Shown here: positions 1 to 46,022 of the stretch, one piece after another
Numbering within the stretch: the stretch's first letter is position 1
Layout: every line of letters starts with the position of its first letter
Program-made: the position numbers and the translations under genes
Notes under the pieces: generated by a model
The model's database searches: none
Seen by the model: only the letters and a program-made list of their open reading frames with translations
What the model was told of the DNA's origin: nothing
Assembly: GCA_016201905.1 (NCBI GenBank)
Contig: JACQBQ010000055.1
Coordinates: forward strand, 1-46,022
Direction: 5' to 3'
Length of the DNA: 46,022 nt
Origin: Candidatus Melainabacteria bacterium
Lineage (GTDB): Bacteria; Cyanobacteriota; Vampirovibrionia; 2-02-FULL-35-15

Positions 1-1
1 C

Positions 2-121
2 TTTCTAAAGTTTGAAATTAATCGACTTAAAAGAGGTATTTCCTTTAATGAGCAGAAACTTTTGCCGATACGCAATGAGATTAGGTTGGCAACCTGGCGT
101 CCTGCCTTCACTTGGGCTTAA
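2..121 (+). CDS. Possible C-terminal end of a gene entering from the left
   Basis: An open frame without a start runs from the window edge to a TAA at 119-121 and gives 39 residues ending in RPAFTWA. Base composition here is less AT-rich than in the spacers. Its stop overlaps the last bases of the giant convergent gene by a few nucleotides, a typical convergent arrangement. No family is recognised from so short a tail, and an open frame of this length can arise by chance, so this is tentative. Confidence 0.3.
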   Translation, partial: FLKFEINRLKRGISFNEQKLLPIRNEIRLATWRPAFTWA

Positions 122-3100
122 TTAAAACCGTGACTCCTAGATTCAATATTAGGTGCAAGGGATAGGGTGGTAATGTACGCACCTGTACCTGTTGGGTTTA
201 TTATTGTTTTAATATCACCTTCTCCAATATCAAGTATCCTTTTAGATTGAATGATCTTTTCTATTGCTGTCGTCTTCCCATACTTCCTAAAAACCCCGCC
301 CACAAAAGGTTCTATGAAATTAAGTTCTGAATTACTTGGAATAGTTACGCTCATGCTAAAAGTGTTTTGACCGTTAAATTGTAGCTGGAAATTATAAGTT
401 CCTTCAGGTAAGCATGCATAGTATAAACCTGGCTGAGCAGGTATGTGAGCAAATGGCTCAATGACTTTTGGATTAAATGTGTATCCTTCTACACTAATTC
501 CTACCATTGTATTTGTCCTCTTTATATCTAAATTATTTAAATCTTTTCCAATGATAAATCTTCTATCTATAATACCAAAAGTTTTCTTGCAGGTTGTGTC
601 TTGGGTTTCTACTTTTAGTTTTGAATTAGCTAAAGCATTATAAATTATTAATCCTGCAGCACCAATGGCTTGTATTTGCCATGGAAGTAACCTGCTGGGT
701 AGTGTCGGAATTGCAATTGCTCTTAAAAGCAAACTGTCAGGAAGATCAATATTTGCAATTGGACTTTGTATACCAATTTCTTTTAGTGTTTTTGATAGCT
801 CAATTAATGACACCACTAGTGGCAAATCTTGTTTTATTGAACTTAAAATATACTCCTGAAAATTAGAAGTAGATATACCACACTGGAAAGTACTTTGAAC
901 AATTTGCTGTTTAAGATTTGAGCTGGATTCTCCGCTGTCTGCCAGATTACATCGAAACTTATCAATGATATTTAGAAGCTCGTATATGGCCTCCTCGGTT
1001 TCTAAATCATAGCCATTGTTATTGTCATCACTTAAAAGTTTTAAATCTTTAAGTAATTGCTTAAGTTCACTAAGAGTTATCTGATCTTTAAATGGAAAAC
1101 TAACAGATTGAATATTAAATCCTGGATCATTAGGTATGAGGGCTGTTCCGCTGTTTGCAAATGGAAGCTTTATAGAATCAGTCTCCTTGCTTGACTCTGT
1201 AAAAAACTGTTTATCCTGAAGTTGGCATTTTGCTAATCCACTTAATGCGCTAATTTCCTGGGCATTGGTTAATTTTTCATTTAGCAAAGTGTTTATTGCA
1301 TCACATTGTGCTTTAAGTAAATCATTGACTGATATTGTATAAACTCTAAACTGCTTTTCTTCTTCTCTAACCCTTTGAATAAAGTTTTCTTTCCATTCAT
1401 TAGGAAGCTCTTCTTTGATTCTGTTTAAGAAAATGTCACTTCTTTGAATTTCAATTTTTACTTTATCTGTTTCTGGTAGTAGAATAATAATTTTAGATTC
1501 GGTTAGTTTTGCTGCTCCAGTTGAGTTTGTAAATGAAAACTTTTGAGTTTTAATTGTTTCATCTAAACTTTTGATTTCATTATTATTTGCGTCAAATGGT
1601 GTAAGCATTACGATTAGTTCATCTCCCTTATTTAAGGAAGTGTTGCTTCTAACAACCAGATTTAATTCTTTATTTCCACTTTTTAATTTTTTAAGTTTTG
1701 TTTGTTTAGTAACTTGAGGATTATCAATTAAAATTAGCTTTTGAGGTTTTCCTGAAAAAGTTAAATTATTTTTTATATTTGTATAAGTGCTATAAACTTC
1801 TATAAGTCCAAAGGCTTCTCCGTTTGTGAATAAATCTTTAAAGCTAGCTAATGTGTGTAAATCAAATGGCAATTTTGTCTGGAAATTAATATCATCATTT
1901 GTTTTGCTGTTTCCTGTAACCCTTATAATAGGCTCATCACCATTATTTGCCTTAATTTGAATTTTGCCTTTGCCGTTTATGGATAAAGCAAATTTTACGT
2001 TTTGCTTTTCAAATTGATTTATATTGCTTGCTGCCCCAAGAAGTTTTGCAGAGATGATGTTTTGATAAGTGACTATTTCTCCGCTAGATGGATTAATAAT
2101 TTCTGCCGGGAATTGTCCCTGAACAGGAATATTGATCTCAACTTTAGTCTTATAACCATTGGGATTTTCACTGTCTTGTGTAAGTTCAACTGGAATAGTT
2201 AACTTATATTCTTCACCAGAAGAAGGAAGTTTGTCAGCTTTAAAATCAAATGAAACTTTAATTAAGCCGATTTTATTATTGTTCGGATCAATAGATTCAC
2301 TACTATCAACTATCATTAAGTTTTCAATTTTTGACTGGGAACCAACAGGCTTAATTAAAGTTGATTGATCAAGGAGTAGTTTAATTTTTTTATCTTGCAG
2401 ATTAAAAGTAAGAAAATCTTTTACTTTAACTGTTGAAGTAAAAGCTGTATTTTCATTTAATAAAGCTACATTTGGCTCAAGAGATTTAGAGACCTCAACT
2501 GGTCTTATAATTTTAATATTGTAGTTTTGCTCTCTTTGAGTTGATATGTCATTTGGATCGTCAAGGTTTACAAGTGAAACTCCACCACTTGGGCTTGTTA
2601 CCCCAATCATGATTTTTATATTATGTGTGCCAATATTCCATGGCTTGGAAAGATATTTATTTGTGCTTGGATTATAAAGTGGACTTATGAAATCATTTTG
2701 ATTTAGCTGACTTGATCTGTAAATTATATTTGTGTTTGGAGAAGCACCATCTAAATCACCTGCATTAAATGTATTGTGCAGGGCAGTCAGTTCTTTATTG
2801 TCTTCAAAAAGCTCTTTATCAAGAGATTGTAAATTGCTACCTTTATACGATCCTGTAGCCATTAATATTAAGTCAGCATAAGCATCATTTTTTCCTGCAG
2901 TATCTCCGTAGAACTTAACACTTGTTTGGATTTTAAATGGTGAGCCTATGCCTATTGAATAACCTTCTTCTCCTTCAGTATTGCCAATAATTGGAATCTC
3001 TGAATTATCTCTAAGAGAAAATATTCTGTTAAAGATATATGTGTTATTGCCAACGCCAATGTTAAAAACTTCTTCAGTAGTATTTCCGGCTTTGTCAGAT

Positions 3101-6100
3101 GCCCTAATGGTAAGCTTGTGTTTGCCATTTAAAATGCTGCTGATTTCTTTAAAGAAAATAATATTTCCATCTTCTGTTGTTTCAAAATCATCCTCAAGGA
3201 TTCTTATTGGAGCATTGTTGTCTATCTGATATTCAATGTGATCAAAGTTTTCATCGGATGTGGAACCAAACAATTTTATATTTTCATTTTTTAGAATATC
3301 TTCGTCCTGTGGTGTAAAGATATTCAATGATGGTTCTATACTATCTAATACAATCTCTCTTACTTCACTCATTAATACCTGGCTTGAGCTGTCGCTTGTT
3401 TCAAAATAATAAGTATTTTTTCCTTCAGAAAGTGAAATAGTCTGAGATGAATTGCCTGGATCTAATTCAGTGATATTTTCATTTCCATTCTCATCTTTAA
3501 TTCTTATTCTCAGGCTGTTGTTTATATCGTTTGGATTGCTGAAAGCACTAAGCACCATAAAAGTAACAATGGGTTCATTAGTGTAAGCAAGTTTGCTTAA
3601 GTCATCTAATAGGTAAATCCCCGCTTGTCCTGTCCCACTGGCTATAATGTTTGCCACATTAAACACAAATACTTTTTCGGATTCTTTTATGCTTACTTTT
3701 AGTTTTGGTGAATATGTATCTGGTTTTGTATAAGTATGAGTAAAAGTTTTATTTATTAAATCATTGTAAGTAATATTTCCACTTTCAATGCTTCCATCGC
3801 TGTAATCGATTTCATATTTTGTAACTGTTGCATTAACTTGTTTTGCAGTCTGTGGATCAATCATAAGATTTACAGTAAATGGAACAATGCCTGAAGTTTC
3901 ATCAGACTTTATGTCAAGTAAAATAAAGTTTGGTTCAGCATTAAAAGTAATTGTTCCAGCTGATGCTTCCCAAATTTCAGATATGCCGCTTGCAAACATT
4001 GTAGAGGCTGTAAGTTTAGGAGTAATTGATTTTCTGTCTATAAATGGCTGCCCATTAAAAGATTTTTTACCATCAAAGTAATAATGTTTTGGATTGGCTT
4101 GTGTGCAGTCACTCGGCAAAGATTGAGTGGAACAAGAACCGTCGCCAAAGTCCCATTTGTATACTGTTGAAGTTGGGTTTCCTCCTAAGATTGTTACATT
4201 TGACATGAATTGAACTGGTACTCCGGGATTAGAAGAATCAACTGTATTTGGATCATAAACTTTTTTATCATTAGGGTCAGTGGTAGCAAATACAATTACC
4301 ATCTGATGTGGATAAGTAACAGTCACAGATTCAGTGGAGGCAGTGTCTGTTTGACCGGTTTGATCGCGAACAGTTAATCTTCCAAAGTAAGTGCCGGGAT
4401 TAACTAAGCTTCCAGAAAGAAAAGTCTTTTTATCATCGGAGATTTTTGAATCTATAGGTGGTGAAAGCAAGTTTTCACTCTGGTTAAATTTCTTTTGATA
4501 TAATTCCCAAATATTATTTTGTGAATTGACATAATCAATTGTGCTTGAAAATCTTTGATTTGGATCATAGCTGCCTACATCTATAAATGCAGTTCTAAGC
4601 GGAGGATTCGTTGCAAAGATTGGGTATTGTTCACTAAAAACTCTGGCTTTTGCAACTGGTTTATAGTTTGGATAAACTTGAATAGTTGGACCATTATAAT
4701 TTCCAATTTTTGTTTGGATGCCATCTTCTATCCAAAAGACATCTAGGCTTGGACTAAAAGTAAGAGGCACTGTTGTATTTGACACTTGATTGTGATACGT
4801 AAATATGGCGCTGTCAGTGCTTATTAGCCCTGTCTCTTTTCCATCACCAGCTTTAAAATTGAATCTTAATTTTGAAATATTTTCCTGTCCACTTGGTATT
4901 TGAACTTTAAATTTAATTGACTGGTCATCTTGAATTACCTTATTTACACTTTGTATAAAACCTGTGTTCTCGGAATTAGTTTCCTCGATTCCAAAAAGGG
5001 TAAGCACAGCAGGCTTTGGAGTAAAGGTAAGCCTGTGTGATGCAGGTACAAGTTCCCCAGAATTTGAATATCCTAAAAGCTTGTCAGTGAAAAATTTATA
5101 TGCTTCAAGATCTGAATAGTCATAGCCAAAATCTGAAAGCCTTATAACAGAAGTAATTATAGTGTAATTGCCTGGTTTAGTATTTATACTAAGAGGTATT
5201 GAACCAGTAAATAAAATTTGTCCAGTAGAATCTTTTATGCCAGAAAGAATAATTGTTGAAAAGCTATTTGAGATATTTGGAATCGTAAGCAATTTTCCGT
5301 CAGGGTCAATTACCCCGATTAATGCAGCATAGTAAGGATTATTGTTAAGTGTTACTTTGTCAGTTGCAGTAAGCTCAACACTAAAACTATTTCCTGGGAA
5401 AGGTTGAATTGGACTTACTTTAAAAGAGCTTGGAACTAATTCAATTTTATCTCTTACAGTTAATGAAGTAGTAGATGATCTTTTATTATTTCCGATTAAA
5501 TAAATACTCTTAGATCCTGGACTGTCAAATTTGTCAGGCAGGCTAATCGTGATTTGACTATTTGAAAAATTAATTTTGTTTACTGGTTTGTCATTTAAAT
5601 AAACAATTGTATTTTGATCAAAATTATCGCCATAAATTGCCAGAGTTCTGTTTAACCCTTCAAGTGATACTGATGTTGGGTTAATTGAATCAAGCCTTGG
5701 ACCACCACCATTTGAAAAAGTAGTATCCTGAATGATTAGTTTATCTGCACTTGAAGCACTATAGCTTATTTCAAGTCTGTGAGGGGTTCCTTGAGCAAGT
5801 GAAGAAGTGTTTAAGTTATTAAAGCTTAGTCCCTCAGAACCATAAGATATTTTTCCACCAATATAATTTCCATCTAGCCAGACAGTAATAATGTTGCTAC
5901 TTGCTGAACTATTTTTATAGTTAGTTACGGTTAAAGAAGTTTTTACATCATAATTTTTGTCAAGGCAGAAAGGAATTATTACTGAACCAGTTCCTTCTAT
6001 TGTGGCAGTTGGGGATGTAAGGTAAACATTGTTTCCATTTAAGATTGTTCTTGAATCTGCTCCCCAATATGTTTGCGGCAAACTCTTATTTAGAGAACAA

Positions 6101-9100
6101 GGATCGTTTGTGTTTGCATTTACTATAAAATAGCTGGCATATGATTTTGAGCCATCGCTGTTTTGGACATAAACATATTTTTGTCCTGGATTATTTAAAA
6201 AGTTTGCTGGTATTCGTGAAATAAGTAAATTAACTCCGCTTGCATATGGTGTGATTTGATTTCCATCAAAGTAAATCTTTGAAGACTGAGTAAAGTTGTC
6301 TCCATAAACATAAAGGTCAAATGAACCACGACCAGCAGTTTGTTCTCTTGGTGAAATTGATGTTACAGTTGGTGAGAGAATTTTTGTAAACGTAAAATAA
6401 TTTCCTGTCCAGGTAGCTGATGATAATTCAATCCCAGAATTATTTACTGGTCTGAATTGTATATATTTAGTAGTGCTTGCTTGGTTGCTTGTATATGAAA
6501 TTCCTGCTGCTTGATTCCAGTTTATAGTACCGATGAAACTGCCATCAACATAGATATTGGTTTTAAACCAGTTATTGAAATATGTTGACTGCAAAGAACC
6601 GTTGGTGCCAACTGCTATGTAGCCGTCTCTTTCTGTGCCTGGAATTACTGTAAGACTGAGCGAGTTTATGCTGCTTGTGCCACTAGATGGGTAGTATGGA
6701 TTACTTACACCGGAGATTCCAGTAACTTGGAAGCTAGAAGTTTGAAGTTTGTTATTTGACTCTTTATTCAATAATCTAAGTTTTTCATTGTGATTGTCAG
6801 TAATATTCTTTCCTTTTAAGTGCAGCCTGTATTTGCTTACAATTTCATTTGTGGCTGATTCAATAGTTCTAGCTTTTGTAATCGTAGAATTATCTTCTAT
6901 CTCTTTTACTTCATTTGGTTCAATAACATTGTCAAAGTTTGAAATAATTTTACTGCCTGAATGATCATTGCTTGAGACCTCAAATGTTGCACTTATTTCC
7001 TCTTTGTTATCTTGTAAGTTTATTTTTGCAACCTGATTATTGCTTGTGTCGCTTGCAGTAAGCTTTATTTTATAAATCCCAAATGGTAAGTCTTTAGGAA
7101 TTGGAATTGTCTCTTCAATATAAAATTCGTTTTTTAAAACTTTATCGTCACTTTGATTTATTAAATCAATTGCTTTTTGAATTATAATTTTATTGTCAGC
7201 TCCTGTTACCGAATAGCCAAAGCTACTAAGTGCAATGTCATCTCTTACAAATGCTGATAATTTAACAGCGCTGCCGGGTTTAACTGTCTTTGGATATATA
7301 TTTATTGGTCCAATTTCTGGCTTTGTGTTGTCAGTGGATATATAAGAAGAAATAGCTTCTTTTAACATAGAGTCAGTTGGTTCTTGAGTTTCTTCCTTGG
7401 TTTGAAATAAGATATTTCTTTTGGTGTCATTGCGAGCACCGATAGGCGCGAAGCAATCCCGATTGTTGTCTTGTGAAGATAAGTCTGGGATTGCTTTGCT
7501 CGCCTCGTCTCCGACGAGTCGGAGCGGGTCGCTTTGCTCCTCGCAATGACGTGTATTGGCTAAAGCTGTTCTACTAAGCAAAGTACTATTGTTAATATTT
7601 GGTGATTTTGAAATTTTTATTGAACTGCTTTGAGAAAAACCAATTTGGTTATCATTGTCAATAACAATAAGTGTAGGTGTAAATGTTCCTTCCTTGCTAA
7701 AAATATGCTTTGGTGAAATCTCATTTGACTTTTCATTGTCACCAAAATCCCATGTGAAAAGTTTTATTCTACCACCAGCTTTTGGATCATAGCTCTCGCT
7801 TCCATCAAAGTTTACTTCAAGACCTGGTTCTCCTGTAATATTTTCACTTCTTATTTTTGCCACTGATACAGGAGCTTGTTCAGGTGTAATAGTATATGTT
7901 TCTCCAATAAACTGGGATTTTGTACCATCACTTTTTTCAATTTCAAGAACTGGTGTAAATTGTCCAGAGTTGGTAAATGTATAATCAAAAATTTCCTGGG
8001 TATTTATACCTTGCTTTTCTAATTCATTATTTACATCTTTTGAAATATCAATTAGATTTCCAGTTACATCCCAGGTTCTTGCTGACCATGACCATTTGTA
8101 TTTGAGTTGTGTGCCACCTTCAGGATCAAAACTGCCACTAGCTGAGAGTTTTATTTTTACTTTGCCAAGAACACCTTTTTCATCCCCTTCCAATTTTTTA
8201 ATTTGACCAACAATACCTTTGTTTGGTCCGACAATAATATTTCCTGTAGTTATTTTTTTAGACCTATTGTCATTAGTCGTTGCAGTTAGTGTAACCAGGT
8301 AAACTCCTGGGTTTTCATAATTATGCTTTACGATGCCATTTGAGCTGTCAACAGTTTCTGATAATCCGTCTCCAAAATCCCATTTTAAAGTCACTGGTTT
8401 TGCATCAAAATCCTGTGAGGAGCTGCCATCAAATCTAACTTCAAAAGGTGAATTACCAGTAGTTTTGTCTATAGTTGCAATTGCACTTGGAAGTGGCTTT
8501 GAAACAGACACTTTTATTTCTTTAGTATCTTGTCCTTTGCGTGGATCAGTTACTGTAAGCTTTACTACATATTCGCCAGAATTAACATATTCGTATTTTG
8601 GGTTTAACTCAGAACTTTTTGAGTTATCTCCAAAGTCCCAGCTATAAGTCAAGTCTTCTCCATCGGGATCAAATGTTCCATTGCTTGAAAACTGAACAAT
8701 GCTTGTAAAAATCCCATCTTTATTTACTTTTAAAGTGCTGTCTTTTGGAATTCCTGCAATTTGAGAAATTGGTTTATTGTTTGGTGGAAGTAGTGTAAGT
8801 TTAGCTGAGGTAATATTTGTTTTTGCACCAAGAGAGTCAGTGACCGTAAGTAATGGTTTATAAATCCCGGGGATTGTATAAATATGTGTTGGATTTGTTT
8901 CTTTGCTTGTGTTTCCATCCCCAAAGTCCCATAGATAGTTAATCTTGTCATTTTCTTTGTCGCTTGCTTTAGAAGTAAAATAAACTAATAAAGGTACATC
9001 ACCAGTGGTTATGTTGGTTTCAAAAGTACCTTCAGGTGCAAAGTTTTTTTCCCTGATTTCAATTTCCTGTGTAGCGCCAGATGATTTGTTGTAAGAGTTT

Positions 9101-10023
9101 AATGCATTTAAAGAAACCAAATATTTCCCAGGTTTTAAATATTTATGTGTGGTAGTTACATTTGTAGAAGAGTTTAGATTATCGAGGGATGAAAATTCAT
9201 CTCCAAAGTCCCAAGAATAACTTAGTGTTTGTCTAAAATATTTAGCTAAAATGTCATCGGTTCCACTTGCGTCAAAAGTTACTATCTGAGGTGCAACGCC
9301 AATGCTTGGCGTTGCACTTATTTTTACAACAGGAGTTGGATCAACTACTTTTATGTTAGCTCCATCGCTGACTCCTCCTTCTGGTGGTGGGTTTGCTACA
9401 TAGATATAGAAACTGTTTGTGGTCTTAACGTAGTTTGATGGGATAGTTACAGTTAATTCTTTTGATGAAATATATTTTGTAGTTATTGTTGATGTTTCAA
9501 TAGATGCAACAGAGTCTTTTACAAAATTATCTCCCATTAAGCTAAGAGAAAATGTGCTGCCATCTGTAGTAATTGGCAAAACATTTGGTGAAATTGACTC
9601 TAAGATAGGAATCCCATTATATGTTCTGTATGAAACATTTGAGCTTGCAAGTTTGATTTGACTGCCTGTAAATGAGTTTAGAAAATAGCTTACTGGACTA
9701 GAACTGAGTTTAATTGAATCAGCACTTTTTAATAATGAATAGCTTGCAGGAAGTGAAGCAACCGACAAGTTGCTTAGTGGATTTATAGTGTTAAAGCTAA
9801 CTGGTGGTGAGGAAAGCTGAACGGTCTCTGCCAGGTCACTTAAAGTATAGCTAACTAATAGTGAGCTTAATGAAACTGTATTAGGTAAATTGTTTATCTT
9901 AAAACTTACAGGTTGTGATTGTAATTTTGTAAGGTCAGATGTTGTCTGAGCCTTTGCCTGTAAGTGGATTAATGGATCAATAAGCAACTTTAGGCAACAA
10001 AATATAATCAATATTCTTTTCAT
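118..10023 (-). CDS. Giant secreted PKD/IPT-domain surface protein
   Basis: A predicted exported protein of about 3300 residues, probably an adhesin or surface-layer-like protein. The chosen ATG (10021-10023) starts a clear signal peptide (MKRILIIF... to AKA|Q) and has GAAGG about 7 nt upstream. An in-frame ATG at 10060-10062 would add 13 residues before the signal and has no ribosome binding site. After the signal come six degenerate repeats of 16-20 residues, then an IPT/TIG domain (near 9595). PKD domains follow, with WDFGD motifs encoded at 9199-9213, 8917-8931, 8626-8640, 8368-8382 and 7738-7752, a divergent copy near 8100, and a later one at 4141-4155. Two more IPT domains lie near 6365 and 5690, and an Ig-like domain near 3300. 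No sortase motif or catalytic domain was seen. A palindromic repeat interrupts the gene in frame at 7426-7550. The NHL-propeller gene lies 40 nt upstream on the same strand and is probably co-transcribed. Confidence 0.9.
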   Translation of the reverse strand: MKRILIIFCCLKLLIDPLIHLQAKAQTTSDLTKLQSQPVSFKINNLPNTVSLSSLLVSYTLSDLAETVQLSSPPVSFNTINPLSNLSVASLPASYSLLKSADSIKLSSSPVSYFLNSFTGSQIKLASSNVSYRTYNGIPILESISPNVLPITTDGSTFSLSLMGDNFVKDSVASIETSTITTKYISSKELTVTIPSNYVKTTNSFYIYVANPPPEGGVSDGANIKVVDPTPVVKISATPSIGVAPQIVTFDASGTDDILAKYFRQTLSYSWDFGDEFSSLDNLNSSTNVTTTHKYLKPGKYLVSLNALNSYNKSSGATQEIEIREKNFAPEGTFETNITTGDVPLLVYFTSKASDKENDKINYLWDFGDGNTSKETNPTHIYTIPGIYKPLLTVTDSLGAKTNITSAKLTLLPPNNKPISQIAGIPKDSTLKVNKDGIFTSIVQFSSNGTFDPDGEDLTYSWDFGDNSKSSELNPKYEYVNSGEYVVKLTVTDPRKGQDTKEIKVSVSKPLPSAIATIDKTTGNSPFEVRFDGSSSQDFDAKPVTLKWDFGDGLSETVDSSNGIVKHNYENPGVYLVTLTATTNDNRSKKITTGNIIVGPNKGIVGQIKKLEGDEKGVLGKVKIKLSASGSFDPEGGTQLKYKWSWSARTWDVTGNLIDISKDVNNELEKQGINTQEIFDYTFTNSGQFTPVLEIEKSDGTKSQFIGETYTITPEQAPVSVAKIRSENITGEPGLEVNFDGSESYDPKAGGRIKLFTWDFGDNEKSNEISPKHIFSKEGTFTPTLIVIDNDNQIGFSQSSSIKISKSPNINNSTLLSRTALANTRHCEEQSDPLRLVGDEASKAIPDLSSQDNNRDCFAPIGARNDTKRNILFQTKEETQEPTDSMLKEAISSYISTDNTKPEIGPINIYPKTVKPGSAVKLSAFVRDDIALSSFGYSVTGADNKIIIQKAIDLINQSDDKVLKNEFYIEETIPIPKDLPFGIYKIKLTASDTSNNQVAKINLQDNKEEISATFEVSSNDHSGSKIISNFDNVIEPNEVKEIEDNSTITKARTIESATNEIVSKYRLHLKGKNITDNHNEKLRLLNKESNNKLQTSSFQVTGISGVSNPYYPSSGTSSINSLSLTVIPGTERDGYIAVGTNGSLQSTYFNNWFKTNIYVDGSFIGTINWNQAAGISYTSNQASTTKYIQFRPVNNSGIELSSATWTGNYFTFTKILSPTVTSISPREQTAGRGSFDLYVYGDNFTQSSKIYFDGNQITPYASGVNLLISRIPANFLNNPGQKYVYVQNSDGSKSYASYFIVNANTNDPCSLNKSLPQTYWGADSRTILNGNNVYLTSPTATIEGTGSVIIPFCLDKNYDVKTSLTVTNYKNSSASSNIITVWLDGNYIGGKISYGSEGLSFNNLNTSSLAQGTPHRLEISYSASSADKLIIQDTTFSNGGGPRLDSINPTSVSLEGLNRTLAIYGDNFDQNTIVYLNDKPVNKINFSNSQITISLPDKFDSPGSKSIYLIGNNKRSSTTSLTVRDKIELVPSSFKVSPIQPFPGNSFSVELTATDKVTLNNNPYYAALIGVIDPDGKLLTIPNISNSFSTIILSGIKDSTGQILFTGSIPLSINTKPGNYTIITSVIRLSDFGYDYSDLEAYKFFTDKLLGYSNSGELVPASHRLTFTPKPAVLTLFGIEETNSENTGFIQSVNKVIQDDQSIKFKVQIPSGQENISKLRFNFKAGDGKETGLISTDSAIFTYHNQVSNTTVPLTFSPSLDVFWIEDGIQTKIGNYNGPTIQVYPNYKPVAKARVFSEQYPIFATNPPLRTAFIDVGSYDPNQRFSSTIDYVNSQNNIWELYQKKFNQSENLLSPPIDSKISDDKKTFLSGSLVNPGTYFGRLTVRDQTGQTDTASTESVTVTYPHQMVIVFATTDPNDKKVYDPNTVDSSNPGVPVQFMSNVTILGGNPTSTVYKWDFGDGSCSTQSLPSDCTQANPKHYYFDGKKSFNGQPFIDRKSITPKLTASTMFASGISEIWEASAGTITFNAEPNFILLDIKSDETSGIVPFTVNLMIDPQTAKQVNATVTKYEIDYSDGSIESGNITYNDLINKTFTHTYTKPDTYSPKLKVSIKESEKVFVFNVANIIASGTGQAGIYLLDDLSKLAYTNEPIVTFMVLSAFSNPNDINNSLRIRIKDENGNENITELDPGNSSQTISLSEGKNTYYFETSDSSSQVLMSEVREIVLDSIEPSLNIFTPQDEDILKNENIKLFGSTSDENFDHIEYQIDNNAPIRILEDDFETTEDGNIIFFKEISSILNGKHKLTIRASDKAGNTTEEVFNIGVGNNTYIFNRIFSLRDNSEIPIIGNTEGEEGYSIGIGSPFKIQTSVKFYGDTAGKNDAYADLILMATGSYKGSNLQSLDKELFEDNKELTALHNTFNAGDLDGASPNTNIIYRSSQLNQNDFISPLYNPSTNKYLSKPWNIGTHNIKIMIGVTSPSGGVSLVNLDDPNDISTQREQNYNIKIIRPVEVSKSLEPNVALLNENTAFTSTVKVKDFLTFNLQDKKIKLLLDQSTLIKPVGSQSKIENLMIVDSSESIDPNNNKIGLIKVSFDFKADKLPSSGEEYKLTIPVELTQDSENPNGYKTKVEINIPVQGQFPAEIINPSSGEIVTYQNIISAKLLGAASNINQFEKQNVKFALSINGKGKIQIKANNGDEPIIRVTGNSKTNDDINFQTKLPFDLHTLASFKDLFTNGEAFGLIEVYSTYTNIKNNLTFSGKPQKLILIDNPQVTKQTKLKKLKSGNKELNLVVRSNTSLNKGDELIVMLTPFDANNNEIKSLDETIKTQKFSFTNSTGAAKLTESKIIILLPETDKVKIEIQRSDIFLNRIKEELPNEWKENFIQRVREEEKQFRVYTISVNDLLKAQCDAINTLLNEKLTNAQEISALSGLAKCQLQDKQFFTESSKETDSIKLPFANSGTALIPNDPGFNIQSVSFPFKDQITLSELKQLLKDLKLLSDDNNNGYDLETEEAIYELLNIIDKFRCNLADSGESSSNLKQQIVQSTFQCGISTSNFQEYILSSIKQDLPLVVSLIELSKTLKEIGIQSPIANIDLPDSLLLRAIAIPTLPSRLLPWQIQAIGAAGLIIYNALANSKLKVETQDTTCKKTFGIIDRRFIIGKDLNNLDIKRTNTMVGISVEGYTFNPKVIEPFAHIPAQPGLYYACLPEGTYNFQLQFNGQNTFSMSVTIPSNSELNFIEPFVGGVFRKYGKTTAIEKIIQSKRILDIGEGDIKTIINPTGTGAYITTLSLAPNIESRSHGFN
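7426..7550. mobile_element. Palindromic repeat element inserted in frame in the PKD gene
   Basis: The element has perfect 11-bp terminal inverted repeats (GTCATTGCGAG at 7426-7436 and its complement at 7540-7550). An inner pair (7448-7460 with 7487-7499, one mismatch) and a 7-bp hairpin at 7509-7524 make it strongly foldable. It is less AT-rich than the flanking gene. It resembles the non-autonomous palindromic repeats scattered in many bacterial genomes, whose minus-strand translation reads HCEEQSD...ARND. Here that translation is present without a stop (roughly residues 825-866 of the host protein), so the host frame stays open. There is no transposase, so it would be mobilised in trans. 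No other copy was seen in this window. Confidence 0.8.
9610..9945 (-). repeat. Six degenerate 16-20-residue repeats at the N-terminus of the PKD protein
   Basis: Right after the signal peptide the encoded protein repeats a pattern close to x-[IV]-x-L-x-S-x-P-V-S-[YF] followed by a short Leu/Asn-rich spacer. Examples are KLQSQPVSF, VQLSSPPVSF, IKLSSSPVSY and IKLASSNVSY. The repeats are divergent at the DNA level. Alternating hydrophobic residues suggest beta-strands. They end before the first IPT domain. Confidence 0.65.
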
Positions 10024-10063
10024 AGAAGCCTTCGAGCTCTCAACGCAGTTAAATATGCGCATA

Positions 10064-12226
10064 TTATTGAGCTTGTTCTAAACGTGCTCCCCAGATATAA
10101 ACCTTTTGCAGATTCTGTCCACTAAAGCCACCAAGGTAAATAATTTTATTGCTGTTAATAAAACTTGGATTACTTGTCAAAGTAAATTTTTGCCAGACAG
10201 GAGTTATAGTTACGTTATTATAAATAACTTTCTCGAGATACTCTAAGTAACTATTATTAGCAAATATGTATGAGTTAAAAGTAGTTTCACTTGCACCGAT
10301 TCCGATTGGCAAAGTCACGTTGCCAGAGTCTGTTCGCATCCAGACACTGAATGTAAGGTTTTTACCTGCTCCAACCATTGAATCAAATGAAACAGAATTT
10401 TTTCCATTTGCATAAGATTCTATGTCAAGAAAAGTAGAATCAGATAAAATATTCTCAGGATCAGGTGCTACATTTGCTTTTGTTTTACTTTCATACCAGT
10501 TATCATATCTTTGCCATCCACTAGTAGAGTGTTTAAAGTTAAATCTCAATGTCTGCGGTATAAGATTTCCACTAGCATTTACATCATCTCTTTTTGGAGT
10601 GGATATTACTGGTTCACTTGGAAGCTGTCCTGCTTGAATTACTGGTGCTGCCTCTGGAAGGTAAACTCCTGGAGCAGGGATAAATGGATCTGTTTCTGCT
10701 TTTAAAACTTTTGTAGTGCCAGCTTCAGCTTTTACAGTAATTGATGCTATTCCACCTGTAAGCTTGTTGTTTGGCGGGTTTGGCGTACTTGTTCCATCAG
10801 GATTAATTGTTAAAAGTTTTACATTAGTCCCATCCGGGATAAATTGACCTGTTACTTCTACTGTTTGATCACCTGCATATGTATAGTCTAGTGATAAGTC
10901 TGGAGTTGTAGTAAGACCTTTTGGATTTACCACATTATTTCCTGCGATTTTTGTTATTGCAAGATTTGCAACTTTTACTTGCTGCAGCGGTTTATCTTCA
11001 TGGGTAGTTAAATTGTTTATAAGTAGAATCCTAGTTGGTTCGACCACATATAAATTATTTGACTTATCTACCAGAAGAGAGCTTGGAGACTGCAAAGATA
11101 TAGATTTTAAAGATTTAAATTCTCCAAATGACAATGATTCGGTACCACTGCCAATTACAGTTGTAATTAATCCACTATCTTTTAATATTTTTCTTATTCT
11201 ATTTGTTCCGCTGTCAGCTATGTATGTATCTCCGTTGATGTCACCACAAAGACATCTTGCACCGACTAGGTTTGCATAAGCATTTTTACCTGAGCCACCG
11301 TCACCAATGTCATCAGGACTTCCTGTGCCGTCTCCGATAAATGCTTCCTGTGTAAAAGTGTCATTGTTTGGGATGAGCTTTGTGGTGTAGTAAGACCAGG
11401 TCGAATTTTGATAATCCTGGGTTAGCAAAAAACATGTGTTACTGTGATCAAATGCTAACCCCTGCAGTTTTAAATAAGGTGAAGAGGATAAAGTTACTGC
11501 AGGAGTATAGCCAATGCTACTGAGTCCACTTACCCCTGCAAAAATATTCCCACTTTTTGTCAGAGGATCAAACTTAATTACTACCGAACCATTATTAGTT
11601 AAAGTGCCAGAGATATAAATAAATCTGTCATTGTCATAACTTAAGCTATTTAAAGTAAAGGTAGTGTTGGTTAAAGTTGGTGATAAAAAATAATCATTTA
11701 CTTTAAAAACTTCTTTTATCGTGCTGTCTTTAAAGGAAGCCTTTAATATTCTCGGAGATAGATTTCCATTTTTGTCTGTAGAGTCAAGGATAAAAATATT
11801 TCCATATTTATCAAAGGTGAAATCAGTTAATTTGTATAAGCTTGCATTGCTAAATGTGACAGGTGTTGAATAATCTATTACAGAAGAACTTTTTGGTTTA
11901 CCAATTACTTTATATACTTTTCCACTTTGTAGGTTAATTTTCCCAATTACTTTTAAGACAGTATCAAAAAAGTAAATGTTTTCTTCAAGAGGATCTAATT
12001 GTACTGATTTTAGCCCCCCAATATATGCGTCTTCTTTTTTAATTCCATCTGGATATAAAGTGTAATAGTCTCCGTTGCCTGTTTTTGCATATAGTGTAAC
12101 CTTAGCTGTAGAAACTGTTTGTGCAGAAGCTTTTGGCATGTAAATTGCAAATAGCAAAATAACATGAATAAAAGTAAGACCAAGTAATAAGCAAACGGTT
12201 AGTTTTGATTTTTTATAAACCTTCAT
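10064..12226 (-). CDS. Secreted NHL-repeat beta-propeller protein with C-terminal lectin-like module
   Basis: An exported protein of about 720 residues. The ATG at 12224-12226 is preceded by AAGGAGT at good spacing and begins a signal peptide (MKVYKKSKLT... ending ASA|Q). An upstream in-frame start at 12265 would put 13 extra residues in front of the signal and lacks a binding site. The N-terminal half has NHL-type blades, seen in segments such as GDGGSG, NGDTYIADSGTNRIRKI and PSSLLVDKSNNLYVVEPTRI, a fold used for protein or glycan contacts. An Ig-like linker follows. The last 170 residues have the pattern SVWMRT...WQKFTLT...VYIWGARLEQ, common in carbohydrate-binding (CBM4/9-like) jelly-roll modules. 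The giant PKD gene follows on the same strand, so the two may act together at the cell surface. The ligand is unknown. Confidence 0.85.
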   Translation of the reverse strand: MKVYKKSKLTVCLLLGLTFIHVILLFAIYMPKASAQTVSTAKVTLYAKTGNGDYYTLYPDGIKKEDAYIGGLKSVQLDPLEENIYFFDTVLKVIGKINLQSGKVYKVIGKPKSSSVIDYSTPVTFSNASLYKLTDFTFDKYGNIFILDSTDKNGNLSPRILKASFKDSTIKEVFKVNDYFLSPTLTNTTFTLNSLSYDNDRFIYISGTLTNNGSVVIKFDPLTKSGNIFAGVSGLSSIGYTPAVTLSSSPYLKLQGLAFDHSNTCFLLTQDYQNSTWSYYTTKLIPNNDTFTQEAFIGDGTGSPDDIGDGGSGKNAYANLVGARCLCGDINGDTYIADSGTNRIRKILKDSGLITTVIGSGTESLSFGEFKSLKSISLQSPSSLLVDKSNNLYVVEPTRILLINNLTTHEDKPLQQVKVANLAITKIAGNNVVNPKGLTTTPDLSLDYTYAGDQTVEVTGQFIPDGTNVKLLTINPDGTSTPNPPNNKLTGGIASITVKAEAGTTKVLKAETDPFIPAPGVYLPEAAPVIQAGQLPSEPVISTPKRDDVNASGNLIPQTLRFNFKHSTSGWQRYDNWYESKTKANVAPDPENILSDSTFLDIESYANGKNSVSFDSMVGAGKNLTFSVWMRTDSGNVTLPIGIGASETTFNSYIFANNSYLEYLEKVIYNNVTITPVWQKFTLTSNPSFINSNKIIYLGGFSGQNLQKVYIWGARLEQAQ

Positions 12227-12425
12227 TTTAATAGACTCCTTTATTTTTAAATTGTTGACAGTCAAAATATTTAATCAAAGGATATAGATTTTTTAAACTC
12301 AGGTAATCTCTCTGATTCAGTTAAGATGGAAACAAGCTTTTATTTTATAAAAATCAAATTTTATACAATAAACAAAATATGTGAGATGAAAATCTAAAAA
12401 CTTATCTAAGATAAAATCTCTGAAT

Positions 12426-12440
12426 GTAGCTTTTGGTTAC
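12426..12440. promoter_or_regulatory. Degenerate copy of the operator-like dyad
   Basis: GTAGCTTTTGGTTAC matches the perfect dyad at 12512-12526 in 13 of 15 positions and lies 86 bp upstream of it, on the side of the divergent NHL gene. The right half-site GGTTAC is intact and the left half is degenerate. It could be a second binding site for the same regulator; this is inference. Confidence 0.4.
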
Positions 12441-12511
12441 ATTAACTTATTTGCTTTTTAAGATCTTTTTTCAAATTATTTTTTCAAAAGTGTTTAGAAA
12501 TATAAAGTGAT

Positions 12512-12526
12512 GTAACCTTTGGTTAC
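12512..12526. promoter_or_regulatory. Perfect operator-like dyad upstream of dinD
   Basis: GTAACC-TTT-GGTTAC is a perfect 6-3-6 inverted repeat ending 4 bp before the -35 element of the candidate dinD promoter. Its position fits a regulator site. Because dinD is an SOS gene in other bacteria, a LexA-type site is one possibility, but the sequence does not match the classic LexA boxes I know (CTGT-N8-ACAG, GAAC-N4-GTTC). Confidence 0.5.
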
Positions 12527-12530
12527 GTAT

Positions 12531-12559
12531 TTGATTAAATTGCCAAGGATAGATAAAAT
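12531..12559 (+). promoter_or_regulatory. Candidate sigma70-type promoter of dinD
   Basis: TTGATT (12531-12536) and TAAAAT (12554-12559) are separated by 17 bp, close to consensus in both boxes and spacing, and lie 32 bp before the dinD ATG. No strong Shine-Dalgarno sequence precedes that ATG. Confidence 0.5.
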
Positions 12560-12590
12560 TGATTTTGTATTAGTTGTATAGGTAGAGTAT

Positions 12591-13426
12591 ATGGCAGACA
12601 TTGAAAAAGTAAACAAGTTAACTTTTGAAAATATTAAACACATAAACAATACGGCCAAGAATATTGGTCAAGTAGGGAATTGTCAAGAGTACTTGGGTAT
12701 TCTGAGTACAGGCATTTTATACCAGTTGTTGAGAAAGCAAAAGAAGCTTGTAAGAATAGTAGGCAAAAGGTTTATGACCATTTCGAGGATATGCTCGATA
12801 TGGTTCAAATTGGCTCAGGAGCTGAAAGAGAGCTAGATACAGTTCATTTGTCCAGATATGCATGTTATTTAATTATTCAAAATGCAGATCCGTCAAAAGA
12901 AATAATAGCTCTTGGGCAAACATATTTTGCAGTTCAAACAAGAAAACAGGAAATAATTGAATCTAAGAAATATCAAGAATTAAAAACTGAAGAAGAAAAA
13001 AGACTTTTTCTAAGAAGTGAAATGAAACGTCACAATAAAATCCTTGCTGCTACAGCGAGAGAATCAGGAGTTATTGAGCCAATGGATTATGCTGTTTTTC
13101 AGGATCATGGCTATAAAGGGCTCTATGGTGGTTTAAGTCAAAAAGGCATCCATAAGAAAAAAGGATTAATGAAAGGTCAGCAAATCTTAGACCATATGGG
13201 GAGTACAGAATTGGCTGCAAATCTGTTTAGGGCTACTCAGGCAGAAGAAAAATTGAGAAAAGAAAATGTTCAAGGAAAAGAAAAGGCAAATAAGACTCAT
13301 TATGAAGTAGGTTTAAAGGTAAGAAAAACCATAAAAGAACTTGGTGGAGAGATGCCAGAAAATCTTCCAACAGTTGATAGCATTAAAAAAATTGAAAAGA
13401 AATCTAATAGAAGAATCCAAAGCTAA
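12591..13426 (+). pseudogene. dinD: DNA-damage-inducible protein D, frameshifted
   Basis: The product matches the DinD family from recall: LSRVLGYSEYRHFIPVVEKA, DHFEDMLDMVQIGSGAERE, LSRYACYLIIQNADPSK, GQTYFAVQTRKQE and LYGGLSQKGIHKKKG are family hallmarks. DinD is an SOS-regulated protein reported to inhibit RecA filament activity in E. coli. The N-terminus (MADIEKVNKLTFENIKHIN) is in one frame and the remainder from YGQEYWSSREL on is in another. The break is at about 12647-12650, where one missing base (a G between AAC and AATACGG) would restore INEYGQEYWSSREL. Repaired length would be about 278 residues, close to the usual size. From a TTG at 12680 to 13426 the frame is open (248 residues), so a shortened protein is conceivable. 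It may be a young pseudogene or a sequencing/assembly error. Strong resemblance to DinD of distant phyla suggests transfer. Confidence 0.85.
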
Positions 13427-13453
13427 TTATTTTGTGATAAGATTTTACTTCTT

Positions 13454-13783
13454 ATGGAAACGACATCGCATTCAATAAAAGTTTGTAAGGTAAGTGAACT
13501 TCTAGATGGCCAGTCCAAATGTGTTCAGGCTAATGGAAAAGACATAGCAGTTTTTAATATAAAAGGTAAGCTTTATGCTATCGATAATATTTGTATACAT
13601 GCAGGTGGAACTTTAAATGACGGAGCGATTGATGAAGAAAAATGTCAAGTGACATGTAACTGGCATGGGTGGGGATATGATTTAGCCACAGGGAAATGCA
13701 TTACTCACCCGAGACAAGATGTTTTTACGGGTACTTATCCTGTAAAGGTTCAAGGTGATGAAATATTCGTTGAGGTGAAATAG
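13454..13783 (+). CDS. Rieske-type [2Fe-2S] ferredoxin
   Basis: A single Rieske domain of 109 residues. The cluster ligands are visible as C47-x-H49 (CIHAGG) and C68-x2-H71 (CNWHGWGYD). The size and lack of a signal peptide or membrane anchor fit a soluble electron carrier like dioxygenase ferredoxins or NirD, not the cytochrome bc/bf Rieske protein. No oxygenase or nitrite reductase gene is adjacent, so the partner is unknown. glyA starts 15 nt downstream, suggesting co-transcription. No clear Shine-Dalgarno sequence is visible. Confidence 0.9.
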   Translation: METTSHSIKVCKVSELLDGQSKCVQANGKDIAVFNIKGKLYAIDNICIHAGGTLNDGAIDEEKCQVTCNWHGWGYDLATGKCITHPRQDVFTGTYPVKVQGDEIFVEVK

Positions 13784-13798
13784 TTATAAAATGAATTC

Positions 13799-15052
13799 AT
13801 GTCACTTGAAAATTTAGAAAAAGTAGATCCAGAAGTTTTTAGTTCAATAAAAAAAGAATTTAATAGGCAGCAAACCAAGTTAGAGATGATTGCCAGTGAG
13901 AATTTTACAAGCCTGGCAGTTATGGAAGCTCAAGGTACTGTTTTAACTAATAAATATGCAGAAGGTCTACCGGATAAAAGATATTATGGTGGCTGTGAGT
14001 ATTATGATCAGATTGAGAAGCTAGCTATTGAAAGAGCAAAAAAACTTTTTAGTGCTGAGCATGTAAATGTTCAGCCCCACAGTGGTGCTCAGGCTAATTT
14101 TGCAGTTTTTTTAGCAGCACTTAATCCTGGCGATACTATTTTAGGAATGTCGCTTGATCAGGGTGGACATTTAACCCACGGCTCAAAAGCAAATGTTTCA
14201 GGCAAATGGTTTAAATCTGTTTTCTATGGTGTAAATGAAAGTGGATTTATTGACTATGATGAACTGGCAAAAATAGCAAAAAATGAAAAACCAAAACTTA
14301 TAATTGCTGGAGCAAGTGCATACTCAAGAACAATTCATTTTGATAAATTTAAATCAACTGCAGATTCTATCGGTGCGTTGCTTATGGTGGACATGGCTCA
14401 TATTGCTGGCCTCGTTGCTACTGGTTTACATCCAAGTCCTTTTCCACATGCAGACTTTGTTACGACCACCACTCATAAAACTCTTAGAGGTCCAAGAGGA
14501 GGAATGGTTTTCTGTAAACAAAAATATGCCAAGCAAATTGACTCTGCTGTGTTTCCTGGGAGCCAGGGTGGACCGTTAATGCATGTTATTGCAGCAAAAG
14601 CAATAGCTCTAAAAGAAGCATTGATGCCTGAGTTTAAAAGCTATCAGATTGCTGTTGTTGAAAATGCTAAAATCTTGGCAAAAACTCTTATAAAAAATGG
14701 AATTGATATTGTAAGTGGTGGAACAGATAATCATTTATTATTGGCAGATTTAAGAAAAGTAAATTTGACAGGCAAAGAAGCAGAGATTCTTTTGGACTCA
14801 GTTGGAATTACCTGTAATAAAAATACAATCCCACGTGATCCTCAGTCTCCGTTTGTAACTAGCGGTATCAGGCTTGGTACTCCAGCCATTACAACTCGTG
14901 GGATGCGTACTAAAGAAATGGAATTGCTTGGTGAAATAATATCAAAAATTTTAAAAGATCCAAGCAGTGAAGCGGTCAAAGAAAGTACAAAACATGCTAT
15001 AGAGTCATTATGTAAGGCTTTCCCATTATATATTCAATATGCTAGCAAATAA
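13799..15052 (+). CDS. glyA: Serine hydroxymethyltransferase
   Basis: GlyA is the PLP enzyme that interconverts serine and glycine while forming 5,10-methylene-tetrahydrofolate, the main one-carbon source in the cytosol. Its 417 residues are the usual length. Hallmarks include the N-terminal [41 protein letters not shown] and the PLP-lysine segment [14 protein letters not shown] with Lys near residue 227, and a C-terminal substrate segment [14 protein letters not shown]. The gene overlaps the start of the WecA-like gene by 14 nt, indicating translational coupling. Confidence 0.97.
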
Positions 15053-16193
15053 AATTTTATTTAATATTCAATTTGTTCAAGCTGCAGCTTTTTTATGTGC
15101 TCTTACAATCGCTTATCTACTAACACCTTTAATTCAAAGTCGTGCCATGAAGCTTGGACTTTTGGATAAACCTTCTGAGAGAAAATTACATGATAAGCCA
15201 ATCCCACGGCTTGGAGGAGTTAGTGTTTTTGCAAGTTTATTTTTAACTTCTCTTTTGTTTTTGTCAGCATACTGGTCTTATAGACATAATTTATTTTCGA
15301 CTTTTACTCTTCTTGGCATTTTTTCTGGCGGAACAATTATATTTTTTCTGGGGCTATTGGATGATATAGAACCTTTATCTCCGGTTTTAAAACTTTTAAT
15401 TCAGATCTTAGCTGCTTCTGTTGCATGGTTTTTAGGAATTAAAATTTTATACCTGGCAAATCCCTTCTACCATGCTGATTTCTACTTTTTTAAGTTTTCT
15501 ATGGGTGGACAGTCAATTCACTTCACCCCTTTGGTAAGTTACTTTCTTACTCTTATGTGGATAGTTGTGATTACTAATGCTGTAAATCTTGTGGATGGCA
15601 TGGATGGACTTGCAACAGGTGTTTCTTTAATTAGTGCAATAGCAATATGGGCAGTTTCAGTTGATTATAGGATTAACCAGCCAGCTGGAGCTTTAATGGC
15701 AGCTACTTTAGCTGGTGCTCTTTTAGGTTTTTTAAGATGGAATTTTAATCCAGCGCGAATATTTTTAGGTGATTCAGGTGCTTATCTAACTGGCTTTTTT
15801 CTTTCGGCTCTTGCTATTTCATGTGTTACAAAAAAAATAGCAGTTGCAGTTATTGCGCCGGTACTATTTCTAATTTTTGCTTTTCCTATTGGAGATACCC
15901 TCTTTGCAGTTATTAGAAGAACATTAAGCAGAAAATCAATTTTAGAACCTGATAAAGGACACCTGCATCATAGAATGCTGGCATTTGGATTTTCTCAAAA
16001 AATTGCCTCTTATCTTTTATACCTTCTTTCTGCTTTACTTGGCTTACTTGCAAGTTATTTAATTAGTCTAAGATCATCCTGTAGGTTTTTAATTTTATCT
16101 CTGGTAGTGATATTTATTGCTTTGTTTTATGCATGTATCATTAACTGGCGCAGACAAAAAATATTTAGAAATTTGTTTATGAAAACTAAGTAG
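15039..16193 (+). CDS. wecA: Undecaprenyl-phosphate N-acetylglucosaminyl-1-phosphate transferase (WecA/TagO family)
   Basis: A polytopic membrane enzyme of the MraY/WecA superfamily, expected to transfer a HexNAc-1-phosphate from a UDP-sugar to undecaprenyl phosphate at the inner face of the membrane, the first step for O-antigen, capsule or teichoic-type glycans. Visible motifs are [12 protein letters not shown] near the N-terminus, the catalytic Asp motif [33 protein letters not shown] and the C-terminal [10 protein letters not shown] typical of WecA/TagO rather than MraY. There are about ten hydrophobic segments in 384 residues. The ATG lies inside the end of glyA (14-nt overlap). The sugar specificity cannot be read from the sequence. 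Confidence 0.9.
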
Positions 16194-16206
16194 AGGCTTA
16201 GTTAAC

Positions 16207-16228
16207 GTTTCCCACCTAATTTTTCTTA
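16207..16228 (+). repeat. 22-bp direct repeat, left copy, upstream of the radical SAM gene
   Basis: The 22-base stretch beginning GTTTCCCACCT and ending TTTTTCTTA recurs at 17361-17382 with one mismatch (A/G at position 12). The two copies lie on the two sides of the radical SAM gene, in the same orientation. Confidence 0.6.
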
Positions 16229-16358
16229 ACCATGGGTTGAAAGCTGCTTAAAAATTAGCTAATAAAGCTCCTTTGGCTGTATCACCTTTTTATTAATTCT
16301 TGCTTCAGTTACAATTTAACTAAATTTTAGGACTATTGAACCGTAAGTTTTTTTCATT

Positions 16359-17333
16359 ATGAAAGTACAAGGACTAAATGTAATTGATCCAATTGCACAC
16401 GGCGAAAAAGTACGTGAACGTGTTTATAATAACTTGACTAATCAACGCTTAGTTAGGAGATTGAGAGAAGGAAGATCTTATAATGGTTCTACTACTATTG
16501 ATGTAATTGGCTGCAATATGCTCTGTTCATATTGTTATGTAGATGATTCGTTTTTAACTGGTAAACCAAGTCCTAAAAATATGCTCGGCAAAGAAAGTAA
16601 AAAAGGTACAGTAAAACCTTATACTCCACGAGAATTAGCTAATGAGACAAAATTGTTTATTGAGGAGAATAAAACTCCAAAACGAATTCAAATAACAGCT
16701 GCAGAACCATTTTTAACACCAGAATGGACAATAGATCTCATACGTGAATTAGCCCCATTTATTAGAAAAAACAAAGAGCACATTTGGATTGATACAAATG
16801 GTTTAGACATTGTTAAAAATCCTGAGATTCTAAAAAAATTAGAAGATTATAAAGATATTCTTAGAATATTTATTTCATCTAAAAATTCACCAGAGCACTA
16901 TGCTCAAATGACAAGAGTAGATCCAAAGTATGAAGACACTGGATTTAAGTGCATTGATAAACTTTGGGATAAAGAATATTCTGCATATTTACAAGCAATT
17001 GCAGCTCTGTTTTTCCCGGAAACATTTGAATGGTATGAACAAAGGCTTTCAAAGCTGCATAAAGCAGCACCTCTTTTATTGGATTTAGATAGATTGTCAT
17101 ATCTCCCTTTAGATCGTATACGAAGTGGTTTACAATCAACTGGTTTGTGGGACATAAGACAAAAAGATACTAAGGTAGAAAAAGCCTGGCAAGAGTTTTT
17201 AGAAGAACATTATGGTAAAGAAATTGAGAGACTATTCAGTGTAGATTTTTTTGAAAAGGATGAAGCGTTAGTTAGAAACTTGATTTTTGAAAATAAACCG
17301 ATTGAGGAATGTCATCTTTTTAAACAGAGCTAA
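16359..17333 (+). CDS. Radical SAM protein of unknown function
   Basis: 324 residues with the radical SAM signature C52-x3-C56-x2-C59 (CNMLCSYCY), which binds a [4Fe-4S] cluster and S-adenosylmethionine. The usual GGEP strand appears as ITAAEPFLTPEW, with Ala-Ala in place of Gly-Gly, followed by a conserved-looking WIDTNGLD strand. A C-terminal part of about 100 residues is helical and has no further Cys cluster (a single Cys in EECHLF near the end). The pattern recalls activase-like or archaeal-type radical SAM proteins, but the substrate is not recognisable. It stands alone between a plus-strand and a minus-strand operon and is flanked by a 22-bp direct repeat, so it may have been acquired as a unit. 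Confidence 0.85.
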   Translation: MKVQGLNVIDPIAHGEKVRERVYNNLTNQRLVRRLREGRSYNGSTTIDVIGCNMLCSYCYVDDSFLTGKPSPKNMLGKESKKGTVKPYTPRELANETKLFIEENKTPKRIQITAAEPFLTPEWTIDLIRELAPFIRKNKEHIWIDTNGLDIVKNPEILKKLEDYKDILRIFISSKNSPEHYAQMTRVDPKYEDTGFKCIDKLWDKEYSAYLQAIAALFFPETFEWYEQRLSKLHKAAPLLLDLDRLSYLPLDRIRSGLQSTGLWDIRQKDTKVEKAWQEFLEEHYGKEIERLFSVDFFEKDEALVRNLIFENKPIEECHLFKQS

Positions 17334-17356
17334 AATCTTGGAAACCTGGTGTAACA

Positions 17357-17377
17357 AGGTGTTTCCCACCTGATTTT
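17357..17377 (+). terminator. Weak terminator-like hairpin after the radical SAM gene
   Basis: AGGTG (17357-17361) can pair with CACCT (17367-17371) across a five-base loop and is followed by GATTTTT. The stem is short. It sits in the 79-nt gap between convergent genes and overlaps the right copy of the 22-bp repeat. Confidence 0.3.
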
Positions 17378-17382
17378 TCTTA
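17361..17382 (+). repeat. 22-bp direct repeat, right copy, downstream of the radical SAM gene
   Basis: Same sequence as 16207-16228 with a single A-to-G difference. It begins 28 nt after the radical SAM stop codon. The two copies bracket about 1.1 kb containing that gene alone. Confidence 0.6.
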
Positions 17383-17412
17383 GAGAAAGCCAAATAGACT
17401 CTGCTTACTTGC

Positions 17413-18435
17413 TTAATACCCAGGATCAGCTCCAGGATCAAGATTAAAATTACCCTGATTAAAAAGAAAATCATAAGGAAGTTGTCCAGGCGCAGGAAGA
17501 CCTCCTGGTTGAAGAGGGTTATTTCCATAAGGTATAGAGCTTGGGTTTTGTTGATATCTGTAATTTGGCTGTGGAAGAGGTTGTTGTGGTATGGCAAGTT
17601 GACGAGGGATCTTTACTGTTACAGGGTTTCCTGAACCATCTTTAACTACTTCACCAGTTAGTTCATTAATTAAATATCCAGTTCTTGGATCGATTGTGTA
17701 ACTTTGAGGCTGATTATTAGAGGGATTAGTTGGTGGAATTTTTTCCTGGTTTACAGGCAGCTGTGATTTTTTTACAAGGATTGAAATCCTTTCAATTAAA
17801 GACTTTTTCCTGGCTTTATAGACTTCGCTCTTTGATAATATTTTATCTTCTACATTTTCGACTCTTTTATTAAAAGGAATGTCATTGAAAGTCATATTGA
17901 AGACTTTCATTTCAATCTGACTTATTGCACCAATTACTCCTGAGTCAGGGGCATCGTATATAACCTTTGGATCTTCAATTGGATTGTTTATTTCAGTTTG
18001 CTTGGGTTCTATCTTAACTGGTTCATTTTTTATTTTTTCTTCTTTTTTTTGTGGCTCAATGGCAGCACTTAATTTGTTTATCCTGCTCTCAATACTTAGA
18101 TTTGGAGTTCTTGTACCGAATATAAATTCTTCCAGCCTTCCTATTCTTTCTTCTTTTGAGTCATTGCTAAACTTTTGATGAAGTACTTTTTCTTCTAAAG
18201 TATCTAAATTTTGTAATGAATCTTTTGCTTTTATCTCTGTACTTCCAATGTTTTTTTGTTCAACTGCTTGAGTGTTTTGTGTCTCTTCTGCAAAAACACT
18301 ATTTTGAAATTGGAATGAAATCTCTACAAGATAAATATTTAAAATGATTAATATCGGGAAAAAAAATTCTTTTTGTAAAGGACTAAAACCTTTTCTTTCT
18401 TCTGGCTTGTGCTCTTTTTCTTTTTTTCTTAACAC
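17413..18435 (-). CDS. Exported or membrane-anchored protein with RL..LE..xFG repeats
   Basis: 340 residues with a basic N-terminus and one hydrophobic segment ([16 protein letters not shown]... to VFA|EE), so secreted or anchored. Two copies of a charged helical motif are seen: [28 protein letters not shown] followed by [10 protein letters not shown], and [26 protein letters not shown] followed by [10 protein letters not shown]. The C-terminal third is Pro/Gln/Asn-rich and disordered-looking, ending in DPGADPGY. I recall this short repeat from Melainabacteria-like exported proteins, where its function is unknown. The GTG start lies inside rpsU (53-nt overlap); no other start would keep the signal segment, so translation is probably coupled to rpsU. 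Confidence 0.75.
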
Positions 18436-18559
18436 TTGGCTTTTCGTAATGTTCTCTTCTGCGTATTTCAGTTAAGATACCTGCCTTTTGAACCTTTTTT
18501 TTAAATCTTTTTAAAGCAGATTCTAAACTTTCACCATCTTCTATTCTGACTTCAGACAA
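18383..18559 (-). CDS. rpsU: Small ribosomal subunit protein bS21
   Basis: bS21 is a small basic protein of the 30S subunit near the mRNA exit site, where it aids initiation. The product [20 protein letters not shown]... ending in [15 protein letters not shown] is typical. I place the start at TTG 18557-18559, giving 58 residues, the normal length. An AAGGAGGT lies 5 nt upstream and SEVRI then becomes the N-terminus as in homologues. An upstream in-frame TTG (18586) would translate the Shine-Dalgarno itself. The gene overlaps the start of the following exported-protein gene. Confidence 0.95.
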
Positions 18560-18563
18560 AGTT

Positions 18564-18570
18564 ACCTCCT
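18564..18570 (-). promoter_or_regulatory. Ribosome binding site fixing the TTG start of rpsU
   Basis: On the minus strand AGGAGGT is followed by AAC T and then TTG TCT GAA GTC. The site shows that initiation is at the TTG at 18559 rather than at an upstream codon. Confidence 0.8.
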
Positions 18571-18647
18571 TTTTAAATTTACCCAAATAACAGAATAATA
18601 TATTAACATGCCCTAATAAGTAGGGATAATGTAGGTAAAACTATGTT

Positions 18648-20033
18648 TCAACGTATGTGTTTTAAGGTAGTTGAAATAATAGCCAGATAGAAAGAGAAAG
18701 TTAATATATCAAGTAAGGTCGTAATAAATGGAGAACTTGCTGTAGCAGGATCTTTTTTAATGTATTGTAAAAATATTGGAATTGTTGTTCCAAGTAATAC
18801 TGCAAATGTCATTGAACAGCAAAGTGCAAATGCAACTATAAACCCTAAAGATGGTAGATTATGCTGCTGCCAGGCTATAATGCCCGTTAACAGTGCACAT
18901 ATAGAACCTATTAAAAAACCAATTTTTAATTCATGAAAAATATGTTTTAAAGTGTTTTTTAATTCTATGTCACCTGTAACAAGTCCTCTGACAATTATTG
19001 TGGCAGTTTGTCCTCCGACATTTCCTGAAAGCCCAGATAGTAAAGGCATAAATGAAACTGCTATTGGAGCTGAAATTATTGTTTTGTTGTAAGAGGCAAT
19101 TATAAATGCTGCTATTGCTTCACCGATTAGAGTTATTAATAACCATGGCAATCTTGCTCTTACAGCATATGTCACTTTACCTGATATTAGTTCGTCAGAT
19201 GGGAAAGCATCACTGATACCTGAACCCTGATAAATGTCTTCAGTTGTTTCAGTACTTAAGATATCAACAACATCGTCTATTGTCACTATCCCTTTTAGTG
19301 AATTCTCCTCATCAACAATTGGTATGGCAATAAGGTCATACTTTGAAATTGTTTTTGCAACTGTTTCCTGATCGTCTGTTACTTTACATGTAATGATTTC
19401 AGTACCCATATGGCTTGCGACCAGATCATTTAATGGTGCGCAGATAAGGCTTCTTAAGCTGATTACTCCAACAAGTTTATTGCCGTTATCAACAACATAC
19501 AAATAATAGATTTGAGTCTTATATTCTGCTGCTTGTCTGCGAACGTAGTTAAATGCCAAATGAGCAGTCATATCTGATCTTAGTCTTAAAAAATCAGTTG
19601 ACATAATTCCACCTGCAGATTCAGGCGGGTAATGAATTAATTCTTGTACATGTGCTTGCTGAATTGGATCTGGCAAGACTTTTAAGAGCGCTGTTTTTTC
19701 CTCATCAGGTAATTGAATGATTAAATCTGTTGCATCATCAACATCCATTTCAGAAATTATCTGTGCAATTTGTTCTACACCAATAATTTTTAAAAGATCT
19801 TTTTGGGTATCGATGTTTAGTTCAGCAAAAACTTTTCCTGAGTTCTCAAGCTCAAGGAGTTCAAAGCAAGTTACTTTGTCTTTATCGCTCAGATTTTCAA
19901 TTAGTGGAGCCAGGTCTTGAGGGTATAAACCATTTAAGAAATCTTTAAGCTCTTCTCTTTTATTGTTTTTAAGAAGCTTTGTTAATTTTTCTTGTACAGA
20001 AATTTTTTGTTTAACCGCCATAATATCTAGCAT
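18648..20033 (-). CDS. mgtE: Magnesium transporter MgtE
   Basis: 461 residues in MgtE order. An N-terminal helical domain (about 1-140, with MDVDDATDLIIQLPDEEK) precedes a CBS pair (about 145-270, with HYPPESAGGIMSTDFLRLR and IVTIDDVVDILSTE), and five membrane helices follow (from about 290). The pore region PLLSGLSGNVGGQTATI (about 330-345) and a conserved Asp in TTLLDILTF (about 435) are present. MgtE is a Mg2+-gated channel whose cytosolic domains sense intracellular Mg2+. No Shine-Dalgarno is clear at either ATG (MLDIM). A TATGACTATCCGCT segment just upstream resembles the ilvC leader. Confidence 0.95.
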   Translation of the reverse strand: MLDIMAVKQKISVQEKLTKLLKNNKREELKDFLNGLYPQDLAPLIENLSDKDKVTCFELLELENSGKVFAELNIDTQKDLLKIIGVEQIAQIISEMDVDDATDLIIQLPDEEKTALLKVLPDPIQQAHVQELIHYPPESAGGIMSTDFLRLRSDMTAHLAFNYVRRQAAEYKTQIYYLYVVDNGNKLVGVISLRSLICAPLNDLVASHMGTEIITCKVTDDQETVAKTISKYDLIAIPIVDEENSLKGIVTIDDVVDILSTETTEDIYQGSGISDAFPSDELISGKVTYAVRARLPWLLITLIGEAIAAFIIASYNKTIISAPIAVSFMPLLSGLSGNVGGQTATIIVRGLVTGDIELKNTLKHIFHELKIGFLIGSICALLTGIIAWQQHNLPSLGFIVAFALCCSMTFAVLLGTTIPIFLQYIKKDPATASSPFITTLLDILTFSFYLAIISTTLKHIR

Positions 20034-20088
20034 AATACAAAGTAGTACTTAGCGGATAGTCATAATTGGCAGTGGTTATTTTATTCTA

Positions 20089-20790
20089 TTAGTCTCGTGA
20101 GCCATGCTTTGGTATTGTTACTTCAGTTGGCATAGACTTTTCTTGATTGCTGTTCTTTTTTCCTAAAAATGGTGAGGTTCTTTCTCTGACGGCTTGTAAT
20201 ACTTCTTCATCCATAAATAAAAGTCCGTTTGCTTTAGCTGCTGCAATTGCTGCTTTTTGTTCTTCACTGTCTGGTTCTTTCACGATGAATGGAATTAAGC
20301 TATCTAAATCTATAAATCTGTCTGCTACATCTATAAGTTTTGGAGAAGTATTGTTTCTAAAACCTGCAACTTCTACTCTTGCTCCTTTATATGCCACTGC
20401 ATTTACAGCATAAGCAAAATCTTCGTCACCGCTTACTAAAATTGCTGTTTCATATTTACCGCATAAGCCAAGCATATCAACTGCAATCTCAACATCCAGA
20501 TTTGCTTTTTTTGTACCATCTGGAAATATTTTTAGTTCTTTTTGTACAACTCTATAACCATTTCTTCTCATCCAGAGTAAAAATCCTTGTTGCTTTGCTG
20601 CATTCTCATCAACACCTGTGTAGAAGAAAGCTCTAAGCAGTGATCCTCCGTGACATAAAAGCTTCAACAGTTTTGCATAATCAATTTCAATGCCTATTGT
20701 TCTTGCTGCATGAAAAAGATTATTACCGTCTATAAAGATTGCAACTCTACCTCTTGAGGTTTGGCCAGTTGGGTTTAATATATTTTCCAC
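20089..20790 (-). CDS. LabA-type NYN domain protein (DUF88), putative RNase
   Basis: 233 residues with a NYN (PIN-like) domain in the first 160. The predicted metal-binding acidic residues are D21 (FIDGNNLF), D99 (KANLDVEIAVDML), and D122 and D124 (LVSGDEDFAYA). NYN proteins are probably nucleases; LabA of cyanobacteria belongs to this family and affects circadian gene expression, but no clock genes are seen here. The start is GTG (20788-20790) with AAGGAG 8 nt upstream (20799-20804). It lies between metG and mgtE on the same strand. The last 50 residues are polar and probably flexible. The cellular target is unknown. Confidence 0.88.
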   Translation of the reverse strand: MENILNPTGQTSRGRVAIFIDGNNLFHAARTIGIEIDYAKLLKLLCHGGSLLRAFFYTGVDENAAKQQGFLLWMRRNGYRVVQKELKIFPDGTKKANLDVEIAVDMLGLCGKYETAILVSGDEDFAYAVNAVAYKGARVEVAGFRNNTSPKLIDVADRFIDLDSLIPFIVKEPDSEEQKAAIAAAKANGLLFMDEEVLQAVRERTSPFLGKKNSNQEKSMPTEVTIPKHGSRD

Positions 20791-20849
20791 TGTAATTACT
20801 CCTTAAATATTGATCTGAATATATATATTTTATTTTAAATATAAGAGCT

Positions 20850-22406
20850 TTAGTTACTTTTTTGCTCTTCTACTCTTGGGAAAATTGGTTTTCCTTCTTT
20901 AACCGTAAAGCTGGCCTTTAGCTTTTTCCAACCAACTTTTTTCCACTCATTATTCTCATCTAGTCTATCACACCCAAGCTGATTGTACATTTTAAGACTA
21001 GTTTCTGGGATAAAAGGGCTTACCAGGATACTAATATTCCTCAAGATTTCTAAGGTTTCGTAAAGACAGCATTTTGCTTTGTCTTTTTCATTGTTTTTTA
21101 TTAATTTCCAGGGTTCCAGGTTATTAAATGCCTTATTTGTAGCATCAACTAGCTGCCAAAGGGAATCCAGAGCTTCCTTTAACTCTAGGTTATCCATATG
21201 GCTTTCAAAGTTATTAATTGTTGAAACAGTTTTTTCTTTCAAACTAAGAATATTGTCTAAGCCAGGTTCTTCAATTACGCCGTTAAAATTTTTATTTACC
21301 AGGTTCAGCGCTCTGTTTAAAAGGTTTCCTAGATTATTAGCCAGATCAGAATTAATTCTATTTATAAAATTATCTCTTGAAAAGTCACCGTCTTTCCCAA
21401 AAGAAATTTCTCTTAAAAAATAAAACCTTACAGCATCTGTACCAAATTCATTTATAAGCTCATGCGGATTAATAATATTACCCGTTGTTTTTCCCATCTT
21501 TTCACCATCTTTAGTTAAAAACCCATGTCCAAAAACTTTTTTTGGCAGAGGCAGATTTGCAGACATTAACATGCAAGGCCAGTAAACTGCATGAAAACGC
21601 AAAATATCTTTTCCAATGATGTGAACAGAACAAGGCCAATATTTTTTAATAGCATTTTCAACTTTTGAGTTTTCTGTGTCATCTAAGAGTCCTGAGATAT
21701 AACCAAGCAGTGCATCAAACCAGACATAAATAGTTTGCTTGGAATCATTTGGTATTGGTATTCCCCAGCTGACAGATTGCCTTGAGATTGGAAAATCTTT
21801 TAATCCTTCTTTTACCCAGCCAAGCACTTCATTTTTTCTGTGGGAAGGTTGTATAAAGTCTGGATTCTCTTCGAAATGCTTGACTAATTTGTCTTGGTAT
21901 TTTGATAATGCAAAAAAATAATTTTTTTCTTTATATTCCTGAGCTTTCAGTTTATGAATAGGGCAAATCTTTCCATCCAGAAGTTCTTTCTCTGATTTAA
22001 AGTCTTCACATGCTTCGCAGTATAGACCTTCATAATCAGCTTCGTATATATCACCTCTTTTAAAGACTACATTAAAAAATTCCTGAACAATTAGTTCATG
22101 TTTTTTTGATGTTGTTCTGGAAAACTTATTATATTTTATGTTTAATAATTTCCACAGTTCTTGAAATTTACCAGTGATAAAATCACAATGCTCCTGAGGT
22201 AGCAATTTTTGTTCAAGTGCTGATTTAAATATTTTTTGTCCGTGCTCATCAGTCCCGGTAAGAAAACATACATCATAACCTCTTAATCTTTTGTACCGTG
22301 CAATGCAGTCACATGCAATGGTTGTATAGGCACTGCCTATGTGCGGGACATCATTTACATAGTAAAGAGGAGAAGTTATATAAAACTTATTATTTTCTCG
22401 AGACAC
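20850..22406 (-). CDS. metG: Methionine--tRNA ligase
   Basis: Class I aminoacyl-tRNA synthetase that charges tRNA-Met. The HIGH signature appears as PHIGSAYT (H22), the KMSKS loop as GEKMGKTTG (around residue 300), and the connective peptide holds GLYCEACEDF and a C-x2-H pair (CPIHK) as a zinc knuckle. An anticodon-binding helical domain follows. At 518 residues it is the short form without a C-terminal EMAP-like tRNA-binding domain. The start is GTG (22404-22406) with only a weak binding site. It lies 32 nt downstream of sepF on the same strand. Confidence 0.96.
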   Translation of the reverse strand: MSRENNKFYITSPLYYVNDVPHIGSAYTTIACDCIARYKRLRGYDVCFLTGTDEHGQKIFKSALEQKLLPQEHCDFITGKFQELWKLLNIKYNKFSRTTSKKHELIVQEFFNVVFKRGDIYEADYEGLYCEACEDFKSEKELLDGKICPIHKLKAQEYKEKNYFFALSKYQDKLVKHFEENPDFIQPSHRKNEVLGWVKEGLKDFPISRQSVSWGIPIPNDSKQTIYVWFDALLGYISGLLDDTENSKVENAIKKYWPCSVHIIGKDILRFHAVYWPCMLMSANLPLPKKVFGHGFLTKDGEKMGKTTGNIINPHELINEFGTDAVRFYFLREISFGKDGDFSRDNFINRINSDLANNLGNLLNRALNLVNKNFNGVIEEPGLDNILSLKEKTVSTINNFESHMDNLELKEALDSLWQLVDATNKAFNNLEPWKLIKNNEKDKAKCCLYETLEILRNISILVSPFIPETSLKMYNQLGCDRLDENNEWKKVGWKKLKASFTVKEGKPIFPRVEEQKSN

Positions 22407-22438
22407 GAGCTATATTCTAGCAGTTGTCAATTTTTAAT

Positions 22439-23011
22439 TTAAAATATTGAACTTTTCTTTGCTGGCTCTGCAGCGTATTGAAGTTGTTGTTCTTTTTCTG
22501 CTTCGACTCTGCGTCCCCAGAAAGCATCTTTTAATGCTCTTGATTCATTTGACTCGGTGTTTATAGTGAAATTATTTGGTGCAAAAATGAAAACTCCTTG
22601 TCCAACTCTTTGTTGGTGCCCGTCAAGAGCATGGGTTGCTCCGGATAAAAAGTCAACCACGCGCTGAGACTGTTCTGTGTCCAGGTATTGAAGATTTAAT
22701 ACTACAGATCTCCTGCATCTTAACTCTTCAACTATTTCTAATGCTTCATCAAATGATCTTGGCTCAATAACTACTACTTCGCTTTGTGGCGTTAGACTTG
22801 GATGTTGTATCACGTTTGTAATCTCCCTGTTTCCTTTTAATTGATCATAAACGATATCTTTATCTTTTTTATGACTTGGCTTTAAAGAACGACCAGATTG
22901 TAACCCTTCTTGTTCCTCCATTTTCCATAGCCCGTCAAAATCATCTGAATCATATACGTCTATATCTGAGCCTCCGTACCACATTTTTCTTATTCTTTCT
23001 ACTATGCTCAA
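22439..23011 (-). CDS. sepF: Cell division protein SepF
   Basis: SepF binds FtsZ and anchors the Z-ring to the membrane in Firmicutes, Actinobacteria and Cyanobacteria (Cdv2). The N-terminus MSIVERIRKMWYG can form the membrane-binding amphipathic helix. A polar linker follows, and the SepF core includes VVVIEPRSFDEALEIVEELR, SVVLNLQYLDTEQSQRVVDF and GQGVFIFAPNNF. The start is TTG (23009-23011) with AGGAGGG 7 nt upstream (23019-23025), which is decisive. yggS lies 23 nt upstream, the usual yggS-sepF pairing. The absence of an ATG may limit expression; this is inference. Confidence 0.95.
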   Translation of the reverse strand: MSIVERIRKMWYGGSDIDVYDSDDFDGLWKMEEQEGLQSGRSLKPSHKKDKDIVYDQLKGNREITNVIQHPSLTPQSEVVVIEPRSFDEALEIVEELRCRRSVVLNLQYLDTEQSQRVVDFLSGATHALDGHQQRVGQGVFIFAPNNFTINTESNESRALKDAFWGRRVEAEKEQQLQYAAEPAKKSSIF

Positions 23012-23034
23012 TTTCTTACCCTCCTGATTTATTA

Positions 23035-23709
23035 TTAATTACTAAAAATTGCTCTTCCAATCCTGACCATGGTTGATCCACATTCAATTGCTGTTAAATA
23101 GTCGTTTGACATCCCCATTGAGAGTTCCTTTAAATTACATATATTTTCTTTGTTTAATTCATCTCTCAGGCTATGAAGACCCAGAAAGCAATCTTTTATA
23201 GTTTTTTTATCTTCTGTTTTTGGTGCCAGTGTCATAAGTCCTTGAATATTTATATTTGGAAGATTGAGCAAGGTTTTCAAACTACTTTTTAATTCATCTT
23301 TGTTGAAACCAGCTTTTTGGGCTTCTTGTGAAATATTTACTTGCAGCAAAATATTTTGTGTAAGCCCCTTTGAATTAGCTATTTTATTTATGATTTCAGC
23401 TAGCTCAACTGAATCTACAGAGTGAATAAGGAAAAATTTGCCGACTACATACTTTGCCTTATTTTTCTGAAGCCTCCCAATTAAGTGCCATTGAATTAAA
23501 TTTTTAGAATTTTCATTCTGAAGTTTTCGGGATAGTTTTTCTATTGCATCTTGTACGTAACTTTCACCAAAGTCACGAATGCCTAGATTATATGCTTCAA
23601 GAGTCTGTTGCCAGTTTGCGTATTTAGTTACAGCAATAATCTTGACCTTGTTACTACCTATTTGTTCCTTGATTTTTGTTAGGTTTTCTTTTATACCCAC
23701 AGCATTCAA
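23035..23709 (-). CDS. yggS: Pyridoxal phosphate homeostasis protein (YggS/PROSC family)
   Basis: 224-residue single-domain PLP-binding protein with the alanine-racemase-like barrel. PLP lysine is in IIAVTKYA, and FGESYVQDA, IQWHLIGRLQKNKAK, IHSVDS, LLQVNISQEAQKAGF and LSMGMSNDYLTAIECGSTMVRIGRAIF are family motifs. It acts in PLP homeostasis and is not an amino acid racemase by itself. The first possible start is TTG (23707-23709); a GTG three codons later is an alternative, and no good Shine-Dalgarno distinguishes them. It heads the run yggS-sepF-metG. Confidence 0.95.
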   Translation of the reverse strand: MNAVGIKENLTKIKEQIGSNKVKIIAVTKYANWQQTLEAYNLGIRDFGESYVQDAIEKLSRKLQNENSKNLIQWHLIGRLQKNKAKYVVGKFFLIHSVDSVELAEIINKIANSKGLTQNILLQVNISQEAQKAGFNKDELKSSLKTLLNLPNINIQGLMTLAPKTEDKKTIKDCFLGLHSLRDELNKENICNLKELSMGMSNDYLTAIECGSTMVRIGRAIFSN

Positions 23710-23781
23710 TTTTTTTTTGTAGTAACTTTCTTTAACTTATTTAGGATTAATAACAAGTCCAAAATTTATACTGCAATATAT

Positions 23782-23810
23782 AGAATCACGAACTTTAGAT
23801 AACTTGTCAA
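23782..23810 (-). promoter_or_regulatory. Candidate promoter of yggS-sepF
   Basis: On the minus strand a perfect -35 TTGACA (23805-23810) is followed after 17 bp by GATTCT (23782-23787), a poor -10. An alternative AT-rich -10 (TATATA) lies too far away at about 22 bp spacing. The position, about 75 bp before yggS, is reasonable. Confidence 0.35.
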
Positions 23811-23974
23811 GAGTAATAAATACTTACGTTACGTTTTAAGCTCTAGCTTGCTTATAGAAAACGTTTTTCATACTTAAATTAAAAACATTGAATTAAAGAT
23901 AATTGGCATTTTTAGGCCGACTTTGGCCCAATTTAAATGTTATTGTGCTTGGGTTAAACTCTGTTTCATGTAGC

Positions 23975-24223
23975 TTACTTTTTAAATAGGATTTTGGGCA
24001 ATTTACCCTGAGTAAAGGCTCTTTTCATAATGTCAACGACATTATTGTTATCTTGCTTACATATTGATGCTTCTTGTAGTAGGGATTTTGAATCTTCAAA
24101 TAACAAATCTAAAACTTCTTCTTGAGTATTAAGAGTCTTATCAATATTGTCTAAGCGTTCTTTTAACAATTCAATTTGTGTCCTTATATTTTTGAGGTTT
24201 TTAATTTGGGTGTTTTCATTCAT
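23975..24223 (-). CDS. Small coiled-coil protein of unknown function
   Basis: 82 residues, no signal or membrane segment. Residues 5-50 show heptad-like spacing (IKNLKNIRTQIELLKERLDN...TLNTQEEVLDLLF), so a coiled coil is likely. A basic tail ends in KLPKILFKK. It follows a 63-residue helical gene after 36 nt on the same strand, which supports both being real. The ribosome binding site is weak. No family recognised. Confidence 0.55.
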   Translation of the reverse strand: MNENTQIKNLKNIRTQIELLKERLDNIDKTLNTQEEVLDLLFEDSKSLLQEASICKQDNNNVVDIMKRAFTQGKLPKILFKK

Positions 24224-24259
24224 TCTTTTTTATCTGTAATTTTGACTGGGCTTTAAAAT

Positions 24260-24451
24260 CTAAAAATCTAATTCTTTTTGAAGTCTTTCTTCTTCAAGTC
24301 TTATAAACTCAAGTTTTCTACAAATATTTGTAAGGGTGTCTGCCTTATCATTTACAATTTCATAGTTAGTTGTTAACTGTGCAGCTTTCATTTGATAAAT
24401 AAGCAACTCAGCTTCTGAAATTAAATCTTCTTTTATTTCTCTTAGGCACAT
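24260..24451 (-). CDS. Small helical protein of unknown function
   Basis: 63 residues, strongly charged and helical (AAQLTTNYEIV...LEFIRLEEERLQKELDF). It starts at an ATG divergent from ilvC and is followed by a second small coiled-coil gene. No clear Shine-Dalgarno sequence. The pair may encode interacting proteins, but nothing in the sequence shows the role. Confidence 0.5.
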   Translation of the reverse strand: MCLREIKEDLISEAELLIYQMKAAQLTTNYEIVNDKADTLTNICRKLEFIRLEEERLQKELDF

Positions 24452-24501
24452 ATAATTTTTTCTCGCTCAATTAAAATCTTGCCCTTTAAGGTAAATTAAT
24501 A

Positions 24502-24553
24502 AACCCAACTAATGGATTGGTAGTTTAGGTCTATCCCTACCTAAAGATGGGTT
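24502..24553. promoter_or_regulatory. Nested inverted repeats upstream of ilvC
   Basis: TTTAGGT (24524-24530) pairs perfectly with ACCTAAA (24539-24545) around an eight-base loop. An outer pair AACCCA (24502-24507) and TGGGTT (24548-24553) encloses it. The structure ends just upstream of the ilvC promoter and lies between divergent genes, so it may be an operator or a terminator-like barrier. Confidence 0.4.
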
Positions 24554-24575
24554 AATACAAAAAAATAAAGAGGTT

Positions 24576-24584
24576 TGCTATGAT
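24576..24584 (+). promoter_or_regulatory. Extended -10 promoter of ilvC
   Basis: TGCTATGAT matches an extended -10 (TGnTATAAT with one change) about 35 bp before the ilvC ATG. The -35 position (24556-24561, TACAAA) is weak, as is usual with an extended -10. GGAG at 24609-24612 is the ribosome binding site. Confidence 0.5.
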
Positions 24585-24586
24585 AA

Positions 24587-26715
<2,129 letters not shown>

Positions 26716-26717
<2 letters not shown>

Positions 26718-26738
26718 TACTATCTTTAAGATGGTATT
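26716..26738 (+). terminator. Hairpin directly after the glycosyltransferase gene
   Basis: AATACTATCT (26716-26725) pairs with AGATGGTATT (26729-26738) with one G-T pair and a three-base loop, starting within the stop codon. There is no run of T after it, so it may be an attenuator or an RNA-stability hairpin instead of a full terminator. Confidence 0.35.
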
Positions 26739-26747
26739 ATATTTAAT

Positions 26748-27059
26748 GTGAAATTATCTCTAAAAAATGGTTTATTTCTTGGTTTGTTAGTAGGTGTTGC
26801 TTCTGCATTTTTATATGCTCCAAAAGCTGGAAAAGAACTTCGTGAAGAACTTAAAGACAAAGCCAGTAATGTTCCATATCACTTTTTAAATTTGCTTGAA
26901 AGTTTAGTTGATCTTGCAGTTTCAGTACTGGACTTTGCAAAAGAAGCCTTTCGGGAGCAAAAAGATAAATTATCTCATGCAGTTACGACAGGCATAAATG
27001 CAGCAAAAGAAAAATCCGGTGAGCTTAGAAAATTTGCAGGTAATATAACTTCAGGATAA
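26748..27059 (+). CDS. YtxH-like small membrane protein
   Basis: 103 residues with one N-terminal membrane helix (NGLFLGLLVGVASAFLYAP) followed directly by KAGKELREELKDK, the hallmark of YtxH-domain (gas-vesicle-like) proteins. The remainder is amphipathic and charged. The start is GTG at 26748, since the ATG two bases earlier is in another frame. A second, related gene follows after an intervening DUF948-like gene. YtxH proteins are often stress-associated, but their role is not known. Confidence 0.8.
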   Translation: MKLSLKNGLFLGLLVGVASAFLYAPKAGKELREELKDKASNVPYHFLNLLESLVDLAVSVLDFAKEAFREQKDKLSHAVTTGINAAKEKSGELRKFAGNITSG

Positions 27060-27075
27060 AAAGAATTGCTTGATC

Positions 27076-27426
27076 ATGTCTGATTTTAATTTAATAGTTG
27101 TTATTTCATTGGCTGTGCTTGCTTTTTTTTCCTTATGCTTGTTTGCTATATTGATTCCAGTAGCTATGCAGCTTTCTAAGACTTTGAGCTCAGTCCAGTA
27201 TTTATTGGACACTATTAATTATTTTGGACCTGAAGTTAAAGATTTTAAAGAAACTTTACAGAGTGTTAAAAGTGTTGTGCAGAAAGGTACTAAAAACATT
27301 GAGTCTAATGTTGATGAAGCAGGCATATTTGTAGCATCTTCTGCATATGGAATCCTAACTGGGGTTAAGGAATATTTGTCTAGTTACAAAACAAGTGAAA
27401 ACGGTTACAATAATAAGACTAAGTAA
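27076..27426 (+). CDS. DUF948-like small membrane protein
   Basis: About 116 residues from the ATG at 27076 (an in-frame TTG at 27070 adds two residues). One N-terminal hydrophobic helix (LIVVISLAVLAFFSLCLFAIL), then a helical amphipathic stretch (VQYLLDTINYFGPEVKDFKETLQSVK) like DUF948/YtxG proteins, which occur next to YtxH genes in many bacteria. The flanking YtxH-like genes support the call. The function is unknown. Confidence 0.65.
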   Translation: MSDFNLIVVISLAVLAFFSLCLFAILIPVAMQLSKTLSSVQYLLDTINYFGPEVKDFKETLQSVKSVVQKGTKNIESNVDEAGIFVASSAYGILTGVKEYLSSYKTSENGYNNKTK

Positions 27427-27438
27427 GGGGTGAAAGTG

Positions 27439-27747
27439 ATGTCAAAAGAAGAAGGAAGCATTTTAAAGTTTTTATTTGGAATGGTTTCAGGAGTGGTTAC
27501 TGGTATAGTCTTTGGTCTGCTTGTAGCTCCGAAACCAGGTAAGGAAATCAGGGAAGAATTGGCGAGCAAATCAAAAGAACTAAAGGATCTTACTAAGGAT
27601 AAGTTTGTAGAACTCCAAGAGATAAGTAAAGGGCAGGCAGTTAAAGTTGCAAGCACGTTTCAGGAAAAAGCAAGTAAAATAAGTTCTAAACTAGATGAGC
27701 TAGCAAAACGCAGCAGTGATGTTTTAATACAAGATGAAATACAGTAA
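27439..27747 (+). CDS. YtxH-like small membrane protein, second copy
   Basis: About 102 residues from the ATG at 27439, which has AGGGG about 9 nt upstream; an in-frame GTG at 27430 is less likely. The helix FLFGMVSGVVTGIVFGLLVAP is followed by KPGKEIREEL, as in the first copy (KAGKELREEL). The tail is charged and helical with repeated Lys/Ser. It overlaps the next gene by 14 nt, so the set is a single operon. Confidence 0.8.
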   Translation: MSKEEGSILKFLFGMVSGVVTGIVFGLLVAPKPGKEIREELASKSKELKDLTKDKFVELQEISKGQAVKVASTFQEKASKISSKLDELAKRSSDVLIQDEIQ

Positions 27748-28504
27748 ATCAGAAATCAGAATTCTTTTTTTGTTTTTTTTATTGTTAGCTCAAACTTTTT
27801 CATGCATAGCTCAAGAAGCAGATTTGAAATTAAGAGTTCCATTAGAATCCAAAGGATTTGAAGAGAATATTCCATCTTCAATTGATATAAAAAAACTTCC
27901 TAATTTCCCCAATAGTTTAAATAAAAAAAGTCCAGTGCATAAAGTGTCGGCAAGTGCTAGTACTATTCCAGTAGATACTAGGCTTAGATTGTCAGTTGAT
28001 ACTTTTATAGATGCAAAAACTTCTATGGTCGGAGATTATTTTAAGGCACATGTTTTAGAAGATTTTTATATTCCAACTGATCCCCCCCAGTTAATCGTTT
28101 CAAAAGGATCATGGGTAAGAGGAAGAATTAGTTATTTAAAAAGACCAAATATATTTAGCATGGCTGGAAAGATTGGCCTGCATTTATATCAGTTAGTTAC
28201 CCCGTTAAGCGAAGTCGCGACACTGGATGCTGAGCTTGATGTACAAAAAGGTGTAGTAAATAATGAAGGCTTACTAGATCCAATGACAAACTTTGGCACA
28301 AAAGCTATAGAGCCTACACAGATGCTTCTTGATAGTAGCCAGGGAAGGATAATTTCAGTAGCTACATTAGGTACACCTGTTATTGGAACTCTAATTGCTG
28401 GCACTCTTACAGCGCTTTTTTCACAGGGTGACAATATTACTCTTAACAGGGGTCAGGAATTGCAGATTGTTTTACAGAAAGATCTTCAACTGACAGTAGA
28501 CTAA
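27734..28504 (+). CDS. Secreted protein of unknown function
   Basis: 256 residues with a signal peptide (ILFLFFLLLAQTFSCIAQ). The mature part has a beta-rich section: TRLRLSVDTFIDAKTSMVGDYF, then LIVSKGSWVRGRISYLK and a C-terminal LNRGQELQIVLQKDLQL. The succession GD.F...V, KGSWVRG and a final L..G..L.I.L recalls the VirB10/TrbI-like beta barrel fold, but no conjugation gene is nearby, so that likeness may be structural only. It closes the YtxH operon, ending 4 nt inside the convergent asparaginase gene. Confidence 0.75.
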   Translation: MKYSKSEIRILFLFFLLLAQTFSCIAQEADLKLRVPLESKGFEENIPSSIDIKKLPNFPNSLNKKSPVHKVSASASTIPVDTRLRLSVDTFIDAKTSMVGDYFKAHVLEDFYIPTDPPQLIVSKGSWVRGRISYLKRPNIFSMAGKIGLHLYQLVTPLSEVATLDAELDVQKGVVNNEGLLDPMTNFGTKAIEPTQMLLDSSQGRIISVATLGTPVIGTLIAGTLTALFSQGDNITLNRGQELQIVLQKDLQLTVD

Positions 28505-29484
28505 AGTAATACTTTAATTTTTCCAACAGTATTTCCTGCATGGTTTTTAATTTCACCTTTTAAAATATTTTCCAAGATGGAATTTTTTATTTCGTTTTCT
28601 TTTAACCAGTTAAGCTTTTTAAGTAATTTTAATATAACAAAGGAACGAATTTTTTGTGAACCATCAGAAATCTTTACTACAGCACTGTTTCCTTTATATG
28701 CGACGGTAATTATACCTTCAGCACCTACTTTTGCTATTAGCCTTTTCTTTGAAGCTTTCATTATTTCTGAATCGATTTGATTTTTCCCACCTACAAAGTA
28801 AGGATTATTAATCATTGCATTAATAATCCGGTGATAGTTTTTATTTTTAGATTGAGTAAAATTTGAAAACATTTTTGCAATGTTTGTTATAGGCAGTGCA
28901 AATGTTGGCACTCCGCAACCATCAGTAGCTGTTGATATATTCTTTGTTTCAGAAAGCTTTTTAATAATATTTAAAATTTCTTTCTGTAGAGGATGAGTTC
29001 TATTTAAATATGTTTTTGGATCCCATCCTTTTTTTTTACAGACATACAACATTCCAAGGTGTTTTCCAGAGCAGTTATTATGTAATGGACTTGGGAGTAT
29101 TTTTTTTCTTATTAAATTATTTCTTTCGATTTCATCCAGTGGTAAGTGGGTTCCACATTTTAAACCTGACAATTGAATAGCATTCTTTTTTAAAAACTTT
29201 TTTAATAACTCAGTGTGTTTTTTAGAGCCTGAATGTGAACCTGATATTACAGCAAGTTCTTTTGAAGTAATTTCAAATTTATTATCATCGTCAGCTACTG
29301 GTATTGCTTGTATTGGTTTTAGGGAAGATCTAAGAAAAACCTTGTCCTCAATACGTCCTTTATGATAAACAACTTTTTTATTATGATTTAATACACAAAT
29401 CCAGCCTTCATGTAAAGTTTCAACAATATCTCCCCTTACTGTAAATGCTAAAAGTTCTGGTTGTGGAAAATTTGCTTTAGTCAT
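28501..29484 (-). CDS. L-asparaginase II family protein
   Basis: 327 residues of the asparaginase II family (PF06089 type, as the Rhizobium etli enzyme), which hydrolyses asparagine to aspartate and ammonia. Motifs seen are FLRSSLKPIQAIPV, VISGSHSGS, LKCGTHLPLD, NNCSGKHLGMLYVCKKKGWDP, THPLQKEI, ATDGCGVPTFALPI and AKVGAEGIITVAYKG. This family is unrelated to the classical type I/II bacterial asparaginases. It has no signal peptide, so it acts in the cytosol. It is a single minus-strand gene between two plus-strand operons. Confidence 0.88.
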   Translation of the reverse strand: MTKANFPQPELLAFTVRGDIVETLHEGWICVLNHNKKVVYHKGRIEDKVFLRSSLKPIQAIPVADDDNKFEITSKELAVISGSHSGSKKHTELLKKFLKKNAIQLSGLKCGTHLPLDEIERNNLIRKKILPSPLHNNCSGKHLGMLYVCKKKGWDPKTYLNRTHPLQKEILNIIKKLSETKNISTATDGCGVPTFALPITNIAKMFSNFTQSKNKNYHRIINAMINNPYFVGGKNQIDSEIMKASKKRLIAKVGAEGIITVAYKGNSAVVKISDGSQKIRSFVILKLLKKLNWLKENEIKNSILENILKGEIKNHAGNTVGKIKVLL

Positions 29485-29547
29485 GATGAACAGGGTATAA
29501 GGTTATTGTAAGATGTTTACTGTAAGAAAAAGCTTGCAAGTTACAAA

Positions 29548-30582
29548 ATGAAAACCCCTTTCTCAATAATTTTAACGTTTATTTTTGCTTTTATTATCAA
29601 TTTTTGTTTGCCTTGCTTTGCTTTTGATCCACAAAGCGCTTATTTCTCAATTAATGCTGAAACAAAAGACATCAATACCATCACTGATGTTCAAAGGATA
29701 AACGAACTTTTAGATGACTTAGAAAACAATTGGAATAACCACAATGTTGAAAAAGTTTTAAAACACTATGCTGATGATTTTGTAAATGGTGATGGATTAA
29801 ATGCTGAAGCTGTAAAAAATCTTACTCTAGAGCTCTGGGATGCATATCCTGATGTTAAAAATAAATCTCAAGAAAGAACAGTAAGAGTATACGGAGAATA
29901 TGCAACCGTAGATAGCGTTGATCTTTATCAAGGAACCTCTTCAATGATTAGGCAGGAAGTTGGGACAAAAGGTATTTTAAAGGCTATCTCAATAGGTAAC
30001 TTATTTTTAAAGAAGTTTGGGCCTACGTGGAAAATTACAAGTGATAAAACATTGCTTGAAAAGGTAAGTATTACTTATGGGTTAGGAAGTGAGCTGGTGG
30101 ATCAAAACAGAATTAAATTAACAGCTCCTGAACAAGCAATTAGCGGACAGCAATATACTGCTAAACTAGAGTTCAATCTTTCTGGTGATATAAAACCTGT
30201 GGCAGCAATAAGTAAAGAAATGTTGATATATCCACAGAATACAGCAGAAGATAAATTTAGGTTAGTAAATGAATCAGAACTAGAAAAACTGGTGTCAGCT
30301 AATAAACTAAGTAAAAATGAGCTTATAACAGCAACAATAGGTTTGACTGGTGGTGCTTTAAAACCGAAACTTTTAGGGCTGGTGTTTTTAACTAGAAGAG
30401 TTAATGTTATACCTGTTTTAGAGCAAACAAGTGAAGTAAGTATAATAAAAGCACCTGCAAAGTCAATCCTTAACAAAGAAGTAGACTTCTTAGATATTTA
30501 CCCGAATGAAAAAAAACAAGAACAAAATACACATAAAGAAAAGGACACTCCAAAAGAGCTTCCTTCAAATATTGAAGAGTGA
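29548..30582 (+). CDS. Exported protein with an NTF2-like domain
   Basis: 344 residues with a signal peptide (FSIILTFIFAFIINFCLPCFAF). Residues about 40-170 have the SnoaL/DUF4440 (NTF2-like) pattern: INELLDDLENNWNNHNVEKVLKHYADDFVN, then VRVYGEYATVDSVDLY, ending GPTWKITSDKTLLEKV. A beta-rich Ig-like region follows and the tail is Lys/Glu-rich. The domain may bind a small ligand or act as a scaffold; no catalytic residue is assigned. The 3' end overlaps tilS by 77 nt if tilS starts at its first ATG. Confidence 0.75.
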   Translation: MKTPFSIILTFIFAFIINFCLPCFAFDPQSAYFSINAETKDINTITDVQRINELLDDLENNWNNHNVEKVLKHYADDFVNGDGLNAEAVKNLTLELWDAYPDVKNKSQERTVRVYGEYATVDSVDLYQGTSSMIRQEVGTKGILKAISIGNLFLKKFGPTWKITSDKTLLEKVSITYGLGSELVDQNRIKLTAPEQAISGQQYTAKLEFNLSGDIKPVAAISKEMLIYPQNTAEDKFRLVNESELEKLVSANKLSKNELITATIGLTGGALKPKLLGLVFLTRRVNVIPVLEQTSEVSIIKAPAKSILNKEVDFLDIYPNEKKQEQNTHKEKDTPKELPSNIEE

Positions 30583-31951
30583 TGATATTTTTAAAGGCAA
30601 GCAGATTGGATTAGCTGTTTCAGGTGGAGCTGATTCAATAGTTTTGCTTGATGTTTTTAATAAACTTAAATACAAATATGATTTAAGTCTTTTTGTTTTG
30701 CACTATAATCATAAATGGAGAAAGACCTCTATTAAAGATTCTAATTTAGTGGAAAAGTATTGTATTCAGAACAATATTAAGTTTCTGTATAAAGAAACCA
30801 AAGGCAAGGTAATTAAGAATGAAGAAGAGGCAAGAAATCAAAGATACTCTTTCTTTAAACAATGTGCCAGGAAGTATAATTTAAAATTTATTTGTACTGC
30901 TCATCATAAAGACGATCAACTCGAAACGATTTTATTTAGATTAATTAGAGGAACAGGTCCAAATGGTCTTTTGCCGATTAAGAAGTTTTTTAATCTTTCA
31001 GGTAATGTAAAACTTTTTAGACCTTTCCTTGATTTTACAAAGAAAGAAATCATTGACTATGCTAAACAAAACAACTTATCTTATATTACTGACAAAACAA
31101 ATTATGATCTTAAATATAAAAGAAATTTGATCCGCTTAAAAGTAATACCGAATTTAAAAAAAATCAATGGAGAGTTTCTAAATAATATACTTGTTTGTAG
31201 TGATTTGATTTATTCACAAAATGTTGCTTTGGGTAACTACTTTTTAACCTTACTGAAGAAATTATCGACTGGTTTGATGCACTATGAGAAAAGATATAGT
31301 TGTATACCCCAGTTACCTGTTAGGTTGAGTAGAAAACAGTATTTAAGACTGGATCTGTATACGCAAAAATGTTTTCTTTATTGGCTTTTGACTTTATATG
31401 GAATAAAAGGAAACATAAGTAAGATAGATTCATTAAATGAAGTTATTAAAAATCAAGAAACAATTGACTTGAGTAATAAGTATTTAATCAAGGTACATGA
31501 AAACGAGATTTGCCTGGAAGAAAAGCAAAAAAATAAAACTCAAAATAATATTGTAAATAAAAAAATATTAATCAATGGAAAAAAAAAGGTCATTACCTTA
31601 ATGGGTAAAAGTATATTAATGTTTGAACCTTTTAAACGAAAACACTTTGATCGTAGGTTTCCTTCTGATAAGAAGCAAATCGCATATGTAGATTTCTCTA
31701 AATATAAGATGAAAAGCCTTACGGTTAGGCATAGGAAACCACATGATACTATTCACCCCCTTGGTTTCCCTTATACAGTAAAACTGAAAAAATACTTAAT
31801 AAATAAAAAAATACCACAAGATAAAAGATATAATTTACCTTTACTATGCTTCAATAATGAGGTTCTTTGGCTTCCGGGATATTCGCTAAGTGAAAAAGTA
31901 AGAGTGTTAGATAAGCCTACTCATATATTGAAAATTAAACATTTGCAATGA
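30506..31951 (+). CDS. tilS: tRNA(Ile)-lysidine synthase
   Basis: TilS puts lysine on the wobble C of tRNA-Ile(CAU), which is needed to read AUA. The PP-loop is IGLAVSGGADSIVLLDVF (Ser-Gly-Gly near residues 39-41). FVLHYNHKWR, AHHKDDQLETILFRLIRGTG and the C-terminal TilS domain with LTVRHRKPHDTIHP and LPGYSLSEKVRV follow. At 481 residues the length is usual. The ATG at 30506 gives a 77-nt overlap with the previous gene. A TTG at 30572 would remove most of it and place the PP-loop nearer the N-terminus; neither has a clear ribosome site. The stop overlaps the hpt ATG (ATGA). Confidence 0.93.
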   Translation: MKKNKNKIHIKKRTLQKSFLQILKSDDIFKGKQIGLAVSGGADSIVLLDVFNKLKYKYDLSLFVLHYNHKWRKTSIKDSNLVEKYCIQNNIKFLYKETKGKVIKNEEEARNQRYSFFKQCARKYNLKFICTAHHKDDQLETILFRLIRGTGPNGLLPIKKFFNLSGNVKLFRPFLDFTKKEIIDYAKQNNLSYITDKTNYDLKYKRNLIRLKVIPNLKKINGEFLNNILVCSDLIYSQNVALGNYFLTLLKKLSTGLMHYEKRYSCIPQLPVRLSRKQYLRLDLYTQKCFLYWLLTLYGIKGNISKIDSLNEVIKNQETIDLSNKYLIKVHENEICLEEKQKNKTQNNIVNKKILINGKKKVITLMGKSILMFEPFKRKHFDRRFPSDKKQIAYVDFSKYKMKSLTVRHRKPHDTIHPLGFPYTVKLKKYLINKKIPQDKRYNLPLLCFNNEVLWLPGYSLSEKVRVLDKPTHILKIKHLQ

Positions 31952-32484
31952 AAAAAAAGAAATTAAAAATATTGTATTCAAAATCACGTATTCAAAGTAT
32001 GGTTAAGTTACTTGCAAAGAAAATTGTTACTGATTACAATAAGCGTACAAAAAGTAAATCTCTAGTTGTTATATCGGTTTTAAAAGGTGCATTCATTTTT
32101 ACGGCTGATTTGATTAGGGAAATTAAACTCCCTGTTCAACTTGAATTTGTAAGAATATCAAGTTATGGATCCAGTACTGTATCTTCCGGAAGAATTGATG
32201 CGCCTTTATTGCTTTTACCAAACCTTTCTGGAAGAGATATTTTAATTGTTGAGGATATTGTTGATAGCGGCAGGACGGTAAGTTTCTTAAAGGAATATAT
32301 CAGGGATCAATATAAACCCAGAAGTTTAAAAGTGGCATGTCTGTTAAATAAAGAAGCTCGCAGGGAAGTAGATATTAAAGCAGATTATGTTGGCTTTGAA
32401 GTTGATGACTACTTTTTAGTAGGATATGGATTGGATAGTGCTGAAAATTTCCGACATTTACCTTTCCTTGCAATTTGTGATTAG
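31948..32484 (+). CDS. hpt: Hypoxanthine phosphoribosyltransferase
   Basis: 178 residues; the purine salvage enzyme that turns hypoxanthine or guanine and PRPP into IMP or GMP. The PRPP loop is ILIVEDIVDSGRTVSFL, and VISVLKGAFIFTADLIREI, VEFVRISSYGSST-like residues (LEFVRISSYGSST) and YVGFEVDDYFLVGYGLD are typical of Hpt. The first base pairs overlap the tilS stop (ATGA). The order tilS-hpt-ftsH is conserved in many bacteria, chiefly Gram-positive ones, so the cluster is ancestral in character. Confidence 0.95.
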   Translation: MKKKKLKILYSKSRIQSMVKLLAKKIVTDYNKRTKSKSLVVISVLKGAFIFTADLIREIKLPVQLEFVRISSYGSSTVSSGRIDAPLLLLPNLSGRDILIVEDIVDSGRTVSFLKEYIRDQYKPRSLKVACLLNKEARREVDIKADYVGFEVDDYFLVGYGLDSAENFRHLPFLAICD

Positions 32485-32569
32485 AAACCAACTATGAGTG
32501 GTAAGAAGAAATAAGATTGTCTTTGACATTGGTTAGTGTTAGTTCAGTAGTGGTAAATATGATAAGATT

Positions 32570-34513
32570 ATGAATGAAATGAAAAAATTTAGCACTACAA
32601 TTCCATTTGTAATTTTATTTATGCTTCTTAGCCTATTTGTAATTACCATAATGGCTAAGAAGGAAAAAGATAACGTACTCACGTATAGTGAATTTTTGAG
32701 AGTAGCTCTGCCTGAAGAAGGTTCATCGCCTGTAAAAAAGGTTATATTAACAAATGATACAGACAATCTAGTCGTAATATTTCAGGACAATAGTGAAAAA
32801 ATAGTTCGTGTACCTAATTCTGATGGAAAATCTTTAAAAGATCTGGCAGATAGCCTTGCAAAAAAATTAATAGAAGTAGAAGTACGACCGCCTAGTGGCA
32901 GTAGTTTCTGGCTAAGTTTTTTAACTTCGATTTTTGTACCTGTTTTATTTTTAATAATGCTTGTTTTTATGATTCGTAGTGCTCAAAGCGGTGGCTCACA
33001 AGCAATGAGTTTTGGAAAGAGCAGAGCAAAACTGCAGCAGGACACAAAAGTAAAAATAACTTTTGCTGATGTTGCTGGTGTTGATGAATCAAAGCAAGAA
33101 TTAGAGGAAATAGTAGACTTTTTGAAAAATGGTGAAAAATACTTAGCTATAGGAGCTAGGATACCAAAAGGTGTGTTATTAGTTGGTGCTCCCGGCACTG
33201 GTAAAACACTGCTTGCAAAAGCAGTTGCTGGAGAGGCAGGAGTACCGTTTTTTAGCATTAGTGGTTCTGATTTTGTGGAGATGTTTGTAGGTGTTGGTGC
33301 GTCACGTGTAAGAGATTTATTTGATCAAGCTAAAAAAAATGCACCATGTATTGTTTTTGTGGATGAAATTGATGCTGTAGGCAGGCAGCGTGGAGCAGGC
33401 CTTGGTGGCGGACACGATGAAAGAGAACAGACATTAAATCAGCTTTTAGTTGATATGGATGGTTTTGAATCCACGAGTGGGATCATTGTGCTGGCTGCAA
33501 CAAACCGCCCGGACATCTTAGATAGTGCACTACTTAGACCCGGGAGATTTGACAGGCAGATAGTTCTAGACAGACCTGATATAGCTGGAAGAGAAGCTAT
33601 TTTAAAAGTGCATGCAAAAGGTAAACCATTTGCACAGGATGTAGATTTAAAGGTACTGGCTAGGAGAACGCCGGGTTTTACAGGAGCTGACTTATCAAAC
33701 ATGCTTAATGAAGGTGCTTTGCTTGCTGCCCGTAAAAATAAGCGTGAAATTTTTATGGATGATTTAGAACAGGCAATTGATAAAGTTCTTGCTGGACCGG
33801 AAAGAAAAAGCAGAATTATTACACCGAAAGACAAAGAAATCACTGCTTATCATGAAGTAGGCCATGCATTGGTTGCTTATTATGAAAAAGATTCTGATCC
33901 TTTGCATAAAGTAACAATCATTCCACGAGGTATGGCGCTTGGTATTACAATGACTCTTCCTGAAGAGGACCATCTGAACTATACAAAATCCCAGCTTTTA
34001 GCCAGGATAAAAGTTTTACTTGGCGGAAGAGTTGCAGAAGAAATTATATTTGGTGATATTACTACTGGTGCTCAGAATGACTTGCAAAAAGCAACTGAGC
34101 TTTTAAGAAAAATGGTTACTCAGTTTGGAATGAGTGAAAAATTAGGACCAATGACTTTTGGGCAGACTAATGAGCATGTATTTTTAGGTCGTGATTTTGG
34201 ACATGTAAGGGATTACGGTGAAGAAGTTGCTACACAAATAGATGCTGAAATGAAAAGGATTATAAATAAACTATTTGATGACTGTAAAAGCTTACTAACT
34301 CAAAAAAGAAAACACATGGAAGCCTTATCGCAGGTACTTTTAGATAAAGAGACAATTGAAAAAGATGAGTTTAAAGAAATCGTTGAAAAGGTGGATGCCG
34401 GCACATTTGTATTTGAACCAAGAAAATCAAATGGCAAAACACAAAAAACTAACAATGGTGAAATAAGTACAAATGGCTCACAAGCACCAACTACAGAAAA
34501 ATTAACCTCGTGA
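32570..34513 (+). CDS. ftsH: ATP-dependent zinc metalloprotease FtsH
   Basis: 647 residues, membrane AAA+ protease for quality control of membrane and short-lived proteins. Two N-terminal helices ([19 protein letters not shown] and [22 protein letters not shown]) enclose a small periplasmic domain. Walker A is G206APGTGKT, Walker B is [12 protein letters not shown], the second region of homology ends [15 protein letters not shown], and the zinc site is H428EVGH with a C-terminal helical protease domain. It lies 85 nt after hpt; the segment contains TTGACA (32523-32528) but no -10 at normal spacing. The C-terminus has a Ser/Asn/Thr-rich tail. Confidence 0.97.
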
Positions 34514-34520
34514 CTTTGTC

Positions 34521-37292
34521 TTATCTCCAGTCACCAATTAAATTAAATAATGACCAGAACAATGGATGACTATATTTTGGATTTTCTTTTAGTTTTAGCT
34601 CGGCTCTTCGTAAAGACTCAGCTTTATCCAATCCAAGCTTAAGATTTTCGTAGAAGTTTTGCATTATGATTTTTGTGGCATCATCATGAGCCTTCCAAAG
34701 GCTTGCTAGGATTGTGTTTGCACCAGCCACTCTAAATGCTGTGGCTAAACTCCCAACGATGTCATCAGGCTCGTTTAAAAGATTCCCTAGTTTTCCCGTA
34801 TCGCATCCACTTAAAACAACAAGTTTGCTATTGTTTAAATTTAAATCATAAATATCTTTTAAGAATAACTTTTCCTGAACTGTATTTTTGCCTTGTTGTT
34901 TCTTTCCTGAGACAAGATAGCTTGATTCAATATCTTTACTGTCAAGATAGCCATGAGTAGCTAAGTGAATAATGTCAGCTTTTTTTGCAAGTTGATTTAT
35001 AAGAGGAACAGTGAAAGATCTTTGTACCAGCGTGGTGGCTGACATGCTGAATAACATTGTAATTACTTCAGCTTCTTTATTTGCACCGTTTAAAGTACCG
35101 TCAGGATTTGCAAAGACAGTTATTGATGCCATGTTTGATAATGGTGTAGCCGAATCTTTACTAATTGCAATAACACTGTCTAAATAGACAATTGATTTGT
35201 CTGAGATTAAAAATTTTAAGTCTCCATCTTTTGTTGGTTTTGCAAGTGATTGAAAAGGTAAATATCTGAGCCAGCCATTTGCAATTACTGCGATAAGTCT
35301 TTTATTGGCAATGTCATTTTCAATTGGAGCTATTAATGCATTGTATAAGAAAACATTTTTTTCTTTTAGTGGAAGTATTTCCTTCTTGTACGTATTTGAT
35401 TTATCATCTTTCCAGCTTATTATCGGGGTTACTCTGCCTGTTAGTTTGATTTTTTCAACTTCATTTTCAAAAAGCTGCCTGTAAGCCTGAACCTCTTTGT
35501 TTAAGACATCTTTTGTGATATTTTTATTAATCCTTGTTTTTAAATTTTTATTATCAACAACAAAAATTATTAACCCTTCTTCTGTTGGTATGTACTGAAG
35601 GATTACAGAATCATTTGGTATATTTGGCTGAATAGCTGCTAAGTCAAAAGGTTTTTGTATAAAAAGGTTTTTTAGTTGCGGTTTGTATTGCAGTAAATTG
35701 TTTAAAAGTGCAAACGTTTGAGATCTTGATTCTGCGCTTGCTGATTGGAGGAGCTGCTGGTATTTTGCCAGTTTTCTTGGATTCGGGTTATTTTTTTGCT
35801 TTTCACTGGTTAATAGCTTTTCAAGTTCTTCTACTTTTGATTTCAAGACCTCGGATTTTTTTAAGGTTTCAGAAAGTTCCTGGTTTTGTTTTGCTTCATT
35901 AATAGCAAGCATAATTAGATCAGCCTGATTTTTAATTTGTTTGTTTTCCTCAATTGTTGAAATTATTCTGGCAGGATCTTTTATTCCTTCAACTGTTGGA
36001 ACTATTGCTTCTTTTTTTATTTCACCTTGAGAATTCGTAAAAAGATATTGACTTAGATTTTTAATATTTTGAGTGATATTAGCATCTTCAGCATGTGTAG
36101 TGGCTTGTAGATCACTGGAAGCCTTCTCGGTCTTTTCATTTATTTTTTCAGATGGTGATTCATTTTGCTTATTTGTATCTTGCTGGGAGTTATCTGGCTT
36201 GTGTTGGTTTGAGCCTTGGTTGTGTTCTTGATGAATACTTGATGTGGTGGTGCTTATCAATGTTGTGTTTGCAGTAACTGTACTAACATCTGTATGAGTT
36301 GTTTGACTGGTCGTTTTATCTGAGGATGTTTCGTTACTAGGTGAGCTATTGGCAGGATGGGTTAGAGATTCCAGATCAATGGATTTTATATTGCTTGATT
36401 TTCCATCTGAGCTGGAAACAGCAAAGCTTATAGAATCTGAATTAACATCACCTGGTAAGTTAATAACTATTTCATTGTTATTTGCTGAAGCGATATCTAC
36501 CTGTCTGCCTATAACTGTGCCGTTATTGTTTTCAAGTAAAGTGACTGTGTTTTTACTTGGATCTGAGTCAAACATTGAACCCTTAAGAACAACTTTTTTG
36601 CTTGAAGGATCAAATTCTATTGAATAAATACCAGGTGAGTACGGATCAGCATTAAAAGAATCTGAATCTTTTACTTTGTTAATAGGATTCAGTACTGTAA
36701 ATGAAGCTTCAGCTTGACCATATGGCGTGCTTATAATTATGGGATAAGAACCAGGAGCAATGTTTGGATTTAATGAAACGGTTATATCAATTACAGAGCC
36801 ATCACTGGAAGGTCTTGTAGAGAGAATTGTAAATTCTTCACTTAGTGTAGTAATAAAAGGACTTGTTAAATTCTTCCCAGCCAGGCGGACAAGGGTTGTA
36901 TCACCAGGATAAGCACCTGCAGGAATTATATTATCAACTGTTGGCGAGCCTGATAGAGTTACTTGAAATGGGAATGTAGCTTCTACACCAGCTTCATTTC
37001 TTAAGAGCAAATTCCTTGGTCCTAACGCAGTAGGCTTTGCTGCAAGCTGGATAGCGAGTGTCTTTTGAGTTACATCTCTTTTTAAAATAACTGCATACAC
37101 GTCATCCCCAGTAACACCTACTATGTTTGGCAAATTTTCACCAGTTACTATAACTGTTGTTATTTGTCCCTGCTGAATATACTGAGGAGTAATACTATAA
37201 ATAACTGGAGCATCTTGAATAGCAAAAGAAGGAAGTATAAGTAATCCTTGAAGAATTAAAAATAATAATATTTTTTTATTATAGTTTTCCAT
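34521..37292 (-). CDS. Exported CHAT (caspase-like) domain protein with N-terminal IPT-like domains
   Basis: About 923 residues from the ATG at 37290-37292, which opens a signal peptide (YNKKILLFLILQGLLILPSF) and has GGAG 9 nt upstream. Upstream in-frame starts lie inside the previous gene. Two IPT/TIG-like domains follow (APVIYSITPQYIQQGQITTV and PTVDNIIPAGAYPGDTTLV), then a Thr/Ser/Gln-rich linker, a coiled coil (LSETLKKSEVLKSKVEELEK) and the CHAT domain. The catalytic pair of the caspase fold is seen as H780 in HLATHGYLD and C830 in VVLSGCDTG, followed by GSLATAFRVAGANTILASLW. CHAT proteins with TPRs are usually cytoplasmic; this one has a signal peptide, so it may act outside the membrane. 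Substrate and trigger are unknown. It is the last gene behind a response regulator and a BamE-like exported protein. Confidence 0.87.
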   Translation of the reverse strand: MENYNKKILLFLILQGLLILPSFAIQDAPVIYSITPQYIQQGQITTVIVTGENLPNIVGVTGDDVYAVILKRDVTQKTLAIQLAAKPTALGPRNLLLRNEAGVEATFPFQVTLSGSPTVDNIIPAGAYPGDTTLVRLAGKNLTSPFITTLSEEFTILSTRPSSDGSVIDITVSLNPNIAPGSYPIIISTPYGQAEASFTVLNPINKVKDSDSFNADPYSPGIYSIEFDPSSKKVVLKGSMFDSDPSKNTVTLLENNNGTVIGRQVDIASANNNEIVINLPGDVNSDSISFAVSSSDGKSSNIKSIDLESLTHPANSSPSNETSSDKTTSQTTHTDVSTVTANTTLISTTTSSIHQEHNQGSNQHKPDNSQQDTNKQNESPSEKINEKTEKASSDLQATTHAEDANITQNIKNLSQYLFTNSQGEIKKEAIVPTVEGIKDPARIISTIEENKQIKNQADLIMLAINEAKQNQELSETLKKSEVLKSKVEELEKLLTSEKQKNNPNPRKLAKYQQLLQSASAESRSQTFALLNNLLQYKPQLKNLFIQKPFDLAAIQPNIPNDSVILQYIPTEEGLIIFVVDNKNLKTRINKNITKDVLNKEVQAYRQLFENEVEKIKLTGRVTPIISWKDDKSNTYKKEILPLKEKNVFLYNALIAPIENDIANKRLIAVIANGWLRYLPFQSLAKPTKDGDLKFLISDKSIVYLDSVIAISKDSATPLSNMASITVFANPDGTLNGANKEAEVITMLFSMSATTLVQRSFTVPLINQLAKKADIIHLATHGYLDSKDIESSYLVSGKKQQGKNTVQEKLFLKDIYDLNLNNSKLVVLSGCDTGKLGNLLNEPDDIVGSLATAFRVAGANTILASLWKAHDDATKIIMQNFYENLKLGLDKAESLRRAELKLKENPKYSHPLFWSLFNLIGDWR

Positions 37293-37959
37293 AGACAAGA
37301 ACTCCATGCACCAAAAGATTTTTTGTTGCTTTATCTTGTCCAATGAGAAAACCAATGCCAGACCTAGGGTAGAGATAATATAATCCCAGATAGTTTTTGT
37401 TGTCTGGATCTTCAATAAAATCTTTTTCATTGACTGGCTCTCCATAGGCTGAGATCATTTTATCAATCTGATCGCCTATATTTACACCTATATTTTCTAC
37501 TATATTTTTAGGGTTAAATGATATGATGCCGATCACATGCTCAAGTTTCTCATCAAAAAAGACTTCAAGTAGCTCCTGATAGGTCCCGTCATCATTTGGT
37601 ATACCATAAACCCAGATTTTTCCATTATTCCTAATCTCTGTAGGATTCTTTAAAATTTCTTTTACTTGCTTGGGTGAACTCTTAATCTTAACCTGTGCAA
37701 GACTATCAAATGATTTTTGTATTTTTTGTGTAGTTTGTGCTGCTTTGTCCCAGTTGTCCGGATCTATAACCCAGCTCCCCCTGAAATTACTGTCAACAAT
37801 TGTTAATAAAAGATTTCTTGCATAATTAACAACATTTAAGTTTGATGCGGCTTTATGTCTTGCTTCTTGTGGGATTGAAAAGGCTGAACTTGTTACGGTA
37901 AGTAAAAAAACTATAGTTAAATTCAAAGACAAAATAATATTTTTTTTATTTATTTTCAT
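37279..37959 (-). CDS. Exported protein with BamE/SmpA-like repeats
   Basis: About 226 residues from the ATG at 37957-37959, which starts a signal peptide (NIILSLNLTIVFLLTVTSSAFS); an ATG 10 codons upstream is in the end of the response regulator gene. The mature part has the two-lobe pattern seen in SmpA/OmlA proteins: SPKQVKEILKNPTEI...IWVYG...LLEVFFDEKLEHVIGI, then IGDQIDKMISAYGEP...YYLYPRSGIGFLIG. In the family this fold is used for protein contacts in the outer membrane. It overlaps the start of the CHAT gene by 14 nt, so translation is coupled. Confidence 0.7.
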   Translation of the reverse strand: MKINKKNIILSLNLTIVFLLTVTSSAFSIPQEARHKAASNLNVVNYARNLLLTIVDSNFRGSWVIDPDNWDKAAQTTQKIQKSFDSLAQVKIKSSPKQVKEILKNPTEIRNNGKIWVYGIPNDDGTYQELLEVFFDEKLEHVIGIISFNPKNIVENIGVNIGDQIDKMISAYGEPVNEKDFIEDPDNKNYLGLYYLYPRSGIGFLIGQDKATKNLLVHGVLVYGKL

Positions 37960-37969
37960 TTTCTTCGAC

Positions 37970-38665
37970 TTAGTGATTTTCCTTTTCATAGCCGACTTTT
38001 AAATCCTGCAAATCAATCAATCCTTTTAATAAGGATACACATACAACTTCATTCCTTGGATTTACTTTTTTTTGTGCACTGTTAATTCCTAATTTATCAT
38101 AAATTGAGTAAAGATGATATTGAATGGTTTTATTACTCATGTAAAGCTTTTCAGCTATCCAATCATTTGTTTTTCCAATGGCAACAGCAATTAAAATTTG
38201 TTGCTGAATTTCAGTTAATTGTGTACTTTTTTTATTTACATTTAGTTTCCAAACGACTTGCTGTACATCTGGGTGTAACCATACTTCCCCGGAATAAACC
38301 TGTTTAATGGCTTGTGTAAACTGGTCTTGGCTTGCAGTTTTTAGAACGTAAGCAAAAGCTCTGTCTACTGGAACTGTTTGTCTTATTTTCCTTACATATA
38401 CTTCATCACCATAATTTGAATAAATTACTATCCCTGTCTGTGGAAGATTTTGGATAATTTTTTGAGTAGCTTCAATGCCGTCCAGATCTGGCATTGCAAT
38501 ATCCATGATGACTAATGAAGGTTTAGCTTTTAAGCTGAGTTCTACAGCTTTTAGTCCGGTTTCAGCCTCTAGTACATTACAGTCTGGAAAGTTTTCTTTT
38601 AAAACACTTTTACTAAAAGCTCTTATTGGTGGATGGTCATCTACTACTACAAATGTGTCGGCCAT
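37970..38665 (-). CDS. NarL/LuxR-family response regulator
   Basis: 231 residues. The receiver domain has the phosphorylation Asp55 in VIMDIAMPDLDG, acidic DD at 9-10 and Lys in YVLKTAS. The C-terminal helix-turn-helix LTEIQQQILIAVAIGKTNDWIAEKLYMSNKTIQYHL is of the LuxR type, with TIQYHL as the recognition helix. No histidine kinase gene is adjacent. Its stop lies 10 nt before the preferred start of the BamE-like gene, which suggests it is co-transcribed with the CHAT gene and may regulate this operon. Confidence 0.93.
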   Translation of the reverse strand: MADTFVVVDDHPPIRAFSKSVLKENFPDCNVLEAETGLKAVELSLKAKPSLVIMDIAMPDLDGIEATQKIIQNLPQTGIVIYSNYGDEVYVRKIRQTVPVDRAFAYVLKTASQDQFTQAIKQVYSGEVWLHPDVQQVVWKLNVNKKSTQLTEIQQQILIAVAIGKTNDWIAEKLYMSNKTIQYHLYSIYDKLGINSAQKKVNPRNEVVCVSLLKGLIDLQDLKVGYEKENH

Positions 38666-38806
38666 AATGATGATTTAGTATAGTACCTTATATAGAATAC
38701 ATCTAGCAGAGATCCTAGTCTTTAAGGAGAAAATTGTAAAATGATAGAAATTCTTGAAAAAGACCATAGATTTTAATAAGATTGCTAAAATGATTATTTA
38801 CTGATT

Positions 38807-39217
38807 ATGAGAGAAAATAGACAAACATATCCTGTAATTTACGATGGTGATTGTGGATTTTGTCAAACAACTGTTGATTTGATTAAAAAATTAGATTGGT
38901 TAAACAGGTTTGAATTTATTTCTTTTAGAGATGAACAGGTTTTAAGAAAGTATATTTATTTGACAAAAGAAAAGTGTGAGAAAGAGATTTTTTTAATTAA
39001 TGGTGATATAGAAAAGGAAAAATACTATCATGGTGGCTATGATGCATTTAAATGGATGACTTTATTTTTACCACTTACTTTTTTAGTCAGTTGGATTTTC
39101 TTTTTACCCGGGGTTGTGCAAGCCGGAAGAATAGTCTATAAAATTGTTGCTGAAAATAGGCATAATATAAGATTAGGGGATAGAGTTTGTAAAGTTGATA
39201 AGCAATCTAATAAATAG
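38807..39217 (+). CDS. DCC-family thiol-disulfide oxidoreductase (DUF393)
   Basis: 136 residues starting with VIYDGDCGFCQTTVDLIKKLD, the D-x-D-C-x2-C motif (C16, C19) that defines the DCC family, which has a thioredoxin-like active site. A segment FKWMTLFLPLTFLVSWIFFLP near residues 75-100 may contact the membrane. The HTTM membrane protein gene follows after 74 nt; the two families are often neighbours and likely work together on a thiol-dependent step. Upstream lies only a very short frame (38742-38777) with AAGGAG. Confidence 0.9.
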   Translation: MRENRQTYPVIYDGDCGFCQTTVDLIKKLDWLNRFEFISFRDEQVLRKYIYLTKEKCEKEIFLINGDIEKEKYYHGGYDAFKWMTLFLPLTFLVSWIFFLPGVVQAGRIVYKIVAENRHNIRLGDRVCKVDKQSNK

Positions 39218-39291
39218 ATTTTGTAATAATTGCAAGGAAAAATTAATTTTAAGAAGTAAACTGTTTATTTGGCTAGCTAAGTATTTAATCC

Positions 39292-40800
39292 ATGAAGTCA
39301 AATAATACATTAAGCTTAAAAATTAAAGAGTTATTTAGTGCTGATCTTCGCTCTTTAGCAATTTTGCGTATAGGCATTTCTGTTCTAGTTATTTTTGACA
39401 TAATTTTTAGATTCTCTGACTTGGCAGCATTTTATTCGGATGAAGGTGTGTTGCCGCGCAGCATTCATATCGATCAGTATGATAGTTGGTATGCCTCTCT
39501 TTATATGATTAATGGCTTACCATTGTTTCAGGTCATTTTATTTTTATTAACTATTTTTTTTGCAATGCTTTTATTGATTGGCTATCGAACAAGAATAATG
39601 ACAATAATCTTATGGTTTCTCATGGTCTCATTACATGCGCGCAATCCAATGATTCTTACAGGTGGCGATACTTTATTACACTTAATACTTTTTTGGGGAA
39701 TCTTTTTACCTTTAGGTACTTGCTACTCAGTAGATAGTTTATTAAATCCTAAAAATCAGCAATCATCTCAATATATACTTTCACTTGGTACATTTGCTCT
39801 TTTTATGCAGATAGTATTTGTGTATTTGTTTACAGCTATTTGTAAAATCAGCCCTGAATGGTTATCTGATGGTAGCGCTATATATTATGCACTGCATATA
39901 GATCAATATGTTACGCATGTTGGTTTGTTCATTAGGCAATTTCCACAACTTATGAAATTGCTTACTCGTTTGGTTTATGGATTTGAAATTCTTGGACCTG
40001 TTTTGCTCTTTACTCCGATTTTCACAGGTCCTGTACGGACATTAACAATAGCTGGCTTTTTTTGTTTGCAGTTAGGTTTTGGATCATGCCTTAGTGTTGG
40101 TATTTTTCCTTTCTCTACTTCAGTTGCTATGTTGGCATTTTTGCCAAGTTGGTTTTGGGATAGGGTTTTACCACCATTTCTTAGTGTTAAATCAGTTGCG
40201 AGCTTCTTTGAAGCACTAAGAAGTTATTTTACAAACTTTGTAAGAAAAACAAGTTTGTTTAAACAGAATTCTCAATCTTCAACTCTAAACACTTCATGGT
40301 TTTGCAATGTTTTGGTTGTATCTTTTTTTATTATTACTCTTATGTGGAATGTTCAAAGTGTTGGAGATTCAAAATTCCAAATGCCTGAATGGATAAAAAG
40401 AGTAAGTTACTTAGCAGGGATTGAACAAGGGTGGATTATGTTTGGTCCAAAATTTCTTAAAGAAGATTTTTGGTATGTTTATCCAGGCACACTTAAAAAT
40501 GGGCAAAGAGTAGATTTGTTTAAAGGTGGAGGAAGAGTAAACTGGGAAAAACCAAAACCCCTTCTTTCAACTATGTATAAAAATCATAGATGGAGAACTT
40601 ATATAAGAAATGTATGGGTAAGTGGTAATAAGTTTTATCCTTTTTATGGACAGTATCTGTGTAGGAGTTGGAATAAGAAACATAAAAATAATAAGAGCCT
40701 AGCAAGTATTGAATTTTATTACGTTCGCGAAAACACACTCCCTGACAATAAAGTTGAAAAGCCTGTTATTGGCCTAATGTATAAGCACGTATGTTATTGA
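39292..40800 (+). CDS. HTTM-domain membrane protein (vitamin K-dependent gamma-carboxylase-like)
   Basis: 502 residues with several membrane helices. The N-terminal half matches the HTTM domain (horizontally transferred transmembrane domain), with LRSLAILRIGISVLVIFDII, the loop FYSDEGVLPRS and HARNPMILTGGDTLLHLILF. HTTM is the membrane part of vitamin K-dependent gamma-glutamyl carboxylase. The C-terminal soluble part (FGPKFLKEDFWYVYPG to the end) has the WYVYPGTLKNGQ-type segment seen in bacterial HTTM proteins. No gamma-carboxylation substrate is known for these. It is paired with the DCC gene upstream and is followed by a 26-bp perfect palindrome and a terminator. Confidence 0.88.
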   Translation: MKSNNTLSLKIKELFSADLRSLAILRIGISVLVIFDIIFRFSDLAAFYSDEGVLPRSIHIDQYDSWYASLYMINGLPLFQVILFLLTIFFAMLLLIGYRTRIMTIILWFLMVSLHARNPMILTGGDTLLHLILFWGIFLPLGTCYSVDSLLNPKNQQSSQYILSLGTFALFMQIVFVYLFTAICKISPEWLSDGSAIYYALHIDQYVTHVGLFIRQFPQLMKLLTRLVYGFEILGPVLLFTPIFTGPVRTLTIAGFFCLQLGFGSCLSVGIFPFSTSVAMLAFLPSWFWDRVLPPFLSVKSVASFFEALRSYFTNFVRKTSLFKQNSQSSTLNTSWFCNVLVVSFFIITLMWNVQSVGDSKFQMPEWIKRVSYLAGIEQGWIMFGPKFLKEDFWYVYPGTLKNGQRVDLFKGGGRVNWEKPKPLLSTMYKNHRWRTYIRNVWVSGNKFYPFYGQYLCRSWNKKHKNNKSLASIEFYYVRENTLPDNKVEKPVIGLMYKHVCY

Positions 40801-40802
40801 TG

Positions 40803-40828
40803 TAATGGCATTGCATGCAATGCCATTA
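40803..40828. repeat. 26-bp perfect palindrome after the HTTM gene
   Basis: The 26 bases, starting TAATGGCATTGCA, read the same on both strands with no central loop, and begin 3 nt after the HTTM stop. Loopless perfect palindromes of this length are rare by chance. As RNA it would form a stem needing a small loop, so a protein-binding site or a second transcription end is possible. Confidence 0.75.
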
Positions 40829-40846
40829 GAGCTGAATTGTACGAAT

Positions 40847-40873
40847 AAAAAAGCCCCGTATGGGGCTTTTTTT
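40847..40873. terminator. Bidirectional rho-independent terminator
   Basis: AAAAAAGCCCC (40847-40857) pairs with GGGGCTTTTTT (40862-40872) around the loop GTAT and is A/T-flanked on both sides. It lies between the convergent HTTM gene and the Pro-rich protein gene and can end both transcripts. Confidence 0.9.
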
Positions 40874-40892
40874 ACTTTGAATAAACTCTCCT

Positions 40893-43709
40893 TTAACCAG
40901 GAGGAGGAGGTGAAGGAGGAGGAGCAGGTGGAGGAGCAGGAGGAGGTGGTGGTGCTCCGCCGCCATCTGTATAGGTTGGTGCTGTATATGTAGGTGCTGT
41001 ATACGTAGAAGTTGGCGGTGGTACGTAACTACCATTGGGAGGAGGAGCGGTTATGGTACCAGCAGTTGGAGGAGGAGCGGTTATGGTACCAGCAGTTGGA
41101 GGAGGAGCGGTTACAGTGCCAGTAGTTGGAGGAGGAGCGGTTATGGTACCAGCAGTTGGAGGAGGAGCGGTTATGGTACCAGCAGTTGGAGGAGGAGCAG
41201 TTACAGCACCAGCAGTTGGAGGAGGAGCGGTTATGGTACCAGCAGTTGGAGGAGGAGCGGTTATGGTACCAGCAGTTGGAGGAGGAGCAGTTACAGCACC
41301 AGCAGTTGGAGCACCAAAGCTACCTATTGTAGGAGCGCCAGCGGTTGGAACACCGAAGCTACCTATTGTAGGAGTGCCAGCGGTTGGAGTACCTGAAGTT
41401 GGAGCGCCGCTGCCTGGAGGAGATGTGGTACCACCACTAGGTGGTCTTCCTCCGAAAATAGAAGTTGTGCCTCCTGCAAATAATGAACCTATGTCAGTAG
41501 GAGAACCAGTAGGACTGCCAGAACCTTGAGAACCACCTTGTGGTTGTATGTTTCCAAGTATAGTACCCAAAGCGATTGGCGGAGGGCTATTCAGGTTATT
41601 AAATATTCCTGAAGCTCCAACAGGTATTGAATTATTTGCTAGATTAGATAAACCTTGTGGAAGTAATTGTCCATGTGTGCTGCCTGTGGATGGAGTAGAT
41701 TGACTAATTGCTCCAGTTAAAAACACAGCAGCATTACCAAAGACATTCCCAGCATTACTTCCAAGATTTTGAAATGCATTTGTTAGTGCACTTGCATTTT
41801 TTGTTGGGTCAAAAACTGCTATACCAGCAGTAGGCGGAGGCGTTTGATCACTACTACCTTTTCCTTGAGCTTGAAATTGAAAAATATTTCCAGCTACACT
41901 TTCTGTTTTTCCGCCTGCTTGTCCGGTAAATATTCCAAAAGTTCCTCCTGCGAGGTTTTGAGCTGCTGAGGATCCAGATGGCACAAACCCTGCGGTAACC
42001 TTACCATTTGATCCTACTGAAGGAGGTACAAATCCTCCTGGTGGAGACTGAAAGCTTTCACTTCCTGCTGCACCTTGACTTACAACTTGTGCCCTACTTG
42101 CTAAGGCAGGAGGCATAAATGCTCCTGGTAATGCTTGTAATCCAATTTGACTAGAATTTCCTGTTGGCAAGCTTCCAGTTGAAAAGCTTCCAGGAGCTGC
42201 TTGTATAGTAAGTCCGGATATATTAGTAAGTGCAGTTTGTGCTTGTGTACTTATTGCACCTACGTCTCCAGTAACTCCAGCAGGAATAGGTATTCTGTTA
42301 AATTGAGCTTGTGAGCTAGATCCTAATTGACCTTGACTAGCTAGTTGTTGATATTGTTGTAACTTTGCAATTGCTTCTGGGTTAAATTCTGTTTTAGGTA
42401 TGTTTCCACTTGCTATTGCATCTGTTGAGTCCCCAGAAACTTTTAATGATCCAGGAATTACATTAGCGCCAAGAGAAGCTAGAGCTTCTTCTGGTAGTGG
42501 TGGTGGTGGAATATCTGAAGGAAGTTTTGTTGAATCAAAATACCCAGTAGCATATGTATTAAATGGGATCTCATTAACAGTATTTATGTCTGCAAGCTCT
42601 GAAGGAGGCTTATCTATTATTCCAGGAGCTTTCCATGCAGTATCTGCTGCAATTTTAGTTAGTGCATCTTGTGGGATACTTCCAGTATCTTTTAAATCAT
42701 TAACTATGCTTTCATATAGTTGTGATGATCCAACAGCAAGAGGTGCTTTCTCTGATGCTATTGCTTGATCAGTTGTTGGAGCATTTTCAACGGCTGGAAC
42801 TACTACTCTAACAGCAGTATCATATGTATTTTGAAGTGAAACATTGCTTGTATCTGGTGCTGCTGCTTCGACTTGAGCAAGGGTTGCAGCAAGAATACTT
42901 GTTGCTGCTGTGCTGGCTGCATCGACTTGAATATTTGGAATTACATTATTTGTACCTGCATCTCCTGGAAATACAGCTGCATTTAAAGTAACAGTTTTAT
43001 TTTCACCTGTTGCAGTTGGTGCTTCTACTTGTGCACTAATTACAAAGTTTGAAAAGTCATTTTCTGTACCCGCAGGTATTTCAGTTACTAATTGATAAAC
43101 TATACTATCACCATTTTGTATACCTGGTGCTGCTATAAGTGGTGAACCTTCTATTGGTTGACTATGTTCATCAAGTAGGGCAACAGTTGCATCTGGAATA
43201 TTCGTATTTGTTGTTTCAGTTGTAGCACCAGCTTCTTGATTTCTAATTGTCCTTGCTTTTTGTCCTGAATTTGGTATTGGTACTTGCAGTTTAGCTACTA
43301 GGATAGTAGGAGGAGTAAATTCAAATTGTGCTAGTAATTTTCTTTTTCCGCTTTGAGCAGTAACAGTGTATTTGCCTTTTGGTAGTAAATTTGGTGGGCC
43401 AAGTTTTGATAAATCGACTTCTAGAGCGCCATCTTCTGCTAAATTTCCTTCTACCTTTATTGCCTTTCCGTTTTTTAACGTTCTTGCAGTAGGCTTTATT
43501 AATACAGTAGGTTTTAATCCAGCAGCATTTTCAATAACTAAAATATTTTTTGAAGGATCTACAATACTTGCATTTATGTTTGTAGTTCTTAGTTGTAGGG
43601 TTGCTGTTCCACCCTTTTTAGCTGCAAATACTATTTGGCAATTTTGACCAATAAGCAAAATTATCAATAATACTGACAAAAGTGAAGATATCTTTTTATG
43701 ACTGTGCAT
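40893..43709 (-). CDS. Secreted Pro/Gly/Thr-rich protein with decapeptide repeats
   Basis: 938 residues with a signal peptide (SSLLSVLLIILLIGQNCQIV...FAA). The first 250 residues include Ig-like segments (ATLQLRTTNINASIVDPSKN, GKYTVTAQSGKRKLLAQFEF). The middle is Ala/Gln/Ser/Gly-rich and poor in regular structure. Near the C-terminus nine tandem copies of a PPPTAG-[TA]-[IV]-TA decapeptide (DNA 41038-41307) are followed by a poly-Pro end, PPPPPAPPPAPPPSPPPPG. The start ATG has AAGGAG a few bases upstream. It looks like a cell-envelope or extracellular structural protein; there is no sorting motif or enzyme domain. Convergent with the HTTM gene, with a shared terminator. Confidence 0.85.
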   Translation of the reverse strand: MHSHKKISSLLSVLLIILLIGQNCQIVFAAKKGGTATLQLRTTNINASIVDPSKNILVIENAAGLKPTVLIKPTARTLKNGKAIKVEGNLAEDGALEVDLSKLGPPNLLPKGKYTVTAQSGKRKLLAQFEFTPPTILVAKLQVPIPNSGQKARTIRNQEAGATTETTNTNIPDATVALLDEHSQPIEGSPLIAAPGIQNGDSIVYQLVTEIPAGTENDFSNFVISAQVEAPTATGENKTVTLNAAVFPGDAGTNNVIPNIQVDAASTAATSILAATLAQVEAAAPDTSNVSLQNTYDTAVRVVVPAVENAPTTDQAIASEKAPLAVGSSQLYESIVNDLKDTGSIPQDALTKIAADTAWKAPGIIDKPPSELADINTVNEIPFNTYATGYFDSTKLPSDIPPPPLPEEALASLGANVIPGSLKVSGDSTDAIASGNIPKTEFNPEAIAKLQQYQQLASQGQLGSSSQAQFNRIPIPAGVTGDVGAISTQAQTALTNISGLTIQAAPGSFSTGSLPTGNSSQIGLQALPGAFMPPALASRAQVVSQGAAGSESFQSPPGGFVPPSVGSNGKVTAGFVPSGSSAAQNLAGGTFGIFTGQAGGKTESVAGNIFQFQAQGKGSSDQTPPPTAGIAVFDPTKNASALTNAFQNLGSNAGNVFGNAAVFLTGAISQSTPSTGSTHGQLLPQGLSNLANNSIPVGASGIFNNLNSPPPIALGTILGNIQPQGGSQGSGSPTGSPTDIGSLFAGGTTSIFGGRPPSGGTTSPPGSGAPTSGTPTAGTPTIGSFGVPTAGAPTIGSFGAPTAGAVTAPPPTAGTITAPPPTAGTITAPPPTAGAVTAPPPTAGTITAPPPTAGTITAPPPTTGTVTAPPPTAGTITAPPPTAGTITAPPPNGSYVPPPTSTYTAPTYTAPTYTDGGGAPPPPPAPPPAPPPSPPPPG
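41038..41307 (-). repeat. Nine tandem 30-bp repeats encoding PPPTAG decapeptides
   Basis: Nine uninterrupted 30-bp units (plus-strand form begins GGAGGAGGAGC) encode the decapeptide. Units cycle in threes: one AVT or TVT unit followed by two TIT units, so a 90-bp higher-order period exists. Near-identity between units indicates recent expansion; the count may differ between strains. In-frame length (a multiple of 3) keeps the gene open. Confidence 0.9.
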
Positions 43710-44022
43710 ATTTAACTCCTTATTTTTAATTAATAAAAAAATTACCCAAACAAAAGTTGGCTCACGTTTTGCTTAATACCCACGCTTAGTATATTTGGAC
43801 TATAGTTATCCCTTGACTTTAATTAAATTTTTAAAACCTATTTTTTTGACTAGTTAAACTATTTAAAAACTAGAAATCTTGTTTTACTTGTAGCTGTAAT
43901 TTAGAGGTTGGTGAATATTTTTTAATTAATTTTAGAAATATCCCTATTTTATTTGATCATTGTAAAGTAATGATAAGGGGCAAAGATTTTAAATTTTGTT
44001 CTGAAATGAAGAGGAAATAACT

Positions 44023-44043
44023 ATGTCAGGCAAAAAAGATTAA
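44023..44043 (+). CDS. Possible leader peptide, six residues
   Basis: ATG TCA GGC AAA AAA GAT TAA (MSGKKD) follows GAGGAAAT at suitable spacing. It may be a leader peptide, or the remnant of a gene whose reading frame broke after the A-rich run. Very weak as a gene on its own. Confidence 0.2.
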   Translation: MSGKKD

Positions 44044-44162
44044 AAAAAATTAATAAAACTCTGTTGGTGTTGTTTACCTGTTCTTAAACCTCTGCTGGCT
44101 TAATGTGCGCATCGAAATGACATATAGATTTAGAATCAATATGTCAGCGAGTAGAAAGAAAG

Positions 44163-44180
44163 AGTAAGTAAATACTTACT
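44163..44180 (+). promoter_or_regulatory. Perfect inverted repeat next to the ribosome site of the first right-end gene
   Basis: AGTAAGTA-AA-TACTTACT (8-2-8) ends 3 bp before AAGGAGG. It may be an operator, or a hairpin in the leader that affects translation of the 129-residue gene. Confidence 0.5.
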
Positions 44181-44195
44181 TAAAAGGAGGAAAAT

Positions 44196-44585
44196 ATGTT
44201 TATATTGCAATTACAAGGACTGACGTCATTTGCGGGCAATTCAAACCCAAGTGAACGTTTGGCTGAAATTAGGTCAAAGATAACCCTTGCAGAAAACAAA
44301 GTTAGAGATTTGGAAGCATTGTTAACTAGCATAATCGTAAATCCAGATTCTGCACAGTTTACTCAGGACGTTGATGGAAACACACCCGGTGTTCAAATAT
44401 ATGTTAATCGTGCTCAAAGTGAAGAAACGGTTAATGCTGATGCATCTGCAATCAGAGATCTATTATATAGAGCAAGAGCCGAAGAAGGTGAGCTAAGAAC
44501 TGCTGAACAGTTCTGGAATGAAATTGTTTCTGCAAACAAGACCGCAGAGCAAAAAACTCAGGAACTCTTCAAAGGCGCAGGTTAA
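44196..44585 (+). CDS. Small helical protein of unknown function (right-end cluster)
   Basis: 129 residues with a strong ribosome site (AAGGAGG, 5 nt before the ATG). The N-terminus MFILQLQGL is hydrophobic but lacks the basic start of a Sec signal. Two helical segments flank a central loop with FTQDVDGNTPGVQIYV. The C-terminal stretch AEQFWNEIVSANKTAEQKTQELFK resembles the end of the 88-residue protein at 44837-45103 (REQFWLNVIKEEKDSMKKAWELIK), so the two are probably distant paralogues. A strong terminator follows. No known family is recognised. Confidence 0.8.
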   Translation: MFILQLQGLTSFAGNSNPSERLAEIRSKITLAENKVRDLEALLTSIIVNPDSAQFTQDVDGNTPGVQIYVNRAQSEETVNADASAIRDLLYRARAEEGELRTAEQFWNEIVSANKTAEQKTQELFKGAG

Positions 44586-44617
44586 TAATAATAATCTGTT
44601 TAGCTTCAGAAAACATT

Positions 44618-44653
44618 ACAACACGCAGAAAACATCTGCGTGTTGTCTTTTTT
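44618..44653 (+). terminator. Rho-independent terminator after the 129-residue gene
   Basis: ACAACACGCAG (44618-44628) pairs perfectly with CTGCGTGTTGT (44636-44646) across a seven-base loop and is followed by CTTTTTT. A textbook intrinsic terminator; it makes the upstream small gene a separate transcript. Confidence 0.9.
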
Positions 44654-44767
44654 ATAGGTTTTTTAAATCTAAGTTTTTACGAATATTTAATAGTACAAAT
44701 GTCCTCATTGAAAAAATTAATATTTTTTATAACGTTGCTTTAATGATCATTTGAGTTAATATCACTG

Positions 44768-44783
44768 TTCGTTCAACAACGAA
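44768..44783. promoter_or_regulatory. Perfect inverted repeat upstream of the second small gene
   Basis: TTCGTT-CAAC-AACGAA is a perfect 6-4-6 dyad 54 bp before the ATG of the 88-residue gene, in its promoter region. It could be an operator; it does not resemble the 8-2-8 dyad in front of the first small gene. Confidence 0.4.
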
Positions 44784-44836
44784 TGATTGAAATGCTTAGG
44801 GTGATTATTCAAATCTAAAAATCGGAGGATAAACAG

Positions 44837-45103
44837 ATGCCAACCATAAGTTATGTAAACCCACTCTCAGAACTTGCAGGATCTCAAGAAGGTATTGCTC
44901 AAGCTCAACAGGACAATACGTTTGCTGAGCAACTTACTCAGTTAGCAGTTCTTGGCTATGGTGATCCATATGCAGCAAGAAATATTCTTTCAGTAGCAAG
45001 AGCACAAATGGGTAACCAATTACAGAGAGAACAATTTTGGCTCAATGTAATAAAAGAAGAAAAAGACAGTATGAAAAAAGCCTGGGAATTAATTAAAGAC
45101 TAG
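44837..45103 (+). CDS. Small helical protein with EQFW motif (right-end cluster)
   Basis: 88 residues, GGAGGA 7 nt before the ATG. After a polar N-terminus (PTISYVNPLSELAGSQEGIA) there are two probable helices separated at YGDPYAA, the second ending REQFWLNVIKEEKDSMKKAWELIK. The size, the two-helix plan and a Pro-Tyr turn are like secretion needle subunits (SctF type), but no residue-level match was established. It is paralogous in its C-terminus to the 129-residue protein upstream and is co-transcribed with the 154-residue gene 20 nt downstream. Confidence 0.8.
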   Translation: MPTISYVNPLSELAGSQEGIAQAQQDNTFAEQLTQLAVLGYGDPYAARNILSVARAQMGNQLQREQFWLNVIKEEKDSMKKAWELIKD

Positions 45104-45123
45104 TAGGTAAAAGGAGAACCAAA

Positions 45124-45588
45124 ATGCGCATTGAAGATCCACAAACAATAACATCAATGTATGTTGATAATGATTCCACAAGGAATAAATATACGGGCTT
45201 GCTAAATGCTAATTTCCAGGATTATGTAGATTCCTTGTCACAAGGCAGCCAATTTCAAGTTAAAGCCTCACAAGTAAAACAAAGGATTAGCTCGCTTACT
45301 AGTACATTAGGGATGGCAGTTGGTGCGCTTGGTGGTGGTCCAGCAGGAGTTGCTTTAGGTTATTCAATAGGAAACACTGTTGGTAAGTATTTAGGAAATG
45401 TTGTAGGTGATAGGCTTTATGGGCAAGCAATTGCAGACATGGCAGACATTGCACACTTAGCTAAAGTAAGACATGCGCAACTTGCAGCCTCTCTTGCATT
45501 TACAAATCAAATTGATGGAGCTATAGATAATTTGCGCCAAAATGAAAATAAACGTAAAAAAGACGATCTGCAAGCAATGCAGGTATAA
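45124..45588 (+). CDS. Glycine-zipper protein of unknown function (right-end cluster)
   Basis: 154 residues, AAAAGGAG before the ATG. The middle (about residues 55-100) has LGMAVGALGGGPAGVALGY and SIGNTVGKYLGNVVGDRLYG, small-residue-rich hydrophobic segments of the glycine-zipper kind, which can form membrane or oligomeric helices. The ends are charged and helical; no Sec signal peptide is seen. It is in one operon with the 88-residue gene. Glycine zippers occur in translocators, toxins and holins, so none of these can be chosen on the sequence alone. Confidence 0.8.
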   Translation: MRIEDPQTITSMYVDNDSTRNKYTGLLNANFQDYVDSLSQGSQFQVKASQVKQRISSLTSTLGMAVGALGGGPAGVALGYSIGNTVGKYLGNVVGDRLYGQAIADMADIAHLAKVRHAQLAASLAFTNQIDGAIDNLRQNENKRKKDDLQAMQV

Positions 45589-45777
45589 ATGACATAAGGA
45601 CAGTTTTAAACCTGCCCTTACTGTAAAGATTAAGATTTATCGAATATTAAAAAAAATTAATATTTATGCTATCAATTCCAGGCATCATGGATCTTTATAT
45701 AAGCGTATAAATATGGTGTGATGGTTAAATAAAGGTTAACAAGGATAAGTAAAATAAAAAGAAAGAGGATATAAATC

Positions 45778-46022
45778 ATGATAATTTTGTTATTAGGCCC
45801 GATAGATCCAAATAAAAAAACAAACATTCAAGGTCCTCAAGAACTTGAAGGAACAGAGGGAGCTCCTCAGGTAAACAAGGAAAATAATCAACTGGATCCT
45901 TCAGGTAATGGTGCGACCTCGATTTATAATGCTGCAAGAAATTTTCTTAACCGTACTCCATTTGAACGACTTACTGGTCTTATAGCTCAACGTACTGTTA
46001 ATAGAGTAGTTGGTGGAACTCA
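45778..46022 (+). CDS. N-terminal part of a further small-cluster gene, cut by the window edge
   Basis: From an ATG with AGAGGAT 8 nt upstream, an open frame runs to the window end (81 complete codons). It begins MIILLLGPIDPNKK, a short hydrophobic start similar in style to MFILQLQGL of the 129-residue protein and without a Sec-type basic start. A polar Gln/Asn/Gly-rich stretch follows and then FERLTGLIAQRTVNRVVGGT. The gene continues outside the window. No family is recognised. Confidence 0.65.
   Translation, partial: MIILLLGPIDPNKKTNIQGPQELEGTEGAPQVNKENNQLDPSGNGATSIYNAARNFLNRTPFERLTGLIAQRTVNRVVGGT

Follow-up and report, generated by a model that had tools for sequence, protein, structure and literature searches.

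The window, that is, the whole stretch of 46,022 nucleotides analysed here, carries on its minus strand a gene for a giant PKD/TIG surface-type protein, and within this gene lies a 125-bp palindromic element (Table 1). As the preliminary description had proposed, the element occupies exactly 7426-7550: its ends form a perfect inverted repeat (GTCATTGCGAG versus CTCGCAATGAC, 11/11) and enclose an inner inverted repeat that is complementary at 12 of 13 positions. As a single strand, it folds far more stably than 200 dinucleotide-shuffled versions of itself, with z-scores of -6.3 for RNA and -7.1 for DNA. A target duplication had also been suggested at 7424-7427 and 7551-7554, and none is present: 7422-7425 reads TGGT and 7551-7554 reads GTGT, and 51 well-preserved copies of the repeat are likewise devoid of a consistent duplication (2-9 bp, at offsets 0-3, compared with shuffled flanks). 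Elsewhere in the window, a 974-aa ORF on the minus strand (34521-37445) displays weak similarity to the TPR-CHAT protein Csx29 (E 3e-4, far below the cut-off).

Table 1. The palindromic element, its parts and its host gene in the window
Feature	Position	Strand	Remark
Host gene, 3,314-aa PKD/TIG surface-type protein	118-10062	-	element is residues 838-879, linker after PKD domain
CGTC-type REP head-to-head dimer, MITE-like, 125 bp	7426-7550	.	
Left terminal inverted repeat GTCATTGCGAG	7426-7436	+	perfect complement of 7540-7550
Right terminal inverted repeat CTCGCAATGAC	7540-7550	-	
Left tag TGTC	7425-7428	+	Y-GTC in 51/51 well-preserved copies
Right tag, minus-strand CGTC	7548-7551	-	GAC-R in 51/51
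First REP unit, ATTGC...GCAAT basal stem and inner core	7426-7460	+	
Second REP unit, opposite orientation, longer inner stem module (GACTCGTCGGAG type)	7487-7550	-	
Inner inverted-repeat arm	7448-7460	+	pairs with 7487-7499 (12/13)
Inner inverted repeat, second arm	7487-7499	+	
Inter-unit spacer	7461-7486	.	

Translated on the minus strand, the element yields RHCEEQSDPLRLVGDEASKAIPDLSSQDNNRDCFAPIGARND, which is continuous with the host ORF. The gene is intact and its orthologues resume after the segment, in agreement with the initial reading of an in-frame insertion that adds about 42 residues between domains. The orthologue alignment proposed with that reading found PKD orthologues without the segment in eight genomes of the same family (G001, G002, G003, G005, G007, G008, G009, and G010); their match to the protein stops near residue 835 and starts again near 887, leaving about five unmatched residues on either side of an insert whose junction is approximate. 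In structure predictions, the insert appears as a very-low-confidence, disordered linker between two beta domains, and this linker is variable among relatives.

A dispersed repeat family and its copies within genes

The element belongs to a repeat family that is widely dispersed in its genome. Its 2.28 Mb contain 110 exact copies of the 11-bp end, as opposed to 0 of a control read backward, and the genome-wide search that had been recommended returned 30 related places by blastn. These copies, together with the orthologues that lack the segment, mark 7426-7550 as mobile-repeat DNA, very probably inserted into the PKD gene in this lineage. From the flanking DNA of most places, about 60 forward/reverse (head-to-head) pairs of 42-150 bp were delineated; degenerate copies are under-represented among them, as the sample was centred on exact end-motif matches and the stronger blastn places. 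In the well-preserved copies, GTC is invariably preceded by C or T and GAC followed by A or G (51/51), and each unit follows the layout GTC-ATTGC-(variable inner stem)-GCAAT-YY. Units measure 20-71 nt and their inner cores are diverse, with 85 distinct sequences in 104 units, while identical stem modules reappear in different elements; the dimers encode 23-43 aa.

Genomes of the same family contain between 9 and 289 exact ends each, as well as two further repeat types, GTCATTCTGAG and GTCATTCCCGCGAAAGCGGGAATC, the latter with stem and loop sizes as in CGTC-1. A match to GTCATTCTGAG at position 34071 of the window lies inside an FtsH-coding stretch and was discarded as a chance occurrence. No similar DNA was found in phage and plasmid collections, and a literature search with the DNA motif returned unrelated papers only.

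Among the 60 sampled dimers, 18 (about 30%) are translated in frame within genes, if the ORF is required to exceed 200 aa and to extend at least 40 aa beyond the dimer in either direction. Their hosts are the PKD protein, an Fe-S oxidoreductase, RecJ, AcsA, CarB, ferrochelatase (HemH), UvrC, a nucleotidyltransferase, NadD, HisF, MtnA, a thermonuclease-like protein, PabB, an amidase, a metallophosphoesterase, MtnB, LigA, and an unknown 1,366-aa ORF (L118). DNA ligase and enzymes of the histidine and arginine pathways are thus among them. These names, e.g., PabB or MtnB, stand for best family matches; nearly all of the hosts have named homologues, and the in-frame status of the 1,366-aa ORF is given by its open frame alone. 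When HisF, LigA, MtnA, CarB, and HemH are compared with solved structures, the matches break or gap at the insert, and in a model of HisF the barrel is intact (pTM 0.77), with the insert forming an extra loop (pLDDT about 31).

Translation leaves the element as ...RND in 15 of the in-frame copies and as ...AMT in the other 3; the third exit frame, which contains a stop (CAA-TGA), is used by none of the 18. Since element length modulo 3 varies among these copies, the net insertion length is no fixed function of the element. As for the 42 remaining dimers, none causes a gene-breaking frameshift, and for most of them the nearest gene end is no more than a few tens of bases away.

Orthologous loops in related genomes

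Orthologues from up to seven genera were compared for eleven of the in-frame host genes. In the alignments of CarB and UvrC, the difference in length is exactly that of the element (net 69 nt for an element of 69, and net 87 for 87, respectively), and in HemH it amounts to 75 for an element of 74 plus the tag base. The loops of HisF, UvrC, NadD, CarB, and MtnA are free of REPs in every relative compared. In other loops, as many as three REP families have inserted. That of PabB is filled in the genome under study, in G006 and in G007, and contains a third repeat type in G005; that of MtnB has a copy in the genome under study, two types in tandem in G003 and a short remnant in G004. In-frame copies related to GTCATTCCCGCGAAAGCGGGAATC are found in MtnB of G002 and PabB of G005. 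The HemH loop is filled both here and in G007, where the LigA loop, occupied by a copy in the genome under study, has kept a remnant. In the amidase, G002, G006, and G007 have single copies at the same place with different inner modules, and the gene of the genome under study (L111:2084-2197, G000:C40) contains a fresh CATTGCGAG dimer nested in an older copy that has decayed, the whole being in frame. Finally, the AcsA genes of this genome and of G004 share the position of their insert (L077:1990-2058, L257); in G004, its palindromic ends are decayed and the frame is open, making it a candidate for an old insert that is turning into ordinary coding sequence.

The PKD gene provides further examples. 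In its G010 orthologue, the very same linker contains, in frame, a dimer of another family (GTCATTCTGAG; L155:10106-10177 = G010:C29:36605-36676), this different REP being of the CATTCTGAG type. About 200 residues further on, a CATTGCGAG dimer is present (L155:9428-9529), again in frame, as is a monomer-like copy (6318), at whose site G005 has an in-frame monomer. The G009 orthologue has an in-frame CTGAG-type monomer elsewhere. Judging from these sequences, the giant PKD protein has been invaded by REPs repeatedly. Because different repeat families are found at one site in the PKD linker, PabB, and MtnB, separate insertion events are indicated in these cases; the same-site copies of PabB and the amidase across genera may represent either separate insertions or one old insertion with an exchanged inner module.

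That several genera have inserts in the same loops (amidase, PabB, MtnB, HemH, and the PKD linker) could also mean that the insertions are selected, with linkers or mRNA hairpins being beneficial, for instance through domain spacing, slower translation or a regulatory RNA hairpin. The stable RNA hairpin would be in line with such an explanation, as would the AcsA site shared with G004, whose frame is open despite the decay of the palindrome ends. It is nonetheless unlikely: many orthologues are without an insert in the same loop, the sequence, length, and frame of the inserts all vary, the loops are length-variable also where they have no REP, and tolerance by itself explains repeated hits at permissive sites.

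Mobility, origin and relation to known repeats

A Pfam Y1_Tnp search of the genome gave no match, and a search with a family-specific alignment identified two RAYT-like Y1 genes (G000:C30:5895-6410 and C40:34205-34720). The repeat was not found flanking the RAYT-like genes of this and related genomes, nor does it flank any transposase gene in its own genome, and repeat number is weakly associated with RAYT presence across the same-family genomes (p = 0.08). In another family, f4, the repeat-rich genomes G013, G018, and G037 (L166-L174) have 5-6 Y1 genes each, mostly of about 310 aa, and three repeat-free members are without this ~310-aa type; the f4 Y1 genes that were checked are not flanked by the repeat. 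The long Y1 type of f4 is a possible mobiliser, the association being only a lead since these genomes are related. In G010 (L155:15359-15958), G009 (L158:15422-15916), and G007 (L156:2896-3399), the PKD gene cluster has a RAYT-like gene upstream of it. Given the Y1 gene near the PKD gene in relatives, the window gene at 12680-13426 was considered as a RAYT; it was ruled out and corresponds to dinD.

By its size and terminal inverted repeats, the element could pass for a classical MITE, moved by the DDE transposase of a parental insertion sequence sharing its (YGTCATTGCGAG) ends. This origin is very improbable in view of the absent target duplication, of the absence of any larger element with the same ends among 100 listed end sites of the 110, and of the modular inner stems, which suit REP dimers better. 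As to ancestral coding sequence that is palindromic by chance, which the preliminary description had expected to be present as a single copy and in all orthologues, the continuous frame and intact gene would agree with it, and it can be given practically no weight against the 110 copies of the end and the eight genomes whose orthologues are without the segment.

Dispersed in the genome with constant Y-GTC...GAC-R ends, absent from orthologues, and retained with the frame intact, the element is thus very probably a non-autonomous CGTC-type REP dimer that was inserted into the PKD linker, having spread in trans as part of a family whose in-frame copies are retained in tolerant loops. Within this lineage, the PKD linker would have received its copy without a target duplication being created. 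The spread of copies would be due to a transposase that works in trans and has single-stranded hairpins as its substrate; RAYT-like Y1 enzymes are the candidates. Insertion itself would be wide, with selection then removing frame-breaking or domain-breaking events and keeping copies that adjoin genes or that lie in frame in tolerant, disordered loops, where they would be tolerated. A copy retained in this way would be translated as a linker and slowly decay as ordinary protein sequence, so that within genes the element would mainly be tolerated raw material for linkers, and not a domain with a selected function. More tentatively, several CGTC-type REP families might together provide this bacterial family with a continuing supply of new protein loops, through re-invasion of permissive loops of core enzymes and of the giant PKD protein by different REP families and through nesting in older copies, with old copies persisting as ordinary coding sequence once the palindrome has decayed and some perhaps selected; we consider this broader scenario a serious possibility, at somewhat less than even chances.

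The contribution of protein-coding palindromes to protein evolution is, according to a 2024 review, unexplored (PMC10969869). Such palindromes are known mainly from Rickettsia; here, they are found in a second, unrelated lineage, with about 30% of sampled dimers in genes. In addition, relatives at the genus level display empty, filled, doubly filled, and decayed states of one site, a range that allows direct testing of how mobile DNA adds protein segments, which loops tolerate them, and whether they become useful. The finding also bears on what moves CGTC REPs.

With respect to known systems, the closest are the CGTC-tagged REPs, which are characterized by a CGTC or TGTC tag and a stem starting with AT, mostly form head-to-head dimers, are without linked transposase, and have some copies inside ORFs (Di Nocera et al., 2013, PMC3733652). 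The element has in common with them an unpaired CGTC/TGTC tag at one end (Y-GTC and GAC-R, 51/51 each), the AT-starting stem (GTC-ATTGC...GCAAT), head-to-head dimers (60 pairs sampled), spacers with stems, location beside gene ends, no linked transposase, and some in-frame copies in ORFs. The four published families have stems of 8-9 bp and loops of 4-5 nt (PMC3733652); the element differs from CGTC-1 to CGTC-4 by a basal stem of ~5 bp (ATTGC/GCAAT) and a long exchangeable inner module, and also by its lineage. As the features of the superfamily are present and the published stem and loop sizes are not, it is treated as the head-to-head dimer of a further family, the CATTGCGAG family, which is new among the CGTC-tagged REPs. 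The CGTC-1/dRS3-type repeat (GTCATTCCCGCGAAAGCGGGAATC) that co-occurs in relatives is a third family, distinct in sequence from the element of the window.

Classical MITEs differ by their target-site duplication, which is absent here. REPINs and their RAYTs (GTAG REPs) share with the element the two inverted hairpin units, the mobile dimer, and the lack of target duplication, and the genome does have RAYT-like Y1 genes; however, the tag is GTAG there versus YGTC here, and the RAYT-like genes of this genome are not flanked by the repeat.

The likeness to the Rickettsia palindromic elements put forward in the preliminary description holds at the level of the superfamily, through the tag, the AT stem, and the head-to-head dimers (PMC3733652). 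Rickettsia RPE-4 and RPE-6, together with Neisseria dRS3, are CGTC-tagged REPs (PMC3733652), which makes the analogy sound, the kinship by shared tag being drawn from their published description (PMC3733652). Like RPE-4, RPE-6, and RPE-1, the family studied here consists of dispersed palindromes found in frame in unrelated genes. A difference is that its host is apparently not a member of the Rickettsiales: the nearest match of its partial 16S rRNA is to Cyanobacteria (77.8%, among plasmid-borne 16S copies) and SepF is present, both of which would be compatible with a non-photosynthetic lineage of Cyanobacteria (Vampirovibrionia). The scale of the phenomenon is nevertheless comparable, with 44 integrations of palindromic elements in R. 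conorii, as cited in a review (PMC10969869), and 18 of the 60 sampled dimers here.
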